From the NCBI RefSeq assembly GCF_036346105.1, contig NZ_CP107811.1:1426001-1490000 (forward strand): DNA of 64,000 nucleotides. The letters are read 5' to 3'. The first letter of the stretch is position 1, and each line of letters opens with the position of its first letter. This document shows, one piece after another, positions 1-64,000 of this stretch. The stretch is from Streptomyces sp. NBC_00539 (GTDB lineage: Bacteria > Actinomycetota > Actinomycetes > Streptomycetales > Streptomycetaceae). Under the pieces are notes generated by a model. That model made no database searches, was not told where the DNA came from, and saw only the letters and a list, made by a program, of their open reading frames with translations. The translations under genes were made by a program, and so were the position numbers.

Positions 1-752
1 ACGTCCTGAACGGCCAGAAGATGTGGCTCACCAACGGCGGCACGTCCACTCTGGTGGCCGTCCTGGTCCGGAGTGACGAAGGACACCCCGAGGGGACCGC
101 GCCCCACAAGTCGATGACGACGTTCCTGGTCGAGAAGGAGCCCGGCTTCGGTGAGGTCCGTCCGGGCCTGACCATCCCGGGCAAGATCGACAAGATGGGC
201 TACAAGGGCGTCGACACGACCGAGCTCATCATGGACGGACTGCGCATTCCGGCCAATCGTGTACTGGGCGGCCAGACGGGCCGAGGATTTTACCAAATGA
301 TGGACGGGGTCGAGGTCGGCCGCGTCAACGTGGCGGCGCGTGGCTGTGGCGTCGCTCAGCGTGCGTTCGAGCTGGGTGTCTCCTATGCCCAGCAACGTCA
401 CACTTTCGGCAAGGCGATCGCCGAGCACCAGGCCATCCAGTTCAAGCTGGCCGAAATGGCTACCAAGGTCGAAGCCGCCCATGCGATGATGGTCAACGCA
501 GCACGCAAAAAGGACTCCGGGGAACGAAACGACCTCGAAGCGGGGATGGCGAAGTACCTCGCCTCCGAGTACTGCAAGGAGGTGGTGGAGGACGCCTTCC
601 GTATCCATGGCGGGTACGGATTCTCGAAGGAGTACGAGATCGAGCGCCTCTACCGGGAAGCCCCGATGCTGCTGATCGGTGAAGGTACGGCCGAGATCCA
701 GAAAATGATCATCGGGCGACGCCTGCTTGAGGAGTACCGGCTCCAGGGCTGA
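1..752 (+). CDS. acyl-CoA dehydrogenase, C-terminal part (cut by window edge)
   Basis: The frame is open from base 3 without a start, so the N-terminus lies outside the window. About 249 residues remain: the end of the middle beta domain (VLNGQKMWLTNGG) and the whole C-terminal helical domain. Visible hallmarks are IHGGYGF, an FAD-contacting loop, and GEGTAEIQ near the end, where family members place the catalytic glutamate, followed by a usual C-terminus at RLLEEYRLQG. The enzyme would oxidise an acyl-CoA to the 2-enoyl-CoA and pass electrons to ETF. The acyl chain specificity cannot be read from this part. It is followed by a strong hairpin, so psd downstream is a separate transcription unit. 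Confidence 0.93.
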   Translation, partial: VLNGQKMWLTNGGTSTLVAVLVRSDEGHPEGTAPHKSMTTFLVEKEPGFGEVRPGLTIPGKIDKMGYKGVDTTELIMDGLRIPANRVLGGQTGRGFYQMMDGVEVGRVNVAARGCGVAQRAFELGVSYAQQRHTFGKAIAEHQAIQFKLAEMATKVEAAHAMMVNAARKKDSGERNDLEAGMAKYLASEYCKEVVEDAFRIHGGYGFSKEYEIERLYREAPMLLIGEGTAEIQKMIIGRRLLEEYRLQG

Positions 753-756
753 AAGT

Positions 757-797
757 CCCTTTTGCGGCGGATCGCCAGACGGTTTTCCGCAAAAGGG
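757..797 (+). terminator. hairpin terminator after acyl-CoA dehydrogenase
   Basis: A perfect 11-bp inverted repeat, CCCTTTTGCGG at 757-767 and CCGCAAAAGGG at 787-797, with a 19-nt loop, starts 4 bases after the stop codon. There is no U-tract, which is common for Streptomyces terminators. Confidence 0.75.
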
Positions 798-841
798 TCA
801 CTGCCAGTCACTGGCCGACGGTCATCGACTCGGCTTCTGGC

Positions 842-872
842 TTGCCCAGTTGTTGCGTGCAACCGATAGCAT
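842..872 (+). promoter_or_regulatory. psd: candidate psd-pssA promoter region
   Basis: Between the hairpin and psd there is an imperfect palindrome GTTGC-GT-GCAAC (852-863) just upstream of TAGCAT (867-872), which fits a TANNNT -10 box. A -35 of TTGCCC at 842-847 would be 19 bp away, so the assignment is weak. No other gene is visible in 753-937. Confidence 0.3.
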
Positions 873-937
873 TCCAGTAAAGCCGCCGTCCCGTCCCCCC
901 GTTTGCGGCGCGGCATCACCCGCTACGAAGGTCATCC

Positions 938-1594
938 ATGCCCCACAGCCAAACCTCTGCACCTCGCGTCGGCCTCCTCGGTGGACGCCTCGCGCGCGGA
1001 GCATCGCCGTGGCTCCTGCCGACCGTCGCCACCGCGGCGCTCAGCCTCACCCGGGCCCGCAAGTCCGGACGCTGGGCCGCGGCGGCCGTGCCCGCCACCG
1101 CTCTCGCGGCGGGCATGCTGTGGTTCTTCCGCGACCCGGAGCGCGAAATCGCCCAGGGCCGCGTCATCTCGCCCGCCGACGGCGTGGTGCAGAGCATCAT
1201 GCCGTGGAAGGACGGGCGCACCCGCGTCGCGATCTTCATGAGCCCCCTGAACGTCCACGTCAACCGCGCGCCGCTGGCCGGCACGGTGACGTCCGTGGAG
1301 CACATCCCCGGCGGGTTCGTCCCGGCGTTCAACAAGGAGAGCGAGAACAACGAGCGCGTCGTCTGGCACTTCGACACCGAGCTCGGTGACATCGAGATGG
1401 TGCAGATCGCCGGAGCCGTCGCGCGTCGCATCGTCCCCTACCTGCCGGCCGGCACCAAGGTGGAGCAGGGCGAACGCATCGGTCTGATCCGCTTCGGCTC
1501 GCGCGTCGACATCTACCTCCCCGAGGGCGTCGAGGTCGCGGTCGAGGTCGGTCAGGCCACCACCGCGGGGGTGACCCGAATTGACCGTGACTGA
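938..1594 (+). CDS. psd: phosphatidylserine decarboxylase
   Basis: Protein of 218 residues, the short actinobacterial/archaeal-type form. It decarboxylates phosphatidylserine to phosphatidylethanolamine. The SPADG motif (79-82) carries the conserved Asp, NVHVNR (105-110) the conserved His, and the autocleavage site is FGS at 186-188, where Ser188 would become the pyruvoyl cofactor after self-cleavage. A hydrophobic stretch near residues 46-64 (VPATALAAGMLWFF) anchors it to the membrane. The ATG has a GAAGG-like ribosome site about 6 bases upstream. pssA starts inside its last codons, so substrate-producing and substrate-consuming enzymes are co-translated. Confidence 0.93.
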   Translation: MPHSQTSAPRVGLLGGRLARGASPWLLPTVATAALSLTRARKSGRWAAAAVPATALAAGMLWFFRDPEREIAQGRVISPADGVVQSIMPWKDGRTRVAIFMSPLNVHVNRAPLAGTVTSVEHIPGGFVPAFNKESENNERVVWHFDTELGDIEMVQIAGAVARRIVPYLPAGTKVEQGERIGLIRFGSRVDIYLPEGVEVAVEVGQATTAGVTRIDRD

Positions 1595-2438
1595 CCCTGA
1601 GACCCCTGCCACAGGCTGGGTTCCCGAGGCCAAGGACGAGGACGCGGACGCGGAAGACATGCCGCTCTCCCTGCGGCTGTCGATAGCGGACACCCTCACC
1701 CTCGGCAACGCGACCTGCGGATTCATGGCGGTGTACTTCACCACCACCGGGATCCTCATCCCGCACCTCACCGGCAGCGGCGAGTCGGGCATGGCCCGGC
1801 ACAGCGCGGCGACCGCGGTGATACTGATGCTGCTCGCGGCGGTCTTCGACCTCTTCGACGGCATCGTGGCCCGCAAGCTGCGCAGCTCGCCGATGGGCGC
1901 GGAGCTGGACAACCTGTCGGACCTGATCAGCTTCGGGCTGGCGCCGGCGTACTTCGTGCTGGTGTACGGCATGGTCGCGGACGACGCGCACCAGAAGATG
2001 TCGGCACTGGCGGCGATCGTGGTGCTGCTGGCGGTGGTCCTGAGGCTGGCCAGATTCAGCTGCGTGACGATGAAGGACGGCATGTTCCAGGGCATGCCGA
2101 GCCCCTTCGGAGCGCTGACGGTCGTCTCCGTCGTCCTGCTGGGGCTCCCCTTCATCCCGACGCTGCTGGCGATCATCGGGGTGGCGTGGCTGATGGTGAG
2201 CCGGGTCGAGTACCCCAAGCCGCGGGGTGTCCTCGCGGTGGCGATGCTCAGCTGGATCATCGGGGCGATGGGGCTGCTGGCGGCCTGGGCGTTCGACGCC
2301 CCGGGCGGCCAGCTGCTGCTCCAGACCGGGTGCGCGCTGCAGATCGCCCTGGCGGCGACGATCCCGCTGTTCGCGACGACCCGTCGCGCGAACACGTTCC
2401 GGCACAACCGGCGCGAGGCGCGAGCCGCCACGCGCTAG
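1581..2438 (+). CDS. pssA: CDP-diacylglycerol--serine O-phosphatidyltransferase
   Basis: Integral membrane protein of about 285 residues that makes phosphatidylserine from CDP-diacylglycerol and serine, feeding psd. The CDP-alcohol phosphotransferase signature DG-x2-AR-x8-G-x3-D-x3-D is complete (DGIVARK ... GAELDNLSD). Several hydrophobic helices follow, ending in a basic tail (RRANTFRHNRREARAATR). The start is TTG at 1581, or GTG at 1587; both overlap the psd stop, and GGGGGTG upstream of 1581 could serve as the ribosome site. The gene is closed by a long GC hairpin, so psd-pssA is a two-gene operon. Confidence 0.92.
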   Translation: MTVTDPETPATGWVPEAKDEDADAEDMPLSLRLSIADTLTLGNATCGFMAVYFTTTGILIPHLTGSGESGMARHSAATAVILMLLAAVFDLFDGIVARKLRSSPMGAELDNLSDLISFGLAPAYFVLVYGMVADDAHQKMSALAAIVVLLAVVLRLARFSCVTMKDGMFQGMPSPFGALTVVSVVLLGLPFIPTLLAIIGVAWLMVSRVEYPKPRGVLAVAMLSWIIGAMGLLAAWAFDAPGGQLLLQTGCALQIALAATIPLFATTRRANTFRHNRREARAATR

Positions 2439-2456
2439 CGTCGGCCGCTGTTCCTC

Positions 2457-2498
2457 GGAAGGGCCCCCGGGTGCCGTCAAGGCCCCGGGGGCCCTTCC
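2457..2498 (+). terminator. GC-rich terminator of psd-pssA
   Basis: Perfect 15-bp inverted repeat (2457-2471 and 2484-2498) enclosing a 12-nt loop, 18 bases after the pssA stop. It is one of the strongest hairpins in the window and separates lipid genes from the repair genes. Confidence 0.85.
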
Positions 2499-2611
2499 AC
2501 GTCCCGCCCCGGGGCCGCCGCTTCGCAGTCCGACCCGGCGACCGGCGGGCCCGTACGCTTGATGTCGGAAAACTGCCAGCCGCAGGCAGGGGCGGACGGG
2601 ATCCTGGAGGC

Positions 2612-4093
2612 ATGTACACCGACATCGACCGCTGTGTGAGGGCCGTGCAGTCCAAGGACGCCCGCTTCGACGGGTGGTTCTTCACTGCCGTGCTGACCAC
2701 GCGGATCTACTGCCGGCCCAGCTGTCCCGCCGTGCCGCCCAAGGTCGAGAACATGACGTTCCTGCCCAGCGCCGCCGCCTGCCAGCAGGCCGGGTTCCGG
2801 GCCTGCAAGCGGTGCCGGCCCGACACCAGCCCCGGCTCACCCGAGTGGAACGCCCGCGCCGACGCCGTCGCCCGGGCCATGCGGCTCATCCAGGACGGCG
2901 TGGTCGACCGCGAGGGCGTACCCGGGCTGGCGGCCCGCCTCGGGTACTCCACCCGCCAGGTCGAGCGGCAGCTGAGCATCGAGCTCGGCGCCGGCCCCCT
3001 CGCCCTCGCCCGGGCGCAGCGCGCGCAGACCGCCCGGCTGCTCATCGAAACCTCCGCCCTCCCCATGGGCGACGTCGCCTTCGCCGCCGGGTTCGCCTCC
3101 ATCCGCGCCTTCAACGACACCGTCCGCGAGGTGTTCGCCCTCTCCCCGAGCGAGCTGCGCACCCGCTCCGCGAGGGCCCACCGCGACCAGCCCCGGATCC
3201 CCGGCTCGATCAGCCTGCGGCTCCCCTTCCGGGCGCCCCTCAATCCCGACAACCTCTTCGGCCACCTCGCCGCGACCGCCGTCCCCGGCGTCGAGGAGTG
3301 GCGCGACGGCGCCTACCGCCGGACGCTGCGGCTCCCGTTCGGCACCGGCGTGGTCGCGCTCGCCCCGCGGCCCGACCACATCGCCTGCCAGCTCGCCCTG
3401 ACCGACCTGCGGGACCTCACCCTCGCCATCAGCCGCTGCCGCCGGCTGCTGGACCTCGACGCCGACCCCGAGGCCGTGGACGAGCAGCTCCGCTCGGACC
3501 CGCTGCTGGCACCGCTCGTCGACAAGGCCCCGGGGCGCCGGGTGCCCCGTACGGTCGACGCGGCGGAGTTCGCGGTACGGGCCGTGCTCGGCCAGCAGGT
3601 GTCCACCGCCGCGGCCCGTACGCACGCCGCCCGGCTGGTCACCGCGCACGGCGAGCCGGTCGCCGACCCCGACCCGGAGGGAGGGCTGACCCACTTGTTC
3701 CCGTCCCCGCAGGCCCTCGCCGCGCTGGATCCGCAGGCGCTGGCCCTGCCGCGCAGCCGCCGCGCGACCCTCACCACCCTGGTCTCGGCCCTGGCGGACG
3801 GCTCGCTCCCCCTGGGCGTCGACAGCGACTGGGAGGCGGCCCGCGCGCAGCTCGGCACACTGCCCGGCTTCGGCCCGTGGACCACCGAGGTCATCGCGAT
3901 GCGGGCGCTCGGCGACCCGGACGCGTTCCTGCCCTCCGACCTCGGGGTCCGTCGCGCCGCCGCGGGGCTCGGGCTGCCGTCCACCCCGGCCGCGCTCACC
4001 GCGCGGGCGGCCGCCTGGCGGCCCTGGCGCGCGTACGCCGTCCAGTACCTGTGGGCCACCGACGGCCACCCCATCAACCACCTGCCCGTCTGA
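2612..4093 (+). CDS. Ada/AlkA fusion: methyl-sensing regulator and 3-methyladenine DNA glycosylase
   Basis: Protein of 493 residues with three units in order. (1) Ada N-terminal zinc domain with Cys34, Cys38, Cys65 and Cys68 all present; Cys34 (IYCRPSC) matches the methyl-phosphotriester acceptor of Ada. (2) An AraC-type helix-turn-helix at about 80-185. (3) An AlkA-like N-domain and HhH-GPD glycosylase at about 195-493, with helix-hairpin-helix LPGFGPWTTE and the catalytic Asp in FLPSDLGVRR. It should sense methylated DNA, activate repair genes and excise alkylated bases. The ATG at 2612 has GGAGG just upstream. ogt starts 15 bases downstream, so the regulator and both repair activities form one operon. 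Confidence 0.92.
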   Translation: MYTDIDRCVRAVQSKDARFDGWFFTAVLTTRIYCRPSCPAVPPKVENMTFLPSAAACQQAGFRACKRCRPDTSPGSPEWNARADAVARAMRLIQDGVVDREGVPGLAARLGYSTRQVERQLSIELGAGPLALARAQRAQTARLLIETSALPMGDVAFAAGFASIRAFNDTVREVFALSPSELRTRSARAHRDQPRIPGSISLRLPFRAPLNPDNLFGHLAATAVPGVEEWRDGAYRRTLRLPFGTGVVALAPRPDHIACQLALTDLRDLTLAISRCRRLLDLDADPEAVDEQLRSDPLLAPLVDKAPGRRVPRTVDAAEFAVRAVLGQQVSTAAARTHAARLVTAHGEPVADPDPEGGLTHLFPSPQALAALDPQALALPRSRRATLTTLVSALADGSLPLGVDSDWEAARAQLGTLPGFGPWTTEVIAMRALGDPDAFLPSDLGVRRAAAGLGLPSTPAALTARAAAWRPWRAYAVQYLWATDGHPINHLPV

Positions 4094-4108
4094 GGAGTAC
4101 GACCCGCC

Positions 4109-4618
4109 ATGAACAGCAGCAGCAAGCAGCACACCGTCGTCGACAGCCCTTACGGCCCCCTGACCCTCGTGGCCACGGACGGCGTTCTCAGCGGCCTCTA
4201 CATGACCGGCCAGCGGCACCGCCCGCTGGAGGAGTCCTTCGGCGAGCGGGTCCCGCCCGCCGAGGAGCCCTTCCCCGACGTCGCGCGGGAGCTGGGCGCC
4301 TACTTCGCCGGGGAGCTCACCGAATTCACCGTCCCCGTGCGGCTGGAGGGCACGGCGTTCCAGCGCAGCGTGTGGGAACAGCTGGTACGCATCCCCTACG
4401 GGCAGACGTGGTCCTACGGTGAACTCGCCGCGAGGCTCGGCAAGCCGGGGGCGTCCCGGGCCGTGGGCCTGGCCAACGGCAAGAACCCGGTCGGCATCAT
4501 CGTCCCGTGCCACCGGGTGATCGGCGCCTCGGGTTCGATGACCGGCTACGGCGGCGGCGTCGAGCGCAAGGTCCGGCTGCTGGCCTTCGAGGCCGGCGAG
4601 CGGGCCCTGCCGGTCTGA
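4109..4618 (+). CDS. ogt: methylated-DNA--[protein]-cysteine S-methyltransferase
   Basis: Protein of 169 residues that removes O6-methyl groups from guanine by irreversible transfer to its own cysteine. The active-site block IVPCHRVIG contains acceptor Cys134, and the helix-turn-helix region ([17 protein letters not shown], with [14 protein letters not shown]) is typical of the family. A GAGGAG ribosome site overlaps the end of the Ada/AlkA gene. With the preceding gene it covers the adaptive response to alkylation; the methyl-acceptor domain missing from the Ada/AlkA fusion is provided here as a separate protein. Confidence 0.94.
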
Positions 4619-4650
4619 ACGAGCGTCTTCGAAGGGCCGCCCGGCCGGGT

Positions 4651-5127
4651 CTAGATGACCGCGAGCGGCACCAGCAGTGCGAACCCGGCGCCCGCTTCGA
4701 CCGCGTAGGCGTACAGGGAGGGGTGCTGGACGGGCGCCGCGAGCAGGACCACGCTGCGCTGCTCGGCCGCCGCCGCCACCCATTGCGCGTCGGCGCCGAG
4801 CTTGCCCTGGTACCAGCCCTCACAGCTGCCGGGCCCGGTGACGGCGAGGAGGTCGTCCTCACGGCGGTAGAAGGCCTGCCAGTCGGTGGCCGGGACCGAC
4901 CAGGCGTCGAAGTCGGCGAACTCGGCCCAGCCGCCGTCGCGTATCGCACCGTCGAACAGCCACACCGGCGTGCCCTCGGGCGTGACCTCGGCGCCGGCCT
5001 GCTCGTCGGTGGTGAAGTGGACCATGGGGAGGGCGTCCGGTCCGTCGGCCGTGCTCGGCCAGGCGTACATCGTGATCATGCGCTGCATTCTGTCCTGGTC
5101 GAAGTAGGCCTCGGGTAACGGCGTCAC
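4651..5127 (-). CDS. hypothetical protein with an early TTA codon
   Basis: I do not recognise this 158-residue protein. It is acidic and aromatic-rich with no signal peptide or obvious membrane helix. The chosen GTG start at 5127 overlaps the stop of the NUDIX gene by 4 bases (GTGA), the usual arrangement for coupled genes in this window. With that start the fourth codon is TTA, a rare codon in Streptomyces read by the bldA tRNA, so translation may be restricted to late growth or development. An alternative ATG at 5088 (MQRMITMY) would exclude the TTA. Function unknown; the linkage suggests a role with the NUDIX enzyme. Confidence 0.7.
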   Translation of the reverse strand: MTPLPEAYFDQDRMQRMITMYAWPSTADGPDALPMVHFTTDEQAGAEVTPEGTPVWLFDGAIRDGGWAEFADFDAWSVPATDWQAFYRREDDLLAVTGPGSCEGWYQGKLGADAQWVAAAAEQRSVVLLAAPVQHPSLYAYAVEAGAGFALLVPLAVI

Positions 5128-5624
5128 GCGTCCGCCGGGCGACGTCCGTTCTCCAGCTCGACGGTGCTCGCGCCCGACTCCAGGACCCGGTAGGCCTCCT
5201 GGACGCGGCGGCCGAGCGATCCGAGGAGGTACGTGGTCACTTCGGCCGGTGCGACCAGCTTCCAGGAGAGCAGTTCCTCTTCCTGGAGCCTGATGGAGGC
5301 GAGTTGCCCCGCGTCCAGCACTCCGCCGTCGTAGAGGTACGCGACCAGCGGGGGACGGCCCGCGTCCACGCTCCAGTCCACGGCGAGCAGCCGGCCGAGC
5401 GGCTGGTCGATGCCGATCTCCTCGGCGCTCTCGCGCCGGGCGGCGGCCCGCGGCGACTCGTTCCGGTCGGACTCGATGGTGCCGCCCGGCAGGGCCCACC
5501 CCTCGCGGTAGTTGGGCTCGACGAGGAGCACCCGGCCCTCGGCGTCCCGGAAGAGGGCGGCCGCGCCCGCCAGCACCCGGGGCAGGCTCGCTATGTAGGT
5601 GGCGTAGTCATCCGTGGTGGTCAC
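5124..5624 (-). CDS. NUDIX hydrolase
   Basis: Protein of 166 residues. The NUDIX helix is recognisable as E-x7-RESAEEIGI within GGTIESDRNESPRAAARR and the following residues, with a loop a few residues longer than the classic G-x5-E spacing. The upstream strand (AALFRDAEGRVLLVEPNY) is typical of the fold. NUDIX proteins hydrolyse nucleoside diphosphates linked to another group; the actual substrate cannot be inferred. The gene starts with ATG at 5624 and is followed by the TTA-containing hypothetical with a 4-base overlap, so the two are one operon transcribed away from glycerate kinase. Confidence 0.88.
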   Translation of the reverse strand: MTTTDDYATYIASLPRVLAGAAALFRDAEGRVLLVEPNYREGWALPGGTIESDRNESPRAAARRESAEEIGIDQPLGRLLAVDWSVDAGRPPLVAYLYDGGVLDAGQLASIRLQEEELLSWKLVAPAEVTTYLLGSLGRRVQEAYRVLESGASTVELENGRRPADA

Positions 5625-5814
5625 GCCGCCACCCTACCCAGACGTCCGGGGGTGCGTGGATCATGCCTCGGGCCCGGCGCGGCCGTCGTGCGCGCCGTCT
5701 CACTCCTCGGACCGCGTGCGGCGCCTCCCCCTCGGACGGCGGGCCCGATGCGGGTGGTATGCGCCCATTTGGGGGGATGGGCCTCCGGTGTGTCCCAGGC
5801 CGCCCATGGGCATA

Positions 5815-5826
5815 GGAGGATCCTCC
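5815..5826. promoter_or_regulatory. perfect 12-bp palindrome in the NUDIX/glycerate kinase divergent region
   Basis: GGAGGATCCTCC lies 55 bases before the glycerate kinase start and just upstream of a possible -10 box TAGGCT (5830-5835). It could be an operator for glycerate kinase. The rest of the 256-bp divergent region (5625-5880) shows no open frame I would call. Confidence 0.3.
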
Positions 5827-5880
5827 GGATAGGCTCATGGCGGCGCGACTGCACTGTTCGATAGCAAGGGATCAGCAAAG

Positions 5881-7029
5881 GTGACGGACGGAGCAGTAAC
5901 TGAGGCCGCGCGCGTGCTCATCGCCGCGGACAAATTCAAGGGCTCGCTCACGGCCGTACAGGTCGCGGAGCGGGTGACGGCCGGCCTTCGCAAGGCCGTA
6001 CCGGGCGTGGAGATCGAGACCCTCCCCGTCGCGGACGGCGGCGACGGTACGGTCGCGGCCGCCGTCGCGGCCGGTTTCGAACGCCGGGAGGTACGGGTCA
6101 CCGGGCCCCTCGGAGACCAGGTCACGGCCGCTTTCGCACTGCGGGGCGCGACGGCCGTGGTCGAGATGGCCGAGGCCTCCGGGCTCCAGCTGCTGCCCCA
6201 GGGCGTCTTCGCCCCGCTGACGGCGACCACGTACGGCTCGGGCGAGCTGCTCAAGGCCGCGCTGGACGCGGGCGCGCGCTCGATCGTCTTCGGCGTGGGC
6301 GGCAGTGCGACCACCGACGGCGGCGCGGGCATGCTCGCGGCCCTCGGTGCGGTGCTCCTGGACGCGAACGGTGAACCGGTCGGTCCGGGCGGCGGCGCGC
6401 TGGCCTCGCTGGCCTCGGCGGACCTGTCCGGCATCGACCCGCGCTTCGCGGACGTGGACTTCGTGCTCGCCAGCGACGTGGACAACCCGCTGACGGGCCC
6501 GAAGGGCGCGCCGGCGGTGTACGGGCCGCAGAAGGGCGCCTCCCCCGAGGACGTGGCGACGCTGGACGCGGCGCTGGCGCACTTCGCGGTGGTCCTGGAG
6601 AAGGCGATCGGCGCGAAGGCCGCCGAGTGCGCGCTGCTGCCGGGCGCCGGTGGCGCGGGCGGCATCGGCTACGGGGCGCTGCTGCTCGGGGCGACGTTCC
6701 GTCCCGGGATCGAGCTGATGCTGGAGGTGCTGGGCTTCGCTCCGGCGCTGGAGCGGGCCACGCTCGTGATCACCGGCGAGGGTTCGCTGGACGAGCAGAC
6801 CCTGCACGGCAAGGCCCCGGCCGGTGTCGCGGCGGCGGCCCGGGCGGCGGGCAAGGAGGTCGTGGCGGTGTGCGGCCGGCTGCTGCTGGAGCAGGAGGCG
6901 CTGCAGGCGGCCGGGATCCGGCGGGCGTACCCGCTGACCGAGATCGAGCCGGACCCGGCGAAGTGCATCGCGAACGCCGGTCCGCTGCTGGAGCAGGTGG
7001 CGGCCAACATCGCGGCCGACGTGCTCTGA
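5881..7029 (+). CDS. glxK: glycerate kinase
   Basis: Protein of 382 residues of the GarK/GlxK family, which phosphorylates D-glycerate to phosphoglycerate with ATP. Family signatures are AADKFKGSLTA at residues 14-24, PVADGGDGT, GVGGSATTDGGAGML and ITGEGSLDEQT near residue 300. The start is GTG at 5881 with AAGGGA about 10 bases upstream. It is monocistronic: a palindrome precedes it and a strong hairpin follows. In the allantoin-glyoxylate route glycerate is the product of tartronate semialdehyde reduction, so it may complement the allantoin genes at 57.7-61.4 kb, although it is not linked to them. Confidence 0.92.
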   Translation: MTDGAVTEAARVLIAADKFKGSLTAVQVAERVTAGLRKAVPGVEIETLPVADGGDGTVAAAVAAGFERREVRVTGPLGDQVTAAFALRGATAVVEMAEASGLQLLPQGVFAPLTATTYGSGELLKAALDAGARSIVFGVGGSATTDGGAGMLAALGAVLLDANGEPVGPGGGALASLASADLSGIDPRFADVDFVLASDVDNPLTGPKGAPAVYGPQKGASPEDVATLDAALAHFAVVLEKAIGAKAAECALLPGAGGAGGIGYGALLLGATFRPGIELMLEVLGFAPALERATLVITGEGSLDEQTLHGKAPAGVAAAARAAGKEVVAVCGRLLLEQEALQAAGIRRAYPLTEIEPDPAKCIANAGPLLEQVAANIAADVL

Positions 7030-7047
7030 CCCCGTCAGAACGCGGCA

Positions 7048-7078
7048 GAGGGCCGGTTCCCGGGGTGAACCGGCCCTC
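7048..7078 (+). terminator. terminator of glycerate kinase
   Basis: Perfect 12-bp stem (GAGGGCCGGTTC at 7048-7059, GAACCGGCCCTC at 7067-7078) with a 7-nt loop, 18 bases after the stop codon. Confidence 0.82.
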
Positions 7079-7141
7079 CGGCGTGTCCTGGGGCGGTAAA
7101 TCCGGGCGCACCACGGCGGCCGTCACTGGTATGCACGGTTC

Positions 7142-7654
7142 ATGGAGGAAACGAGCACCGACCCGATCCCGACCCCCCGTCTGCTGCTGCGCCCCCTCGA
7201 CCGGGCCGGGGCCCGGCGCATCCTCGCCGGTCGGCCCGGCCCGGCGGACCGCTGGGAGCCCGGGTATCCGGACGCCGGGGACCGGGCGGGCGCGGAGAGG
7301 TTCCTGCGGGTATGGGCCGAACACGGCGAGCCGGGACCGTTCGGGGCCTACGAGATCCTGCTCCGCGCCGACGGGCGGGCCATCGGCGGGGCCGGCTTCC
7401 ACGGCCCCGCGGACGCCCGTGGCCGGGTCACCGTCGGCTACGGCCTCGTTCCCGCCGCGCGGGGCCTGGGCTACGCCGCGGAGGCGCTGCGCGGGCTGCT
7501 GGAGCACGCCCGGCGGCACGGGGCGCGTGGCGTGGACGGTGACACCGACCTGACGAACACCGCCTCCCAGCGGGTCATGGCCGCCGCGGGGATGCGGTGC
7601 GTGCGCCAGGACGGGCGGCTGCGGTACTACGCCGCGAGCTGGACCGCGCGGTGA
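7142..7654 (+). CDS. GNAT family N-acetyltransferase
   Basis: Protein of 170 residues with the RimJ/RimL-like arrangement: TPRLLLRPLD at the N-terminus, the sheet-helix core GYGLVPAARGLGYAAEAL (acetyl-CoA binding loop R/Q-x-x-G-x-A), and NTASQRVMAAAGMRCV near the C-terminus, where the N-x-x-S-x-x-V/L-x-x-x-G pattern is characteristic. Such enzymes acetylate ribosomal-protein N-termini, amino acids or antibiotics; the acceptor here is unknown. The stop codon is the first part of the 18-bp tandem repeat that follows, so repeat slippage would not alter the protein. Confidence 0.85.
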   Translation: MEETSTDPIPTPRLLLRPLDRAGARRILAGRPGPADRWEPGYPDAGDRAGAERFLRVWAEHGEPGPFGAYEILLRADGRAIGGAGFHGPADARGRVTVGYGLVPAARGLGYAAEALRGLLEHARRHGARGVDGDTDLTNTASQRVMAAAGMRCVRQDGRLRYYAASWTAR

Positions 7655-7740
7655 GCCGGACGGGCGCCGTGAGCCGGACGGGCGCCGTGAGCCGGACGGG
7701 CGCCGTGAGCCGGACGGGCGCCGTGAGCCGGACGGCGCGG
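7651..7740. repeat. 18-bp tandem repeat, four perfect copies and one diverged
   Basis: The unit GTGAGCCGGACGGGCGCC is repeated at 7651-7668, 7669-7686, 7687-7704 and 7705-7722, then a copy with a changed end at 7723-7740, followed by a further partial GTGAGCCGG. The first copy contains the TGA stop of the acetyltransferase gene, and the array fills the gap to the convergent isochorismatase-like gene. Confidence 0.95.
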
Positions 7741-7765
7741 TGAGCCGGACCGGACGGGAGCCGCG

Positions 7766-8371
7766 CTAGGCGGTGATCCGGTCCCGGGCCGCCGCGAGGA
7801 CCTGCGCGGTGGCGACGACGCGGGCGAAGCCTCCGCCGTGGAGGTTGACGGCGGTGGCGGTGGCCAGCTCGTCCGCGCTCAGGCGGGCGCCGTCCGGGCC
7901 CACGAGGTCGAAGGTGTGCGTGGCGTCCAGGGGTACGAGGACGTCGTAGCCGAGGTTCCCGGCCATCCGGGCGGTGGTCTCCACGCACATGTTGGTCTGG
8001 ATCCCGGCGACGACGAGCTGGCCGATGCCCTGGGCGGTGAGCCATTCGGCCAGGTCGGGGGTGCCGTAGAAGGAGGAGTTCACCGTCTTGGTGACGTGCA
8101 GCGCGGCCACCTCCCGGCGCTCCTCGACGAAGTCCTGGAAGGCGTGGCCGGGCTCGTCGGCGGCCAGGACGGAGCCCGCCGTCCGCGAGGCGTGCTGGAC
8201 GAGCACCACCGGGCGCCCGGACTCCCGCCAGGCGTCCATCAGGGCCGCCATGTTGGCCTCGGCCGCCGGGTTGTTGCGCGGCCCCCAGTAGGACGCGTCG
8301 CCGAAGCCCTTCTGGACGTCGATGACCAGCAGGGCACTGTTCGGGGCGATTTCGATCTCGTTCGTCGTCAT
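7766..8371 (-). CDS. isochorismatase-family cysteine hydrolase
   Basis: Protein of 201 residues with the catalytic triad of the family: Asp18 (LLVIDVQKGF), Lys95 (HVTKTVNSSFYGT) and Cys129 (IQTNMCVETTARMAGNLGYDV), preceded by the usual GIQ. Enzymes of this group cleave amides, carbamoyl groups or vinyl ethers; nicotinamidase, carbamoyl hydrolase and isochorismatase cannot be separated by eye. The ATG at 8371 has GATGAGG only 2-3 bases upstream, an unusually short spacing. It is divergent (109 bp) from a GlxA-type regulator, a pairing often seen with hydrolases of this family, so the regulator may control it. Confidence 0.87.
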   Translation of the reverse strand: MTTNEIEIAPNSALLVIDVQKGFGDASYWGPRNNPAAEANMAALMDAWRESGRPVVLVQHASRTAGSVLAADEPGHAFQDFVEERREVAALHVTKTVNSSFYGTPDLAEWLTAQGIGQLVVAGIQTNMCVETTARMAGNLGYDVLVPLDATHTFDLVGPDGARLSADELATATAVNLHGGGFARVVATAQVLAAARDRITA

Positions 8372-8480
8372 GGCCTCATCATGTCCGCGTCCGCCCCGGC
8401 CCGACAGGACTTCCGACGCCGCTGACCGATGGGATCCTGCCACGTTGGCAGCCGTATCCGGGCTCTGGGAAAATCGCGGC

Positions 8481-9467
8481 ATGCAGCGCGTCGCGATCGT
8501 CGTCCAGCCGGGCATCCGGGCCTTCGACCTCGCCGTGATCACCGAGGTCTGGGGCCCCGACCGCAGCCGCTCCGGGGTCCCTTCCTTCGAGCTGCGCCGC
8601 TGCGCCGCGACGCCCGCTCCGGTGGCGCTGCCCGGCGGGCTCACCCTCACGCCCGACCGGGGCCTGGACTGGCTGGCCGAGGCCGACCTGGTCGTCGTAC
8701 CGGCGCTCTCCGAGCCCGACGGGCCGAGCCCCGCTCCCGTGCTGGCCGCCCTGCGCGAGGCGCACGCCCGCGGCGTGCCGGTGGCCGCCCTGTGTGCCGG
8801 GGCCTTCGTCCTGGCCGAGGCGGGGCTGCTGGAGGGCCGCCGGGCGGTGACGCACTGGTGGCTCGCCCCGAGGCTGGCCGCCCGCTATCCAGGGGTCCTG
8901 GTCGAGGAGGCTCCGCTGTACGTCGAGGACTCGGGGGTGTGGACCTCCGCCGGGGTGGCCTCCGGCATCGACCTGTGCCTGCACCTGGTGCGCGAGGCCC
9001 ACGGCGCGGAGGCCGCCGCGGCGATCGCCCGCTCCATGGTGACGGGCCCGTTCCGCACCGGGGACCACGCCCAGTACCTCGACCGGCCCACCCCGGCAGC
9101 CGACCGTACCGCCGAGGCGCTGGCCGTCGTACGGGAGCGGGCACTGCGCCGGCTGCACGAGCCCATGGACGTGGCCACCCTGGCCCGCTGGGCCGGGATG
9201 TCGCCGCGCTCCTTCGCCCGGCACTTCGCCGCCGCCACGGGCACCACCCCGCACAAGTGGCTGCTGGGCCACCGCCTCGACGCCGCCCGCCGGCTGCTGG
9301 AGCGCACCGACCACCCGGTCCCGGAAGTGGCCCGCCGCACCGGGTTCGCCAGCGAGGTCACCTTCCGCCAGCACTTCACCGCACACGTCGGCCAGAGCCC
9401 GCGCGCGTACCGCGCGACGGCCGCCGCCATCCCAAATCACCGCGACAGTGTTAGAAATGGCTCATGA
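8481..9467 (+). CDS. GlxA-family transcriptional regulator (DJ-1/PfpI plus AraC HTH)
   Basis: Protein of 328 residues. Residues 1 to about 185 form a DJ-1/PfpI-like amidotransferase fold with the family motif ALCAGAFVLAEAGLLEGR and THWWLAP; residues about 215-315 contain two AraC-type helix-turn-helix units (DVATLARWAGMSPRSFARHF and VPEVARRTGFASEVTFRQHF). It should bind DNA and respond to a small ligand or redox signal through the N-terminal domain. Start ATG at 8481 follows a GGGA stretch. Its last codons overlap the start of the large SpoIIE-type phosphatase by 4 bases, so the two are probably co-translated, an unusual partner for this regulator class. Confidence 0.9.
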   Translation: MQRVAIVVQPGIRAFDLAVITEVWGPDRSRSGVPSFELRRCAATPAPVALPGGLTLTPDRGLDWLAEADLVVVPALSEPDGPSPAPVLAALREAHARGVPVAALCAGAFVLAEAGLLEGRRAVTHWWLAPRLAARYPGVLVEEAPLYVEDSGVWTSAGVASGIDLCLHLVREAHGAEAAAAIARSMVTGPFRTGDHAQYLDRPTPAADRTAEALAVVRERALRRLHEPMDVATLARWAGMSPRSFARHFAAATGTTPHKWLLGHRLDAARRLLERTDHPVPEVARRTGFASEVTFRQHFTAHVGQSPRAYRATAAAIPNHRDSVRNGS

Positions 9468-12253
9468 CCGGACGTTCGGGTCGACCCAGGGGATCGCCGC
9501 CGGCGGGCCGGCCCCCGGGCCTGCTCGCGCGCTTCGCCCACTTCCCCGGGAGCGTCGCCGGCCAGGTGTTCCTCCTGCAGGCGGTGATCGTGCTGGTGCT
9601 GATCACCGCCGCCACGCTGGCGCTGGTGTTCCAGGCCCGGTACGACAGCGCCCGTGACGCCCGCAACCGTTCGCTCGCGGCGGCCGAAGCGTTCGCCCAT
9701 GCGCCCGGTCTGCCCGCCACCCTGCGTTCGCCGAACCCCTCGGCCGCGCTCCAGCCCCTGGCCGACGCCGCCCGCCGGGCCTCCGGCGTCGACTTCATCG
9801 CCGTGATGAACAAGGACGGCATCCGCTACACCGACGCCCGGCCCGATCTCATCGGGAAGCGGGCCACCGGTGACCTCTCGCGCGCCGTCAACGGAGCGCC
9901 CTTCACCGAGACGTTCAAGGGCGCCCCCAGCGACGCGGTGCGCGCGGTGGTCCCCGTGCAGGACTCCTCGGGGGCCGTCGTCGGGCTCGTCGCCACCGGC
10001 ATCGAGATCGCGAACGTCGGCGGGGCGGTCGGCAACCAGCTGCCCCTGCTGCTCGGCTCGGCGGCCGGCGCCCTGCTGCTGGGCACCGGTGGCGCCGCCC
10101 TCGTCAGCCGCAGGCTGCGGCGCCAGACCCGGGGGCTGGGCGAAGCCGAGATGACCCGGATGAACGAGCACCACGAGGCGGTCCTGCACGCCGTGCGCGA
10201 GGGGGTGCTCATCATCGGCGCCGACCACCGGCTGGTGCTCGCCAACGACGAGGCACGACGGCTGCTGGACCTGCCGCCGGACGCCGAACAACGGCACGTC
10301 ACCGACCTCGGCCTGGACCCCCGTACCGCGGACCTGCTCGTCTCCGGGCGGATCGTGACGGACGAGGTCCACCTGTCCGGGGACCGCCTCCTGGCCGTCA
10401 ACGTCCGGCCCACCAAGCCGTACCGGGGCATGCCCTCGGGCAGCGTCATGACGCTGCGCGACTCGACCGAGCTCGCCGCGCTCTCCGGGCGCGCCGAGGT
10501 GGCCCGTGGGCGGCTCCAGCTGCTGTACGACGCGGGGGTGCGGATCGGCACCACCCTGGACGTGGTGCGCACCGCCGAGGAACTGTCGGAGGTGGCCGTT
10601 CCGCGCTTCGCGGACTTCGTCACCGTCGAGCTGCTGGAGCCCGTGCTCCGGGGCGAGGAGCCCTCGGCGCTGTCCGGGACGTACACCGAGATGCGCCGGG
10701 CGGCGATGAGCGGGGTGCGCAGCGACCAGCCGTTGCAGCCGGTCGGGGAGATCATCCGGTTCGTGGTGCCGACCGCGCCGATGGCCGCGGCGCTGGCCGC
10801 AGGGCGGGCGGTGCTGGCCGCGGATCTGAACACCGCTTTCGGCTGGCGGGCCCAGGACGCCGAGGGCACCCGGGTGGCCCTGGAGTACGGGCTGCACTCA
10901 CTGATCTCGGTACCGCTGCAGGCGCGGGGCGTGGTGCTGGGCATGGCCAACTTCTGGCGGGCCGACACCCCGGACGCCTTCGACGAGGAGGACCTGTCCT
11001 TCGCCGAGGAGCTGGGGGCGCGCGCCGCCGTCTCGATCGACAACGCCCGCCGCTTCACCCGGGAGCACGCCACGGCGGTCACGCTCCAGCGCAGCCTGCT
11101 GCCCCGGGTACTGCCCGAGCTGAGCGCCGTGGACGTCGCGTTCCGGTACCTGCCCGCGCAGGCGGGCGTGGGCGGTGACTGGTTCGACGTGATCCCGCTG
11201 CCGGGCGCCCGGGTGGCCCTGGTCGTCGGCGACGTGGTCGGGCACGGCGTGCACGCCGCGGCGACGATGGGCCGGCTGCGCACCGCCGTGCACAACTTCT
11301 CGACGCTGGACCTGCCGCCGGACGAGCTGCTGGGGCACCTGGACGAGCTGATCGACCGGATCGACCGCGACGAGACCGGGTCCGCCGAGGAGAGCGGGGA
11401 CGGCGACGACCCGGCCGGCGTAACGGGCGCGACCTGCCTGTACGCCGTCTACGACCCGGTGTCCGGCCGCTGTTCGGTGGCGAGCGCGGGACACCCGGGC
11501 CCGGCGCTGGTCCACTCGGACGGCCGGGTGGAGTTCCCCGAGCTGCCGACCGGGCTTCCGCTGGGGGTGGGCGGGATGCCGTTCGAGACGGCCGAGCTGC
11601 GGCTGCCGGAGGGCAGCCGGCTCGCGCTGTTCACCGACGGGCTGCTGGAGGACCGCGACCGCGACATCGACACCGGACTGGAACTGCTCAAGGGGGCGCT
11701 GTCGACGACCGGACGCAGCCCCGAGCAGGCCTGTGTGGACGTGCTGTCGGCGCTGCTGTTCCCCTCGCCCAGCGACGACATCGCGCTGCTGATCGCCGAC
11801 ACCCGGCGGCTGGACGCGGACCACATCGCCGAGTGGGAGGTCCCGGACGACCCCGCGGCCGTCTCGCGGGTGCGCAACGCCGGTTCGGCCCAGCTCCAGG
11901 CGTGGGGTCTGGAGGAGATCGCCTTCACCGCGGAACTGATCCTCAGCGAACTGGTCACCAACGCCATCCGTTACGGGTCCGAGCCCATCGGGGTGCGGCT
12001 GCTGCGCGACCGCACCCTGATCTGCGAGGTGTCCGACGGGAGCAGCACCTCCCCGCACCTGAGGTACGCGGCCTCCACCGACGAGGGCGGTCGCGGCCTG
12101 TTCCTCGTCGCGCAGTACGCGGAGCGCTGGGGCACCCGTTACACCGAGCGGGGGAAGGTCATCTGGGCGGAGCTGCCGCTGACGGACGGCGGCGCGGAGC
12201 CGCTGGCGGCGCTGACCTTGGACCTGGACGAGCTGGAGGGGCTGGCCTGGTGA
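9464..12253 (+). CDS. membrane SpoIIE-type PP2C phosphatase with sensor, PAS, GAF and HATPase domains
   Basis: Protein of 929 residues. Order: basic N-tail; membrane helix at about 34-56; an extracytoplasmic sensor of the CitA/DcuS (single Cache) type at 60-185 (MNKDGIRYTDARPDLIGK, VVGLVATGIEI); second helix at 191-214; PAS at about 235-340; GAF at about 350-540; SpoIIE/PP2C at about 560-765 with metal-binding Asp in GGDWFDVIPL, VGDVVGHGVHAA and LFTDGLLEDRDRD; and an RsbW-like histidine kinase-type ATPase at about 795-920 (ELVTNAIRYGSEP, DEGGRGLFLVAQYAERWG). Such proteins control anti-sigma/anti-anti-sigma partner switching. Carrying both phosphatase and ATPase, it could act as opposing kinase and phosphatase on one antagonist. 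It overlaps the GlxA gene by ATGA. Confidence 0.93.
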   Translation: MTGRSGRPRGSPPAGRPPGLLARFAHFPGSVAGQVFLLQAVIVLVLITAATLALVFQARYDSARDARNRSLAAAEAFAHAPGLPATLRSPNPSAALQPLADAARRASGVDFIAVMNKDGIRYTDARPDLIGKRATGDLSRAVNGAPFTETFKGAPSDAVRAVVPVQDSSGAVVGLVATGIEIANVGGAVGNQLPLLLGSAAGALLLGTGGAALVSRRLRRQTRGLGEAEMTRMNEHHEAVLHAVREGVLIIGADHRLVLANDEARRLLDLPPDAEQRHVTDLGLDPRTADLLVSGRIVTDEVHLSGDRLLAVNVRPTKPYRGMPSGSVMTLRDSTELAALSGRAEVARGRLQLLYDAGVRIGTTLDVVRTAEELSEVAVPRFADFVTVELLEPVLRGEEPSALSGTYTEMRRAAMSGVRSDQPLQPVGEIIRFVVPTAPMAAALAAGRAVLAADLNTAFGWRAQDAEGTRVALEYGLHSLISVPLQARGVVLGMANFWRADTPDAFDEEDLSFAEELGARAAVSIDNARRFTREHATAVTLQRSLLPRVLPELSAVDVAFRYLPAQAGVGGDWFDVIPLPGARVALVVGDVVGHGVHAAATMGRLRTAVHNFSTLDLPPDELLGHLDELIDRIDRDETGSAEESGDGDDPAGVTGATCLYAVYDPVSGRCSVASAGHPGPALVHSDGRVEFPELPTGLPLGVGGMPFETAELRLPEGSRLALFTDGLLEDRDRDIDTGLELLKGALSTTGRSPEQACVDVLSALLFPSPSDDIALLIADTRRLDADHIAEWEVPDDPAAVSRVRNAGSAQLQAWGLEEIAFTAELILSELVTNAIRYGSEPIGVRLLRDRTLICEVSDGSSTSPHLRYAASTDEGGRGLFLVAQYAERWGTRYTERGKVIWAELPLTDGGAEPLAALTLDLDELEGLAW

Positions 12254-12278
12254 CGCGGGGTCTGCCCGGGGCGCGGGC

Positions 12279-14336
12279 CTACGGGACGACCGTGCGGGCC
12301 AGGAGCACCGCCACGTCGTCCTGCGGGGCCGCCGGCAGGAGCCGCTCCAGGATCTCGTCGCACAGCTGCTCCAGTGGCCGGGCCGGCTGCCCGAGGGCCC
12401 GCGCCAGCTGCTCCAGTCCCTGGTCGAGGTCCCGGTAGCGGGCTTCGATCAGCCCGTCCGTGTAGAGCGCCAGGAGGCTGCCGGGCGGCAGCGGCACCTC
12501 CTCGGTACGGAAGTCCGTTCCGCCCGCTCCGAGCGGTGTCCCGGGCGGGCCGTCCAGGAAGGTCACCTTCCCGGTGGCGCCGACCACCGCGGGTGGCGGG
12601 TGCCCGGCCCGGGCGATCAGGCAGCCGCCGGCCGCCGGGTCGTGGACGGCGTAGACGCAGGTCGCCATCTCGTTCTCGCCGAGGTCCGCCACCGTGGCGT
12701 CGAGGGAGCGCAGCATCCGCTCGGGTGGCACGTCGTGGCGGGCGAGGGTCCGTACGGCCGTACGGAGCTGGCCCATGACGGCCGCCGCGTGGATGCCGTG
12801 GCCCATCACGTCCCCGATGACCAGTCCGGTCCGGCCCCGGGGCAGCTGGATGACGTCGAACCAGTCGCCGCCGACGTCGTGGGCGCTGGCGGGCAGGTAT
12901 CGTCCCGTCAGTTCGAGGCCGTCGACGCGCGGCACGGCGCTGTTGGTGAGGCTGCGCTGGAGGGTGAGCGCCGCGCGCCGCTGTCCGGTGTACATACGGG
13001 CGTTGTCGATGTTGAGCGCCGCGCGGGCCACCAGCTCGTCGATCAGGACGCTGTCCTGCGCGTCGAAGGGCTCCCGCTCGCTCAGCCGGGTCACGGTGAC
13101 CGCGCCGAGGACCGTGCCGCGCGCCACCAGCGGGACGAGCCGTGCCGAGCCGAGGCCGGCCAGGTACCTGCGCAGCGGGTCGGCGCGCGGGTCGGTGATG
13201 AGCGCGGGGACGTCGGCGGCGTACAGGTTCATGGGCCGGCCTTCGGCGATGACCCGTTCGTAGACGGTCCCGGCGGGGATCTTGAAGGTCTGGCCGGGGG
13301 CGAGGGCGGCCGTCGGCGCGGACGGGTCGGGGAAGCTGACGGCGAGCCTGCGCAGGACGCCCCGGTTGGAGAACGCGGCGTCATCGGGGCCGAGGACGGC
13401 TTCCAGCAGCTGTACGTCGGCGGAGTCGGCGAGCTGCGGGACCAGCAGGTCCACGATCTCGCGGGCGGTCTGGTCGAGGTCCAGCGTCGTCCCGATGCGG
13501 GTACCGGCCTCGGCGAGCAGGGCGAAGCGGGTACGGGCCCGCTCGGCCTCCAGCTGCGCCCGCTGGCCTTCGGTGATGTCGATGAGGGAGGCGATCACCC
13601 CGAGCGGGCGGCCGCCCGGGTCGAGCAGGGGGGCGTAGGAGCAGGACCAGGTCCGCTCGTGGCCGGGGTCGGCGGGGGTGTGCCCGGTGCGGCGGACGTC
13701 GACGACGGGGGCCCCCTGCTCCAGCACCTGCCGCATCATCGCCTCCAGTGCGACGGCGTTGACGCCCGGGACCACCTCGGTGAGCCGTTTGCCCAGGTGG
13801 GCGGCGGCGGAGACGCCGTTCATCCGGGCCAGCGCGTCGTTGACGCGCAGGAAACGCAAGTCGGTGCCGAGGGTGGCGAGGCCGATCGGCGACTGGGTGA
13901 ACAGGCTCTGGAGCGCGGCGAGGGAGTCCCGCATGTGCAGGACCTCGGAGGTCTCCACGGCGACGAGCATGGCGCCCGGACGGCCCTGCGGGTCCATGGC
14001 GGGCACGATCCACATCTCCATCGTCACGCGGTGCCCGTCACGGTGGCGTACGGGCAGGGTCCCGACGACGGTCTCGCCCGCCTGGACGCGGCGGGTCAGG
14101 TCTTCGGCGAGCTCGCGGTTGGCGTCGGGGACGAGGACGGTGGTCCCCGGGCGGCCGATGATCTCCTCGGGGCGGTGGCCGAGCAGGTCCTGGGCGGCCA
14201 GCGACCACTGCACGACGCGGCCGTCGGCGTCCTCGCGCCACAGGGCGATCGGCAGCAGCTCCCGCAGTACGCCCGCGTACCCGACGACGCCCGGCGGCTG
14301 ATCGGGTACCTCGCTCGTCAACCGGTATGTGTCCAA
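12279..14336 (-). CDS. cytosolic SpoIIE-type PP2C phosphatase with PAS-PAS-GAF
   Basis: Protein of 685 residues without membrane helices. Two PAS domains (about 25-140 and 145-265, with ALWREDADGRVVQWS and THDSPIG-like cores), a GAF domain (about 275-450) and a C-terminal SpoIIE/PP2C domain (about 470-685) retaining the metal-binding Asp residues in VGGDWFDVIQL, IGDVMGHGIHAA and LYTDGLIEARYRD. It should dephosphorylate an anti-anti-sigma factor after sensing a small molecule or redox state. It lacks the C-terminal ATPase of its neighbour, with which it is convergent (25-bp gap). The two share domain wording (TLQRSL, VVGDV/VIGDV) and may be diverged duplicates. Confidence 0.93.
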   Translation of the reverse strand: MDTYRLTSEVPDQPPGVVGYAGVLRELLPIALWREDADGRVVQWSLAAQDLLGHRPEEIIGRPGTTVLVPDANRELAEDLTRRVQAGETVVGTLPVRHRDGHRVTMEMWIVPAMDPQGRPGAMLVAVETSEVLHMRDSLAALQSLFTQSPIGLATLGTDLRFLRVNDALARMNGVSAAAHLGKRLTEVVPGVNAVALEAMMRQVLEQGAPVVDVRRTGHTPADPGHERTWSCSYAPLLDPGGRPLGVIASLIDITEGQRAQLEAERARTRFALLAEAGTRIGTTLDLDQTAREIVDLLVPQLADSADVQLLEAVLGPDDAAFSNRGVLRRLAVSFPDPSAPTAALAPGQTFKIPAGTVYERVIAEGRPMNLYAADVPALITDPRADPLRRYLAGLGSARLVPLVARGTVLGAVTVTRLSEREPFDAQDSVLIDELVARAALNIDNARMYTGQRRAALTLQRSLTNSAVPRVDGLELTGRYLPASAHDVGGDWFDVIQLPRGRTGLVIGDVMGHGIHAAAVMGQLRTAVRTLARHDVPPERMLRSLDATVADLGENEMATCVYAVHDPAAGGCLIARAGHPPPAVVGATGKVTFLDGPPGTPLGAGGTDFRTEEVPLPPGSLLALYTDGLIEARYRDLDQGLEQLARALGQPARPLEQLCDEILERLLPAAPQDDVAVLLARTVVP

Positions 14337-14420
14337 CGCACGACCTCGCCCCGGGTGGGCCTGTTTCCTACCGGTTCACCCTAGCCGAGTGCCCGGCGCG
14401 GGGCGCTGCGGTCGCCGTGC

Positions 14421-14448
14421 GGCGGGCGGCCCGGCCGGACCGCCCGCC
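14421..14448 (-). terminator. terminator after the DUF3574 gene
   Basis: A 9-bp GC stem (GGCGGGCGG at 14421-14429 and CCGCCCGCC at 14440-14448) with a 10-nt loop lies 8 bases beyond the DUF3574 stop, in the short region upstream of the phosphatase start at 14336. Confidence 0.6.
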
Positions 14449-14455
14449 GGGCGGG

Positions 14456-14938
14456 TCAGAAGTCGACCTGGACGCGCGCGTCGGCGCGGCCCACGGACTC
14501 CAGCTCCCACATGGCGCAGTACAGGTTGCGGATGTACTCGATGTCGGCGTCCCGGGCGCGGGCCTCGGTCACGGGGTAGAGCACGGTCAGTTCGTACGAC
14601 TTCTCGCGGTTGATGTCACCCTCCTTGTCCCTCCATTGGCCGCGCCCTTCCTGGAGCGTCAGTCCGGCGGGGAAGCGGGGGGTGACGACGTCGGCGATGA
14701 ACTTGTTGAACTGCTCGTCGGTGATGGGCGGCTTGCCGTCGTGCCGCCCGGTGCCGAAGTAGAGGCTGGTGGAGACGTACGGTCTGCCCCGTTCCGCGGC
14801 CCCGTCCTGGTTCACCGCCGAGGCGGCGGCCGGGGGCTGGAAGGTGGCGTTCGAGGCCGGGCTCGCGGAGGCGAAGAACAGCACGGCCGCCGTGAGTACG
14901 GCGGCGGCCGCGGGCATCGATATCCGTATGGGGCGCAT
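14456..14938 (-). CDS. exported DUF3574-type protein
   Basis: Protein of 160 residues with a Sec-type signal peptide (basic MRPIR, hydrophobic AAAAVLTAAVLFFASASPA, residues 8-27). The mature part has the pattern I associate with DUF3574: STSLYFGTGRHDGKPPITDEQFNKF followed by VTPRFPAGLTLQEGRGQW and a late LYCAMWELESVGRADARVQVDF, which suggests a small alpha/beta exported domain of unknown function. ATG at 14938 is preceded by GAGAGGGA. It is the last gene of a minus-strand run that starts at the HEXXH gene, 74 bp after the helical-repeat gene, so it may or may not be co-transcribed with that cassette. Confidence 0.75.
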   Translation of the reverse strand: MRPIRISMPAAAAVLTAAVLFFASASPASNATFQPPAAASAVNQDGAAERGRPYVSTSLYFGTGRHDGKPPITDEQFNKFIADVVTPRFPAGLTLQEGRGQWRDKEGDINREKSYELTVLYPVTEARARDADIEYIRNLYCAMWELESVGRADARVQVDF

Positions 14939-15012
14939 GGGGTCCCTCTCTGTGGCGGTGGTCTCGGGGGGTGGGGTCTGGGGGCCGGAGCCTGCGGGAC
15001 TGCCGGAGGCGG

Positions 15013-15954
15013 TCAGGCGGTGCGGGCGGGGTCCGGGCCCGCCAGGTGCTCCTGCAGGAAGACCGCCGCGTCCCGCAGCCCGGCGGGGACGCCGGGGGCC
15101 CGGCGCAGGAGCCGGGCCGTCCTGCGCAGCGATCGGGCCGTCCGGGCGGAGCCGATGCCCGCGGCGCGCGGGGCGAGGTCCGTGATCAGGTCCTCCGCCT
15201 CGCGCCAGGCCCCGGCGCGGGCCAGGGCCGCGAGGAGTTCCGCCGCGAACAGGTGACGGTAGGAGGGGCCTGGGGCGGTGGCCGCCCGGTGCAGGAGGGG
15301 CAGGGCCCGGTCCCACCGGCGCAGCCGGGCCATGACCCACCCCTCGTGGCCGGTCAGCTCTTCCTGGTCGATCCACCACGCCCAGTGCGGGTCACGGCGC
15401 GAGACGCCGTCCAGGAAGCGGCTCTGGGCCCGGGCGATCAGCTCCAGGGGCTCGCGGTGGGCGCCGAGCAGGGCGGTCGCGTGTGCCCGGCGGATCAGGA
15501 CGAGGGCGCTGACGCGGGGCGGCAACGGGCGCGGCCCGGCGACGCGCGAGGCGGTCTCCAGGGCGGCGCGCGGGTGCCCGGTGTGGGTCTGGAGCATGCT
15601 GTGGTTCAGCCGTACCAGCCGGGCCGTCCAGCGGTCGCCGCAGAGTTCGGCGAGGGCCAGCGCGCGGGCGTCGGCCCGGTACGCGTGCCGGTGGAGGCCC
15701 GCGTCGAAGAGGATCCATCCGATCACCTCGCACAGCTCGGCCAGCACCGCGATCCGGTCGTGGGAGTGGCCGCGCAGGCGTTCGGGGTCGGCGGAGAGTT
15801 CCGGGTGGCGCCGTACGGCCTCGCGGGCGGCGGGGACCGCGGCGCGCGCACCGCGCGTGGCGTCGAGGTGCACCAGCCGCTCGGTGGTGCGTGCCGCGTC
15901 CGCGGTGCGTGCCGCGTCCGTACGGAGTGCCCCCTGCGCGGCGGGAGCGGTCAC
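15013..15954 (-). CDS. helical-repeat (TPR-like) protein of the HEXXH/7-TM cassette
   Basis: Protein of 313 residues, almost entirely alpha-helical by composition, with Ala/Leu/Arg-rich helices spaced about 35-40 residues (for example WTARLVRLNHSMLQTHTGH, SALVLIRRAHATALLGA, HEGWVMARLRRWDRALPLL, FAAELLAALARAGAWREAE), which reads as degenerate tetratricopeptide units. No enzyme motif. The GTG start at 15954 overlaps the stop of the 7-TM gene by 4 bases, so its synthesis is coupled. The N-terminus contains an 18-bp in-frame duplication (ADAART repeated). Such proteins often act as cytosolic adaptors or ligand-binding regulators. I know of similar unnamed genes beside 7-TM proteins in actinomycetes, but no established function. 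Confidence 0.72.
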   Translation of the reverse strand: MTAPAAQGALRTDAARTADAARTTERLVHLDATRGARAAVPAAREAVRRHPELSADPERLRGHSHDRIAVLAELCEVIGWILFDAGLHRHAYRADARALALAELCGDRWTARLVRLNHSMLQTHTGHPRAALETASRVAGPRPLPPRVSALVLIRRAHATALLGAHREPLELIARAQSRFLDGVSRRDPHWAWWIDQEELTGHEGWVMARLRRWDRALPLLHRAATAPGPSYRHLFAAELLAALARAGAWREAEDLITDLAPRAAGIGSARTARSLRRTARLLRRAPGVPAGLRDAAVFLQEHLAGPDPARTA

Positions 15955-17165
15955 CGGGTCACCGTCCACGCCTCGGTCCTGCGGCCGCCGCGGCCGAGCG
16001 CGGTGAAGGAGGAGGCGACCTCGGTCAGCCACTCCACCTCGTCGCGGAAGTCCTCGTAGGGCGGCCGGGCGGGGATCTCCGGGGACTCGGCCTCCTCGGC
16101 CCGCTCCTCGGGGTCCCGGCTCAGTGCGGCGCGCACCTGGAGGGCTTCGCCGAGGGGCGAGGTCGGATCCTCCGGCAGACCGAGCGAGCGGGCGACGCGG
16201 GAGAAGTCCGCGAGCGAGAGCGAGGTGCGCAGGATCAGCTGCCCGTCGCGGATCTCGATCACCCGCCGGTAAAGGCTGTAGTGCAGGTCCCTGGGCGGCA
16301 GCAGGTCACGCATCCAGGAGCGGGGCGGGTCCAGCGCGATGTCGGGGGACGCCTGGTGCAGGGCCCACCACAGGGGTCGCAGCCGGAGGTAGGCACGGTA
16401 GCTGCGGCCCCAGGCCCGGGCGCGGGTGAGGTGGATGCCCCAGGCCGGGATGGTCCATCCGGTGACCTGGAGCAGTGCGCCGATGCTGCCGCAGGCCCAC
16501 TGGACCGGGTCGAGGCCCGCGCCGTCGAAGTGCAGCCGGGTGCCGGCGATCTGGATGCCGCGGGTGACGCAGTAGACCAGGATGAGCGTGGCGCCGACGG
16601 TGACGGTCCGCATGCCGGCCGCGAGCCACTGGCGGTTGGCCACCTTGGTGAAGCGCATCGACAGCCGGACCGTCTCGGCCTGTCCCACGGCGCATATCAG
16701 CAGGTAGAAGGACATGTAGAGGGCGTATCCGCCGTGGTGGATGCTCAGCAGGATCGTCGATGTCGCCGTGTCGGAGTGCGCCACCGGGCCCACGACGAAG
16801 GAGGAGGTCACGAGCACGCAGAGCGCGGCGCCGAAGAACAGCAGGCGCCGGCGGGCCATCCGCCGGGCCTGGGCGGGGGGCGAGGACCAGTGGACGAGGA
16901 CCACTTGCTGCGCCGCCGTGAGCACGACCACCGCCACCTGGGTGATCAGCGAGGTGATGTTGGGGACGCCGAAGAACCCCGAGATGTGCAGCCTCAGTTG
17001 GTCCAGGTCGACGAGGAAGCTGATCCCGGAGCACAGGAAGTAGACGCACAGCGCCCACAGCGCCACGTCGTGCTTGCGGCGCACCAGGTCCGGGAGCCGG
17101 TAGGCGAAGGCGGCGAGACCGACGAAGGTACAGATCCAGGCGAGGGCCGTGTAGACCGCCGTCAC
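15951..17165 (-). CDS. 7-TM membrane protein, MAB_1171c-like
   Basis: Protein of 404 residues. Seven hydrophobic helices can be placed at about 4-22, 33-53, 69-92, 106-128, 138-160, 185-205 and 222-245, followed by a cytoplasmic domain of about 150 residues containing RDLHYSLYRRVIEIRDGQLILR. The topology resembles actinobacterial proteins named MAB_1171c-type putative transporters, a label not backed by transport data that I know of. Start GTG 17165 overlaps the upstream HEXXH gene (GTGA), and its own end overlaps the next gene (GTGA), so three proteins are made as a unit. A receptor-like role, with the soluble tail signalling, is as plausible as transport. Confidence 0.72.
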   Translation of the reverse strand: MTAVYTALAWICTFVGLAAFAYRLPDLVRRKHDVALWALCVYFLCSGISFLVDLDQLRLHISGFFGVPNITSLITQVAVVVLTAAQQVVLVHWSSPPAQARRMARRRLLFFGAALCVLVTSSFVVGPVAHSDTATSTILLSIHHGGYALYMSFYLLICAVGQAETVRLSMRFTKVANRQWLAAGMRTVTVGATLILVYCVTRGIQIAGTRLHFDGAGLDPVQWACGSIGALLQVTGWTIPAWGIHLTRARAWGRSYRAYLRLRPLWWALHQASPDIALDPPRSWMRDLLPPRDLHYSLYRRVIEIRDGQLILRTSLSLADFSRVARSLGLPEDPTSPLGEALQVRAALSRDPEERAEEAESPEIPARPPYEDFRDEVEWLTEVASSFTALGRGGRRTEAWTVTR

Positions 17166-17737
17166 TGCGGTTCCGTCCTGCCGAGACCCTGCTCGATGCG
17201 GGCGACGACGTCGGCGGCCTCCGCGGGTACGGCCCAGGCGGGTTCGACCCAGCGTTTGGTGACCCTGGCCAGGATGAGCGAGGCCATGGTCTCGGCCTCC
17301 TGCTCCTCGTCGTCGCTGTAGCGGGAGCGCATGAGCAGTCCCCGTACGCCGGCGGGGTCGACGTTCGACAGGAGTGGCCCGGAAGGAGTGTGGTCCAGCG
17401 GTACCGAGCCGCGGTGCTCGAAGGCGATGTGGGCGAGTTCGTGGGTGATGATGTGTTCTTTGTGTGCGGGCGACGCGGACTTCTCGAAGGCGACGACATC
17501 GAAGTCGTCCAATTTCAGCCACAGGCCCAGCAAATGGCGTTCCGGGAAGGAGGTCGGAATCAGATGAATGGTTCGGCGGCGGCTCTCGCTGAGATAGCGG
17601 TGGAGTTCGTCGATTCCGCAGCCGTGCTCCATACCCCACTCCACCAGCATCGCCTCACAGGTACGGCGGACCCTTTTGAGCCGGCGCCTGCGCCGTCTGT
17701 CCTCCGATGCCGGCGACGCTGAGCCCGGTATCTTCAT
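17162..17737 (-). CDS. ImmA/IrrE-type metallopeptidase-like protein
   Basis: Protein of 191 residues with an intact HEXXH zinc motif, HELAH at residues 99-103, in the context ITHELAHIAFEHRG typical of ImmA/IrrE (DUF955) proteins. The N-terminus is very basic (RRRRRRLKRVRR at 14-25). ImmA and IrrE cleave XRE-type repressors; in this gene family from actinomycetes the substrate is unknown and no XRE gene is adjacent. ATG 17737 is preceded by GGAGG at good distance. It is the first gene of the coupled cassette with the 7-TM and helical-repeat proteins. A downstream Asp/Glu-rich segment (SRYSDDEEQEAETMA) may provide the third zinc ligand. Confidence 0.8.
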   Translation of the reverse strand: MKIPGSASPASEDRRRRRRLKRVRRTCEAMLVEWGMEHGCGIDELHRYLSESRRRTIHLIPTSFPERHLLGLWLKLDDFDVVAFEKSASPAHKEHIITHELAHIAFEHRGSVPLDHTPSGPLLSNVDPAGVRGLLMRSRYSDDEEQEAETMASLILARVTKRWVEPAWAVPAEAADVVARIEQGLGRTEPQ

Positions 17738-17857
17738 CCCTCAGTCCTCCGGCGGAACTCGTCGGCTGCCCTCCCCTGCCCGTGCCCGATGATCTCCGGG
17801 GCAGACGACGCGGTCATGATGTCACACGCCAACTCCCTTCTGTCCGTTGTGGGTTCT

Positions 17858-17879
17858 ATCCGGCCACGCATCGCCGGAT
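17858..17879 (-). terminator. candidate terminator downstream of mepB
   Basis: 7-bp stem ATCCGGC/GCCGGAT (17858-17864, 17873-17879) with an 8-nt loop about 70 bases past the MepB stop, in the 210-bp gap that also holds the promoter of the HEXXH cassette. No gene is visible in 17738-17947. Confidence 0.4.
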
Positions 17880-17947
17880 TCCGTCGAAAGCGGGCGGGGA
17901 CGAATAGTGCGTCCGGGATATGCCGTGCGGTAATTCGACGCGATTCC

Positions 17948-18520
17948 CTAGGGGCGGTGGAGCTCTCGGGCGCGGACGGGATCGACGGTGCCGCCCTCGG
18001 GGACGGGCAGGAAGTGGTCCGACTGCCACGCCTGCGTGCGCTCCGCCTGGCGGCTGGTGGTGGTCACCCAGGGCGGGTACACGCGGAATGCCCGCTTCCC
18101 GCCCGACCCGTCCACGGAAACGACCCCGTGCCGTCGGAGCGCGTCGAGGGGAAGGACGAACTGGCCGAAGCGGTCTGCGTCCCGGGTGCTGACGACGAAC
18201 AGGTCGACGGGGTCCGTGGTGTCGAACGGCCGAATGGGGCCGCCCGGGGACCTCTGCCACACGGTGACGAACTGGCCGGCCTTCGTGGGGGTCGTCCTGG
18301 CCGCGCGGAACCGGACGCGCCGGCCGTCCAGGGTGAAATGGTGGGCGGCGTACGCGGCGCTCTCGGGTTCGGGGACCGGCTGGGAGCAGGTGAAGCCGCA
18401 GGGATCGTAGACGAGCGCTTTCGCCGCGAGGAGGTCCCCGTGGGTGACGGTGGCGTCCCAGCGCGCCGTGGGGCCGGTCGGCGGACGGGGATCTGACGGG
18501 TACGCGCGGTCGGTCGGCAT
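17948..18520 (-). CDS. MepB family protein
   Basis: Protein of 190 residues matching the MepB family pattern: AAHHFTLDGRRVRFRAARTTPTKAGQFVTVWQR, then PFDTTDPVDLFVV, FGQFVLPLDAL and KRAFRVYPPWV with a final TQAWQSDHF. In Staphylococcus mepB lies beside the MepA multidrug pump, but no biochemical function is established. Here there is no pump next to it. ATG at 18520. The macro-domain gene lies 42 bp upstream on the same strand, so co-transcription with macro domain and FAD oxidoreductase is likely. It starts with a proline-rich 20-residue stretch that is probably disordered. Confidence 0.8.
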   Translation of the reverse strand: MPTDRAYPSDPRPPTGPTARWDATVTHGDLLAAKALVYDPCGFTCSQPVPEPESAAYAAHHFTLDGRRVRFRAARTTPTKAGQFVTVWQRSPGGPIRPFDTTDPVDLFVVSTRDADRFGQFVLPLDALRRHGVVSVDGSGGKRAFRVYPPWVTTTSRQAERTQAWQSDHFLPVPEGGTVDPVRARELHRP

Positions 18521-18562
18521 CGCCCCACCCTGTCACGCGTCGCCGCGGACAGGGCACCGCCG

Positions 18563-19075
18563 TCAGCCCAGGGCGGCGGCGAAGGCGGCGTGGGCGGCGG
18601 CGTCGAAGAGGACGAAGCGGACCTCCTCCACCGAGGTCGGCGTCGTGCGCACCGTCTCCACCGCGATGCGGGCGCCGTCGTCCATCGGCCAGCCGTAGAC
18701 CCCCGTCGAGATGGCCGGGAAGGCGACCGTACGGGCACCGAGCTCGTCCGCGACGCGCAGGGATTCTCGGTAGCAGGAGGCGAGCAGCTCCGAGCGGTCC
18801 TCGTGGCGCGAGTACACGGGCCCCACGGTGTGGATGACGTACGAGGCCGGCAGGCGCCCCGCCGTGGTGGCGACGGCCCTGCCGGTCGGCAGGCCCTTGC
18901 CGTAGTGGGAGCGGCGCAGCCGCTCGCAGTCGGCGAGGATCTGCGGCCCGCCGCGCCGGTGGATCGCGCCGTCCACTCCCCCGCCGCCCAGCAGCGAGGA
19001 GTTGGCGGCGTTGACCACGGCGTCCACGCGTTCCTCGGTGATGTCTCCTTGGACGAGGGTGATGCGGAGCGACAT
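18563..19075 (-). CDS. macro-domain protein, O-acetyl-ADP-ribose deacetylase type
   Basis: Protein of 170 residues. The macro fold is clear: ITLVQGDITEERVDAVVNAANSSL, then GGGGVDGAIHRRGG (catalytic-loop region), PTGRAVATTAGRLPASYVIHTVGP and ISTGVYGWPMDDGARIA near the phosphate loop. Such YmdB-like enzymes hydrolyse O-acetyl-ADP-ribose and can reverse mono-ADP-ribosylation. The ATG at 19075 shares one base with the stop of the FAD oxidoreductase (TGATG); GTG at 19078 is an in-frame alternative. This tight coupling to an oxidoreductase is not explained by known pathways. Confidence 0.92.
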   Translation of the reverse strand: MSLRITLVQGDITEERVDAVVNAANSSLLGGGGVDGAIHRRGGPQILADCERLRRSHYGKGLPTGRAVATTAGRLPASYVIHTVGPVYSRHEDRSELLASCYRESLRVADELGARTVAFPAISTGVYGWPMDDGARIAVETVRTTPTSVEEVRFVLFDAAAHAAFAAALG

Positions 19076-20493
19076 CACGGTGCCTTTCGCAGGTGGCGCC
19101 AGACGGCCTTGGCGGCGTTGTGCCCGGACATGCCGTGGACTCCGGGGCCCGGCGGGGTCGCCGAGGAGCACAGGAACACCGCCGGATGGGCGGTGGTGTA
19201 CGGGGACAGGGTGATCTTCGGGCGGAGCAGCAGCTGGAGCCCGGAGGCGGCGCCGCAGGCGATGTCCCCGCCGACGTAGTTGGGGTTGCGCGCGGCGAGC
19301 TGCGGCGGCCCGGCGGTGGCGCGGGCCAGTACGAGGTCGCGGAAGCCGGGCGCGAAGCGCTCGATCCGGCGTTCCATCGCCTCGGTGAGGTCGCCGTCCC
19401 AGCCCGACGGTACGTGCCCGTACGCCCAGAAGACGTGCTTGCCCTCGGGCGCCCGGCCGGGGTCGAGGAGGCTGGGCTGGGCGGTGATCAGGAAGGGGTT
19501 ACGGGGGGCACGGCCGCCGGAGGCCAGTTGCAGGGCGGCGTCGATGTCGCGGGAGCGCGGGCCGATCTGGACGGTGCCGGCCCGGCGGGCCTCCTCCGCG
19601 GTCCAGGGGACCGGGCCGTCCAGCGCGTAGTCGACCTTGAAGACGGAGGCTCCGTACCGGTAGCCGTCGTAGGCCCGGCCCAGCCGGGCGATCCGCGCCA
19701 GTGCGGTCGGCGAGGTGTCGAAGACGTACGCGCGGGCCGGGGGCAGGTCGTCGAGGCGCTTGACCTCGAAGTCGGTGTGCACCGCGCCCCCGAGGTCGCG
19801 CAGGTAAGCGGCGAGGGCGTCGGAGATGGACTGCGAGCCGCCGCGCGGCATCGGCCAGCCGCCGGCGTGCGCGGCCAGCGCGAAGACCAGGCCGACGGCG
19901 CCGGTCCCGATCCCGTTCAGCGGTGCGATCACGTGCGCCACGAGACCGGCGAACAGCGCGCGGGCCCGGTCGTCGCGGAAGCGGCGCATCAGCCAGGTGG
20001 CGGGCGGCAGCCCGGAGAACCCGAAGCGGGCCAGGGTGAGCGGGTCCCGGGGCAGCGCGGTCGAGGGCAGGGACATGAAGTCCCTGGACAGGGTGTCCCA
20101 CTTGCCGAGGAACGGCGCTACCAGGCGGCGGTAGGCGCCCGCGTCCCGCGGCCCGAAGGACGCGGCCGTCTGGGCGACCGAGCGGGCCAGCACCGCGGCC
20201 GTGCCGTCGTCGAACGGGTGCGCCATGGGCAGCGGGGCGTGCAGCCACTCCAGCCCGTACCGCCCCAGCGGCATCGTCGCGAACACCGGCGAGCCGACGC
20301 CGAGCGGGTGCACCGCCGAGCAGGGGTCGTGCCGGAAGCCGGGGAGGGTGAGTTCCTCGGTGCGGGCCCCGCCGCCGATGCCGGCGGCGGCTTCGAAGAC
20401 GGCCACGGACAGCCCGCGCCGGGCCAGTTCGACGGCGGCGGTCAGCCCGTTGGGGCCCGCCCCCACCACGACCGCATCGAGAATCGAGGGCAC
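19075..20493 (-). CDS. FAD-dependent oxidoreductase, phytoene desaturase-like
   Basis: Protein of 472 residues. An N-terminal Rossmann FAD motif ([20 protein letters not shown], followed by [16 protein letters not shown]) and a C-terminal FAD-contact segment ([17 protein letters not shown]) are both typical of the NAD(P)/FAD-dependent amine oxidase/phytoene desaturase superfamily. The substrate is unknown. There are no carotenoid genes (crtB, crtE) near, so a carotenoid role is not supported. It is upstream of, and one base overlapping with, the macro-domain gene. ATG 20493 lies 90 bp from the inositol monophosphatase-like gene's stop. Confidence 0.85.
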
Positions 20494-20583
20494 CTTACGA
20501 CTCCTTCGTCCGGCGGCGGCACCGCATGTGAGACGGCGGTGCGTCCAGGCGGCACTGTATTGAAGACATGGAGCGGCCGGCCG

Positions 20584-21408
20584 TCATTCGCCGCGCAGCA
20601 GCTCGCGGATCCGCACCACCGTGGCCTCGTCGCGGCCCACGGCGAAGGGCAGCGCGTTGTCCCTGTCCACCCGGAAGGGCACCCCGGCGACGGTGCTCTG
20701 CTCGCCTCCCGCCTCGGCGACCAGCAGCAGTCCGGCCGCGTGGTCCCACGCCGAGGGCCAGCTGAAGGCCAGGCCGTCCATCTCGCCGCGGGCCACCTTG
20801 AGGTACTCCAGGCCGGCCGATCCGCAGGGGCGGGCCGCGACCCCGGGCACATCGAGCCGGGCCAGGGTGCGCTTGTCCTCGTCGGAGGTGTACAGCGGGT
20901 GGGCCATGGCGACGCGCAGCACGGCACCGGGCTCCGGGGAACCGCTGTGGATGCGCGCGCCGTTGACGTGGGCGCCCTCACCGCGCACGGCGGTCGCCAG
21001 CTCGTCCAGCGCCGGGGCGTACGTCCAGGAGGCGAGGATCTCTCCGCGGTGGGCCAGCGCGACCAGGGTGCAGAAGCCGGGGTCACCGCTGACGAACTGC
21101 CGGGTGCCGTCCACCGGGTCCACGATCCACACGGGCGCGTCGGCGCGCAGCGCCGCGTACACCGTGGGGTCGGCGTGCACGGCCTCCTCGCCGACGACGG
21201 CGGAGCCGGGCAGCAGCCGGGTCAGCGAGGCCGTCAGGTGCTCCTCGGCCTTGCGGTCGGCGACGGTGACCAGGTCGTGCGGGCCGCTCTTCTCGTCGAC
21301 CTCGTGCTCGGCGAGCTGGCGGAACCTCGGCATGACCTCGACCGCGACCGCCTTGCGGACGGCCTCCTCGACGGCCGACAGGTCAAGGGCCGGAAATTCT
21401 GTGATCAT
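20584..21408 (-). CDS. inositol monophosphatase family protein
   Basis: Protein of 274 residues with the complete Li-sensitive phosphatase signature: GEEAVHAD (metal Glu), WIVDPVDGTRQFVSGDP (DPxDGT motif 1) and SAWDHAAGLLLVAEAGG (motif 2). It hydrolyses a sugar or nucleotide phosphomonoester; inositol-1-phosphatase, histidinol-phosphatase and 3'-phosphoadenosine phosphatase activities all occur in this fold. ATG at 21408 has GGAGG 4 bases upstream. It could process inositol phosphate for mycothiol or phosphoinositides. Neighbours on the same strand are spaced by about 90-100 bp and need not be co-transcribed. Confidence 0.9.
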   Translation of the reverse strand: MITEFPALDLSAVEEAVRKAVAVEVMPRFRQLAEHEVDEKSGPHDLVTVADRKAEEHLTASLTRLLPGSAVVGEEAVHADPTVYAALRADAPVWIVDPVDGTRQFVSGDPGFCTLVALAHRGEILASWTYAPALDELATAVRGEGAHVNGARIHSGSPEPGAVLRVAMAHPLYTSDEDKRTLARLDVPGVAARPCGSAGLEYLKVARGEMDGLAFSWPSAWDHAAGLLLVAEAGGEQSTVAGVPFRVDRDNALPFAVGRDEATVVRIRELLRGE

Positions 21409-21506
21409 GCCTCCATCACACCACGTCCGACTGACAAACCCCACCCGCTGTCCCGACGGACCCGAGGACTGCCGGTGGACGGCAGGTGTCCGTGTCCGGG
21501 CCGCGC

Positions 21507-23513
21507 TCAGCCGAGGTGCTGCCACAGGAAGGTGTGGGCGAGGGCCTGGTTGAAGGCGGCCTGCCCGTTGTCGGTGGCGCCGCCGTGGCCTCCGCCGGTG
21601 TTCTCGTAGAAGTGGACCCGGTGGCCGAGTTCGCGCAGGCGCGCGGCCGTCTTGCGGGCGTGGGCGGGGTGGACGCGGTCGTCGCGGGTGGAGGTCATCA
21701 GGAGCAGCGGCGGGTACGGGCGGCCGGCGGCCAGCTGGTGGTAGGGGGAGATCGCCCGCAGGTGGGGGCGGTCGGCTTCGTCGTCCGGGTCGCCGTACTC
21801 GCCGGTCCAGGAGGCGCCCGCCAGGAGCTTGTGGAAGCGGAGCATGTCCAGCAGGGGGACCTTGGCGACGATCGCGCCGAACAACTGGGGGTAGCGGGTG
21901 AGCATGGCGCCCATGAGGAGGCCGCCGTTGCTGGCGCCGAGGGCCCCGAGCCGCCCGGGGGTGGTGATGCCGCGCTCGACGAGGTCGCGGGCGACGGCGG
22001 CGAAGTCCTCGAAGGCGCGGGGCCGGCCGGCGCCGAGGGCGGCCTGGTGCCAGGCCGGTCCGTACTCGCCACCACCGCGGATGTTGGCCACGGCGTAGGT
22101 GCCGCCGCGGGCCAGCCAGGCCCGGCCGGTGACCGGGCTGTAGCGGGGTGTCTGCAGGTCCCGGAAGCCTCCGTACCCGTACAGCAGCACCGGCCGGGGG
22201 CCGCACGCGCCGTCGGGGCCGACGACGAAGTACGGCACCCGGGTGCCGTCCGCCGAGGTGGCGAAGTACTGCCGCGCCGCCATTCCCGTGGCGTCGAAGT
22301 GGGCCGGGGCCTGCTTGAGGGTCTCGGTGGCGCCGCCGATCTCGCCCCGGTAGAGGGTGGACGGCCGCAGGAAGGAGTCGACGTCGAGGAAGTACTCGTC
22401 GGACACGTACGGGTCCGTGTCGGTGATGCCCGCGGACGACAGCGGCGCCACGTCCGCCAGCGGCCGCCGCGCCCACTCCCCGCCGGGGCCGGGGGTGAGG
22501 ACCTCGATGCGGGTCGCGACGTCGGACAAGGTCTCCAGGATGAGGTGGTGGCGGGTCCAGCTGTGCCCGGCCAGGGCGGTGCGCCCGTCGGGGGCGAACA
22601 GTACGGAGGCGGTGCGGTCACCGGCGAGGTACGCCTCGAAGTCGAAGGCGAGGAGGGAACCGGCCGGATGCCCCAGCCACGGGGACTTCGGGGTGACGAT
22701 GAGCCACCGCTTCCAGGCGTACTTGCCCGCGTCGTCCGGTACGTCCAGGCGTACCGGCGTGTCGTCGGCGGCCAGGAGGAACAGCTCGTGGTGCCAGAAG
22801 TCCCGGGCCCTGGAGACGAAGTCCCGTTCGAAGCCCGGCGTGGGGTCCCGCCAGCCCGTGGCCGCGATGTCCGCCGCCTCCGCCTCGAAGACGGGCTGCG
22901 CCTGAGCGAGGGCCGTGCCGCGGCGCCACCGGCGTACGGTGCGGGGGTAGCCGGCGTCGGTGAGGGAGCCCGGGCCGGTGTCGGTGCCCACGTACACGTG
23001 GTCGGCGTCGATCCAGCCGATCCGGGTCTTCGCCTCCCCCACCTCGAACCCGTCCGGGACGAACGCCTTCGTGCCGAGGTCGAACTCCCGGACCACGACG
23101 GCGTCCGCGCCCTCCCGGGACAGGGTCACCAGCGCCCGCCGGTGGTCCGGGTAGCGCACCTGCGCCCCGTCCCACACCCACTCCACGCCCTCGTCGGCCC
23201 CCAGTGCGTCGACGTCCAGGAGCAGCTCCCATTCGGGCGCGTCCTTGCGGTACTGCTCCAGTGTCGTACGCCGCCACAGGCCCTTCGGGTGCTCCGCGTC
23301 GCACCAGAAGTCGTAGAGGAACGGGCCCCGGCGGACGGTGTAGGGGATCCGGTCGCCCGCGTCGAGGGCCTCCCGCACGTCCCGCCGCAGCGCTTCGAAG
23401 CCGGGTCCGCGGGTCAGCGCGGCGAGCGTCTCCGCGTTCCGCTCGGCCACCCAGGCGAGCGCGTCCGCGCCCTCCACGTCCTCGAGCCACAGGTACGAGT
23501 CTTCATCCGTCAC
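21507..23513 (-). CDS. prolyl oligopeptidase family serine peptidase (S9)
   Basis: Protein of 668 residues without a signal peptide, so cytosolic. The N-terminal two thirds are beta-rich (propeller-type) and the C-terminal third is an alpha/beta hydrolase with the nucleophile in GASNGG (Ser528), the Asp in STRDDRVHP (about Asp612) and the His in GGGHGG (about His643). NIRGGGEYGPAWH preceding the catalytic domain is a conserved S9A segment. It should cleave short peptides after proline or related residues. Length is close to the prolyl oligopeptidase norm. ATG 23513; 48 bp from the next upstream gene's stop, so co-transcription with the enoyl-CoA hydratase-family gene is possible. Confidence 0.92.
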   Translation of the reverse strand: MTDEDSYLWLEDVEGADALAWVAERNAETLAALTRGPGFEALRRDVREALDAGDRIPYTVRRGPFLYDFWCDAEHPKGLWRRTTLEQYRKDAPEWELLLDVDALGADEGVEWVWDGAQVRYPDHRRALVTLSREGADAVVVREFDLGTKAFVPDGFEVGEAKTRIGWIDADHVYVGTDTGPGSLTDAGYPRTVRRWRRGTALAQAQPVFEAEAADIAATGWRDPTPGFERDFVSRARDFWHHELFLLAADDTPVRLDVPDDAGKYAWKRWLIVTPKSPWLGHPAGSLLAFDFEAYLAGDRTASVLFAPDGRTALAGHSWTRHHLILETLSDVATRIEVLTPGPGGEWARRPLADVAPLSSAGITDTDPYVSDEYFLDVDSFLRPSTLYRGEIGGATETLKQAPAHFDATGMAARQYFATSADGTRVPYFVVGPDGACGPRPVLLYGYGGFRDLQTPRYSPVTGRAWLARGGTYAVANIRGGGEYGPAWHQAALGAGRPRAFEDFAAVARDLVERGITTPGRLGALGASNGGLLMGAMLTRYPQLFGAIVAKVPLLDMLRFHKLLAGASWTGEYGDPDDEADRPHLRAISPYHQLAAGRPYPPLLLMTSTRDDRVHPAHARKTAARLRELGHRVHFYENTGGGHGGATDNGQAAFNQALAHTFLWQHLG

Positions 23514-23561
23514 GACGGGCGATTCTCCCCGATCTGCGGCAGCCGCGGGCGTGACCGGGCC

Positions 23562-24644
23562 TCAGGTCCGTGCCCGGCCGGCCTCCCGCGGGGTGTCGGG
23601 GGCGGAGAGGACCAGTTCCCGGCCGGGGCCGAGCGGGGCGAAGTGGCGGGCCACTTCCTCGTCGCAGACATCGGCGAGGTCGGCGGGCGCCCAGCGGGGG
23701 CTGCGGTCCTTGTCGATGACCTGGGCCCGGATGCCCTCGACCAGGTCGGGCGAGGCCAGCGCGGCGCAGGAGACGCGGTACTCCTGCTCCAGCACCCGCT
23801 CCAGCGGTCCGAGGTGCCGGGCCCGGCGCAGTGCGGCCAGGGTGACCTTGAGCGCGGTCGGTGACTTCGCGGCCAGCGTCACCGCGGCCTCCTTCGCCGC
23901 GGGCACGCCGCTGCAGAGCAACCGGGCGACGATCTCCTCGACCGTGTCGGCGGCGTAGCAGTCGTCGATCCACTCGCGCTGGGACGCCAGTTCACCGGCG
24001 GGCGCCAGGCCGACGTGCGCGGCGACGGCGTCGGGTACGGGTTCCCGCGCGAGGTCCGCCACCAGCGCACCGAGCCGCTCGGACGGTACGAAGTGGTCGG
24101 CGAGGCCGCACAGCACGGCGTCGGCGGCGCCGACGGACGCGCCCGTCAGGGCGAGGTGCGTGCCGAGTTCACCGGGCGCCAGCGAGAGGAGGTAGGTGCC
24201 GCCGACGTCGGGGACGAAGCCGATGCCGGTCTCGGGCATCGCGACGCGGGAGCGCTCGGTGACGATCCGCACGTCGCCGTGGGCGGATATCCCGACACCG
24301 CCGCCCATCACGATGCCGTCCATGAGGGCGACGTAGGGCTTGGGATAGCGGGCGATCAGCGCGTTGAGCCGGTACTCGTCCCGCCAGAAGTCCGCCGAGG
24401 CCCTGCCGCCCGTTCTGGCGTCCTCGTGGATCGCCCGGATGTCCCCGCCCGCGCACAGGCCGCGCTCTCCCGCCCCGGAGACCACCACGGTGTCGACGGC
24501 GGGGTCGTCGCGCCACGCGGTCAGGGCCTGCGCGATCCGCAGCACCATGGGGTGGCTGAGGGCGTTGAGGGCCTTCGGACGGTTGAGGACCAACCGGCCG
24601 GAGCGGCCCTCGACGTGGACGAGGACGTCTGCTTCTGCGGTCAC
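23562..24644 (-). CDS. 3-hydroxyisobutyryl-CoA hydrolase-like, enoyl-CoA hydratase superfamily
   Basis: Protein of 360 residues. The crotonase core is clear (GLCAGGDIRAIHEDA oxyanion-hole loop; ALMDGIVMGGGVGISAHG; VAMPETGIGFVPDVGGTYLL) and the extra C-terminal part with LERVLEQEYRVSCAAL and VEGIRAQVIDKDRSPRW is characteristic of 3-hydroxyisobutyryl-CoA hydrolase of valine breakdown, longer than plain enoyl-CoA hydratases. Start GTG 24644 overlaps a TGA that ends a 3' remnant of an acyl-CoA dehydrogenase, the expected upstream partner in such operons. The partner is broken, so the promoter and physiological supply of substrate may be lost. Confidence 0.88.
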   Translation of the reverse strand: MTAEADVLVHVEGRSGRLVLNRPKALNALSHPMVLRIAQALTAWRDDPAVDTVVVSGAGERGLCAGGDIRAIHEDARTGGRASADFWRDEYRLNALIARYPKPYVALMDGIVMGGGVGISAHGDVRIVTERSRVAMPETGIGFVPDVGGTYLLSLAPGELGTHLALTGASVGAADAVLCGLADHFVPSERLGALVADLAREPVPDAVAAHVGLAPAGELASQREWIDDCYAADTVEEIVARLLCSGVPAAKEAAVTLAAKSPTALKVTLAALRRARHLGPLERVLEQEYRVSCAALASPDLVEGIRAQVIDKDRSPRWAPADLADVCDEEVARHFAPLGPGRELVLSAPDTPREAGRART

Positions 24645-24790
24645 CGCAGGCTCTCCATGGGGCTGCGGGCGACGATGACGCGCATGATCTCGTGGGTCCC
24701 TTCCAGGATCTGGTGCACACGGAGCTCGCGGACGGTCTCCTCGGTGCCATCTTCCCCCACATGGCCGTGGCCGCCGTGGCGGATCCCGGA
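24641..24790 (-). pseudogene. 3' remnant of an acyl-CoA dehydrogenase
   Basis: Reading the minus strand in the frame ending with TGA at 24643-24641 gives about 46 codons that match the C-terminus of acyl/isobutyryl-CoA dehydrogenases: an HGG-G motif, then 13 residues, then LRVHQILEGTHEIMRVIV and a tail ARSPMESLR. The distance from the HGG motif to VHQ (20 residues) is the same as in intact enzymes. The frame upstream of about 24790 loses all similarity and there is no start, so more than 85 percent of the gene is missing. The stop still overlaps the hydrolase GTG by 4 bases, a fossil of translational coupling. Third-position use is normal. Confidence 0.8.
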
Positions 24791-24839
24791 TCCGCGCCTC
24801 GTTCGACCCGGTCGGCGACCCGGTACGGGACCACTCCTT

Positions 24840-24868
24840 ATTGCACATATATTGCAGTTGCAGATAAA
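24840..24868 (+). promoter_or_regulatory. AT-rich element with TTGCA repeats upstream of tsaD
   Basis: Three TTGCA direct repeats start at 24841, 24852 and 24858, in the most AT-rich short stretch of this region. TATATT (24848-24853) could be a -10 box; alternatively TTGCAC (24841) and GATAAA (24863) could form a -35/-10 pair 16 bp apart. The base composition contrasts with both flanking genes. Confidence 0.35.
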
Positions 24869-24888
24869 GGGTCAGAAGGAGTGGCGCA

Positions 24889-25971
24889 GTGGGCGGACCA
24901 GTGGTGCTCGGGATCGAGTCGTCCTGCGACGAGACCGGCGCGGGGATCGTGCGGGACGGGCGGCTGCTCGCGCACGTGGTGGCGTCGAGCATGGACGAGC
25001 ACGCACGGTTCGGGGGCGTGGTCCCGGAGATCGCCGCGCGGGCGCACCTGCACTCCTTCAATCCCGTCGTACGGCGGGCCCTGGACCAGGCGGGGCTGCG
25101 GCTGCACCAGATCGACGCGGTCGCCGTCACCACCGGACCCGGTCTGTCGGGCGCGCTCCAGGTGGGCCTGGCCGGGGCGAAGACCCTCGCCTACGCGGCC
25201 GGGGTGCCGTTGTACGGGGTGCACCACCTGGCAGGCCATGTCGCCGCGGACACCCTGGAGCACGGGCCACTGCCCGAGCCCTGCGTGGTGCTGATCGTCT
25301 CCGGCGGCCACACCTCGCTGCTGCTCGTACGGGATCTGGTGCGCGAGCCGATCCTGCACCTCGGGGACACCCGGGACGACGCTGCGGGCGAGTGCTTCGA
25401 CAAGGTGGCGAGGATCCTGGGGCTGCCGTATCCGGGCGGCCCGGCGATCGACCGGGCCGCGCGGGACGGCGACCCGAAGGCGGTGGTCCTCCCGCGCCCG
25501 CTGACCCGGCCCGGGGACGATCCGTACGCCTTCTCCTTCTCCGGGCTCAAGACGGCGGCGGCCCGCTGGGTCGAGCAGCACCGTCTGCGCGGCGAGGAGC
25601 CGTCCGTGGCCGACGGGGCCGCCGCGCTGCAGGAGGCCGTGGCCGACGTGCTGACCCGCAAGGCGCTGGCCGCCTGCCGCGCCCACGACGTGCAGACGCT
25701 GGTCGTGGTCGGCGGTGTCGCCGCGAACTCGCGCGTGCGCGCCCTGGCCGAACGGCGGTGCGCCGCGGCGGGGATCGAACTGCGCGTGCCGCCGATGACG
25801 CTGTGCACGGACAACGGGGCCATGATCGCGGCGGTGGGCGCCCTGCTCGTCCGCTCCGGCGCCGCACCCGCTCCGCTGGACGTGACCATCGACCCGTCCG
25901 CGCCGCTGGAGTACGCCTCCCTGACCCCGCTGCCCGTCGGTCAGCGGCCCAGCGCCGGGATGACCTGCTGA
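24889..25971 (+). CDS. tsaD: TsaD-family tRNA threonylcarbamoyladenosine transferase, stand-alone copy
   Basis: Protein of 360 residues of the Kae1/TsaD family, which transfers the threonylcarbamoyl group from TC-AMP to A37 of ANN-reading tRNAs with TsaB and TsaE. All hallmarks are present: [15 protein letters not shown], the metal-binding His pair in [49 protein letters not shown] and [10 protein letters not shown] with [12 protein letters not shown] 24889 follows AGAAGGA by 8 bases. tsaB, tsaE and rimI, usual neighbours of the housekeeping copy in actinomycetes, are absent here, so this may be a paralogue. Its 3' end overlaps the convergent LLM gene by 31 bp. It abuts the truncated acyl-CoA dehydrogenase. 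Confidence 0.9.
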
Positions 25972-26942
25972 CCGTAGGCGTCGATCGTGGCCTCCCGCGC
26001 GTCGTGCATGGCGTAGACGGCGAACTGGTCGACGCCCAGGTCGCGCAGTGCCCGCAGTTTCTCGATGTGGGCCTCCACCGGGCCGAGCAGGCAGAAGCGG
26101 TCCACGATCTCGTCGGGGACGAAGTCGGCCGACGGGTTCCCGGCGCGGCCGTGGTGGCTGTAGTCGTAGCCCTCACGGGACTTGATGTACTCGGTGAGGG
26201 CGTCCGGGACCATCGAGGAGTGTTCGCCGTAGCGGCCGACGAGGTCAGCGACGTGGTTGCCGACCATGCCTCCGAACCAGCGGCACTGGTCGCGGGCGTG
26301 GGCCGGGTCGTCGCCCACGTACGCGGGGGCCGCCACGCAGATGGTGATCTCGTCGGGGTCGCGGCCGGCCGCCGTGGCGGCCTCGCGGACCGCCTTGACC
26401 ATCCACTCGGTGAGGTAGAGGTCCGCGAGCTGGAGGATGAACCCGTCGGCCTTCTCGCCCGCGAGGGCCAGGGCCTTCGGCCCGTACGCGGCCATCCAGA
26501 CGGGGAGTTTGCCGTCGCGGATCCAGGGGATCCGGATCGGGCTGCCGTCCACGACGGCTTCCCGGCCCTCGGCGAGGTCGCGGATCACGTCCATGGCCTC
26601 GCCGAGGCGGGCCAGGGTGTTGGGTTTGCGTCCCGCGACCCGCATCGCCGAGTCGCCCCGGCCGATGCCGCAGACGGTGCGGTTGCCGTACATGTCGTTG
26701 AGGGTGGCGAAGGTGGAGGCGGTCACCTCCCAGGTGCGGGTACCCGGGTTGGTGACCATCGGGCCGATGTGCAGCTTCTGGGTATGGGCCAGGATCTGGC
26801 TGTAGATGACGAAGGGTTCCTGCCACAGGACGGCCGAGTCGAAGGTCCAGCCGTAGCGGAAGCCGTTGCGTTCGGCGCGCTTCATGAGGCTGACGACCTG
26901 GGAGGCCGGCGGGTCGGTTTGCAGGACGAGGCCGAAGTCCAT
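25941..26942 (-). CDS. F420-dependent LLM-class oxidoreductase (TIGR03842-like)
   Basis: Protein of 333 residues (ATG 26942; GTG 26945 is possible but too close to AAGGAG). It has the luciferase-like TIM-barrel features of F420-dependent enzymes: [27 protein letters not shown] at the N-terminus, [21 protein letters not shown] and [21 protein letters not shown]. The N-terminus and the [24 protein letters not shown] segment resemble a subfamily I recall next to dihydropyrimidinase genes. It starts 9 bases after the hydA stop and is the last gene of the pyrimidine operon. It probably reduces or oxidises a pathway intermediate with F420; the reaction is not established. Confidence 0.88.
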
Positions 26943-26951
26943 CACGGCTCC

Positions 26952-28352
26952 TTACAGGTACTGGCAGGTCGAGCGGTGGACGAAGGCCCCGTGTCCGGGC
27001 CGGCCGGTGTACTCGCGCCGGTCGATGACGAGTTCGCCGCGCGAGAGGACCGTGTCGACGCGTCCGGTGATCCGCCTGCCCTCGTACGCCGAGTAGTCCA
27101 CGTTCATGTGGTGCGTCTCGGCGGAGATGACCTGCTCGGCGTGCGGATCGTAGAGGACGATGTCGGCGTCGGAACCCGGCGCGATGGTGCCCTTCTGCGG
27201 GTAGAGGCCGAACATGCGGGCCGGGGTCGCGCAGGCGATCTCGATCCAGCGGCGGCGGGTGATGTGCCCGTCCAGTACGGCCTGGTGGAGGAGGTCCATA
27301 CGGTTCTCCACGCCCGGCAGCCCGTTGGGGATCTTCGAGAAGTCCCCGCGTCCCAGCTCCTTCTGGCCGCGGAAGCAGAACGGGCAGTGGTCGGTGGAGA
27401 CCACCTGGAGGTCGTTCGTCCGCAGGCCCCGCCACAGCGCCGCCTGGTGCTCGCGCGGCCTCAGCGGGGTGGAGCAGACGTACTTGGCGCCCTGGAAGTC
27501 GGGCTCCGCGAGGTTGTCGGTGGACAGGAACAGGTACTGCGGGCAGGTCTCCCCGAAGACCGGCAGGCCCTTGTCGCGGGCCGCGGCGAGCTCCGCGACC
27601 GCCTCCTCGGCCGAGACGTGGACGACGTACAGCGGGGAGCCGGCCACCCGGGCCAGCTGGATGGCCCGGTGCGTGGCCTCCGCTTCGAGGAGCACCTTGC
27701 GGACCTCGCCGTGGTGGCGCGGGTCGGTCTCGCCGCGCGCCAGGGCCTGTTCGACGAGGACGTCGATCGCGATGCCGTTCTCGGCGTGCATCATGATCAG
27801 ACCGCCGTTGCCCGACGCCCGCTGCATCGCGCGCAGGATCTGCCCGTCGTCGCTGTAGAAGACGCCCGGGTAGGCCATGAACAGCTTGAAGGACGTGACG
27901 CCTTCGCCGATGAGGTGGTCCATCTCCTTGAGGGTGCCCTCGTTGACGTCGGAGAGGATCATGTGGAAGGCGTAGTCGATCGAACAGCGGCCGTCGGCCT
28001 TGTCGTACCAGGTGTCGAGTCCGGCGCGCAGGGAGCGGCCCACGCTCTGCACGGCGAAGTCGACGATGGTGGTGGTGCCGCCCCAGGCGGCCGCCCGGGT
28101 GCCCGTCTCGAAGGTGTCCGAGGCGGCGGTGCCGCCGAAGGGCAGCTCCATGTGGGTGTGGGCGTCGACCCCGCCGGGGATGACGTACTTCCCGCTCGCG
28201 TCGAGCGTGCGGTCCGCCGTCCAGCCGTCGGCGACCTGCGACCCGTGGGCCGCGAGGGCGACGACCCGGCCGTTCTCGATCAGGATGTCGGCGTGCAGTT
28301 CGTCGGCGGCCGTGACGACGAGTCCGCCGCTGATCAGGGTGCGGGTGCTCAT
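26952..28352 (-). CDS. hydA: dihydropyrimidinase
   Basis: Protein of 466 residues of the D-hydantoinase/dihydropyrimidinase family, which opens dihydrouracil or dihydrothymine to the N-carbamoyl-beta-amino acid. Zinc-site residues are visible: His65 and His67 (GGVDAHTHMELPFGG), the carbamylated Lys156 (VTSFKLFMAYPG), a His in MMHAENG, one in VVHVSAEEA, and an Asp in STDHCPF. Length is normal. ATG 28352. The stop is TAA, rare here. It lies 16 bp after the aminotransferase gene and just before the LLM gene, so it belongs to the four-gene pyrimidine degradation operon. Confidence 0.94.
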   Translation of the reverse strand: MSTRTLISGGLVVTAADELHADILIENGRVVALAAHGSQVADGWTADRTLDASGKYVIPGGVDAHTHMELPFGGTAASDTFETGTRAAAWGGTTTIVDFAVQSVGRSLRAGLDTWYDKADGRCSIDYAFHMILSDVNEGTLKEMDHLIGEGVTSFKLFMAYPGVFYSDDGQILRAMQRASGNGGLIMMHAENGIAIDVLVEQALARGETDPRHHGEVRKVLLEAEATHRAIQLARVAGSPLYVVHVSAEEAVAELAAARDKGLPVFGETCPQYLFLSTDNLAEPDFQGAKYVCSTPLRPREHQAALWRGLRTNDLQVVSTDHCPFCFRGQKELGRGDFSKIPNGLPGVENRMDLLHQAVLDGHITRRRWIEIACATPARMFGLYPQKGTIAPGSDADIVLYDPHAEQVISAETHHMNVDYSAYEGRRITGRVDTVLSRGELVIDRREYTGRPGHGAFVHRSTCQYL

Positions 28353-28368
28353 GTACGTTCCCTCGCTG

Positions 28369-29664
28369 CTAGTTCAGACTCCGCAGGGCCTGTTCGAGGA
28401 TCTCGGCGCCCTCTTCCGCCTCCGCGACGGTGAGGGAGAGCGGCGGCGCGATGCGCAGCACGCTGGTGTTGTACCCGCCGCCCTTGCCGAGGAGCAGCCC
28501 TCCGGCACGCGCGGCCTCCAGTACGGCGGCGGCGGCTTCGGGGTCGGCCGTGTCGGTGCCGGGCTTCGTCAGCTCCAGGCCGGCCATCAGGCCCCGGCCC
28601 CGCACCTCCCGTACCGCGGGCACGGTTGCGGCGATGGCCCGCAACCGCTCCAGGAGCAGGCCGCCGACGCGGCGGGCGTTGCCCTGGAGGTCGTGCTCCA
28701 ACAGGTAGGCGAGGTTCGCGACGCCGGCCGCCATGGTGACCGGGGAGCCGCCGAAGGTGGAGATGGAGTTCGAGTCGATGCAGTTCATCACCTCGGGGCG
28801 GGCCACGACCCCGCCGATGGACATGCCGTTGCCGATGCCCTTGGCGAAGGTGAGGATGTCCGGCGGGCCGTTCTGGGCGTGGGCCTGCCAGCCCCAGAAG
28901 TGCTCGCCGGTGCGCCCCCAGCCGGTCTGCACCTCGTCGCTGATCCACAGGATGCCGTGCCGGTCGAGGACCTCGCGGAACCGGCCGTAGAGGCCGTCGG
29001 GCGGGGAGGTGAACCCGCCGACGCCCTGGAACGGTTCGGCGATGAGCGCGGCCACTCCCCCGCGGGTCTGGCCCAGTACGTCTTCCAGGTCTGCGACGGC
29101 CGCGGCGGTGAACTCGGCGTCACCGAGGTGGGCGAAGGGGCCCCGGGTGCGGACCGCGCCGTGGACGTAGAACGTCTGGAGCGGCGAGAGGCTCGTCGGG
29201 GACCAGCCGCGGTTGCCGGTGATGGAGACCGTGGAGAACGACCGGCCGTGGTAGCTGTTGCGCATCGCCAGGATCTGGTTGGAGCGGCGGTACGTCGTCG
29301 CGAGCAGCAGGGCGGTGTCGTTGGCCTCGGTGCCGGAGGTGGTGAAGAAGACCCGGGCGTCGGGGATGCCGGAGAGGGCGGCGACCCGTTCGGCCAGCTC
29401 CACCATCGGGCGGTTCAGGTACAAGGTGGAGGAGTGGATGATCCGCCCGGCCTGTTCGGAGACGGCCTTGGTGACCTCCGGCAGGGCGTGGGCGGTCATC
29501 GTGGTGAGGATGCCGCCGAAGAAGTCGAGGTAGCGGTTGCCTTCGGCGTCCCAGACGTGGCGGCCCTCGCCGTGGGTGAGTTCGATGGGGCGCTCGTAGT
29601 AGAGGGTGAGCCAGTCCGGCAGGACGGCGCGGTGGCGGCTGTGCAGGGGGATCGGGTTGCTCAC
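28369..29664 (-). CDS. class III aminotransferase, likely beta-alanine/beta-aminoisobutyrate--pyruvate
   Basis: Protein of 431 residues, PLP-dependent. Lys275 in LTFAKGIGNG forms the internal aldimine, Asp243 (WISDEVQTGWGR) contacts the pyridine nitrogen, and TTSGTEAND contributes the phosphate cup. Similarity to AGXT2-type enzymes and its place between beta-ureidopropionase and dihydropyrimidinase suggest that it transaminates the beta-alanine or beta-aminoisobutyrate released by the pathway. GTG 29664 overlaps the stop of the amidohydrolase by 4 bases. A general aspartate aminotransferase name is sometimes used, but the class III fold argues against aspartate as the main substrate. Confidence 0.9.
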   Translation of the reverse strand: MSNPIPLHSRHRAVLPDWLTLYYERPIELTHGEGRHVWDAEGNRYLDFFGGILTTMTAHALPEVTKAVSEQAGRIIHSSTLYLNRPMVELAERVAALSGIPDARVFFTTSGTEANDTALLLATTYRRSNQILAMRNSYHGRSFSTVSITGNRGWSPTSLSPLQTFYVHGAVRTRGPFAHLGDAEFTAAAVADLEDVLGQTRGGVAALIAEPFQGVGGFTSPPDGLYGRFREVLDRHGILWISDEVQTGWGRTGEHFWGWQAHAQNGPPDILTFAKGIGNGMSIGGVVARPEVMNCIDSNSISTFGGSPVTMAAGVANLAYLLEHDLQGNARRVGGLLLERLRAIAATVPAVREVRGRGLMAGLELTKPGTDTADPEAAAAVLEAARAGGLLLGKGGGYNTSVLRIAPPLSLTVAEAEEGAEILEQALRSLN

Positions 29665-30503
29665 GGCTGTACGAGTCCTCCGTAGGCGTCGGGGCGGCGG
29701 TCGCGGTAGAAGGCCCACTGGTCGCGGACTTCCTTGATCAGATCGAAGTCGAGGTCTCGGACGAGGAGTTCTTCCTCCTTGTCGCTCGCCGCCTCCCCGA
29801 CGAACTGCCCGCGGGGGTCGACGAAGTAGCTGCTGCCGTAGAAGTCGTTGTCGCCGTACTCCTCTTGGCCGATGCGGTTGATGGCCGCGATGAAGTACTC
29901 GTTCGCGACGGCCGCGGCGGGCTGTTCCAGCTGCCAGAGGTAGGCGGACAGACCGCGGTGGGTGGCAGAGGGGTTGTATACCAACTGGGCTCCCGCGAGG
30001 CCGAGTTGGCGCCACCCCTCCGGGAAGTGCCGGTCGTAGCAGATGTAGACGCCGACGCGGCCGACCGCGGTGTCGAAGACGGGCCAGCCGAGGTTGCCCG
30101 GGCGGAAGTAGTACTTCTCCCAGAAGCCCTTGACCTGCGGGATGTGGTGCTTGCGGTACTTGCCGAGGTAGCTGCCGTCGGCGTCGATGACCGCGGCGGT
30201 GTTGTAGTAGAAGCCCTCGGACTCCCGCTCGAAAACCGGTACGACGATCACCATGCCGGTCTCGCGGGCCAGGTCCTGCATCCTGCGGACGGTGGGGCCG
30301 TCGGGCACGGGCTCGGCCCACCGGTAGTGCTCGGGCTCCTGGACCTGGCAGAAGTAGGGGGCGTTGAAGACCTCCTGGAAGCCGATGACCTTCGCACCCT
30401 GGGCGGCCGCCCGGCGGGCGTGCTCCTCGTGCTTGGCGATCATCGATTCGGTGTCTCCGGTCCAGGTGGCCTGGACGAGTGCGGCGCGGACGACTTGGGC
30501 CAT
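29661..30503 (-). CDS. nitrilase-superfamily N-carbamoyl-beta-alanine amidohydrolase (beta-ureidopropionase)
   Basis: Protein of 280 residues with the Glu-Lys-Cys triad: Glu44 (IGFQEVFNAPYF), Lys118 (KYRKHHIP) and Cys155 (VGVYICYDRHFPEGWR). The segment FCQVQEPEHY and the C-terminal RDRRPDAYGGLV resemble eukaryote-like beta-ureidopropionase and N-carbamoylputrescine amidase; the operon context (dihydropyrimidinase, class III aminotransferase) supports the former. ATG 30503 has GAGGAGG 6 bases upstream; open reading further upstream is not coding. First gene of the operon; a repeat-rich promoter region lies immediately upstream. Confidence 0.88.
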   Translation of the reverse strand: MAQVVRAALVQATWTGDTESMIAKHEEHARRAAAQGAKVIGFQEVFNAPYFCQVQEPEHYRWAEPVPDGPTVRRMQDLARETGMVIVVPVFERESEGFYYNTAAVIDADGSYLGKYRKHHIPQVKGFWEKYYFRPGNLGWPVFDTAVGRVGVYICYDRHFPEGWRQLGLAGAQLVYNPSATHRGLSAYLWQLEQPAAAVANEYFIAAINRIGQEEYGDNDFYGSSYFVDPRGQFVGEAASDKEEELLVRDLDFDLIKEVRDQWAFYRDRRPDAYGGLVQP

Positions 30504-30534
30504 GAGGTGCCTCCTCGCGACGGGAACGCCGACT

Positions 30535-30574
30535 TCTACGCACGTAGACGGTGTCCGTAGGGAGTAGAACGTAG
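30535..30574 (-). promoter_or_regulatory. CTACG repeat cluster upstream of the pyrimidine operon
   Basis: A 14-bp palindrome TCTACG-CA-CGTAGA (30535-30548) is followed by two more CGTAG copies at 30556 and 30570, so four half-sites of CTACG/CGTAG lie within 40 bp, 32 to 71 bases before the start of the first operon gene. The near 13-14 bp spacing of the half-sites suggests an operator for an oligomeric regulator. Confidence 0.5.
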
Positions 30575-30621
30575 GCCTCGTCACAGCGTGGGGCAAGAGC
30601 GCCGTGCACTGTCGGCCCAGT

Positions 30622-30648
30622 CGATCACGTTACGTCGGCGCGTGATCG
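30622..30648. promoter_or_regulatory. 8-bp inverted repeat CGATCACG/CGTGATCG
   Basis: Perfect arms at 30622-30629 and 30641-30648 with an 11-bp spacer, 24 bp past the stop of the upstream proline-rich hypothetical gene. It may be a weak terminator for that gene or a second operator for the pyrimidine operon; the missing GC-rich stem favours the operator reading. Confidence 0.4.
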
Positions 30649-30671
30649 TTTGCGATCAGCAGACGGGCGGT

Positions 30672-32474
30672 TCAGGGCAGGGGGATCCCCGCGACGCGGA
30701 GGGCGTGGGACAGGTCGCGGTGTTTGCCCCCGGCGAGTACGGCGGCCGCGCGGAGCAGGCGCGGGGCGAACCACTGCGGGTCCCGGCGGGCCAGGGCGGC
30801 GGCCTCCTCGGCGGTGCGCAGCCGGACGAAGGCGGCGAGGAGCACGTCGGCCTCCCGCTCGCGGCCGGCGGCGCCGAGAACGAGGGCGGCCTCGGCGATC
30901 TCGGCGGTGGGGCGGCCGGCGCCCTGGCGCAGCAGCGCGTCGCAGTCGGCGTCCCGCCCGGCCTCCCCGAGGGCGGCCGCGGCGGCGGCGAGCCGGTCGG
31001 GCGGGAGGGAGGCCGCCTCCCACAGCAGGGTGGCCCAGTCGGCGCCGAGCCCGGCGCGGCCCAGCTCGGCGGCGAACTCCGGGAGCAGGCCGGCGGGCCA
31101 CGCGGCGGCCTCGCACAGCAGCGCGTGTGCCTCGCCGCCGCGACCCTGCGCCCGCAGCCCGACCAACCGCGCCACGGTCCGCGGCACCTCCACCGCCGCG
31201 CCGGCTCCTGGCCGGGGTGCGGGTACGGGTACGGCCGGTCGCGCCCCGGGCCCCCCGCCGTCCGGGGTGGGGGCCGCCGGATCGGCGGTGAACCAGGGCG
31301 ACACCACCGGCCGCCCTGCGGCAGCCTCCGGCGACACCGCTGCCCCACCGCCGTGCCACACCGCCTCCACCGGCTGACCGGCCGGATGCTCCGGCGGAGC
31401 CGTCGGGGCGGCGTGGGCCGAGGGAGGGGCCGCCGGGCCGGCGGCGGGCCCGGCCTGGGGCGGGAGCGTCGGGCGGGGGTCCACGGTTCCCGGCGGGGCG
31501 GGCTCCGGAGCCGCCTTGGTGGGGGCGAGGTGGGCGAAGCGGGCGCCCCGGGGGGTGGCCTGCGGCGCCTGCGGGGCTTCGACGGGCAGGGACGGCGGCC
31601 CCACCTCGGCCGGCGCACCCGCGTACCGGGCCCCTCCGGCTCGGCGACCGCCGCGCCGCCACCGCCCCTCGGCCCGCCCCGGCGACCCCGCACCCCGCTG
31701 CCCCGGCACACCGTCGAGCGGCGCCCCCGGCCGCTCGGCATCCGGCTCCCTCCGCCGAGGCCCGAGAGCGGGCGCGGGCGCGGGCGGTCGGACCACCGCA
31801 TCAACCGCGGGCTCCTCGTGGCCGGCCTCCCGGAACGGCCCGAGCGGCTGCGCCCCCGCACGGGCTCCCGCCTCCGCGTACGAGGCCTCCTCCGCAAGTG
31901 CCCCGAACGGCTCCCCCACCGGACCGGGGCGCGGCACCACCGGGAGCGGGTGACCGGGTGTCGCCTCGCCGGGTGTCGCCTCGCCGGGCGGCGTCCGCAG
32001 GGACGCGAGGCGGCTCGTCAAGTCGTCCTGGCGGGCCCGGGCGCGGGACGTGTCGTCCCGGAGCCAGGACAGCTCCCGGTCCAGCTCGGCCGCCTCCGCC
32101 GGGGCCGTGGCCCGGTCCCGCAGCTCCGTCAGCCGCGCCAGGGCGGCCTCCGCCGCCGCCCGCTGCTCCGACGCCCGGGCCAGCAGTTCCCGCAGTTCGC
32201 GCTCCCCACCCGGCGCCCGGTCCCACGCGGCGACCGCCGCGACCCGCAGCCGGGCCGCGTACTCCACCTCCCCCGCCACCGCCCCCGCATCCCGCAGCAG
32301 CGACGCCAGCACGTCCCAGGGCGGTATCGCGGCGCCGTCCAGACAGGCCCGCATCCCCTCCGGGTCCCGCCGCAGGAACTCCCCGTACCACCCCGCCCCG
32401 GGATCCAGTCTCCGGGTCAACCCACGTAAGTAGTCAGCGAGTTGACCGATCAGCAACGAAGTCGCCGTCTCCAT
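30672..32474 (-). CDS. large proline/alanine-rich hypothetical protein with an early TTA codon
   Basis: I do not recognise a family. About 600 residues in three parts: an N-terminal helical segment (1-55) then an Arg/Glu/Leu-rich probable coiled coil (about 60-165); a disordered Pro/Ala/Gly linker (about 165-400) with small tandem repeats (GEATPGEATPG); and a C-terminal helical-repeat domain (about 430-600) built of units such as LLCEAAAWPAGLLPEFAAELG and LLWEAASLPPDRLAAAAAALG. With ATG 32474, codon 16 is TTA (32427-32429), so translation would depend on the bldA tRNA. GTG 32492 is an alternative start and keeps the TTA. Similar genes are often misnamed tegument protein because of the low-complexity linker. 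Confidence 0.72.
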   Translation of the reverse strand: METATSLLIGQLADYLRGLTRRLDPGAGWYGEFLRRDPEGMRACLDGAAIPPWDVLASLLRDAGAVAGEVEYAARLRVAAVAAWDRAPGGERELRELLARASEQRAAAEAALARLTELRDRATAPAEAAELDRELSWLRDDTSRARARQDDLTSRLASLRTPPGEATPGEATPGHPLPVVPRPGPVGEPFGALAEEASYAEAGARAGAQPLGPFREAGHEEPAVDAVVRPPAPAPALGPRRREPDAERPGAPLDGVPGQRGAGSPGRAEGRWRRGGRRAGGARYAGAPAEVGPPSLPVEAPQAPQATPRGARFAHLAPTKAAPEPAPPGTVDPRPTLPPQAGPAAGPAAPPSAHAAPTAPPEHPAGQPVEAVWHGGGAAVSPEAAAGRPVVSPWFTADPAAPTPDGGGPGARPAVPVPAPRPGAGAAVEVPRTVARLVGLRAQGRGGEAHALLCEAAAWPAGLLPEFAAELGRAGLGADWATLLWEAASLPPDRLAAAAAALGEAGRDADCDALLRQGAGRPTAEIAEAALVLGAAGREREADVLLAAFVRLRTAEEAAALARRDPQWFAPRLLRAAAVLAGGKHRDLSHALRVAGIPLP

Positions 32475-32519
32475 CCCCGCATTGGACCCCACCCGCGTTA
32501 CGGGCGGGCTACGGGAATC

Positions 32520-32900
32520 TCAAAGCTTGACGGCGATCCCGGTGTGCGGCCGCTCGCCCCGCCGCACCAGTGCGGCGGGCAGGTCCACCGCCCAGAACTG
32601 CCAGGTGTACTTGCGCGACATCAGCTTCCGCACCCGCCGCAGCCCCGTCTCGTCCAGCAGCCGCGCCTGCCCCTCCACCGCGACGGCACCCTCCGGCACG
32701 CGTCCGCGCACATCGCAGGCGCTCACCGCGACCCGCCCGTTGTTGCGGATCCGCTTGACCTTCCACGAGTCGCTGCGCGTCCACACGTACAGCTCGCCCC
32801 CGTCGGCCACCGCCCAGACGGGGGTGGCGACGGGGGTGCCGTCCTTGCGGAAGGTGGTGAGGCTGACGTACCGCGCCTTGCCGAGCTCCTCCATCGTCAT
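32520..32900 (-). CDS. PPOX-class F420-dependent oxidoreductase
   Basis: Small split-barrel protein of 126 residues (ATG 32900; ATG 32894 possible). The family pattern is clear: YVSLTTFRKDGTPVATPVWAV, ELYVWTRSDSWKVKRIRNNGRVAVSACD, and VEGQARLLDE. Such proteins bind F420 or heme/biliverdin and reduce diverse acceptors; the substrate is unknown. It lies 46 bp upstream of the TTA-containing hypothetical on the same strand and 51 bp after the XRE regulator stop, so the three could share a transcript. Confidence 0.85.
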   Translation of the reverse strand: MTMEELGKARYVSLTTFRKDGTPVATPVWAVADGGELYVWTRSDSWKVKRIRNNGRVAVSACDVRGRVPEGAVAVEGQARLLDETGLRRVRKLMSRKYTWQFWAVDLPAALVRRGERPHTGIAVKL

Positions 32901-32950
32901 ATCCCGACCCTAGGGGATCGCGGGGACTTCCGTCCCGGGTGCGGCTCCCC

Positions 32951-33202
32951 TCAGGCGGGGACGAAGGCGCAGCGGCGCAGCACCTCGTCCAGGGACAGGC
33001 CGAGCGCCTCGGCGACGGCGGCGACCGTGAAGAAGGCGGGCGTGGGGGCCCGGCCGGTCTCGATCTTGCGGAGGGTCTCGGCGGAGAGTCCGGCGCTGGC
33101 GGCGACCTCGACCATGCTGCGGCCGCCGCGGGCTTCGCGCAGCAGCGCGCCCAGACGTTCGCCGCGCTCGCGCTCTTCGGGGGTGAGGGGGGTACGGACC
33201 AT
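32951..33202 (-). CDS. XRE-family transcriptional regulator divergent from map
   Basis: Protein of 83 residues consisting of a single Cro/CI-type helix-turn-helix: LGALLREARGGRSMVEVAASAGLSAETLRKIETGR (about 17-51), followed by PAFFTVAAVAEALGLSLDEVLRRC. No effector domain is visible, so it should act as a simple DNA-binding repressor or activator, perhaps controlled by its own level. ATG 33202 has GGAGG 3-4 bases upstream. It is 64 bp from the methionine aminopeptidase start in the opposite direction, with a perfect palindrome between them. Confidence 0.88.
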   Translation of the reverse strand: MVRTPLTPEERERGERLGALLREARGGRSMVEVAASAGLSAETLRKIETGRAPTPAFFTVAAVAEALGLSLDEVLRRCAFVPA

Positions 33203-33245
33203 GCCTCCATCCTACCCCGGCCCCCAATAATCATCCCGTTACAGT

Positions 33246-33259
33246 TATACCGGTATAGT
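33246..33259 (+). promoter_or_regulatory. palindromic operator overlapping a -10 box; probable leaderless map promoter
   Basis: TATACCGGTATA (33246-33257) is a perfect 12-bp palindrome. TATAGT (33254-33259) fits a -10 box, which would place transcription initiation at about 33266-33267, exactly at the map ATG. No Shine-Dalgarno sequence precedes that ATG. The palindrome overlaps the -10, as expected for a repressor site, and the divergent XRE protein is the obvious candidate. Confidence 0.6.
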
Positions 33260-33266
33260 TATTGGC

Positions 33267-34034
33267 ATGATGGAACTCAAGACAGATGAATCGATCGACC
33301 GGATGCGCGCCGCGGGGCGGGTCGTCGCCCATGCGCTGGCCGCCGTAAGGGACCGGGCGCAGGTCGGGGTCTGCCTGCTGGAGCTGGACCGGACGGCCCG
33401 CGAGGTGCTCCGCGAGGCGGGTGCGAGCTCGCCCTTCCTGGGCTACCGGCCGCGGTTCGCGCCGGCGCCCTTCCCCGCCGTGGTGTGCACCTCGGTCAAC
33501 GACGCGATCGTGCACGGCGTCCCCGACGGGTACCGGCTGCGCGACGGCGACCTGGTCAGCGTCGACTGCGGGGCGAAGCTCGGAGGCTGGGTCGGCGACG
33601 CAGCGGTCAGCTTCACCGTCGGCCGCGGGCGCCCGGCCGACCTGCGGCTGATCGGGACCGCCGAGGCGGCCCTCGCCGCGGGGATCGCCGCGGCCGTGCC
33701 CGGCAACCGGATCGGGGACATCGCCCATGCGGTTGGCACGGTGTGCCGCTCCGCCGGGTACGGCATCCCCGAAGGCTTCGGCGGCCACGGCATCGGCCGC
33801 AGCATGCACGAGGACCCGGGCGTGCCCAACGAGGGGCCGCCGGGACGCGGCGTGCGGCTGCGCCCCGGCATGGTCCTGGCGATCGAGCCGATGCTGACGT
33901 CGGGCGGCACGGACGACTACTACTGCGACGCTGACGGCTGGACCCTGCGGACCGTCGACGGCAGCCGCGCCGCCCACGCCGAGCACACGGTCGCGATCAC
34001 CGCCGACGGTCCGCGGATCCTCACCGCCCTGTAG
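33267..34034 (+). CDS. map: type I methionine aminopeptidase, regulated copy
   Basis: Protein of 255 residues that removes initiator Met from nascent proteins. The dinuclear metal ligands are in place: Asp in VSVDCGAKLGGWVGDAAVSF (two), His in GGHGIGRSMHEDP, Glu in AIEPML and Glu in HAEHTV. IVHGVPD holds the substrate-binding His. No N-terminal SH3-binding extension. The ATG at 33267 (or 33270) has no ribosome site and lies about where transcription should begin, so it is probably leaderless. Streptomyces usually have more than one map; this one is apart from the ribosomal-protein cluster and paired with its own regulator, so it is likely an accessory, conditional enzyme. Confidence 0.92.
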   Translation: MMELKTDESIDRMRAAGRVVAHALAAVRDRAQVGVCLLELDRTAREVLREAGASSPFLGYRPRFAPAPFPAVVCTSVNDAIVHGVPDGYRLRDGDLVSVDCGAKLGGWVGDAAVSFTVGRGRPADLRLIGTAEAALAAGIAAAVPGNRIGDIAHAVGTVCRSAGYGIPEGFGGHGIGRSMHEDPGVPNEGPPGRGVRLRPGMVLAIEPMLTSGGTDDYYCDADGWTLRTVDGSRAAHAEHTVAITADGPRILTAL

Positions 34035-34045
34035 GTGGCGCGCCG

Positions 34046-35848
34046 TTACGGGTGGCCGTGCGGGTGGACGACCATCGCCGATCCCCCGCCCCGGCGGCTG
34101 GTCTCGGCCGCCGCCAGCCAGCGGCCGTCCGGGAGCCGCTGGACGCCGGTCGCGGCGCCGATCTCCGGGTTCTGCTTGAAGACGTGGCCCAGCGCCTCCA
34201 ACTGGGCGCGGACCGGGCTGCCCCACAGGCCCGGTTCCAGCTCCGTGGTGCTCTGGTTGCGCTGGCTGGCCCGCGGCGCGGCGATCGCGTCGACGAGCGG
34301 CAGGCCCCGGTCCAGGTGCCCGAGGAGGGTCTGGAGCACGGTGGTGATGATGGTGGCGCCACCCGGGGAGCCGACGGCGAGCACCGGGCGACCGTCCTCC
34401 AGCACGATGGTCGGCGACATCGACGAGCGCGGCCGCTTCCCGGGGCCGGGCAGGTTCGGGTCGGGGACGCCGGGGGCGGCGGGGGCGAAGGAGAAGTCGG
34501 TCAGTTCGTTGTTGAGCAGGAAGCCGCGGCCCGGCACGGTGATGGCGCTGCCGCCGGTGGATTCGATGGTCAGGGTGTAGGAGACCACGTTGCCCCAGCG
34601 GTCGGCGACCGTGAGGTGGGTGGTGTTCTCCCCCTCGTACGTGGTGGGCGCCGCCTGGCCGGTGGTGGCGCACGGCGCCGGCTTTCGCGGGTCACCGGGG
34701 GCGAGCGGGCTGGTCAGTGCCCGGTCCGGCGTGATCAGGCAGGCTCGGGTGTCGGCGTAGCGCTGGGAGAGCAGTTCCCGGGTGGGGACCTGCTCGGCGG
34801 CCGGGTCGCCGACCCAGCGGCCCCGGTCGGCGAAGGAGATCCGGGAGGCCTCGATGTAGTGGTGCAGGTACTGCGCCTCGGAGAGCGCGCCGAGGTCGGT
34901 GCCCTCCAGGATGTTCAGCGCCTCGCCGACCGTGGTGCCGCCGGAGGAGGAGGGGGCCATGCTGTAGACGTCCAGGCCCCGGTAGCGCACCTGGGTGGGG
35001 GCCTGCCGCTTGGTCCCGTAGGCCCGCAGGTCCCCGGTGGTCAGGTCGCCGGGGCGGACGTTGCGGGTCGCGGCCGGGCTCACCGGGGGCTTGCGCACGG
35101 CGCGGACGATGTCCTCGGCGAGCGGGCCCCGGTAGAGGGCGCCGGTCCCCTTGCGGCCGAGTTCGGCGTACGTGGCGGCGAGGTCGGGGTTCTTGAAGGT
35201 GGACCCGACCACCGGCAGCGCCCCGCCCGGCAGGAACAGCTTCGCGGTGTCCGGGAAGTCCTTGAAGCGGTCCTGGTTGAGCTCGGTCTGCGCGCGGAAG
35301 GTGGCGTCGACGGTGAAGCCGTCCCGGGCCAGTTTCTCGGCGGGCTGGAGCAGCCGCCCGAGCGGCCGGCTCCCCCAGGCGTCGAGTGCGCTCTTCCAGG
35401 TCGCCGGGGTGCCGGGGACCCCGACGCCGCGGCCGCTGGTCTGGCCCTCGGCGAAGGGGATGGGGACGCCGTTCTCCTGGAACAGGGTGCTGGTCGCGCT
35501 GGCCGGGGCGGTCTCGCGCCCGTCGATGGTCTGCACCCGGTGGGAGGCGGCGTCGTAGTAGACGAAGTAGCCGCCCCCGCCGATCCCGGCGGAGTACGGC
35601 TCGGTGACCCCGAGCGCGGCGGCGGTGGCCACGGCCGCGTCCACGGCGTTGCCGCCCGAGCGCAGCACCTCGATGCCGGCCGCCGAGGCGTCGGCGTCGA
35701 CGCTGGCGACGGCCCCGCCGTAACCGACGGCGACCGGGACCTTCGCGGGGGCGCCGGTCGCCGCGGAGGGCGGGGCGGCCGCGCCGGTGGACACCAGCGC
35801 CCCGGCGAGGGCGACGAGCGCGAACTGACGTGTGGCGGGACGACGCAT
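34046..35848 (-). CDS. ggt: gamma-glutamyltransferase, exported
   Basis: Protein of 600 residues with a Sec signal (RRPATRQFALVALAGALVSTGAAA). It self-cleaves to large and small subunits; the nucleophile is the first Thr of TTHLTV, Thr409, leaving a small subunit of 192 residues. Other conserved blocks are GYGGAVASVDADASAAG, IGGGGYFVYYDA, DGRETAPA, the gamma-glutamyl-binding Arg region, and PGGATIITTVLQ. It transfers or hydrolyses gamma-glutamyl groups of extracellular peptides, for amino-acid recovery. ATG 35848 is preceded by GGAGG. An open frame 22 residues further upstream exists, but the basic signal peptide starts here. Convergent with map (11-bp gap). Confidence 0.95.
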   Translation of the reverse strand: MRRPATRQFALVALAGALVSTGAAAPPSAATGAPAKVPVAVGYGGAVASVDADASAAGIEVLRSGGNAVDAAVATAAALGVTEPYSAGIGGGGYFVYYDAASHRVQTIDGRETAPASATSTLFQENGVPIPFAEGQTSGRGVGVPGTPATWKSALDAWGSRPLGRLLQPAEKLARDGFTVDATFRAQTELNQDRFKDFPDTAKLFLPGGALPVVGSTFKNPDLAATYAELGRKGTGALYRGPLAEDIVRAVRKPPVSPAATRNVRPGDLTTGDLRAYGTKRQAPTQVRYRGLDVYSMAPSSSGGTTVGEALNILEGTDLGALSEAQYLHHYIEASRISFADRGRWVGDPAAEQVPTRELLSQRYADTRACLITPDRALTSPLAPGDPRKPAPCATTGQAAPTTYEGENTTHLTVADRWGNVVSYTLTIESTGGSAITVPGRGFLLNNELTDFSFAPAAPGVPDPNLPGPGKRPRSSMSPTIVLEDGRPVLAVGSPGGATIITTVLQTLLGHLDRGLPLVDAIAAPRASQRNQSTTELEPGLWGSPVRAQLEALGHVFKQNPEIGAATGVQRLPDGRWLAAAETSRRGGGSAMVVHPHGHP

Positions 35849-35961
35849 CCGTACCTCCAGTCGACAGCCCGTCAGATCCCCTGTGACGGGCCCGGTCCGG
35901 CACTTTAGCCCCACGGCACCCCCCGCGTCAGGACCGCGCGGGGCGGGTTACCATCCGCGCC

Positions 35962-36687
35962 ATGAACGACGACGTGCGCAACATCGTGCTCGGGGTGGTG
36001 GCCACCGCCATCAGCGGCGGTTTCGGCTGGTTCTCCCGGACGTACCTGTGGCGCCGCACCCTGCGCCGCAAGCAGGCCTTCTTCGGACTGCCCACCGGCT
36101 CGGACTGCGTGTTCGTGGTCAACCGCCAGATGGGCGGCACGGAGGGGTCGGTGCACCGCAACGACGCCTTCGCGCTGCTGGAGATATCCGCGTTGATCAA
36201 GGACTGCTCTGCCAACCTGCAGATCGTGGCCCACGACACGGCCCGCCAAGGCGTCGGGGAGCGGGCCGAGTTCTGTGTGGGCGGCCCGGTCTCCAACGCG
36301 CGCACGGCCGCGCACCTGGCCTCCATGCTGCCGGGTGTGCAGGTCGACGTCTCCACCGAGGCGGGTCCCGACCGGGGGGCGATCCGGGTCGGTGAGGAGA
36401 TGTTCCGCTGGGACCGGGGCCGGGTGGACCACGTGCTGCTGGCACGGCTGACGACCGGGCCGGGGACGAGGCCGGTGTTCCTGATCTCCGGGCAGACCGC
36501 GATCAGCAACCAGGCGGGCGCGCGGTACCTGGCCCGCCACCACCAAGAGCTGGCCCGCAAGTACGGCAACGACTCCTTCTGCGTGGTGCTGAAGGTGGTC
36601 AACTCGCAGGCCTACGGCCCGGACGTGGTCGAGCTGGCGGCCGACGTCACGCGCGCGGCGCGGACACCCGCAGCGGCAGCCGCGTGA
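35962..36687 (+). CDS. membrane-anchored hypothetical protein
   Basis: 241 residues, family not recognised with confidence. One N-terminal membrane helix (RNIVLGVVATAISGGFGWFS, about 6-25) then RTYLWRRTLRRKQ, which by the positive-inside rule puts the remainder in the cytosol. The soluble part alternates hydrophobic strands and helices (CVFVVNR, NLQIVAHD, AEFCVGGPVSNARTAAHL, HVLLARL, PVFLISGQ, CVVLKVV), as in a Rossmann-like nucleotide-binding fold; the GGPVSN turn after a strand is notable. No catalytic motif. The 3' end overlaps the convergent P450 gene by 41 bp. A signalling or nucleotide-sensing role is only a guess. Confidence 0.7.
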   Translation: MNDDVRNIVLGVVATAISGGFGWFSRTYLWRRTLRRKQAFFGLPTGSDCVFVVNRQMGGTEGSVHRNDAFALLEISALIKDCSANLQIVAHDTARQGVGERAEFCVGGPVSNARTAAHLASMLPGVQVDVSTEAGPDRGAIRVGEEMFRWDRGRVDHVLLARLTTGPGTRPVFLISGQTAISNQAGARYLARHHQELARKYGNDSFCVVLKVVNSQAYGPDVVELAADVTRAARTPAAAAA

Positions 36688-37939
36688 TCCCGTTGATGAA
36701 GTTGGAGACCAACCGCCGCGGCGCACCCGCCTGTTCGGGAGGGGGCATGAGCTCGCGCCACTGCGCGTAGAAGGTGCGCAGTTGCAGCCGGGCGAAGTGG
36801 GCGCCGAGGCAGACGTGCGGGCCGTCACCGAAGGAGACGTGCGGGTTGGGCGACCGGCCGGGGTCGAGGCGTTCGGGTGCGTGGAAGACGCGATCGTCGT
36901 GGTTGGCGGAGGCGTGGAAGACCACGACCTTGTCCCCGGCGCGGATCGGCTGCCCGGCCAGTACGGTGTCGACGGCCGCGGTGCGGCGGAAGCTGAGCAC
37001 CGGCGGGTGGACGCGCAGGAGTTCCTCCACGGCCCGCTCCACGGGCACTTCGCCGCGGGCCAGTCGCCGGTAGGCGTCCGGGGCGCCGGCCAGGGCGAGC
37101 AGGCCGCCGGGCGCGGCGCTGCGCACCGTGTCGTTGCCGGCGACGGTCAGCAGGAAGAAGAACATCTCCAGTTCGCCCGGGCCGAGTTCCGATGCGGCCA
37201 GTGCCGTCATCACGTCTTCGGCGGGGTGCGCCCGCTTGTACGCGGCCAGGTCGCGGGCGTAGGCGAACATCTCGCCGAGCAGGGCCGGTGAGCGCGGGTT
37301 GAGGGGTTTCCCGTCGGGGCCGGGCTGCGGCGCGGGCGCGTCCTCGGGGTCCTGGTAGCCGATGATCCGTACGGTCCAGTCCAGCAGCAGTCCCCGGTCG
37401 GCGGCCGGGACGCCCAGCAGGTCGGTCAGGTTGAGCAGCGCGTACTCGTCGGTGACGGCGGTGACGAGGTCGGCGGCGCCGTCCACGGCCCCGTCGCGGG
37501 CGGCGCACAGCAGGCTGCGGGCGCGGTCGCGCACCCGGGCGGTGAAGGCGTCGACGTGGGCGGGGGTGAAGGCCCGGGCGACGAGCCGGCGCAGCCGCCC
37601 GTGGTCGCCGGCGCCGCGCCGCGGGTCCTGGTTGAGCATGGTGCGCCGCAGGAACGGCAGGTCGGCCGGGTCGGGGTCGCGGATCTGGGTGGCACCGAGC
37701 CAGGAGGAGTACGTGGCGTGGTCGCGCAGGACCCGTACGGTGTCGGCGTGCCGGGTGACGGCCCAGAACCCGGGGCCGGCGGGCCAGCCCAGGACCTCCG
37801 GTTCGGCCTGCCACGCCACCGGGTGACGTGCGCGCAGCAGCCGGTAGCGCTCGTGCGGGATGCCCGCGGCGTAAAGGCGGGGGTCGAAGACGTCGAGGCC
37901 GTCGGGGACGTCGGCGCCGTAGCCGGGGGCGTCGGTCAT
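36647..37939 (-). CDS. cytochrome P450
   Basis: Protein of 430 residues. The heme-ligand loop FGDGPHVCLGAHFARLQ gives Cys377; the I-helix oxygen-activating motif is AGNDT; the K-helix ExxR is in VEELLRVHPP. The C-terminal wording (FHASANHDDRVFHAPERLDPGRSPNPHVSFG) is closest, from memory, to the CYP124/125/142-type alkyl and steroid hydroxylases of actinomycetes rather than to macrolide P450s. No ferredoxin is adjacent. ATG at 37939; reading further upstream to about 38257 is not coding. Divergent from the small DUF1059-like gene with a 132-bp spacer. Confidence 0.92.
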   Translation of the reverse strand: MTDAPGYGADVPDGLDVFDPRLYAAGIPHERYRLLRARHPVAWQAEPEVLGWPAGPGFWAVTRHADTVRVLRDHATYSSWLGATQIRDPDPADLPFLRRTMLNQDPRRGAGDHGRLRRLVARAFTPAHVDAFTARVRDRARSLLCAARDGAVDGAADLVTAVTDEYALLNLTDLLGVPAADRGLLLDWTVRIIGYQDPEDAPAPQPGPDGKPLNPRSPALLGEMFAYARDLAAYKRAHPAEDVMTALAASELGPGELEMFFFLLTVAGNDTVRSAAPGGLLALAGAPDAYRRLARGEVPVERAVEELLRVHPPVLSFRRTAAVDTVLAGQPIRAGDKVVVFHASANHDDRVFHAPERLDPGRSPNPHVSFGDGPHVCLGAHFARLQLRTFYAQWRELMPPPEQAGAPRRLVSNFINGITRLPLRVSAPRA

Positions 37940-38071
37940 GGGGCCACGTTGGCCCCCGTACACCCCTCCCCGCAAGGGGGCACGGGCGGTGGGGGCGGCC
38001 CGGCTTTCCTCCCGGGGGAATGCGGAGGATCGTGGGTGGTGACCGTAGGCATCGCTCCAGGGAGGCGCGTC

Positions 38072-38263
38072 ATGCGCAAGGTCATGGACTGCAGGGAGTA
38101 CCCGAGCGAGATCGGGTGCACCTTGATGATCACGGGTGAGGAAGAGGAAGTCCTCGGCGCAGCTGTCCAGCACGCCGTCGCCGTGCACGGCGAAGAGGAC
38201 ACTCCGGAGTTCCGTACCGCGCTGCGCGGCATGCTGAAGCCGGAGGTGCCCCAGCACGCCTGA
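38072..38263 (+). CDS. small DUF1059-like protein
   Basis: 63 residues, ATG with GGGAGG 7-8 bases upstream. RKVMDCREYPSEIGCTLMITGEEEEVLGAAVQHAVAVHG has the pattern of small DUF1059 proteins: two Cys near the N-terminus, an acidic stretch and a single helix ending in H-x-H-G-like residues. Function unknown; a metal-binding role has not been shown. Monocistronic by position (132 bp from the divergent P450, 36 bp from the convergent MurJ gene). Confidence 0.7.
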   Translation: MRKVMDCREYPSEIGCTLMITGEEEEVLGAAVQHAVAVHGEEDTPEFRTALRGMLKPEVPQHA

Positions 38264-38299
38264 GCCGCCCGGCTCCTGCGGCCCGGACGGGGCCCGTAC

Positions 38300-39964
38300 C
38301 TAGCTCCTGCGGCGCAGTGCCGTCGTCAGGGCGGTGAGTTCCGTCAGGCGCAGAGGCGCTGCCAGGAGGAGGACGACGAGCGCGAGGACCGCGGCCCCGG
38401 CGCCGGTGGCGGCGAACCGGCCGGCTCCCTCGCAGGCGCGGGCGGCGCCGTACCCGGCCGCTGCCGCGGGCAGGCACGCGGCCAGCAGCCGCAGGTGGGT
38501 GCCTGCCGCCGTGGCGGGGCCGCCGGTGAGGTCACGCGTGCGCGGGCCGAGCCGCCGGGCGAGGGCGTACGCGGTGACCGCGGCGCCCGCCGTGAAGGCG
38601 GCCGAGGAGGCGGCGGCCATGCCGGTCACGATCCACCGCACGGGCAGGAGTTCGTAGGCGGCGTAGGAGAGCCCGGCGTTCAGGGCGACGATGACCAGGT
38701 TCAGGAAGAACGGGGTCCGGGTGTCGGAGAGCGCGTAGAACCCGCGCGAGAGGACGTACTGGGCGCAGAAGGCGACCAGGCCGGGGGCGAACGCCACGAG
38801 TATCCCCGCCATCACCTCGGCGTCTGCGGCCCTGACCTCGCCGTACTGGAAGACGCAGGCCGTCAGCCAGGGTGCGAGCGCCGCGAACAGCGCGGCGGCG
38901 GGCACGATCAGGGCGGCGCCGGTGCGCAGGGCGTAGGAGACGTCGCGGCGGACGGCGCCGAGGTCGCCCGAGGCCGCGGCCGCACTCATCCGGGGCATCA
39001 GGGCGGTGACCAGGGAGACGGTGACGATGCCCTGCGGGACGATCCACAGCTGGTAGGCGTTGGTGTAGGCGACGTAGCCGACACCGCCCGCCACCCCGTC
39101 GGCCTCGGCGAGTTTCCCGGCCGTGGTCGAGAGCCGGGTCACGACCCAGTAGGCGAACTGGTTGGAGAGGACCAGCAGGACCAGCCACCCCGCGTTGCGC
39201 AGGGGGCGGGCGAGGCCGCTGCCGCGCCAGTCGAAGCGCGGGCGCCACCGGAAGCCGGCGGAGCGCAGGGACGGGAGCAGGGCGAGGGCCTGGACGACGA
39301 TGCCCGCGGTGGTGCCGATGCCGAAGAGCCGGGTCTCGGCGGAGGTGAAGCCCCTGCCGCCGCTGTGTGAGAGGACGAGGAAGAGCCCGAACACGGCGAT
39401 GACCACGAGGTTGTTGAGGACCGGGGTCCACATCATCGCCCCGAACCTGCCGCGGGCGTTGAGGACTTGCCCGAGCAGGGTGAACAGCCCGTAGAAGAAT
39501 ATCTGCGGGAGGCAGAACCGGGCCAGGGCCACCGTGGAGTCCACCTCGGCCGGCGTGTACGAGGCGGGGGTGTACGCCGAGGTGATCAACGGGGCGGCGA
39601 GGACGGCCGCGGCGCTCAGCGCGAGGAGCGCCGCGGTGCAGGCGGTGAGCAGCCGGTCGGTGTACGCGGCGCCGCCGTCGGGGTGTTCGCGGGCGGCCCT
39701 CATCAGTTCGGGCACGAAGACGGCGTTGAGCGCGCCGCCGATGAGCAGCATGTAGACGATGTTGGGGACGGTGTTGGCGACGGCGTAGCTGTCGCCGCGG
39801 ATCTGGGTGCCGAGGGCCGCGAGGACGACGGCGGAGCGGACGAAGCCGGTGGCCCTGGAGACGATCGAGCCGGCCGCCATCAGTGCGCCGCTGCGCTGTA
39901 CCGACGTCTTGCGCGGTGCGGTGCCCGGGCGTGCCGTGAGCGGCGCCGCTCCCGTGGCCGTCAC
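38300..39964 (-). CDS. murJ: MurJ/MviN-type lipid II flippase homologue
   Basis: Polytopic membrane protein of about 554 residues with the MOP-exporter pattern of MurJ: SGALMAAGSIVSRATGFVRSAVV at the first helix, NTVPNIVYMLLIGGALNAVFVPEL, then about 14 membrane helices in all, including PVLNNLVVIAVFGLFLVL and YVLSRGFYALSDTRTPF. It would translocate lipid-linked peptidoglycan precursor. Streptomyces generally have a larger essential MurJ near the replication origin; this shorter copy lacks a pseudokinase extension and is probably accessory. GTG 39964 is preferred because the first helix then starts about 40 residues in; ATG 40063 would add 33 residues and run into the divergent operator region. 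Confidence 0.82.
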   Translation of the reverse strand: MTATGAAPLTARPGTAPRKTSVQRSGALMAAGSIVSRATGFVRSAVVLAALGTQIRGDSYAVANTVPNIVYMLLIGGALNAVFVPELMRAAREHPDGGAAYTDRLLTACTAALLALSAAAVLAAPLITSAYTPASYTPAEVDSTVALARFCLPQIFFYGLFTLLGQVLNARGRFGAMMWTPVLNNLVVIAVFGLFLVLSHSGGRGFTSAETRLFGIGTTAGIVVQALALLPSLRSAGFRWRPRFDWRGSGLARPLRNAGWLVLLVLSNQFAYWVVTRLSTTAGKLAEADGVAGGVGYVAYTNAYQLWIVPQGIVTVSLVTALMPRMSAAAASGDLGAVRRDVSYALRTGAALIVPAAALFAALAPWLTACVFQYGEVRAADAEVMAGILVAFAPGLVAFCAQYVLSRGFYALSDTRTPFFLNLVIVALNAGLSYAAYELLPVRWIVTGMAAASSAAFTAGAAVTAYALARRLGPRTRDLTGGPATAAGTHLRLLAACLPAAAAGYGAARACEGAGRFAATGAGAAVLALVVLLLAAPLRLTELTALTTALRRRS

Positions 39965-40048
39965 CGGCTGCCCGGGTCGGTAAGTCGGTCCATCGGTGGT
40001 TCCCCCGCTCGGTCGTCGATCGGCACCGAGGGTAACCCGGGCCTGCTG

Positions 40049-40105
40049 TTGACACGAAGTCAATCGTTACCCGTACGTAACTTACCCATGGGTTACCTAC
40101 GGTAA
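40049..40105. promoter_or_regulatory. inverted-repeat-rich divergent region between murJ-like and secreted hydrolase genes
   Basis: Contains TTGACA (40049-40054) oriented towards the hydrolase, an inverted repeat GTTAC/GTAAC (40066-40070 and 40077-40081), a 10-bp perfect palindrome ACCCATGGGT around 40089, and outer arms CTTACC and GGTAAG. The GTTACC word recurs four times in 50 bp. The density suggests binding of a regulator controlling one or both genes. Confidence 0.45.
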
Positions 40106-40159
40106 GCCACTCCCGTTACCGTCGGCACACTTTGTCACCGGCGCACGCGAGGAGCATCG

Positions 40160-41767
40160 ATGCCCCGCACCACCAGCACCGCAGCAGCCGTGGCGGCCCT
40201 GCTGGCCGCAGCCGCCCTGGGCCTGTCCCCCCACCAGGCCCAGGCGGCGGCCGCGGACGCAGCCACCGCAGCTCCCTCCGGTCCCGCAGCCACCTCGTCC
40301 TCGTCGGAGCTGCGCTTCCACGACATCCCCGGCTCCGGCGGGATCACCCTCAAGGGCAACGTCTTCACCCCGGCGGGCGCCCAGAGCGGCCGGACGTACC
40401 CGCTGATCGTGCTGCCCACCAGTTGGGGCCTGCCGCAGATCGAATACATCGCCCAGGCGAAGCAGCTCGCCGACTCCGGTTACGTGGTGGTCAGTTACAC
40501 CTCCCGCGGCTTCTGGCTCTCCGGCGGCCGGATCGAGGTCGCGGGGCCGCCCGACATCGCCGACGTCTCCGCCGTCATCGACTGGGCCCTGGCCCACACC
40601 CCCGCCGACGCGCAGCACATCGGCCTGGGCGGGGTCTCCTACGGGGCCGGCATCAGCCTGCTGGCCTCCGCGCACGACCCGCGGATCAAGGCCGTGGTCG
40701 CGCTCAGCGGCTGGGCCGACATCGTCGACTCCATCTACTCCGGCCGCACCCAGCACCTCCAGGCCGCCGGGCTGCTCGGCGCCGCCGGCTACCTCACCGG
40801 CCGTCCCGGACCCGAACTCCAGGGCATACTCGGCGACTTCCTCGGCTCCCGGCTGGACCGGGAACCGCAGATGATCGAATGGGGCAAGATCCGCTCGGCG
40901 GCCTACCAGGTCGACCGGATCAACGCGAACGGCCCCGCCGTCATGATGGGCAACGCCTGGGGCGACACCATCTTCCCGCCCAACCAGTATGCGGACTTCT
41001 TCGAGAAGCTGACCGGCCCCAAGCGCCTGGAGTTCCGCCCGGGCGACCACGCCACCGCCGAGGCCACCGGCCTGCTGGGGCTGCCCAACGACACCTGGAC
41101 GAACGCCCGGCACTGGTTCGACCGTTATCTCAAGGGCGAGCGCAACGGCATCGACGCCGAAGCTCCCGTACAGATCAAGTCCCGCAGCGAGGGCGGCTAC
41201 GAGGGCTACGCCGACTGGAAGTCCGTCGGCTCGGGCGGCTCCGAGAAGTTCGCGCTCCCCGACAGCGAGCACGTGTGGGCGAACATCGACTCCGGCGCCG
41301 ACGGCGGGGTGGTCTTCCTCTCCAGCGTCCTCGACCAGCTCGCCAAGACGCCCCCGGCCGCATCGATCCCGCTGCTGCCCCGCGCCTTCGCCGCCGTCTG
41401 GCAGTCGCAGCGCTACGACGCCGACCGGCGCGTGCGCGGCACCGTCGCGCTGCACACCACCGTGACCCCCAGCGCCGGGGACGGCACCTTCGTCGCCTAC
41501 CTCTACGACGTCGGCCCCCTGGGCATCGGCAAGCTGGTCACCAACGCCCCGTACACCTTCCACGGGAAGGTGCCCGGCCAGGCCTTCGGGGTGGACCTGG
41601 ACCTCTTCTCCACCGCCTACGACGTGCCCGCGGGCCACCGGCTCGCCGTGGTCATCGACACGGTGGACCCGCTGTACATCGAACACAACCCGGCCGGCGC
41701 GCAGCTGACCTTCTCCTCACCGCGCACCGATCCCTCGTACGTCTCGGTGCCGCTGCGCGAGCAGTGA
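40160..41767 (+). CDS. secreted alpha/beta hydrolase, X-Pro dipeptidyl-peptidase (CocE/NonD) type
   Basis: Protein of 535 residues with a Sec signal peptide (PRTTSTAAAVAALLAAAALGLSPHQAQA, cleavage near residue 29). The catalytic triad reads Ser160 (GGVSYGAG), Asp269 (NAWGDTIFPP) and His297 (GDHATAE). The C-terminal 160 residues form the beta-sandwich (GTVALHTTVTPSAGDGTFVAYLYDV; PAGHRLAVVIDT) that defines the CocE/NonD group. Likely an extracellular peptidase or esterase. ATG 40160. Convergent with the glutamate transporter operon (35-bp gap). Confidence 0.9.
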   Translation: MPRTTSTAAAVAALLAAAALGLSPHQAQAAAADAATAAPSGPAATSSSSELRFHDIPGSGGITLKGNVFTPAGAQSGRTYPLIVLPTSWGLPQIEYIAQAKQLADSGYVVVSYTSRGFWLSGGRIEVAGPPDIADVSAVIDWALAHTPADAQHIGLGGVSYGAGISLLASAHDPRIKAVVALSGWADIVDSIYSGRTQHLQAAGLLGAAGYLTGRPGPELQGILGDFLGSRLDREPQMIEWGKIRSAAYQVDRINANGPAVMMGNAWGDTIFPPNQYADFFEKLTGPKRLEFRPGDHATAEATGLLGLPNDTWTNARHWFDRYLKGERNGIDAEAPVQIKSRSEGGYEGYADWKSVGSGGSEKFALPDSEHVWANIDSGADGGVVFLSSVLDQLAKTPPAASIPLLPRAFAAVWQSQRYDADRRVRGTVALHTTVTPSAGDGTFVAYLYDVGPLGIGKLVTNAPYTFHGKVPGQAFGVDLDLFSTAYDVPAGHRLAVVIDTVDPLYIEHNPAGAQLTFSSPRTDPSYVSVPLREQ

Positions 41768-41773
41768 TCCACG

Positions 41774-41830
41774 GCTGCTGCCGGCCGGGCCGGTTCCAGG
41801 GGTCAGCGCAGCGGCGTGCCCGGCAGCAGC
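41774..41830. terminator. candidate bidirectional terminator between hydrolase and gluD
   Basis: Perfect 11-bp stem GCTGCTGCCGG/CCGGCAGCAGC (41774-41784 and 41820-41830) around a 35-nt loop that holds a smaller hairpin. The right arm overlaps the last codons of gluD, so one hairpin would serve both convergent transcripts. Confidence 0.45.
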
Positions 41831-42690
41831 GTGCCCGGATCGACCGGGGCGACGTCGACCGCCTCGGTCTTGGGGCTCCGGCGCTGGCGCCTGGCCACCC
41901 AGGTCGCGAGCCAGGACAGCAGCATGCACATGCCGATGTAGACCGGTGCGATGACCATCACCACCGGGATGAACGGCAGGTCGTAGTCCAGGTTCGAGGC
42001 GATCAGCTTCCCGGCGTGCAGGAACTCCTCGTAGGTGATCAGGAAGCCCAGCGAGGTGTCCTTGAGGGCCACCACCAGCTGGCTGATGATCGCGGGGAGC
42101 ATCGCCCGTACCGCCTGCGGGGCCAGTACGTGAGTCATCACCTGCGTCTTGCGCATGCCCAGGGCGTACGCGGCTTCGCGCTGCCCCTTCTCCACCGCGT
42201 TGACGCCCGTACGGAAGACCTCGGCCAGGACCGAGCCGTTGTACAGGGTCAGCCCGGCCACCAGGGCGGGCAGGGGCTGCACCTGGAGCGCGACGAAGAT
42301 GAAGAAGATCATCACGAGGACGGGCATGGCCCGGAAGAACTCCACCAGCAAGGTGGACAGCCAGCGCACCGGACGGTGGACGGACAGCCGCCCGGTCGCG
42401 AGCACGGCGCCCAGCGCGAGCGAGAGCACCGAGGCGTAGGCGAAGGCCTTGAGCGTGTTCCCGAGTCCGGTGAGCAGCAGGTCCTGGATGCCCTCGTACT
42501 CGAAGGGCGTCCACTTGGCCGAGGTGAACTGGTGGGTGTCGAAGAGCAGGTAGACGATCCAGCCCAGCAGGGCCAGGATCAACGCGGTCGACAGGACGCC
42601 GTAGAGGAGGTGCCGGCGCCGGGCCCGCGGGCCGGGGATGTCGTAGAGGGCGGTGGACTGGGTGTCCCCGTGGAGCGCGAGCGCGGTCAT
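41803..42690 (-). CDS. gluD: glutamate-type amino-acid ABC transporter permease GluD
   Basis: Protein of 295 residues with five to six membrane helices and the permease (EAA) loop EVFRTGVNAVEKGQREAAYALGM, which docks on the ATPase. An N-terminal cytoplasmic region of about 35 residues precedes the first helix (LLYGVLSTALILALLGWIVYLLF). ATG 42690 overlaps the gluC stop by 4 bases. The order gluA-gluB-gluC-gluD is as in the Corynebacterium glutamate system. Substrate: glutamate, possibly aspartate or glutamine. Confidence 0.9.
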   Translation of the reverse strand: MTALALHGDTQSTALYDIPGPRARRRHLLYGVLSTALILALLGWIVYLLFDTHQFTSAKWTPFEYEGIQDLLLTGLGNTLKAFAYASVLSLALGAVLATGRLSVHRPVRWLSTLLVEFFRAMPVLVMIFFIFVALQVQPLPALVAGLTLYNGSVLAEVFRTGVNAVEKGQREAAYALGMRKTQVMTHVLAPQAVRAMLPAIISQLVVALKDTSLGFLITYEEFLHAGKLIASNLDYDLPFIPVVMVIAPVYIGMCMLLSWLATWVARRQRRSPKTEAVDVAPVDPGTLLPGTPLR

Positions 42691-43331
42691 CGGGCGACTC
42701 CCCAGCGCTTCTCCAGCACGTTGAACAGCGCGCTGATGGACAGGGTGATGATCAGGAAGCCGACGGCGATCCAGACGAACGTCCAGATGATGCTGTAGCC
42801 CAGCTCGTTGAGGGTCTTGTAGGTGCCCAGCAGCTCGGTGACGCTGAACGCGCCGGCGATCGCGGAGTTCTTGGCGAGAGCGATCAGGGTGGAGCCGATC
42901 GGCGGGATGACGGAGCGGAAGGCCTGGGGCAGCACCACGCCGCCCAGGGTCTGGGTGAAGGACATCCCCAGGCTGCGGGCCGCCTCGCCCTGACCCTTGG
43001 GCACGGTGTTGATGCCCGAGCGCAGCACCTCGCAGATGAAGGCGGAGGTGTAGCAGCCGAGCGCGAGCACGGCGAACAGCTCGAAGGGAAGGACCACCCC
43101 GAAGCGGGGCAGGCCGAGCAGGACGGCGAAGAACAGCAGGGTGAGCGGGGTGTTGCGCAGCACGGTCACCCAGACCGTGCCGAAGACGCGCAGCGATCCG
43201 ATGGGGGCGACCCGGAAGGAGACCATCACGAAGCCGAGCGCGAGGGCGAGGAGGGAGGCGTAGACGGTGAGTTCGAGGGTCCCGAGGAAACCCTCGAGGT
43301 AGATCGAGAAATTCTGGGTCAGTACGTCCAT
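42687..43331 (-). CDS. gluC: glutamate-type ABC transporter permease GluC
   Basis: Protein of 214 residues, the shorter of the two permeases. Helices from about residue 15; EAA loop EVLRSGINTVPKGQGEAARSLGMSF; conserved ALAKNSAIAGAFSVTELLG before the last helix. It forms the membrane channel with GluD. ATG 43331 lies 17 bp after gluB. The frame stays open far upstream across gluB and gluA, but that extension is out of frame with them and not coding. Confidence 0.92.
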   Translation of the reverse strand: MDVLTQNFSIYLEGFLGTLELTVYASLLALALGFVMVSFRVAPIGSLRVFGTVWVTVLRNTPLTLLFFAVLLGLPRFGVVLPFELFAVLALGCYTSAFICEVLRSGINTVPKGQGEAARSLGMSFTQTLGGVVLPQAFRSVIPPIGSTLIALAKNSAIAGAFSVTELLGTYKTLNELGYSIIWTFVWIAVGFLIITLSISALFNVLEKRWGVAR

Positions 43332-43348
43332 GGCGGTGTGCTCTCCCC

Positions 43349-44278
43349 TCAGCCCGCCGGGTAGCGGTCGATGGCGGGCGGTTGCGGGGCCGGTACGCCG
43401 GAGAGGCCGAGCGTGGCCTGGTAGGCCTTCTTCCAGTTCCCGTTCTCCTCGTTCTGGGCGAGGGCGTCGTCGAGGGCGAAGCGCAGGGCGTTGTCGGAGC
43501 GCGGGACGCCGATGCCGTAGGGCTCCTCGGAGAAGGGTCTGCCGACGACCTTGAGCTCGTCGGGAACCTTGGCGGCGTAGCCGAGGAGGATCGAGTCGTC
43601 CGTGGAGACGGCGTCGACCTGGTAGGTGAGCAGGTTGTCGACGCACACGGAGTACGTGTCGTAGGCGACGAGCACCGCCTTGGGGTACTCGCGCTGGAGG
43701 CGCTGGTAGGGGGTGGATCCGGCTGCGGAGCAGACCTTCTTGCCGGCGAGGTCGGCGGGGCCCTTGATGTCCTTCTCGTTCTTGCGCACGAGCAGGGACT
43801 GGCCGGCCATGAAGTAGGGGCCGGCGAAGCCGACCTGCTTCTTGCGGTTGGCGTTGATGGTGTAGGTGCCGACGTAGAAGTCGATCTGGCCGTTCTGGAG
43901 GGCGGTCTCGCGGTTGGCGGAGGCGATGGTCTTGAACTCGATGGTCTTGGGATCGAACCCGAGGGCGGCCGACATCATCTTGGCGATCTCGATGTCGAAG
44001 CCGGAGTAGCGGCCGCTGGAGGGGTCCTTCTCCCCGAGGTAGGGCTGGTCCTCCTTGGCGCCGACGATGAGGTGCCCGCGGCGCTTGGCCCGCTCCCAGG
44101 TGCGTGAGTCGGGCAGCCGGAAGCCGGTGGCGACGTGGTACACGGGCAGGGCCTCCGGCGGCGGCCCCTTGACCGGGGGGCTGCCGGAACGGCCGCAGCC
44201 GGTGGCGGCACCGAGTAGCGCGAGCAGGAGCAGGGCGAGCAGGCACACGGGCGTGCGGGAGCCGATGCGGCGTTTCAC
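43349..44278 (-). CDS. gluB: glutamate-binding lipoprotein GluB
   Basis: Protein of 309 residues. Lipoprotein signal with a lipobox ending at Cys28 (LLGAATGC); the binding domain has the family 3 solute-binding pattern: [62 protein letters not shown], and [10 protein letters not shown]. It would deliver glutamate to GluCD. It sits 12 bp after gluA in the operon. Basic residues before the hydrophobic core (MKRRIGSR) fit export. Confidence 0.92.
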
Positions 44279-44290
44279 GGGCCGTTCCCC

Positions 44291-45034
44291 TCAGTGCTTG
44301 AGGATCTTGGAGAGGAAGTCGCGGGCCCGGTCGCTCTCGGGTGCGGTGAAGAACGCCTCCGGGGCCCGGTCCTCGATGATCTTCCCGTCGGCCATGAACA
44401 CGACGCGGTTGGCGGCGGAGCGGGCGAAGCCCATCTCGTGCGTCACCACGACCATCGTCATGCCCTCGGCGGCGAGCCGGCGCATGACCTCCAGCACCTC
44501 GTTGATCATCTCGGGGTCGAGGGCGGAGGTGGGCTCGTCGAACAGCAGCGCCTGTGGGCTCATCGCGAGGGCGCGGGCGATCGCGACCCGCTGCTGCTGG
44601 CCGCCGGAGAGCTGGGCCGGGTACTTGTCCGCCTGGTCGGCCAGGCCCACCCGCTCCAGTAGCTGGCGGGAGCGTTTGTCGGCCTCCTCCTTCTTGCGCT
44701 TCCTGACCTTGATCTGCGCGAGGGAGACGTTGGCGAGGACCGTCTTGTGGGCGAAGAGGTTGAAGGACTGGAAGACCATGCCGACCTCGGCCCGCAGCCC
44801 GGCGAGCTCCTTGCCCTCGGCGGGCAGGGGTCGGCCGTCGAGGGCGATCGAGCCGGACTCGATGGTCTCCAGCCGGTTGATGACCCGGCACAGCGTCGAC
44901 TTCCCTGAGCCGGAGGGGCCGATGACCACCACCACCTCCCCGCGGCCGACGGTGAGGTTGATGTCTTGGAGGACGTGCAGTTTCCCGTAGTACTTGTTGA
45001 CGTCCCGCAGCTCGATCAACGGATCGACGGCCAT
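44291..45034 (-). CDS. gluA: amino-acid ABC transporter ATP-binding protein GluA
   Basis: Protein of 247 residues. Walker [11 protein letters not shown]-loop [12 protein letters not shown], signature [15 protein letters not shown], Walker [13 protein letters not shown], and H-loop VVTHEMG are all intact and of the polar amino-acid uptake type. ATG 45034 is preferred (GGGCAGGG upstream); an extra 21 residues to 45097 lack similarity. First gene of gluABCD. The 105-bp region upstream carries the promoter; TAGTTT around 45070 could be a -10 box, but I could not place a -35. Confidence 0.95.
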
Positions 45035-45139
45035 ACGCTGCCCTGCCCACTTGTCGGTGTCGAGGTCAGCGCAAACTATCCAGCCGCGGAAGGGCACTTC
45101 GCCTCGACACGCCTAAAGCTGACATAAAGGCCTTCGAGA

Positions 45140-45580
45140 TCAGCCCTCCGAGGCCTCGGCGTAGGCCTGGGACAGCTCCGGCGATCCCGTCACCGCCCAG
45201 GACACGCCCGACTCGACCACGTTCAGCTCCCGGCCGGAGCCGAGCCGGATCACGGGCTGGCCGTTCGGCCACACCTGCCAGCGGGCCCCCTCGATGGTCC
45301 GGACGATCACGGTCCCGAGGTAGAAACCGGCGTCGTTGCCCAGCCAGGGCACGGCCTCCGGATCCCTTCGCCACCGCGGCATCAACTGGTCCAGCTCCTC
45401 CAACGACTCCGGGCTCCCGTCGAGTTCGAGCCCGGCCGACCTCGCCTGGGAGCGCAGCATCTCGCACTCCGCGAACAGCTCCGCGACGCCCTCGGGATCG
45501 TGCGCGAGGGCGGCGGCGAGCGCCGCACCCTGTTCCGTCGCGTGCCGGTTCCGCCAGTTGGCCAGGAAGGGGATGTTCAT
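45140..45580 (-). CDS. DUF6278-like cytosolic hypothetical protein
   Basis: Protein of 146 residues. The sequence MNIPFLANWRNRHATEQG, LGNDAGFYLGTVIVR and WQVWPNGQPVIRL has the look of a widespread, Streptomyces-restricted family (DUF6278 as I recall). Mostly helical N-terminal half, beta-rich C-terminal half; no signal peptide, no enzyme motif. ATG 45580. It precedes the glutamate operon on the same strand by 105 bp and has the exonuclease III gene 70 bp upstream. Confidence 0.72.
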   Translation of the reverse strand: MNIPFLANWRNRHATEQGAALAAALAHDPEGVAELFAECEMLRSQARSAGLELDGSPESLEELDQLMPRWRRDPEAVPWLGNDAGFYLGTVIVRTIEGARWQVWPNGQPVIRLGSGRELNVVESGVSWAVTGSPELSQAYAEASEG

Positions 45581-45650
45581 ACGGACCAGCCTCGCACCGC
45601 CGTCCCCGCCTGGCCACAGGGCGCGCAGGACCGGGATCGCGGCTCGCCGG

Positions 45651-46430
45651 TCAGAGCTCCAGGTCCACGACGACCGGGGCGTGGTCCGAGGCGCCCTTGC
45701 CCTTGCGCTCCTCGCGGTCGACGTAGGCGTCCTTGACGGCCTTGGCGAAGGGCTCGTTGCCGTAGACCAGGTCGATGCGCATGCCACGGTTCTTCGGGAA
45801 GGCGAGCTGGCGGTAGTCCCAGTACGTGTACGGGCGGTCGTACTTGAGCGGGCGGGGCACGACATCGCTGAGCCCTGCGGCCCGCAGCGCCTCCAGGGCG
45901 GCCCGCTCGGCGGGCGTGACGTGGGTCATGCCGGCGAACAGGGCCGGGTCGAACACGTCCTCGTCGGTCGGCGCCACGTTGTAGTCGCCGAGCACCGCGA
46001 ACGGCCGCGGGCCGGCCGCGTCTTCCGCGACGGCCGCGGCCAGGGCGCGGAACCACTCCAGCTTGTAGCCGTAGTGGTCGTGGGCGACCTCGCGGCCGTT
46101 CGGCACGTACACCGACCACACGCGCACGCCGTCACAGGTCGCGGAGATGGCGCGGGGCTCCTCGACGCCCTCGTACGCGGGGCCGTCGGGCAGGCCGACG
46201 ACCACCTCCTCCAGGCCGACCCGGGAGATCACAGCGACGCCGTTCCACCGGCCGGTGGCGTTGACCACGGCCTTGTAGCCCAGCTCGCGCAGCGCGTCGT
46301 GCGGGAACTGGTCCGCGGAGCACTTGGTCTCCTGGACGCACAGGACGTCCGTGCCGGAGCTCTCCAGCCAGGCCAGCAGGCGCGGCAGCCGGGCGGTGAT
46401 CGAGTTGACGTTGTATGTGGCGATACGCAT
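45651..46430 (-). CDS. xth: exodeoxyribonuclease III
   Basis: Protein of 259 residues of the Xth/AP-endonuclease family. Catalytic and metal residues appear in TYNVNSITAR (Asn), VQETKC (Glu), YVPNG (Tyr), GDYNVAPTDEDV (Asp and Asn), RIDLVYG and SDHAPVV (Asp-His). It processes abasic sites and 3' blocked ends. ATG 46430 matches the usual N-terminus MRIATYNVNS; 8 extra upstream residues are not conserved. Followed 30 bp upstream by the MBL-fold gene on the same strand, likely co-transcribed. Confidence 0.94.
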   Translation of the reverse strand: MRIATYNVNSITARLPRLLAWLESSGTDVLCVQETKCSADQFPHDALRELGYKAVVNATGRWNGVAVISRVGLEEVVVGLPDGPAYEGVEEPRAISATCDGVRVWSVYVPNGREVAHDHYGYKLEWFRALAAAVAEDAAGPRPFAVLGDYNVAPTDEDVFDPALFAGMTHVTPAERAALEALRAAGLSDVVPRPLKYDRPYTYWDYRQLAFPKNRGMRIDLVYGNEPFAKAVKDAYVDREERKGKGASDHAPVVVDLEL

Positions 46431-46460
46431 GCCAACCAACCTACCGCCCGGCACCGACAG

Positions 46461-47093
46461 TCACAGGTCCCTGGCCTGCCCGGCCGTGAGCCGCCCGTGG
46501 TCGGTGCCGCCGAGGGCGCCCAGGACGTTGTCGTAGACGGGCCGGGCCACGTCGGCGAGGTAGGCGTCGTGGATGTCGATGGCCCGGCGGGGCTTGACCT
46601 CGCGGACGTAGTCGATCACTTCGGCGATCTTGTTCCAGGGCGCGTGCACCGGCAGCATCAGGGTGTCGACGGGCACTGCGGGCACGGTCAGCGCGTCCCC
46701 GGGGTGGAAGAGGGAACCGTCCACGAGGTAGCCGACATTGGTGATCCGCGGCATGTCCGGGTGGATCTCGGCGTGCAGCTCGCCGTAGACCCGGACGTCG
46801 AACCCCGCGGCTTCGAAGGCGTCACCGTGGCCGACGGTGTGCACCCGGCCCGGGTAGGCGCCGGCCAGCTTCTGCGCGACGCTGCGCAGGGTCCACAGCC
46901 CGGCCGCCGGGTTCGCGTCGAGCGCGGCGCGCAGCCGGCCCTCCTCGAAGTGGTCCGGGTGCTCGTGGGTGACCAGCAGTGCGTCCGCCCCCAGCCCCGC
47001 GTCGGGTTCGCTGAAGGCGCCCGGGTCGATGACGAGCACCCGCCCGTCCTTCTCCAGCTGGACGCACGAGTGCAGGCGCTTGGTGAGTTTCAT
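46461..47093 (-). CDS. MBL-fold metallohydrolase
   Basis: Protein of 210 residues. The metallo-beta-lactamase signature THEHPDHFE and later His/Asp residues (HPGDALTVP, HAPWNK, IDIHDAY) indicate a UlaG-like Zn hydrolase. N-terminus KLTKRLHSCVQLEKDGRVLVIDPG is typical. Substrate unknown. ATG 47093. Same direction as xth; the upstream membrane-anchored gene ends 31 bp before. Confidence 0.88.
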   Translation of the reverse strand: MKLTKRLHSCVQLEKDGRVLVIDPGAFSEPDAGLGADALLVTHEHPDHFEEGRLRAALDANPAAGLWTLRSVAQKLAGAYPGRVHTVGHGDAFEAAGFDVRVYGELHAEIHPDMPRITNVGYLVDGSLFHPGDALTVPAVPVDTLMLPVHAPWNKIAEVIDYVREVKPRRAIDIHDAYLADVARPVYDNVLGALGGTDHGRLTAGQARDL

Positions 47094-47124
47094 GATCCCC
47101 AGGCTAGCGCCCGGGCCGCGGTCG

Positions 47125-47718
47125 CTACGGGACGGCCGTGGAGACCACGTACACCCTGGGGTTCCCGGGTTTGGTGAGGTCGACCGTGACGTCCCGGGTG
47201 GGGCGGGGGTCCTTGGCGTCGAGGGTGATCCCGTACCAGGTGTGCTTGGGGCTCCAGCTCCAGCCGGCGACCTGCGCGTCGTGCTCGGAGATGGACACGC
47301 CCGGCGTCAGTCGCTCCCTGCTGGTGCCGATGTCGGCGAGGAAGGTGTCCAGCTCCTTCGGGGTCAGCGAGAACTGGGTGTAGAGCCGGCTGGTGTGCCA
47401 GTTGTTGGTCTCCAGGTAGCCGACGAGCGAGGCCATCATCGGGATCGGGACCTCGTAGATGCTGCGCTGCACCGCCGACGGCCAAGCCGTGCGGACCTTG
47501 ACCGCGCCGACCTTGGCGGCCTTGTCGCGGCCGCTCTCGCGGCTCTGCTGGGCGGAGACGGCGAGGTAGCCGGCGGGGACGCCGACGAGCAGCAGGATGA
47601 TGATCGCGGTGATCCAGCGGCGCCGGACGACGTGCCGGCGGTCCTCGGCCGGGGACCCGGGCGCGCCGTCCTCGTCGGGAGCGGAGGCCTGGCGGGGCAG
47701 CAGGGGCGGTGGGTTCAC
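47125..47718 (-). CDS. membrane-anchored hypothetical protein coupled to ROK kinase
   Basis: Protein of 197 residues: proline- and acid-rich cytoplasmic N-terminus, one membrane helix at about 35-55 (RRWITAIIILLLVGVPAGYLAVSA), then an extracytoplasmic domain of about 140 residues with TRPT and W-rich strands (AGWSWSPKHTWYGITLD). Family not recognised. GTG 47718 overlaps the kinase stop (GTGA), so it is the last translationally coupled member of the ABC/ROK operon. A role in sensing or modulating the transporter is possible but unsupported. Confidence 0.75.
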   Translation of the reverse strand: MNPPPLLPRQASAPDEDGAPGSPAEDRRHVVRRRWITAIIILLLVGVPAGYLAVSAQQSRESGRDKAAKVGAVKVRTAWPSAVQRSIYEVPIPMMASLVGYLETNNWHTSRLYTQFSLTPKELDTFLADIGTSRERLTPGVSISEHDAQVAGWSWSPKHTWYGITLDAKDPRPTRDVTVDLTKPGNPRVYVVSTAVP

Positions 47719-48883
47719 GGCTGCCGGTCCTGCTTCTCGGGGCCCGTCGCACCGGTGGTGTCGCGCAGGCCGAGGCGTGCGTAGCGCTCGTACCGCTCGA
47801 CGCGCCGGCGCGTGGCCCGGCGGAAGCGGCGGGCGACCAGCCGGGCCAGGTCGGCGGCGCCGACCATGCCGGCCTCGGGGCCGAGCTGCGCCTTGGCGAT
47901 CCGGGCCTCGGGGCGGTAGCCGCGGCCGGTGAGGTGGCGCCGGAAGGCGTCCCGGGCGGGGCCGATCAGCAGGTCGTCGGCCGCGCTGACGCCACCGCCG
48001 ATGACGAAGCAGGACGGGTCGAGGGCCGCGGCGAGGTTGGCGATGCCCACGCCCAGCCACTGGCCGATGTCCTGGAGCAGCTCGACGCACATGGCGTCGC
48101 CCTCGCGGGCCAGCTCCGTGATGAGCGGCCCGGTGATCTCCGAGACGTTCCCGCCGACCTTCGCGATGATGTTGTACGCGACCGGGGAGTCGGCGGCGGC
48201 CAGCTCGCGCGCCTCGCGCACCAGGGCGTTGCCGGAGCTGTACTGCTCCCAGCAGCCGCGGTTGCCGCAGGGGCAGCGGTGGCCGCCGGGCACGACCTGC
48301 ATGTGGCCGAACTCGCCGGCCACGCCGTAGCGGCCCCGCTTGACCTGGCCGCCCTCGAGGATGGCGCCGCCGATGCCGGTGCCCAGCGTGATCATGACCA
48401 GGTGGTCCTCGCCCCGGCCGGCGCCGAAGCGCCATTCGGCCCAGGCGGCGGTGTTGGCATCGTTGTCCACCATGACCGGCACCGCGAGCCGGGACTGGAG
48501 GGCGTCGCGCAGCGGCTCGTCGCGCCAGGCGAGGTGCGGGGCGAAGAGCACGCGGGAGCGGTCGGCGTCGACCCATCCGGCCGCACCGATGCCCACGGCG
48601 TGCACGTCGTGCCGGTCGGACAGGTCCAGAACCAGCTCGACGATGGTGTCCTCGACGACCTTGGGGCTCTTGGACTTGTCCGGGGTCTCGGTGCGGATCT
48701 TCTCCAGGATGACCCCGTCGGCGTCCACGACTCCGGCCATCACCTTGGTGCCGCCGATGTCGATGCCGACGGTCGGGACGCGCGGGGCGGTCAGCAGCGA
48801 CCGGCGCTCACGGGTCCCGACGGTCCGCAGGACGGTGCCCCGCGCCGACCCCCGGTGGGAGAGCGAGAAGTCCCGGTACGTGC

Positions 48884-48887
<4 letters not shown>
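47715..48887 (-). CDS. ROK-family sugar kinase (glucokinase type)
   Basis: Protein of 390 residues. ATP-binding [15 protein letters not shown] starts at about residue 41, so there is an N-terminal extension of about 40 residues, without a helix-turn-helix, which argues for an enzyme and not a ROK repressor. The ROK zinc motif [25 protein letters not shown] and [13 protein letters not shown] (catalytic Asp) are present. It phosphorylates an incoming hexose. ATG 48887 overlaps the ATP-binding protein stop. As part of the coupled operon it probably acts on the transported sugar. Confidence 0.92.
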
Positions 48888-49755
<868 letters not shown>

Positions 49756-49759
<4 letters not shown>

Positions 49760-50787
49760 TTCGCCTCCGCCCGCTTGCGGACCCATGCGTTGAGCAGCGT
49801 CGCGAGCAGGAGCATCGCGCCGAGGAAGAACTTGAACCAGTCCGGGTTCCACTGGGCGTAGACGATGCCGTTGCTGGTCATGCCGAAGATGAAGGCGCCG
49901 ACCGCCGAGCCGATGGCCGAGCCGTAGCCGCCGGTCATCAGACAGCCGCCGATGACCGCCGCGATGATGTACAGGAACTCGTTGCCGACGCCCTCGCCCG
50001 ACTGGACGACGTCGAAGGAGAAGAGGATGTGCTGCCCGGAGATCCAGGCGCACAGGGCGACACCCATGTACAGGCCGATGCGCGTCTTGACGACCGGGAC
50101 GCCGGTGGCGCGGGCCGCGTCCGCCCCGCCGCCCACCGCGAAGATCCAGTTGCCGGCGCGGGTGCGCAGCAGGATCCAGGTGGCCACCGCGACCAGGACC
50201 AGCCACCACAGGATGGTGACCTTCAAGGTGACCGAGCCGACGTTCCACTGCGAGGCGAACAGGGCCCGGGCGGAGGAGAAGCCCTCCATGTCGGCGATGG
50301 TCTTGGTGGAGACCGAGCCGCTGATCAGCTTGGTGAAGCCGAGGTTCAGGCCGGTCAGCATCAGGAAGGTGCCCAGCGTGATGATGAAGCTGGGCAGCTT
50401 CGTGCGGGTCAGCATGAACCCGTTGAAGAAGCCGATGGCCAGGGTGACCAGCAGCGACACCAGGACGCCCACCCAGACGTTGGCGGTCATCTGGTAGCTG
50501 AACATCGAGCTGAGCAGCGCCGAGGTGGTGACCATGACACCGGCGGACAGGTCGAACTCGCCGCCGATCATGAGCAGCGCGACCGGGACCGCCATGATCC
50601 CGATGGTGGAGGCCGAGTACAGGACCGTGCTCAGGCTGGAGGCGCGCAGGAAGCTGTCGGCGGCGAAGGAGAAGAAGACGAAGACGGCGGCGGCGCCGAC
50701 GACCGCGCCCAGCTCGGGGCGGCCCAGGAGGCGGCGCAGCAGGGAGGTGGGCGCGAGCCGTTCGTCGGCCAGGGCCGGTGCGCTCAT
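49756..50787 (-). CDS. sugar ABC transporter permease, ribose/xylose type
   Basis: Protein of 343 residues with about 9-10 membrane helices and the BPD_transp_2 signature: [62 protein letters not shown] and [18 protein letters not shown]. It forms the channel for a monosaccharide or cyclitol. ATG 50787 overlaps the binding protein stop; 40 extra upstream residues in the open frame are not coding. Confidence 0.9.
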
Positions 50788-51794
50788 CGGGTGCCCCGCT
50801 TGATGTACTCCTCCAGCTCGGCCGCCTCGGCGCCGGTGACGATCTGCGGGCCGGTGAGCACGGGGCGTCCGCCGCCGAGCACGTCCGCGTTGTAGCGGTT
50901 GAGCCACAGCAGGTCGATCGCCTCGTACCCCTGGAGGTAGGGCTGCTGGTCGACGGCGAAGCCGAGGGCGCCGGACTTAAGGTCGCGGGCCACGGACGCG
51001 TTGAGGTCGAAGGTGTCCACCTCGGCCTTGCTGCCGGCCGCGTCCTTGGCCTTGATCGCGGTGGGGGCGAAGGGGGCGCCGAGGGTGACGATCGAGTCGA
51101 CGGACGGGTCCGCCTGGAGCTTGGCCTGGATGGCCGCCTGTACGGAGGGCATGTTGGTGCCTTCGACGTACAGGTTCTCCATGGTCCCGCCGAACGCCTT
51201 CTTCGCCCCGGCGCAGCGCTGCTCGTGCCCGACGTTGCCCTGCTCGTGCAGGACGCAGACGGCCTTCTTCCTGCCGCGCTTGGTCAGCTCGGCGCCGACG
51301 GCCTCGCCCGCGATCTGCTCGTCCTGGCCGATGTGCGTCAGGGCGCCGTACTCGGCGGACTGGGCGGATCCGGAGTTGACGGTGACCACCGGGATGCCGG
51401 CCTTGACGGCCTTGGCGATGACGTCCTTGAGCGCCTCGGGCTTGGCGAGGCTGACGATGATGCCGTCAGCCTTCTGGTCGATGGCGTTCTGGACGAACTG
51501 GGCCTGCTGCTGTGCCTGGTCGTCGTGGGCGTAGACGAAGTTGATGTTGTCCTTCGCCGCTGCGTCCTTGGCGCCCTTCTGGACGATGTCCCAGAAGGTG
51601 TCGCCATCGCCCGCGTGGGTGACCATCGCGAAGGTCCAGCGCGGGGTGTTCACGGCGGGCCGGCCCGCCTGGGCGGTCTTGGCCCGCTCCTCGGCGCGCT
51701 TGCCGCCCGTACTGCTGCAGCCCACGAGGGAGGCCCCCAGTACCGCCGCGAGCACGGCGCCCATGACGCGCACCCCTGTCCGAACCCTAGCCAC
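50784..51794 (-). CDS. sugar-binding lipoprotein of ABC transporter
   Basis: Protein of 336 residues from GTG 51794 (AAGGGAAAGG upstream; ATG 51764 is an alternative). Lipobox LVGC with Cys26. The rest is a type I periplasmic binding fold of the ribose/inositol kind: [59 protein letters not shown], and [16 protein letters not shown]. First gene of the operon, divergent (207 bp) from a MocA-type dehydrogenase. A monosaccharide or myo-inositol would both fit. Confidence 0.9.
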
Positions 51795-51975
51795 GTCGCC
51801 GCGCCTTTCCCTTGTCGTGCGTACCGTCGGGCATCTTTTCGCGCATCCCGTCGTACATCCCGTCGCCGTCACAGCCGATCGTCGTCAAAGCGGTCCATTC
51901 CGGTTCCAGCCGTCCAGTATCCGCCACAGTGGACCATGGACGACCATCGGGGCACTCCCGGGCAGATTGACAGGT

Positions 51976-51988
51976 CCCCGGTACGGGG
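51976..51988. promoter_or_regulatory. palindrome CCCCG-GTA-CGGGG and TTGACA upstream of the MocA gene
   Basis: The inverted repeat lies 13 bases before the dehydrogenase start, just after TTGACA (51967-51972). A convincing -10 is missing (18 bp on is ACGTTG). Given the divergent sugar operon, this could be a shared operator. Confidence 0.35.
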
Positions 51989-52001
51989 TCACGTTGAGTG
52001 C

Positions 52002-53006
52002 ATGCGCATCGGGATCATCGGAACGGGCCGGATCGGCTCGTTCCACGCGGCGGCCCTGGCCCGTCACCCGGACGCCGGCTCGCTGCTGCTGGCCGACGCC
52101 GATCCCGAGCGGGCCTCGCGGCTGGCGGACCGGCTCGGGGCCACCGCCGCGCCGAGCGTGGACCAGGTCTTCACCTGGGGGGTGGACGCGCTCGTCGTGT
52201 CCTGCTCGACCGAGGGGCACGCCGAGCTGGTCGTGCGGGCGGTCCGGGGCGGGCTGCCGGTGTTCTGCGAGAAGCCCGTCGCGCCGGGCCTGGAGCGGAC
52301 CCTGGAGGTGCTGCGCGAGGTCGGCGCGGCGGGCGGCGTGCTCCAGCTGGGCTTCATGCGCCGGTTCGACGCGGGGTACGCCGCCGCGCGGGCACTCGTG
52401 CGCTCCGGCGCGCTGGGACGGCTGCACACCGTGCGGACGACGACGGCCGATCCGGCGCCGCCTCCGGCCGGTTACCTGCCGGCGTCCGGGGGGCTGTTCC
52501 GGGACTGCCTGGTGCACGACTTCGACATGGTGCGCTGGGTGACCGGGCGCGAGGTGACCGAGGTGTACGCGGCCGGATCCGACGAGGGCCTGCCGGGCTT
52601 CCGTGAGGCGGGCGACGTCCACACCGGCGCGGCCCTGCTCACCCTGGACGACGGGACGCTCGTCAGTAGCACCGGCACCCGGTGCAACGGCGCCGGGTAC
52701 GACGTGCGCATGGAGCTGGGCGGTGAGCTGGACCAGATCTCCACCGGGCTGGACGACCGCACGCCCATCGCCTCCACCGAACCGCACGGGCCGCCCCCGG
52801 CGAGCAAGCCGTGGACCGGGTTCCTGGAGCGGTTCGGCCCGGCCTACGAGGCGGAGCTGGCGGCCTTCGTACGGCTGGTGCGCGGCGAGGGCCCCAATCC
52901 GTGCGACGGCGCCGAGGCGCTCGCCGCGTTCCGGATCGCGGAGGCCTGCGAGCTCTCGCGCCGCGAGCGGCGCCCGGTACGGCTGGAGGAGCTCCCGGGT
53001 CTGTGA
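52002..53006 (+). CDS. Gfo/Idh/MocA-family dehydrogenase (inositol 2-dehydrogenase-like)
   Basis: Protein of 334 residues. Rossmann NAD(P) motif GIIGTGRIGSFHAAALA at residues 3-19, the catalytic EKP in VFCEKPVAPG, and the active-site Asp-His in RDCLVHDFDMVRWVTG are those of IolG/sugar dehydrogenases. It oxidises a cyclitol or sugar. ATG 52002; ribosome site weak. It is divergent from the ABC operon, which suggests that the imported compound is its substrate. It is convergent with the P450 gene (42 bp). Confidence 0.9.
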   Translation: MRIGIIGTGRIGSFHAAALARHPDAGSLLLADADPERASRLADRLGATAAPSVDQVFTWGVDALVVSCSTEGHAELVVRAVRGGLPVFCEKPVAPGLERTLEVLREVGAAGGVLQLGFMRRFDAGYAAARALVRSGALGRLHTVRTTTADPAPPPAGYLPASGGLFRDCLVHDFDMVRWVTGREVTEVYAAGSDEGLPGFREAGDVHTGAALLTLDDGTLVSSTGTRCNGAGYDVRMELGGELDQISTGLDDRTPIASTEPHGPPPASKPWTGFLERFGPAYEAELAAFVRLVRGEGPNPCDGAEALAAFRIAEACELSRRERRPVRLEELPGL

Positions 53007-53048
53007 CGGGCCGTGTGATCCGCCGGACATCCTCGGTGCCGCCCGCCG

Positions 53049-54239
53049 CTACCAGCGCACCGGGTACCGCCGCACGCCCCGGACCATCGCGCCGGGAATC
53101 CACTCCAGCGGCCCGTCGGGGTCCTCGGCGAGGTCGGGGAAGCGTTCCACGAGCGCCCGGATCGCCACCCGGCCCTCCAGCCGGGCCAGGGGGGCGCCGA
53201 TGCAGTGGTGGATGCCGTGCCCGAAGGCGATGTGGCCACCGCCCTTGGCCGGACGGCGGATGTCGAAGCTGTCGGGCTCCGCGAAGCGGGCGGGGTCGCG
53301 GTCGGCCCCGGCGAGGGAGACGAGTACGGGCGAGCCGGCCTCGATGAGGACGCCGCCGATCTCCAGGTCGGAGCGGGCGAAGCGGAAGGTGGCGGTCTCC
53401 ACCGAGCCGTCGTAGCGCAGGATCTCCTCCACCGCCCCGTCGATGAGGCCGTCCGGATCGGCCCGCAGCGCCGCGAGCTGCTCGGGGTGGGCGAGCAGCG
53501 CCCGCATGCCGTTGGTGATCAGGTGCACGGCGGTCTCGTTGCCGCCGAGCATCATCAGCAGGGCCATCGCGACCAGCTCCTGGCGGGTGAGCCGGTCCCC
53601 GCCCTCCTCCCGGCTCATCGTCCAGGCGCTGAGCAGGTCGCCGCCGGGGGCGGCCCGCTTGGCGTCGGTCAGCTCGCTGACGTAGGCCGTCATGTCGCGC
53701 CAGGCCGCGCCCTCGGACTCCACCCCGGTCGGCGCGACGATCTCCGCGGTCCAGGCGCGGAAGGCGTCCTGGTCGCTCTCCGGGACGCCGAGGATCTCGC
53801 AGATCACGATCATCGGCAGGGGCTGGGCAAAGGCCTCGATCAGGTCCGCGCGGCGTTCGGTGCGGGCCGCCATCGCGTCGAGGAGTCCGTCGACGATCTG
53901 CCGGATCCGGGGCCGCAGGGCCTCGATCCGGCCGGGGGCGAAGGAGGGGGCCACCAGCTTGCGCAGCCGGGTGTGGTGGGGCGGGTCCGAGCGCATCATG
54001 TTGGCGCTGGCCTCGGTCGTCTCGCGGTCGCTGTAGAGGCCGCTGCTCAGCCAGTTCTTGGACACCTCGGGGTGGGTCAGGGCCTGCCGGGCCTCCTCGT
54101 GACCGACGATCAGCCAGACCTCCTGCCCGTCCGCCGCTTTGACGCGGTGTACCGGGCCGCTCTCGCGCAGCCGCTTGTAGTGCGGATACGGGTTCTCGTC
54201 GAAGTCTTCGGCGATCGTACTGAGGTCCAGAATCGGCAT
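53049..54239 (-). CDS. cytochrome P450, CYP107-like
   Basis: Protein of 396 residues. Heme loop FGHGIHHCIGAPLARLE with Cys346, ExxR in VEEILRYDGSVE, and SDPPHHTRLRKLVAPSF near residue 85 place it with the CYP107 group of Streptomyces. The I-helix reads LGGNET, with Gly where most relatives have Ala, a change to note at the oxygen-activation groove. ATG 54239 is 4 bases after the DMT exporter stop, so the two are co-expressed. The class hydroxylates small lipids and natural products; no biosynthetic cluster is present, so detoxification is as likely. Confidence 0.93.
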   Translation of the reverse strand: MPILDLSTIAEDFDENPYPHYKRLRESGPVHRVKAADGQEVWLIVGHEEARQALTHPEVSKNWLSSGLYSDRETTEASANMMRSDPPHHTRLRKLVAPSFAPGRIEALRPRIRQIVDGLLDAMAARTERRADLIEAFAQPLPMIVICEILGVPESDQDAFRAWTAEIVAPTGVESEGAAWRDMTAYVSELTDAKRAAPGGDLLSAWTMSREEGGDRLTRQELVAMALLMMLGGNETAVHLITNGMRALLAHPEQLAALRADPDGLIDGAVEEILRYDGSVETATFRFARSDLEIGGVLIEAGSPVLVSLAGADRDPARFAEPDSFDIRRPAKGGGHIAFGHGIHHCIGAPLARLEGRVAIRALVERFPDLAEDPDGPLEWIPGAMVRGVRRYPVRW

Positions 54240-54243
54240 GGGG

Positions 54244-55209
54244 TCACCCTAGACCGGCAGTTGACCTTGAGTGGGGCGGCTTTCGGCCAATCGGGAAGCT
54301 TGCGGCTCGCCGGCCGAGGGCGGTGCCGGCGAGGACCAGCACGGCGCCGGCGACACCGGCCGGGCCGGGACGGTCCCCGCCGAGGGCGATCCCGGCGGCG
54401 GCCGCCCACAGGGGCTCGGTGCCGAGCAGCAGGCTGACGCGGGACGGGGAGGTGGCGCGTACGGCCCACATCTGCACGAAGAAGGCGAAGAGGGTGCACA
54501 GCAGGGACAGGAAGGCGAGTCCCGCCCATTCGGCCGGCCCGAACCCGGCGGCGGCCCGCCACGGGCTCGCGCCGGTGCCCGGCAGCGCGGCGAGGACGGT
54601 GAAGACCGCCACGGCGCTCGTCAGCTGGACGGTGGTCAGGGACAGGGGGTCGGCGTCCTGGAGGGCCTTCATACGGGCCATCAGCAGCACGTGCGCGGTC
54701 CGGGCGAGGGCGGCGCCCAGGATGAGCAGATCGCCGGCGCCGGGGGTGGTGAACCCGGCGCCCTGGGTCAGCAGCACCACCCCGGCGACGGACAGGGCCG
54801 CGGCGCCGAGGAAGCCGCGCGGGGGCCGGGTCCGGCGCACGGCGGCCTCGGCGAGCGGGGTGAACACCATGGTCAGGCTGATGATCAACCCGGCGTTGGT
54901 GGCCGAGGTGTGGACGACCCCGTAGGTCTCCAGCAGGAAGATCCCGCCCAGTACGAGGCCGAGGGCGCCCGCGCCCCGCAGCTGGGCCCCGGTCAGCGAC
55001 CGCAGCCGCCGCCACCCGGCGAGGGCGAGGACCGGCACCACGAGCGCGAACCGCAGCACGAGCACCGCGACCACGGTGTGCGGGGCGGTGATCCCCTTGG
55101 CGGCGAGGTAGCTGCCGCCCCAGACGACGGCGACGAGCAGCACCGGCAGATCGGTGAGCCAGGCCCTGCGGGGCGCGGTGGCGGGAGCGACGGCGGCGAG
55201 TGCGGACAC
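54244..55209 (-). CDS. EamA/DMT-family transporter
   Basis: Protein of 321 residues with ten membrane helices in two EamA repeats (VLLVAVVWGGSYLAAKGI at the first, PLWAAAAGIALGGDRPG in the second repeat), of the RhaT/YedA kind. It would export or import a small metabolite. ATG 55209. It immediately precedes the P450 with a 4-base gap, suggesting that the P450 product or substrate is the cargo. The upstream 166 bp hold the promoter and a short duplicated GGCCACC word. Confidence 0.9.
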   Translation of the reverse strand: MSALAAVAPATAPRRAWLTDLPVLLVAVVWGGSYLAAKGITAPHTVVAVLVLRFALVVPVLALAGWRRLRSLTGAQLRGAGALGLVLGGIFLLETYGVVHTSATNAGLIISLTMVFTPLAEAAVRRTRPPRGFLGAAALSVAGVVLLTQGAGFTTPGAGDLLILGAALARTAHVLLMARMKALQDADPLSLTTVQLTSAVAVFTVLAALPGTGASPWRAAAGFGPAEWAGLAFLSLLCTLFAFFVQMWAVRATSPSRVSLLLGTEPLWAAAAGIALGGDRPGPAGVAGAVLVLAGTALGRRAASFPIGRKPPHSRSTAGLG

Positions 55210-55375
55210 GGGGGCTCCAACGGCGGGAGGCGGGCGGGGACTTCGTCGGCTCCCACGGAACGCGGCCCACCGTACCGGAGCGGATCACGCCGGGTCGCTG
55301 CGATTCCGCGGCGCCACCGGGGCCGAGAGGCCACCGGGCCACCGGGCCGCTGTGCGCTCCCGGTCCCCCTCCCGG

Positions 55376-55993
55376 TCAGACCGCGAACGTGCCGAAGGTG
55401 GCGCGGCCGGTCGGACGGTAGCTGTGGATGGCGATCCCCTTGGGGGTGGTGCGGTGGCCGGTCAGTTCGCAGGCCGTGGGGAGGCCGCCCGTGGGGAACA
55501 GCCGGTGGCCCGCGCCGAGGAACACCGGCATCACCATCAGGTGCAGCTCGTCCACCAGGTCCCGGGCGAGCAGCCACTGGGCCAGCTGTCCGCTGCCGTG
55601 GACCTGGAGTTCTCCGTCCAGCTTGTCCTTGAGCCGTACGATCTCGGCCTGGAGGTGTTCGCCGTCGATGACCGTGGTGTTCTCCCACTGCGGTTCGCGC
55701 AGGGTGGTGGAGGCGACGTACTTCGGCAGGCGGTTGAGCCGGCTCGCGACGGGGTTCGCGGGGTCGTCGTGGTGCGGCCAGTAGCCGGCGAAGATCTCGT
55801 AGGTGCGGCGTCCGAGGATGAACGCCTCCGCCCGGCCGAAGTTCTCCGTGATGAACTCGCCCATGACCTCGTCGTCGAAGGGCACGACCCAGCCGCCGTA
55901 GCGGAAGCCGTCGCTGGGGTCCTCCTCGGGCGCTCCGGGCGCCTGCATCACGCCGTCGAGGGTGAGGAAGGTGGTGAGGGTCAGCTTGCCCAT
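55376..55993 (-). CDS. dihydrofolate reductase-fold protein (RibD C-terminal type)
   Basis: Protein of 205 residues of the YyaP/YwjB group: LTLTTFLTLDGVMQAPGAPEEDPSDGF at the N-terminus, LGRRTYEIFAGYWP, KDKLDGELQVHGSGQLAQWLLARDLVDELHLMVMPVFLG. NADPH-dependent reductase, substrate unknown; true DHFR residues for folate are not all present. ATG 55993 follows AAGGAG by 9 bases. It lies 34 bp after the LysR gene stop and may be in its transcript. Confidence 0.9.
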   Translation of the reverse strand: MGKLTLTTFLTLDGVMQAPGAPEEDPSDGFRYGGWVVPFDDEVMGEFITENFGRAEAFILGRRTYEIFAGYWPHHDDPANPVASRLNRLPKYVASTTLREPQWENTTVIDGEHLQAEIVRLKDKLDGELQVHGSGQLAQWLLARDLVDELHLMVMPVFLGAGHRLFPTGGLPTACELTGHRTTPKGIAIHSYRPTGRATFGTFAV

Positions 55994-56027
55994 GGTCGCG
56001 CGCTCCTTGTTCCGTACGGTCGGCTCG

Positions 56028-56975
56028 TCACGGTCCAGACTCCCGGGGCGCCGGAAACTCATCGCCGCGGCGCGCGGGCAACGCCGCGCGGAGCACGCGG
56101 AGGAAGGCCGTGGCGGCGGGACCGGCCGGACCGTCCGTACGCCAGGCGAGCGCGACCCGGGCCCGCAGCCCCGGCGCGGTGATCTCCCGCGTCCGCACCC
56201 CGAAGGCCGCCGCGGCCCCGGCTTCCAGGGCCGGGACGACGGCTACGCCCAGGCCGCGGGCGGCGAGCTGGGCGAGGACCCGCGGAGCGGCTGCCTCGAA
56301 GGCGACCCGGGGACGGAACCCTGCCTGCGCGCAGGCGCGCTCCAGGACCCCGCGCAGGCCCGTTCCCCGCGGCAGGCTGATCAGCGGCCGGTCGCGGAGT
56401 TCGGCCAGCGCGAGGCCCTCGCGGCCGCCGAGCGCGAGCACGGGGTGGTCCGGCGCCGCCGCGACCACCACGGGTTCGTCGATCACGACGTGGAGGGAGA
56501 TGCCCGGTGGGGAATCTTCCCGGGCGAGCCCGATCACGGCGATGTCGAGTTCCCCGCGGTGCAGCGCGGCGAGCATCCGCTCCGAGGTGTCCTCGGTCAG
56601 GGCGATCTCCACCTGGGGGTGGTCGTCGTGGAAGCCGGCCAGGACCGAGGGCAGGTCGAACGCGTGACCGAGGGCGCCGGAGACGAAGCCGATGGCCACC
56701 TGGCCGCGGAGTAGCCCGGTGAACTCCTCCACCGTCCTGCGCACCGCGTCGGCCGCGGCGAGCGCGGCCCGCGCGTACGGCAGTACCGCCTCGCCCACCT
56801 CGGTCAGGGTCACCGATCCGCCGGAGCGGTCCAGCAAGGGCTGCCCGAGTTCCCTTTCCAACTGCCGGACCTGGGCGCTCAGGCCCGGCTGGGCCAGATG
56901 CAACCGGGCTGCCGCGCGGGTGAAGTTGGCCTCCTGCGCCACGGTGACGAAGTACCGCAGCTGCCGCATCTCCAT
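56028..56975 (-). CDS. LysR-family transcriptional regulator
   Basis: Protein of 315 residues: winged HTH 1-60 (MEMRQLRYFVTVAQEANFTRAAARLHLAQPGLS-type N-terminus) and a two-lobed effector domain at about 90-300 (VAIGFVSGALGHAFDLPSVLAGFHDDHPQVEIALTED). Start ATG 56975. It is divergent from the mycothiol-type enzyme gene with 71 bp between, the usual LysR target arrangement. The effector is unknown. Confidence 0.93.
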   Translation of the reverse strand: MEMRQLRYFVTVAQEANFTRAAARLHLAQPGLSAQVRQLERELGQPLLDRSGGSVTLTEVGEAVLPYARAALAAADAVRRTVEEFTGLLRGQVAIGFVSGALGHAFDLPSVLAGFHDDHPQVEIALTEDTSERMLAALHRGELDIAVIGLAREDSPPGISLHVVIDEPVVVAAAPDHPVLALGGREGLALAELRDRPLISLPRGTGLRGVLERACAQAGFRPRVAFEAAAPRVLAQLAARGLGVAVVPALEAGAAAAFGVRTREITAPGLRARVALAWRTDGPAGPAATAFLRVLRAALPARRGDEFPAPRESGP

Positions 56976-57046
56976 AACCGGTCATGCTAGCCGCGAGACG
57001 TAGGAAGTCTTGGACTCGGTGAAGCACCGCCGGGAGTCTTGGAGCC

Positions 57047-57694
57047 ATGGCGAATACGACGCACAGGAGAGCAAGGGCGGACATCCGGGCCGTGATCGCG
57101 GACGAACGCCGGGAGCTGGCGGAGGTGTTGGAGGGTCTGTCGGCGGACGAGTGGGACGCGGCGTCCCTGTGCGCGGGTTGGCGGGTGCGGGAGGTGGCGG
57201 CCCACATGACGATGGGCATGCGCTATTCGCTCCCCGAGGTGGCGCGGGAACTGATCAGGGCCCGGGGCAGCCTCCACCGCATGACGGACCGGTGTGCCCG
57301 CGCGGACGCGGCCGCATTCTCCACGCGTGAGCTCGCCGGGCTGCTGCGCGACAACGCGGATCACCCTTGGACGCCGCCGGTCGGCGGGTTCGTGTCGGCC
57401 CTGGGGCATGACGTCGTCCACGGTCTGGACATCACGGTCGCCCTGGGACTGGGCCGCCGGGTGCCCGAGGACCGCTTGCGGATCCTGTTGGAGGCCGTCG
57501 ACGCCCGCACCCTCAGGTTCTTCGGCGCCGACCTGCGCGGCACCACACTGCGTGCCACCGACCTCGACTGGTCCTTCGGCTCCGGGTCGCCGCTGTCGGG
57601 CGCCGCGCAGGACCTGCTCCTGCTGGCGTACGGCCGACGGCTGCCCCCGGGGCACCTGCAGGGCGAAGGCAGCGGTCGCTTCGTCACCGGGTAG
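57047..57694 (+). CDS. maleylpyruvate isomerase-type mycothiol-dependent enzyme
   Basis: Protein of 215 residues of the DinB-like TIGR03083 family. Four-helix bundle; metal ligands HMTMG (His in WRVREVAAHMTMG) and the GHDVVHGLDI pair. It joins mycothiol to electrophiles or isomerises thiol adducts. ATG 57047 after GGAG. The repeated word AGTCTTGGA in the upstream 71 bp (57007, 57033) could bind the divergent LysR protein. Convergent with allantoicase across a hairpin. Confidence 0.88.
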   Translation: MANTTHRRARADIRAVIADERRELAEVLEGLSADEWDAASLCAGWRVREVAAHMTMGMRYSLPEVARELIRARGSLHRMTDRCARADAAAFSTRELAGLLRDNADHPWTPPVGGFVSALGHDVVHGLDITVALGLGRRVPEDRLRILLEAVDARTLRFFGADLRGTTLRATDLDWSFGSGSPLSGAAQDLLLLAYGRRLPPGHLQGEGSGRFVTG

Positions 57695-57710
57695 GCGCCG
57701 GGAAAGGGCG

Positions 57711-57738
57711 CGCCCCGGGGATGTCGGCCCCCGGGGCG
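57711..57738. terminator. terminator between the mycothiol enzyme and alc
   Basis: 10-bp stem CGCCCCGGGG/CCCCGGGGCG (57711-57720 and 57729-57738) with an 8-nt loop between the convergent genes; symmetric, so usable in both directions. Confidence 0.7.
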
Positions 57739-57764
57739 GTCTTCGGTGCGTCAGGAGGGGCGGG

Positions 57765-58892
57765 TCAGCCGCCGAGCTCCTGGTGGCGCGCGGCGTGGGC
57801 GGCCGCGCCGGCTTCCGTCAGGGAGCCGAACAGGCGCAGGCGGGAGAAGCCGCCGTCCGGGAAGATGTCGATCCGCACGTGCGTGCCGACCGCCGGGGTG
57901 TCCAGCACGAAGCGGTGGTTGGTGTCGGGCTGGAGGCGGGTGCGCGGCAGGAACTCCGTCCACTCGCCCTCCTCGCCGGACTTGACGGACAGCGAGGCCC
58001 AGCCGGCCGAGTTGCCCTTGAGGTAGGCGGTGTCGATCTCGACGGCGCGGATCTCGGAGTCCGCGACCAGCTGGTAACGGATCCAGTCGTTGCCGTTGTC
58101 ACGGCGGCGGGCGGTCTCCCAGCCGTCGTCCATCTTGCGGGAGCGGCCCGGGTTGATGGTGTTGGTCGGCGGGGAGTAGAAGCGGTTGGACGCGTCCTCG
58201 ACCGAGCCGCCGTTCTCCAGGGCGACGACGTCGAACGTGCCGAGCGCGGCGAGCCACTTGGGGTCCGGGCGGACCTCTCCGTAGACGCGCAGGCGGGCGA
58301 CTCCGCCGTCCGGGTGCTGGTTCAGGCGCAGGTGCGTGAAGCGCTGCTCGACGTTGATCTCGAAGCCGTTGGCCGCGTGGCCGCCGACGGGGGTGCGCTC
58401 GACGAGCGTCGTCCACTTCACGTCGCCGGAGAGCAGTTCCTCCGCGGTCGGGGAACCCTCGACCGCGGCGCCCTGTACGGAGACGGCCTGCGGCATGTTG
58501 CCGCGGAAGTGGGCGGTGTCGACGACGATGCCGCGGATGACGCCGGGGGCGCCGAGGCGGATCAGGGCGTAGTCGTGGTCCTCGGCGGTCGGCCAGGGCT
58601 GCTCGGCGGAGACGCCGCGGCGGCGGCGGGTCTCCCAGCCGTCCATGACCTTGCCCTTGTGCCCGAAGTGCTCGGGGTCGAAGTGCGCGGGCTCCTCGAT
58701 GAGCAGGTTCTCGCGCTCGGCGAAGAACTCGTCGTTGGCGGCGATGACACCGGCGCCGAGCGCACGCGCGGCGAGGTTCGCGTACTGGGTGAACGGGAAG
58801 TCCGCGGTGCGGTAGTCCGCGTACGGGTCGCCGCCCCCGTACGGGTTCGCGTTGCCGGTGAAGGCGGCCAATCCAGTTGAACGCTGTGCCAC
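57765..58892 (-). CDS. alc: allantoicase
   Basis: Protein of 375 residues containing two homologous allantoicase repeats of about 160 residues (DGWETRRRRG in the first, DGWETARRRDNGND in the second; both with RLGAPGVIRGIVVDTAHFRGN/VADSEIRAVEIDTAYLKGN). It hydrolyses allantoate to ureidoglycolate and urea. ATG 58892 is 3 bases downstream of the allB stop region, so alc is translated with allB. Malate synthase, frequent next to alc in other streptomycetes, is absent here. Confidence 0.95.
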   Translation of the reverse strand: MAQRSTGLAAFTGNANPYGGGDPYADYRTADFPFTQYANLAARALGAGVIAANDEFFAERENLLIEEPAHFDPEHFGHKGKVMDGWETRRRRGVSAEQPWPTAEDHDYALIRLGAPGVIRGIVVDTAHFRGNMPQAVSVQGAAVEGSPTAEELLSGDVKWTTLVERTPVGGHAANGFEINVEQRFTHLRLNQHPDGGVARLRVYGEVRPDPKWLAALGTFDVVALENGGSVEDASNRFYSPPTNTINPGRSRKMDDGWETARRRDNGNDWIRYQLVADSEIRAVEIDTAYLKGNSAGWASLSVKSGEEGEWTEFLPRTRLQPDTNHRFVLDTPAVGTHVRIDIFPDGGFSRLRLFGSLTEAGAAAHAARHQELGG

Positions 58893-58895
58893 TTG

Positions 58896-60236
58896 TCAGT
58901 TCTGCCTTTCGAGGAGTCGGCCCGTGGGCTCGGTCGGGGTGCCGTGGTCGGCGATCTGCGTGCCGCGCAGCCAGGTGGACTTCACGACGCCGTGCAGGGT
59001 CTTGCCCGCGTACGCCGTGACCTGGTTGCGGTGGTGCAGGTGGGCGGGGTCCACGGTGAAGGTCTCTTCGGGGGCCAGGACGGCGAAGTCGGCGTCGCGG
59101 CCGGCCTCGATGGCGCCCTTGGCGGCCAGTCCGGCCAGGGCGGCCGGTGCGGTGGACATCCAGCGCGCGACCTCTTCCAGGGTGCGGCCGCGCTTGCGCG
59201 CCTCGGTCCAGATCGCCGGGAGGCCCAGCTGCAGGGAGGAGATGCCGCCCCACGCGGTGGCGAAGTCGCCGGTCTTGAGGTCCGCGGTGGAGGGGGAGTG
59301 GTCGGAGACGATGCAGTCGATGGTGCCGTCGGCGAGCGCGTCCCAGAGGAGGTCCTGGTTGGCTGCCTCGCGGATGGGCGGACAGCACTTGAACTCGGTG
59401 GCGCCGTCCGGGACTTCCTCGGCGGTCAGGGTGAGGAAGTGCGGGCAGGACTCGACGGTGATCCGTACGCCCTCGGCCTTGGCGGCGGCGATCAGCGGCA
59501 GCGCGTCGGAGGAGGACAGGTGCAGGACGTGGACGCGCGCGTTCAGCCGGCGTGCCTGGGCGATGAGGTTCTCGATCGCGGTGTTCTCGGCGTCGCGCGG
59601 ACGGGAGGCGAGGAAGTCCGCGTACTTGGGCCCGGGCGTCTGGGGCGCGGATTCCAGGTGGTGCGGGTCCTCGGCGTGCACGATCATCAGGCCGCCGAAG
59701 CCGGTGATCTCGGCGAGGGAGGTGGCCAGCTGTTCCTGGTCGAGCTGGGGGAACTCCTCCACGCCGGAGGGCGACAGGAAGCACTTGAAGCCGTAGACGC
59801 CGGCGTCGTGCAGGGGGCGCAGGTCCTTGACGTTGTCGGGCAGCGCGCCGCCCCAGAAGCCGACGTCGACGTGTGCCTTGCTGCGGGCTACGTCCTGCTT
59901 GACGCGCAGGTTCTCGACGGTGGTGGTCGGCGGCAGGGAGTTGAGCGGCATGTCGAGGATCGTGGTGATGCCTCCGGCCGCGGCGGCGCGGGTGGCCGTC
60001 CAGAAGCCCTCCCACTCGGTGCGGCCCGGGTCGTTCACGTGGACGTGGGTGTCCACCAGGCCGGGGAGCAGGACGTCGTCGCCGAAGTCCTCCAGCCGGG
60101 CTCCGGCCGGTACCTCGGCCTGGTGCGGCAGTACGGCGACGATCTTCCCGGCGGCGACGGCCACCGAGGCGGCGCGCGTCCCCTCGGGGGTGATCACGCG
60201 GGTCGAGCGCAGTACCAGTTCCACGTCGTCGGACAC
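58896..60236 (-). CDS. allB: allantoinase
   Basis: Protein of 446 residues of the amidohydrolase superfamily; it opens allantoin to allantoate. Metal site: His pair in DTHVHVND, Lys in [14 protein letters not shown], His in VHAEDPHH, His in HLSSSDAL and Asp in SDHSPST. GTG 60236 has GGGGAGG 7 bases upstream. First gene of the allB-alc operon, divergent from the IclR regulator across 328 bp that contain its operators. Confidence 0.95.
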
Positions 60237-60256
60237 GCCGGAACCTCCCCATCTAC

Positions 60257-60287
60257 TTCCACAGAGCGAAATTCAACGTTCTGTTGA
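60257..60287 (-). promoter_or_regulatory. possible regulator sites near allB
   Basis: TTCCA at 60257-60261 with CAGAG and then CGAAA resembles a degraded copy of the TTCCA-N5-TGGAA site found upstream of the regulator gene; TCAAC-GTTCT-GTTGA (60273-60287) is a perfect 5-bp inverted repeat. They lie 21-51 bases before the allB start and could be repressor sites. Confidence 0.4.
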
Positions 60288-60365
60288 CGGAGTCTTCACC
60301 GCGATCCAGAGCCAGTCAAGAGCCTCCGGACGGACCACTGACACCCTTGCGTCCCACTTGGACGT

Positions 60366-60401
60366 TTCCACAAGATGGAATTAAGATTCCACTATCCAGA
60401 A
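60366..60401. promoter_or_regulatory. tandem IclR-type operators in the allB/allR divergent region
   Basis: TTCCA-CAAGA-TGGAA (60366-60380) is a perfect inverted repeat of the IclR kind. A second, half-degenerate copy TTCCA-CTATC-CAGAA lies at 60387-60401. Their centres are 21 bp apart, two helical turns, so both would be bound on the same face. The remainder of the 328-bp intergenic region (60237-60564) holds no gene. Confidence 0.6.
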
Positions 60402-60564
60402 TGTAGCTAACACCATCGGGGGGCGCCCGGTACCTTCACCATCACGTCCGTCTCCCGGACAAACCGCCTCTGACCGGCGGGGAAGGCGTCGCCCGGCCCT
60501 AGGGCCGACGCCGACCGACCGGTAGGCTGCTTCCTTGCCTGCCAGCACCGAAAGGACCGCGCCC

Positions 60565-61368
60565 GTGCCGACGTCCAGCGCCAGCACCACCGACGCTTCC
60601 GCCAAGCCCACCGCCGGCGGCGGTGGCGTCCAGTCCCTGGAGCGCGCCTTCGACCTGCTCGAACGCATGGCCGATGCGGGGGGCGAGGTCGGCCTCAGCG
60701 AGCTCTCCGCCGCCAGTGGTCTTCCGCTGCCGACCATCCACCGTCTCATGCGCACGCTCGTGGCGTGCGGGTACGTCCGCCAGCAGCCCAACCGCCGCTA
60801 CTCCCTCGGCCCCCGCCTGATCCGCCTCGGCGAGTCGGCCGCCCGGCTGCTCGGCACCTGGGCCCGCCCCTACCTCGCCCGCCTGGTGGAGGAGACCGGG
60901 GAGACGGCGAACATGGCCCTGCTCGACGGCGACGAGATCGTCTACGTCGCCCAGGTACCGTCCAAACACTCCATGCGCATGTTCACGGAGGTCGGCCGCC
61001 GTGTGCTGCCGCACTCCACCGGCGTGGGCAAGGCGCTGCTCGCGTACACCCCCGCCGACGAGGTGCGCGCCCTGCTGGCGCGCACCGGGATGCCGGCCGC
61101 GACCGAGAAGACGATCACCACGCCCGAGGGCTTCCTGGACGCCCTGGAGCAGGTCCGCAAGGTCGGCTACGCCGTCGACGACAACGAGCAGGAGATAGGG
61201 GTCCGCTGCCTGGCGGTGTCGGTTCCGAATTCGCCGACCGCCGCGGCGATCTCCATCTCCGGCCCGGCGGGCCGGGTGACGGAGGCGCTGACCGAGTCGA
61301 TCGTGCCGATCCTCCAGGGGGTCGCGGCCGAGCTGTCGGTGGCCCTGCAGAGCCAGAGCCCCGCGTAG
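60565..61368 (+). CDS. allR: IclR-family regulator of allantoin catabolism
   Basis: Protein of 267 residues from GTG 60565 (AAAGGA 8 bases upstream; TTG 60535 is less likely). Winged HTH in the first 90 residues (QSLERAFDLLERMADAGGEVGLSELS ... LPTIHRLMRTLVACGYV) and an IclR effector domain with TGVGKALLAYTP and GVRCLAVSVPN. Divergent from allB. In Streptomyces coelicolor an IclR protein in this position, AllR, represses the allantoin genes and is released by pathway intermediates; the same function is inferred here from context. Confidence 0.88.
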   Translation: MPTSSASTTDASAKPTAGGGGVQSLERAFDLLERMADAGGEVGLSELSAASGLPLPTIHRLMRTLVACGYVRQQPNRRYSLGPRLIRLGESAARLLGTWARPYLARLVEETGETANMALLDGDEIVYVAQVPSKHSMRMFTEVGRRVLPHSTGVGKALLAYTPADEVRALLARTGMPAATEKTITTPEGFLDALEQVRKVGYAVDDNEQEIGVRCLAVSVPNSPTAAAISISGPAGRVTEALTESIVPILQGVAAELSVALQSQSPA

Positions 61369-61392
61369 GAGGCCCGCGCGCCCGCGTACGCA

Positions 61393-61437
61393 CGAGAGCC
61401 CCGGCGCCGCCCGCGAGGGACGGCGCCGGGGCTCTCG
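61393..61437. terminator. strong bidirectional terminator after allR
   Basis: Perfect 17-bp stem (61393-61409 and 61421-61437) with an 11-nt loop, between convergent allR and the ABC ATPase gene. It is the longest perfect hairpin in the window. Confidence 0.9.
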
Positions 61438-61443
61438 CGTGCC

Positions 61444-62127
61444 TCAGCGCGCCGGGAGCGTCTGCGCGAGGCGGCCGTCGGCCATCCGCGCCGTGCGGTC
61501 CATCCTCTCCAGGTGGGCGTGGTCGTGGGTGACCAGGACCGTGGCCGTGGAGCGCTCGCGGGTCAGGGCGATCAGGAGGTCCAGCACGGCCGCGCCGCGC
61601 TCGTGGTCCAGGGCGCTGGTGGGCTCGTCGACCAGCAGCACGGCGGGCTCGTTCATCAGGGCGCGGGCGATGTTGACCCGCTGGCGCTGGCCCCCGGACA
61701 GCTGGTGCGGGCGCTTGTCGGCCTTGTCCGCCAGGCCCACCGCGTCCAGCAGTTCCAGCGCGCGCCCGCGCAGCCGCCGGGCCGGGCGGCCCGACAGGTG
61801 GGCCATCACCTGGAGCTGCTCGGCGGCGGTCAAGGACGCCGGCAGGTTGGGCTGCTGGAAGACGATCCCGATCTCCTCCCGGCGCAGCGCCGCCTTCTCG
61901 GCGGCGCTGAGACCGGCGGTGTCCCGGCCCGCGACGACCACCCGGCCCGAGTCCGGGGTGACGAGGGTCGCGGCCACGGCGAGCAGGCTGGACTTCCCGG
62001 ACCCGGAGGGCCCGATCACGGCCGTCAGGGTGCCGCCGGGCACCTCCAGGCAGACGCCGTCCAGCGCGGTGAGCCGGCTGTCGCCGTCGGGGTAGGTGAG
62101 GGTGACGTCGTGGACGAGCAGGGTCAT
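61444..62127 (-). CDS. MacB/LolD-type ABC transporter ATP-binding protein
   Basis: Protein of 227 residues: Walker [12 protein letters not shown], signature LSGGQRQRVNIARAL, Walker [13 protein letters not shown]-loop LVTHDHAH, and the MacB-like Q-loop FQQPNL. Its partner permease is FtsX-like. ATG 62127 overlaps the permease stop (ATGA). Such pairs export peptides, lipids or antibiotics, or act in envelope stress signalling. Divergent location of a histidine kinase suggests controlled expression. Confidence 0.93.
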   Translation of the reverse strand: MTLLVHDVTLTYPDGDSRLTALDGVCLEVPGGTLTAVIGPSGSGKSSLLAVAATLVTPDSGRVVVAGRDTAGLSAAEKAALRREEIGIVFQQPNLPASLTAAEQLQVMAHLSGRPARRLRGRALELLDAVGLADKADKRPHQLSGGQRQRVNIARALMNEPAVLLVDEPTSALDHERGAAVLDLLIALTRERSTATVLVTHDHAHLERMDRTARMADGRLAQTLPAR

Positions 62128-63209
62128 CGGGCGCTCCCGAGGGCGGTCAGCGGGTCGACGGCGGTGATCCGCCGGATGGACAGGGCCGCGCCCAGGGCGC
62201 CGAGCGCGATCATCACGGCGGCGGGGACGAGGACGGTCGCCGCGTCGAGTACGAAGGGCACCTCGCCGCCGCTGATCAGCAGGCCGAGCCCGGCCGCGAG
62301 CGCCGTGCCGAGCCCGGTGCCGGCCGCCAGCATGACGACGGCCTGCCCGAGGGCGTCCCGAAGCAGGTACCCGGTGGAGGCCCCCAGCGCTTTCAGCACC
62401 GCGATGTCGCCGCTGCGCTGGATCGTCCACACCGTGAAGAAGGCCCCGATGACGAGCGCGGAGATGGCGAAGAGGAAGCCGCGCATCAGCTGGAGCGAGC
62501 CGTTCTCGGAGGTGTAGGAGCCGATGGCGCCCAGTGCCCCGTCGAGGGTCTCGGTCCTGGTACCGGCGGCCCGGTCACCGGCGGCGATGTCGGCGCCGGG
62601 GGCGTCCAGGGCGACGACGGTGGCCACGGTCTCCGCGCCCCCGCCCGCGTTCCCGACGCGTTGCCAGTCGCCCAGGTCCGTCCACACCACGGGGGTGTGG
62701 CTGAACGCGGCGGTGCCGGACACGGCGGCCACGGTCAGTTCGAGCGGGCCGACCCTCAGCCGCGCTCCCGCGCCCAGCCCGCCGAGTTCCCGCGCGGCCT
62801 TCTCGGTCAGGACCACCCGGCCCGGCCCCAGACCGGCGCCGCGGGGCGCGAGCCGGCCGGCCGGGTCGACGCCGAAGACCGAGACGGCGGCGGTGCGCTC
62901 ACCGGCGGCGGCGTTGGCCGTACGGACGGCGAGCGGCTCCGCCGAGCGGACCCCCGGCCGTGCCCGCCAGGTCCGCCAGGCGCTCTCGGGCAGCTGCGAG
63001 TGGGTGAAGGACGCCTTCTGGCCGCCGGCGGGGGCGGCGAAGGACAGGTGGGTTGCGGGCAGGGCGGTGACGGCCGAGACGTTCTCCCGGGCCAGTCCGG
63101 ACGTGAGTCCGGACAACAGGCCGACGAGCAGCGTGATCAGCAGGACGACCGCGCCCATCAGGGCGAAGCGGCCCTTGGCGAACCGTAGGTCTCTCCAGGC
63201 GACGAACAT
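62124..63209 (-). CDS. FtsX-like ABC transporter permease
   Basis: Protein of 361 residues: first helix at about 15-37 (FALMGAVVLLITLLVGLLSGL), a large extracytoplasmic domain of about 200 residues, then three helices at the C-terminus (FLFAISALVIGAFFTVWTIQRSGDIAVLKALGAS; LPxx ending TAVDPLTALGSAR), the MacB/FtsX topology. ATG 63209 is chosen, with GGTGGGGA just upstream; GTG 63218 is possible. It forms an exporter with the coupled ATPase. Confidence 0.92.
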   Translation of the reverse strand: MFVAWRDLRFAKGRFALMGAVVLLITLLVGLLSGLTSGLARENVSAVTALPATHLSFAAPAGGQKASFTHSQLPESAWRTWRARPGVRSAEPLAVRTANAAAGERTAAVSVFGVDPAGRLAPRGAGLGPGRVVLTEKAARELGGLGAGARLRVGPLELTVAAVSGTAAFSHTPVVWTDLGDWQRVGNAGGGAETVATVVALDAPGADIAAGDRAAGTRTETLDGALGAIGSYTSENGSLQLMRGFLFAISALVIGAFFTVWTIQRSGDIAVLKALGASTGYLLRDALGQAVVMLAAGTGLGTALAAGLGLLISGGEVPFVLDAATVLVPAAVMIALGALGAALSIRRITAVDPLTALGSAR

Positions 63210-63263
63210 GGTCCCCACCCTGGTGCGGGCAGGGGGTGCGGGGCATCGAGCCGGAGTGCGGTT

Positions 63264-63295
63264 CCCGGTATCGAAGGACGGAGCCCGGAATCGAA
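63264..63295. promoter_or_regulatory. direct repeats CCCGGWATCGAA between exporter and kinase
   Basis: CCCGGTATCGAA (63264-63275) and CCCGGAATCGAA (63284-63295) are 20 bp apart; a third ATCGAG lies at 63245. Located in the 134-bp divergent region, they fit a binding site for the response regulator expected downstream of the kinase. Confidence 0.5.
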
Positions 63296-63343
63296 CTTTC
63301 GGTTGACCGGAGGGCGCCGGGCCGCGCTTACGCTGGTCAGGCG

Positions 63344-64000
63344 ATGTCTGCTCCCCCCTCCCCCGCCTCCCGTCCGCTGACTCCCGTCTCCCGCGTACTG
63401 CGGCTGTGCCTGCACGCCCTGTTCGCCGGGCTGCTCGCGCTGGCCGCCGGGCGGGCCGTCACGGACGCCGCGCCCCGCGCCGGGTGGGTGGTGGCCGTCT
63501 GCGCGGTGCTCGCCGCGCTCTACGCGGGCGGGGTGCTGACCCCCGCGGTGCACCGCTCGCCGCGGGCCGGGGCGGTGTGGCTGGCGGCGCTGGGCTGCGC
63601 GTGGGCTGCGCTGCTCGTGGTCTCCCCCGACGGGCTGTGGATCGCCTTCCCCCTGTACTTCCTCGAACTGCACCTGCTGCGGCTGCGCTGGGGCGTCGCG
63701 GCCGTCGCGGTGACGGCCTGCGCGGCGATCGGCGGTTACCTCGGGCAGAGCGGCCTGACCCACGGCACGGTGACTCCGGGGGCGTTCCTGGGTCCTTTGC
63801 TGGGCGGCGCCGTGGCGGTGGCGACCGTACTGGGCTACCAGGCGCTGTACCGCGAGAGCGAGCGACGGCGGCAGCTGATCGAGGAGCTCATCGCGACGCG
63901 GGCCGAGCTGGCCGCCGCCGAGCGGAGTGCGGGGACCCTCGCCGAGCGGGAGCGGCTCGCCCGGGAGATCCACGACACCCTGGCCCAGGGGCTGTCGTCC
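63344..64000 (+). CDS. NarL-type sensor histidine kinase, N-terminal part (cut by window edge)
   Basis: At least 219 residues, open to the window end. Several hydrophobic helices from about residue 18 to 175 (VLRLCLHALFAGLLALAAG, GVAAVAVTACAAIGGYL, GAFLGPLLGGAVAVATVLGY) form a membrane sensor, followed by a coiled linker with alternating Glu/Arg (ESERRRQLIEELIATRAELAAAER) and the HisKA_3 box LAREIHDTLAQGLSS with phospho-acceptor His210. ATG 63344. The receiver-HTH partner would lie just outside. Likely controls the divergent exporter. Confidence 0.9.
   Translation, partial: MSAPPSPASRPLTPVSRVLRLCLHALFAGLLALAAGRAVTDAAPRAGWVVAVCAVLAALYAGGVLTPAVHRSPRAGAVWLAALGCAWAALLVVSPDGLWIAFPLYFLELHLLRLRWGVAAVAVTACAAIGGYLGQSGLTHGTVTPGAFLGPLLGGAVAVATVLGYQALYRESERRRQLIEELIATRAELAAAERSAGTLAERERLAREIHDTLAQGLSS

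Follow-up and report, generated by a model that had tools for sequence, protein, structure and literature searches.

The minus-strand operon at 14456–17737 of the window, i.e., of the whole 64,000-nucleotide stretch of Streptomyces sp. NBC_00539 DNA that was analyzed, is best understood as a membrane-coupled proteolytic switch. We give this reading, in which protease and seven-transmembrane (7-TM) protein would still be working on a target in trans, a probability of about 0.5. An earlier sequence-only reading had proposed a unit of three genes. The conserved core is smaller and consists of the protease gene and the 7-TM gene, often accompanied by a gene for an EspR-like XRE regulator.

Organization of the operon

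The first gene (17162..17737, minus strand, ATG start at 17737) encodes a 191-residue ImmA/IrrE-like (COG2856-type) metalloprotease with a HELAH motif at residues 99–103. It is followed on the same strand by a 7-TM gene of the MAB_1171c family (15951..17165, GTG start at 17165, 404 aa, DUF6545 domain at residues 251–388) and by a TPR gene of the NsdA family without the family's N-terminal region (15013..15954, GTG start at 15954, 313 aa). Both the protease/7-TM and the 7-TM/TPR junctions are GTGA overlaps. The sequence-only reading had thus placed a GTGA-coupled minus-strand cassette at 15013–17737 with exact coordinates and two real overlaps, and its HELAH motif was found at the same residues in our translation. 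It had, however, stopped at three genes and overlooked a DUF3574 gene (14456..14938, minus strand, 160 aa, PF12098), which begins 74 bases past the TPR gene as the fourth of the operon. The match to PF12098 covers 14456–14917 and scores 105.8 bits (gathering threshold 25 bits). By eye, the N-terminus resembles a signal peptide, and the DUF3574 protein is probably secreted.

Scanning 14200–18100 for sigma-70 promoters yielded none, and a terminator scan of the same region picked up two weak terminator-like sites, both away from the end of the operon. A conserved element with the core GTGTGnCATCATGnCCGCG is located 5′ of the protease gene (17802..17837, minus strand). Its matrix was built from 21 rows, one from the window and the others from 20 of 25 loci tried (L104–L128), and in L126 the element around GTGTGnCATCATGnCCGCG was recovered by a matrix scan. 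In the host genome the core matches exactly once; near-matches with up to two mismatches numbered six compared with four for a reversed control, which is no clear excess, and a regulon under the element was dropped on these counts. The element is probably the operon's own control region, and it is a possible promoter or operator.

A MepB-like gene (PF08877, 152 bits, 17948–18520) precedes the operon and shares its strand; it is likely unrelated. Beyond the operon, 9464–14336 holds two large genes that we take to resemble PP2C/SpoIIE-type phosphatases with sensor domains; a gene pair assigned to one cluster (c5) comes after DUF3574 in L084, L085, L088, L089 and L090.

Conservation of the protease/7-TM pair

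With the 7-TM alignment we obtained a set of 79 loci from the best 80 of 88 confirmed relatives. The sequence-only reading had suggested checking gene order and frequent extra neighbors across actinomycetes. For order, the outcome was split: the protease gene is directly 5′ of the 7-TM gene in 78 of the 79 loci, the lone exception (L161) having only a partial 7-TM match, but the TPR gene is present in only 41. Frequent neighbors did emerge: 27 of the 79 loci have an XRE gene immediately upstream of the protease gene, and 36 of the 41 TPR genes are followed by a DUF3574 match.

A second set comprised 55 neighborhoods with a 7-TM gene, including the window and three from the host genome; its genomes overlap those of the 79-locus set. 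The protease profile matched in 54 of them, in L026 and L031 on the opposite strand and about 4.7 kb away, and for L075, which the profile missed, tblastn recovered a fragment where the contig stops. A phylum sample gave 23 MAB_1171c-family matches, 18 of them with the protease within 1.5 kb; the other five were two second genes of tandem pairs, two partial matches and one unexplained case (L219). The family itself is patchy. At E 1e-15 it occurred in eight of 198 phylum-sample genomes, seven of them from the host's genus (host counted), and 7-TM relatives of at least 80% identity in 11 of 393 genus genomes, again counting the host. Within the host genome, for which 150 of 189 first-look candidates were scored, all five protease genes found are beside a MAB_1171c gene, and all six MAB_1171c genes fall within these five clusters.

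Over 78 rows, the distances of protease and 7-TM protein correlate with a Mantel r of 0.87 (0 of 2000 permutations), in keeping with descent of the two as a unit. Nei–Gojobori dN/dS estimates against L105, L106, L107, L109, L111 and L121 were 0.08–0.25 for the protease, 0.14–0.22 for the 7-TM protein, 0.27–0.43 for the TPR protein and 0.32–0.38 for DUF3574. From the adjacency in 78 of 79 loci and the dN/dS estimates of the four genes we conclude that the cassette is more than a chance arrangement.

A linked XRE gene and its probable loss

In the 79-locus set (best 80 of 88 relatives), the XRE genes directly 5′ of the protease gene are unevenly spread, with 23 in the 38 loci without TPR gene and four in the 41 loci with it. 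Three more loci have an XRE gene convergent downstream and five more have one elsewhere in the locus. A profile of 26 XRE genes from cassette loci, three of them convergent, matched the nucleoid-associated XRE regulator EspR over its full length (E 7e-34); the window, unlike these relatives, has no linked gene of this kind. Weak matches were 7t5u, which we take to be CapH, an immunity repressor and DdrO.

Searching from the XRE side with this profile, we found 22 XRE genes in 21 of 148 class genomes. For 13 of these, protease and 7-TM genes lie no more than 1.5 kb away in the same orientation; for two more, both are convergent, with weak scores; the remaining seven had no protease/7-TM genes, or pieces only, within short flanks. 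Convergent arrangements of an EspR-like XRE gene and a 7-TM/protease pair with weak scores also come from another family of the class (L260, L262); two loci of the same genus (L261, L263) have the XRE gene without the pair.

The sequence-only reading had noted that no repressor gene is adjacent. This is true in the window, but with XRE directly upstream in 27 of 79 loci it looks like a derived state. No XRE gene was found in 37 of the 41 TPR loci, two of them at contig ends, and 35 XRE-less loci retain the order protease-7TM-TPR-DUF3574 (79-locus set, best 80 of 88). All five genes, in the order XRE-protease-7TM-TPR-DUF3574, occur in Streptantibioticus ferralitis (L134), and three Actinomadura loci (L142–L144) have XRE and TPR genes with no DUF3574 match seen. 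In the tree built from 7-TM sequences, the window falls into a clade of 25 rows that is without linked XRE throughout (SH-aLRT 100%), and L134, with its XRE gene, has two XRE-less sisters. This is a quick tree with several long branches, on which XRE linkage requires four changes and TPR also four. From the distribution of XRE linkage on it, with the window in an XRE-less clade, a linked XRE gene was most likely ancestral and lost more than once. Relatives of the genus sample at 46–54% identity fit this reading, four having TPR without XRE and one (L097, genome G088) XRE without TPR.

Over 27 loci, XRE distances showed a correlation of 0.71 with the protease compared with 0.52 with the 7-TM protein. 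The stronger XRE–protease correlation might be that expected of a protease and its substrate, with shared descent as the alternative.

We also used the L134 XRE protein as query in 14 genomes, i.e., 13 with the cassette and its own. Strong matches in G062, G386 and G197 (54–55%) are beside their own protease and 7-TM genes. No protease or 7-TM gene was seen around the best matches of G238, G415 and G035 (45–49%) and of G226 (38%) in the stretches L192, L193, L194 and L197. G102 also gave a match, and G192 and G328 gave none. The host-genome match is part of another cassette copy. Orphan XRE genes exist in some of the 14 genomes. A dedicated unlinked XRE for the window cassette was rejected as a candidate, with none found in the host genome and no general partner found across the 14. 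In three genomes (L189, L190, L191) an XRE-protease pair has the 7-TM gene upstream; a large gene near this pair reads, from its translation, as a ketosynthase fused to an aminotransferase-type enzyme.

The TPR protein and DUF3574

The sequence-only reading had called the third gene product TPR-like. TPR is borne out by NCBIfam NF053720; the protein is, however, not an anonymous helical repeat, since it matches the C-terminal TPR portion of the NsdA regulator family, a match that had been overlooked. This match scores 108.1 bits (cut-off 75) and covers profile positions 133–425 of 432. It begins at 133 or, in a second comparison, at 122, so the N-terminal approximately 130 positions are absent. 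An NsdA paralogue in the same genome spans positions 2–432. Compared with the NsdA/NsdB TPR regulators of Streptomyces, the window protein has a homologous TPR part above the family cut-off and differs in being without the first ~130 profile positions. The N-terminal region of the profile presumably holds a DNA-binding HTH; one could be read by eye in L239, and a Pfam scan of the full-length NsdA-type paralogue (L040) found no HTH. Judged by its sequence, we file the window protein as an NsdA-derived TPR protein and not as an NsdA repressor.

The 393-genome genus sample contained 21 TPR relatives of at least 64% identity, and ten of these come from genomes in which no 7-TM match reached E 1e-45. 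Stretches around stand-alone TPR genes (L226–L235, of which L234 ends at a contig end) had no protease, 7-TM or XRE match; among the neighbors that were scanned were an SbnA-like enzyme, an amidase and a PepSY protein. The SbnA-like gene precedes the TPR gene in L232 and L233, and a similar-sized gene is found there in L229 and L234. The stand-alone NsdA-type genes of these stretches are also without the N-terminal region. On a tree of 62 rows, stand-alone copies nest among cassette copies; the label requires seven changes, and well-supported branches force three of these. This nesting suggests that the TPR gene left the cassette or was exchanged more than once, and its occurrence alone in 10 of 21 close relatives disfavors an obligatory TPR role.

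TPR and DUF3574 genes could be cargo. Protease and 7-TM protein would then act on unlinked XRE proteins, and the TPR protein would be an independent regulator, e.g., a competitor of NsdA-type repressors that is itself unable to bind DNA. We regard this as a substantial, if minority, possibility: close TPR relatives outside the cassette have unrelated neighbors and nest among its copies, and both genes evolve faster than the core. Set against this are the GTGA coupling of the window's TPR gene to its 7-TM gene, a start/stop overlap in three Actinomadura loci, and the 41 of 79 loci in which the TPR gene comes behind the 7-TM gene.

The 7-TM protein

The 7-TM protein is a clear member of the MAB_1171c family (NF042915), with 302.9 bits over profile positions 1–361 of 362 (curated cut-off 100 bits), and its DUF6545 domain (PF20182) scores 101.1 bits (gathering threshold 24.4). 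The sequence-only reading of a 7-TM protein with a 150-residue cytosolic tail agrees with approximately seven hydrophobic segments and with residues 246–404 (159 aa) being predicted inside. Lys/Arg-rich loops, assigned from hydropathy only, are at residues 22–34, 94–108 and 162–182, and from their positions we predict a topology with the N-terminus outside and residues 246–404 inside. Some clusters have tandem or repeated 7-TM genes (L036 at 7873–10462, L022, L101), and L022 and L101 have a second protease gene.

The family is known at NCBI as a putative transporter, whereas the window member is paired with an ImmA-type protease. According to PMC8707978, a Mycobacterium abscessus MAB_1171c knockout formed about half the wild-type biofilm mass, and the gene was grouped with transport genes. 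Family name and knockout would fit a transporter or envelope protein that is trimmed or controlled by the protease, so that the pair would control membrane traffic rather than transcription. We consider this unlikely, because the label is an annotation and seven segments with a conserved soluble domain equally suit a receptor; moreover, XRE genes are upstream in 27 of 79 loci, and the pair adjoins 13 of 22 XRE genes in the XRE-first search.

The protease

Residues H99, E100, H103, E145 and E149 of the protease are conserved without exception, in 57 of 57 rows of one alignment and in all 79 of a larger one. The predicted structure has an IrrE-type fold, with IrrE, PprI and CapP as best structural matches. 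The Pfam Peptidase_M78 score of the window protein (12.1 bits) is below the gathering threshold of 22 bits; among relatives, L071 (23.8 bits) is above it and L022 (20.4 bits) below, so that one of three scanned proteins passes. A sequence profile search of the PDB with protease and 7-TM protein gave no match below E 0.1. By motif, invariant glutamates and predicted fold, the first gene product is an ImmA/IrrE-like protein, in agreement with the HEXXH protein of ImmA/IrrE type recognized by the sequence-only reading. An XRE partner next door is common for this protein family, but membership does not depend on it.

COG2856/XRE pairs are listed among toxin–antitoxin candidates (PMC2701414), and CapP is among the best structural matches of the predicted protease. 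A toxin–antitoxin-like or phage-defense unit, or one like CapP/CapH, is nevertheless very improbable, since protease, 7-TM and TPR proteins have no PADLOC match at E up to 1, which also sets them apart from CapP/CapH, and the four downstream gene types scanned in relatives encode enzymes (aldo/keto reductase, amidase, P450, alpha/beta hydrolase). With such matches absent, toxin–antitoxin and defense readings were set aside. Least probable of all is a decaying remnant whose genes have been idle since repressor loss, which would suit the absence of linked XRE throughout the 25-row clade but not the lack of any variation in the active-site residues across all 79 rows, the dN/dS well below 1 for all four genes, or the 35 XRE-less loci that retain the complete protease-7TM-TPR-DUF3574 arrangement.

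Discussion

Membrane-triggered XRE proteolysis, which the sequence-only reading had suggested, is the best reading of an ImmA/IrrE-like protein that is tied to a 7-TM protein in 78 of 79 loci and often has an upstream XRE gene in relatives. From the gene architecture we infer sensing, proteolysis and target as follows. The 7-TM protein would sense a signal at the membrane, and its DUF6545 domain, as gene linkage and topology suggest, would release or activate the protease, which would cleave or sequester an XRE repressor. Repressed genes would then switch on, i.e., the operon itself and, in some relatives, an adjoining aldo/keto reductase, amidase, P450 or hydrolase gene. In the clade of the window the linked XRE gene has most likely been lost, with an NsdA-type TPR protein without N-terminal region and a DUF3574 protein coming after the pair. 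The target in trans may be the XRE protein encoded by another of the genome's cassette copies; it may also be an NsdA-type regulator that is reached via the TPR protein, pairing through the common TPR part.

As in ImmA/ImmR of ICEBs1 and other COG2856/XRE pairs, there is a small ImmA/IrrE-type HEXXH protein with an XRE partner in many relatives; unlike them, the window has a 7-TM gene with the protease and no XRE gene. IrrE(PprI)/DdrO of Deinococcus differs in that the candidate switch of the window is a membrane protein. The parallel drawn with IrrE/DdrO and ImmA/ImmR derives from the fold, from the motif and from the XRE partner seen in relatives. PMC7907104 describes a GAF-like domain in IrrE and proposes switching by zinc release. 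According to the same paper, the activation of COG2856 proteins is unexplained, which makes the linkage of 7-TM protein and protease worth testing.

COG2856/XRE pairs are already known, as are the MAB_1171c family and NsdA. Our literature search, with most subscription papers outside its scope, found no account of a module joining these parts, no paper on MAB_1171c coupling to an ImmA-type protease and no description of a protease/7-TM/XRE module. A bolder and rather doubtful proposal is that EspR-like XRE protein, ImmA-type protease and 7-TM DUF6545 protein form a patchy actinobacterial pathway of repressor, protease and receptor, which would supply the missing switch of COG2856 proteases, and that the clade of the window swapped the DNA-binding partner for an NsdA-type TPR adaptor that has no DNA-binding part and steers the protease toward NsdA-family regulators, which control development and antibiotic production.

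The 7-TM partner is a concrete candidate activator of the protease. Five protease/7-TM clusters in the host, and pairs in relatives that precede reductase, amidase, P450 and hydrolase genes, point to a little-studied control of actinomycete metabolism. NsdA is a negative regulator of antibiotic production according to PMC9739823 and PMC12243394; a TPR protein acting on NsdA, if this is true, would be of practical interest, since NsdA restrains that production.
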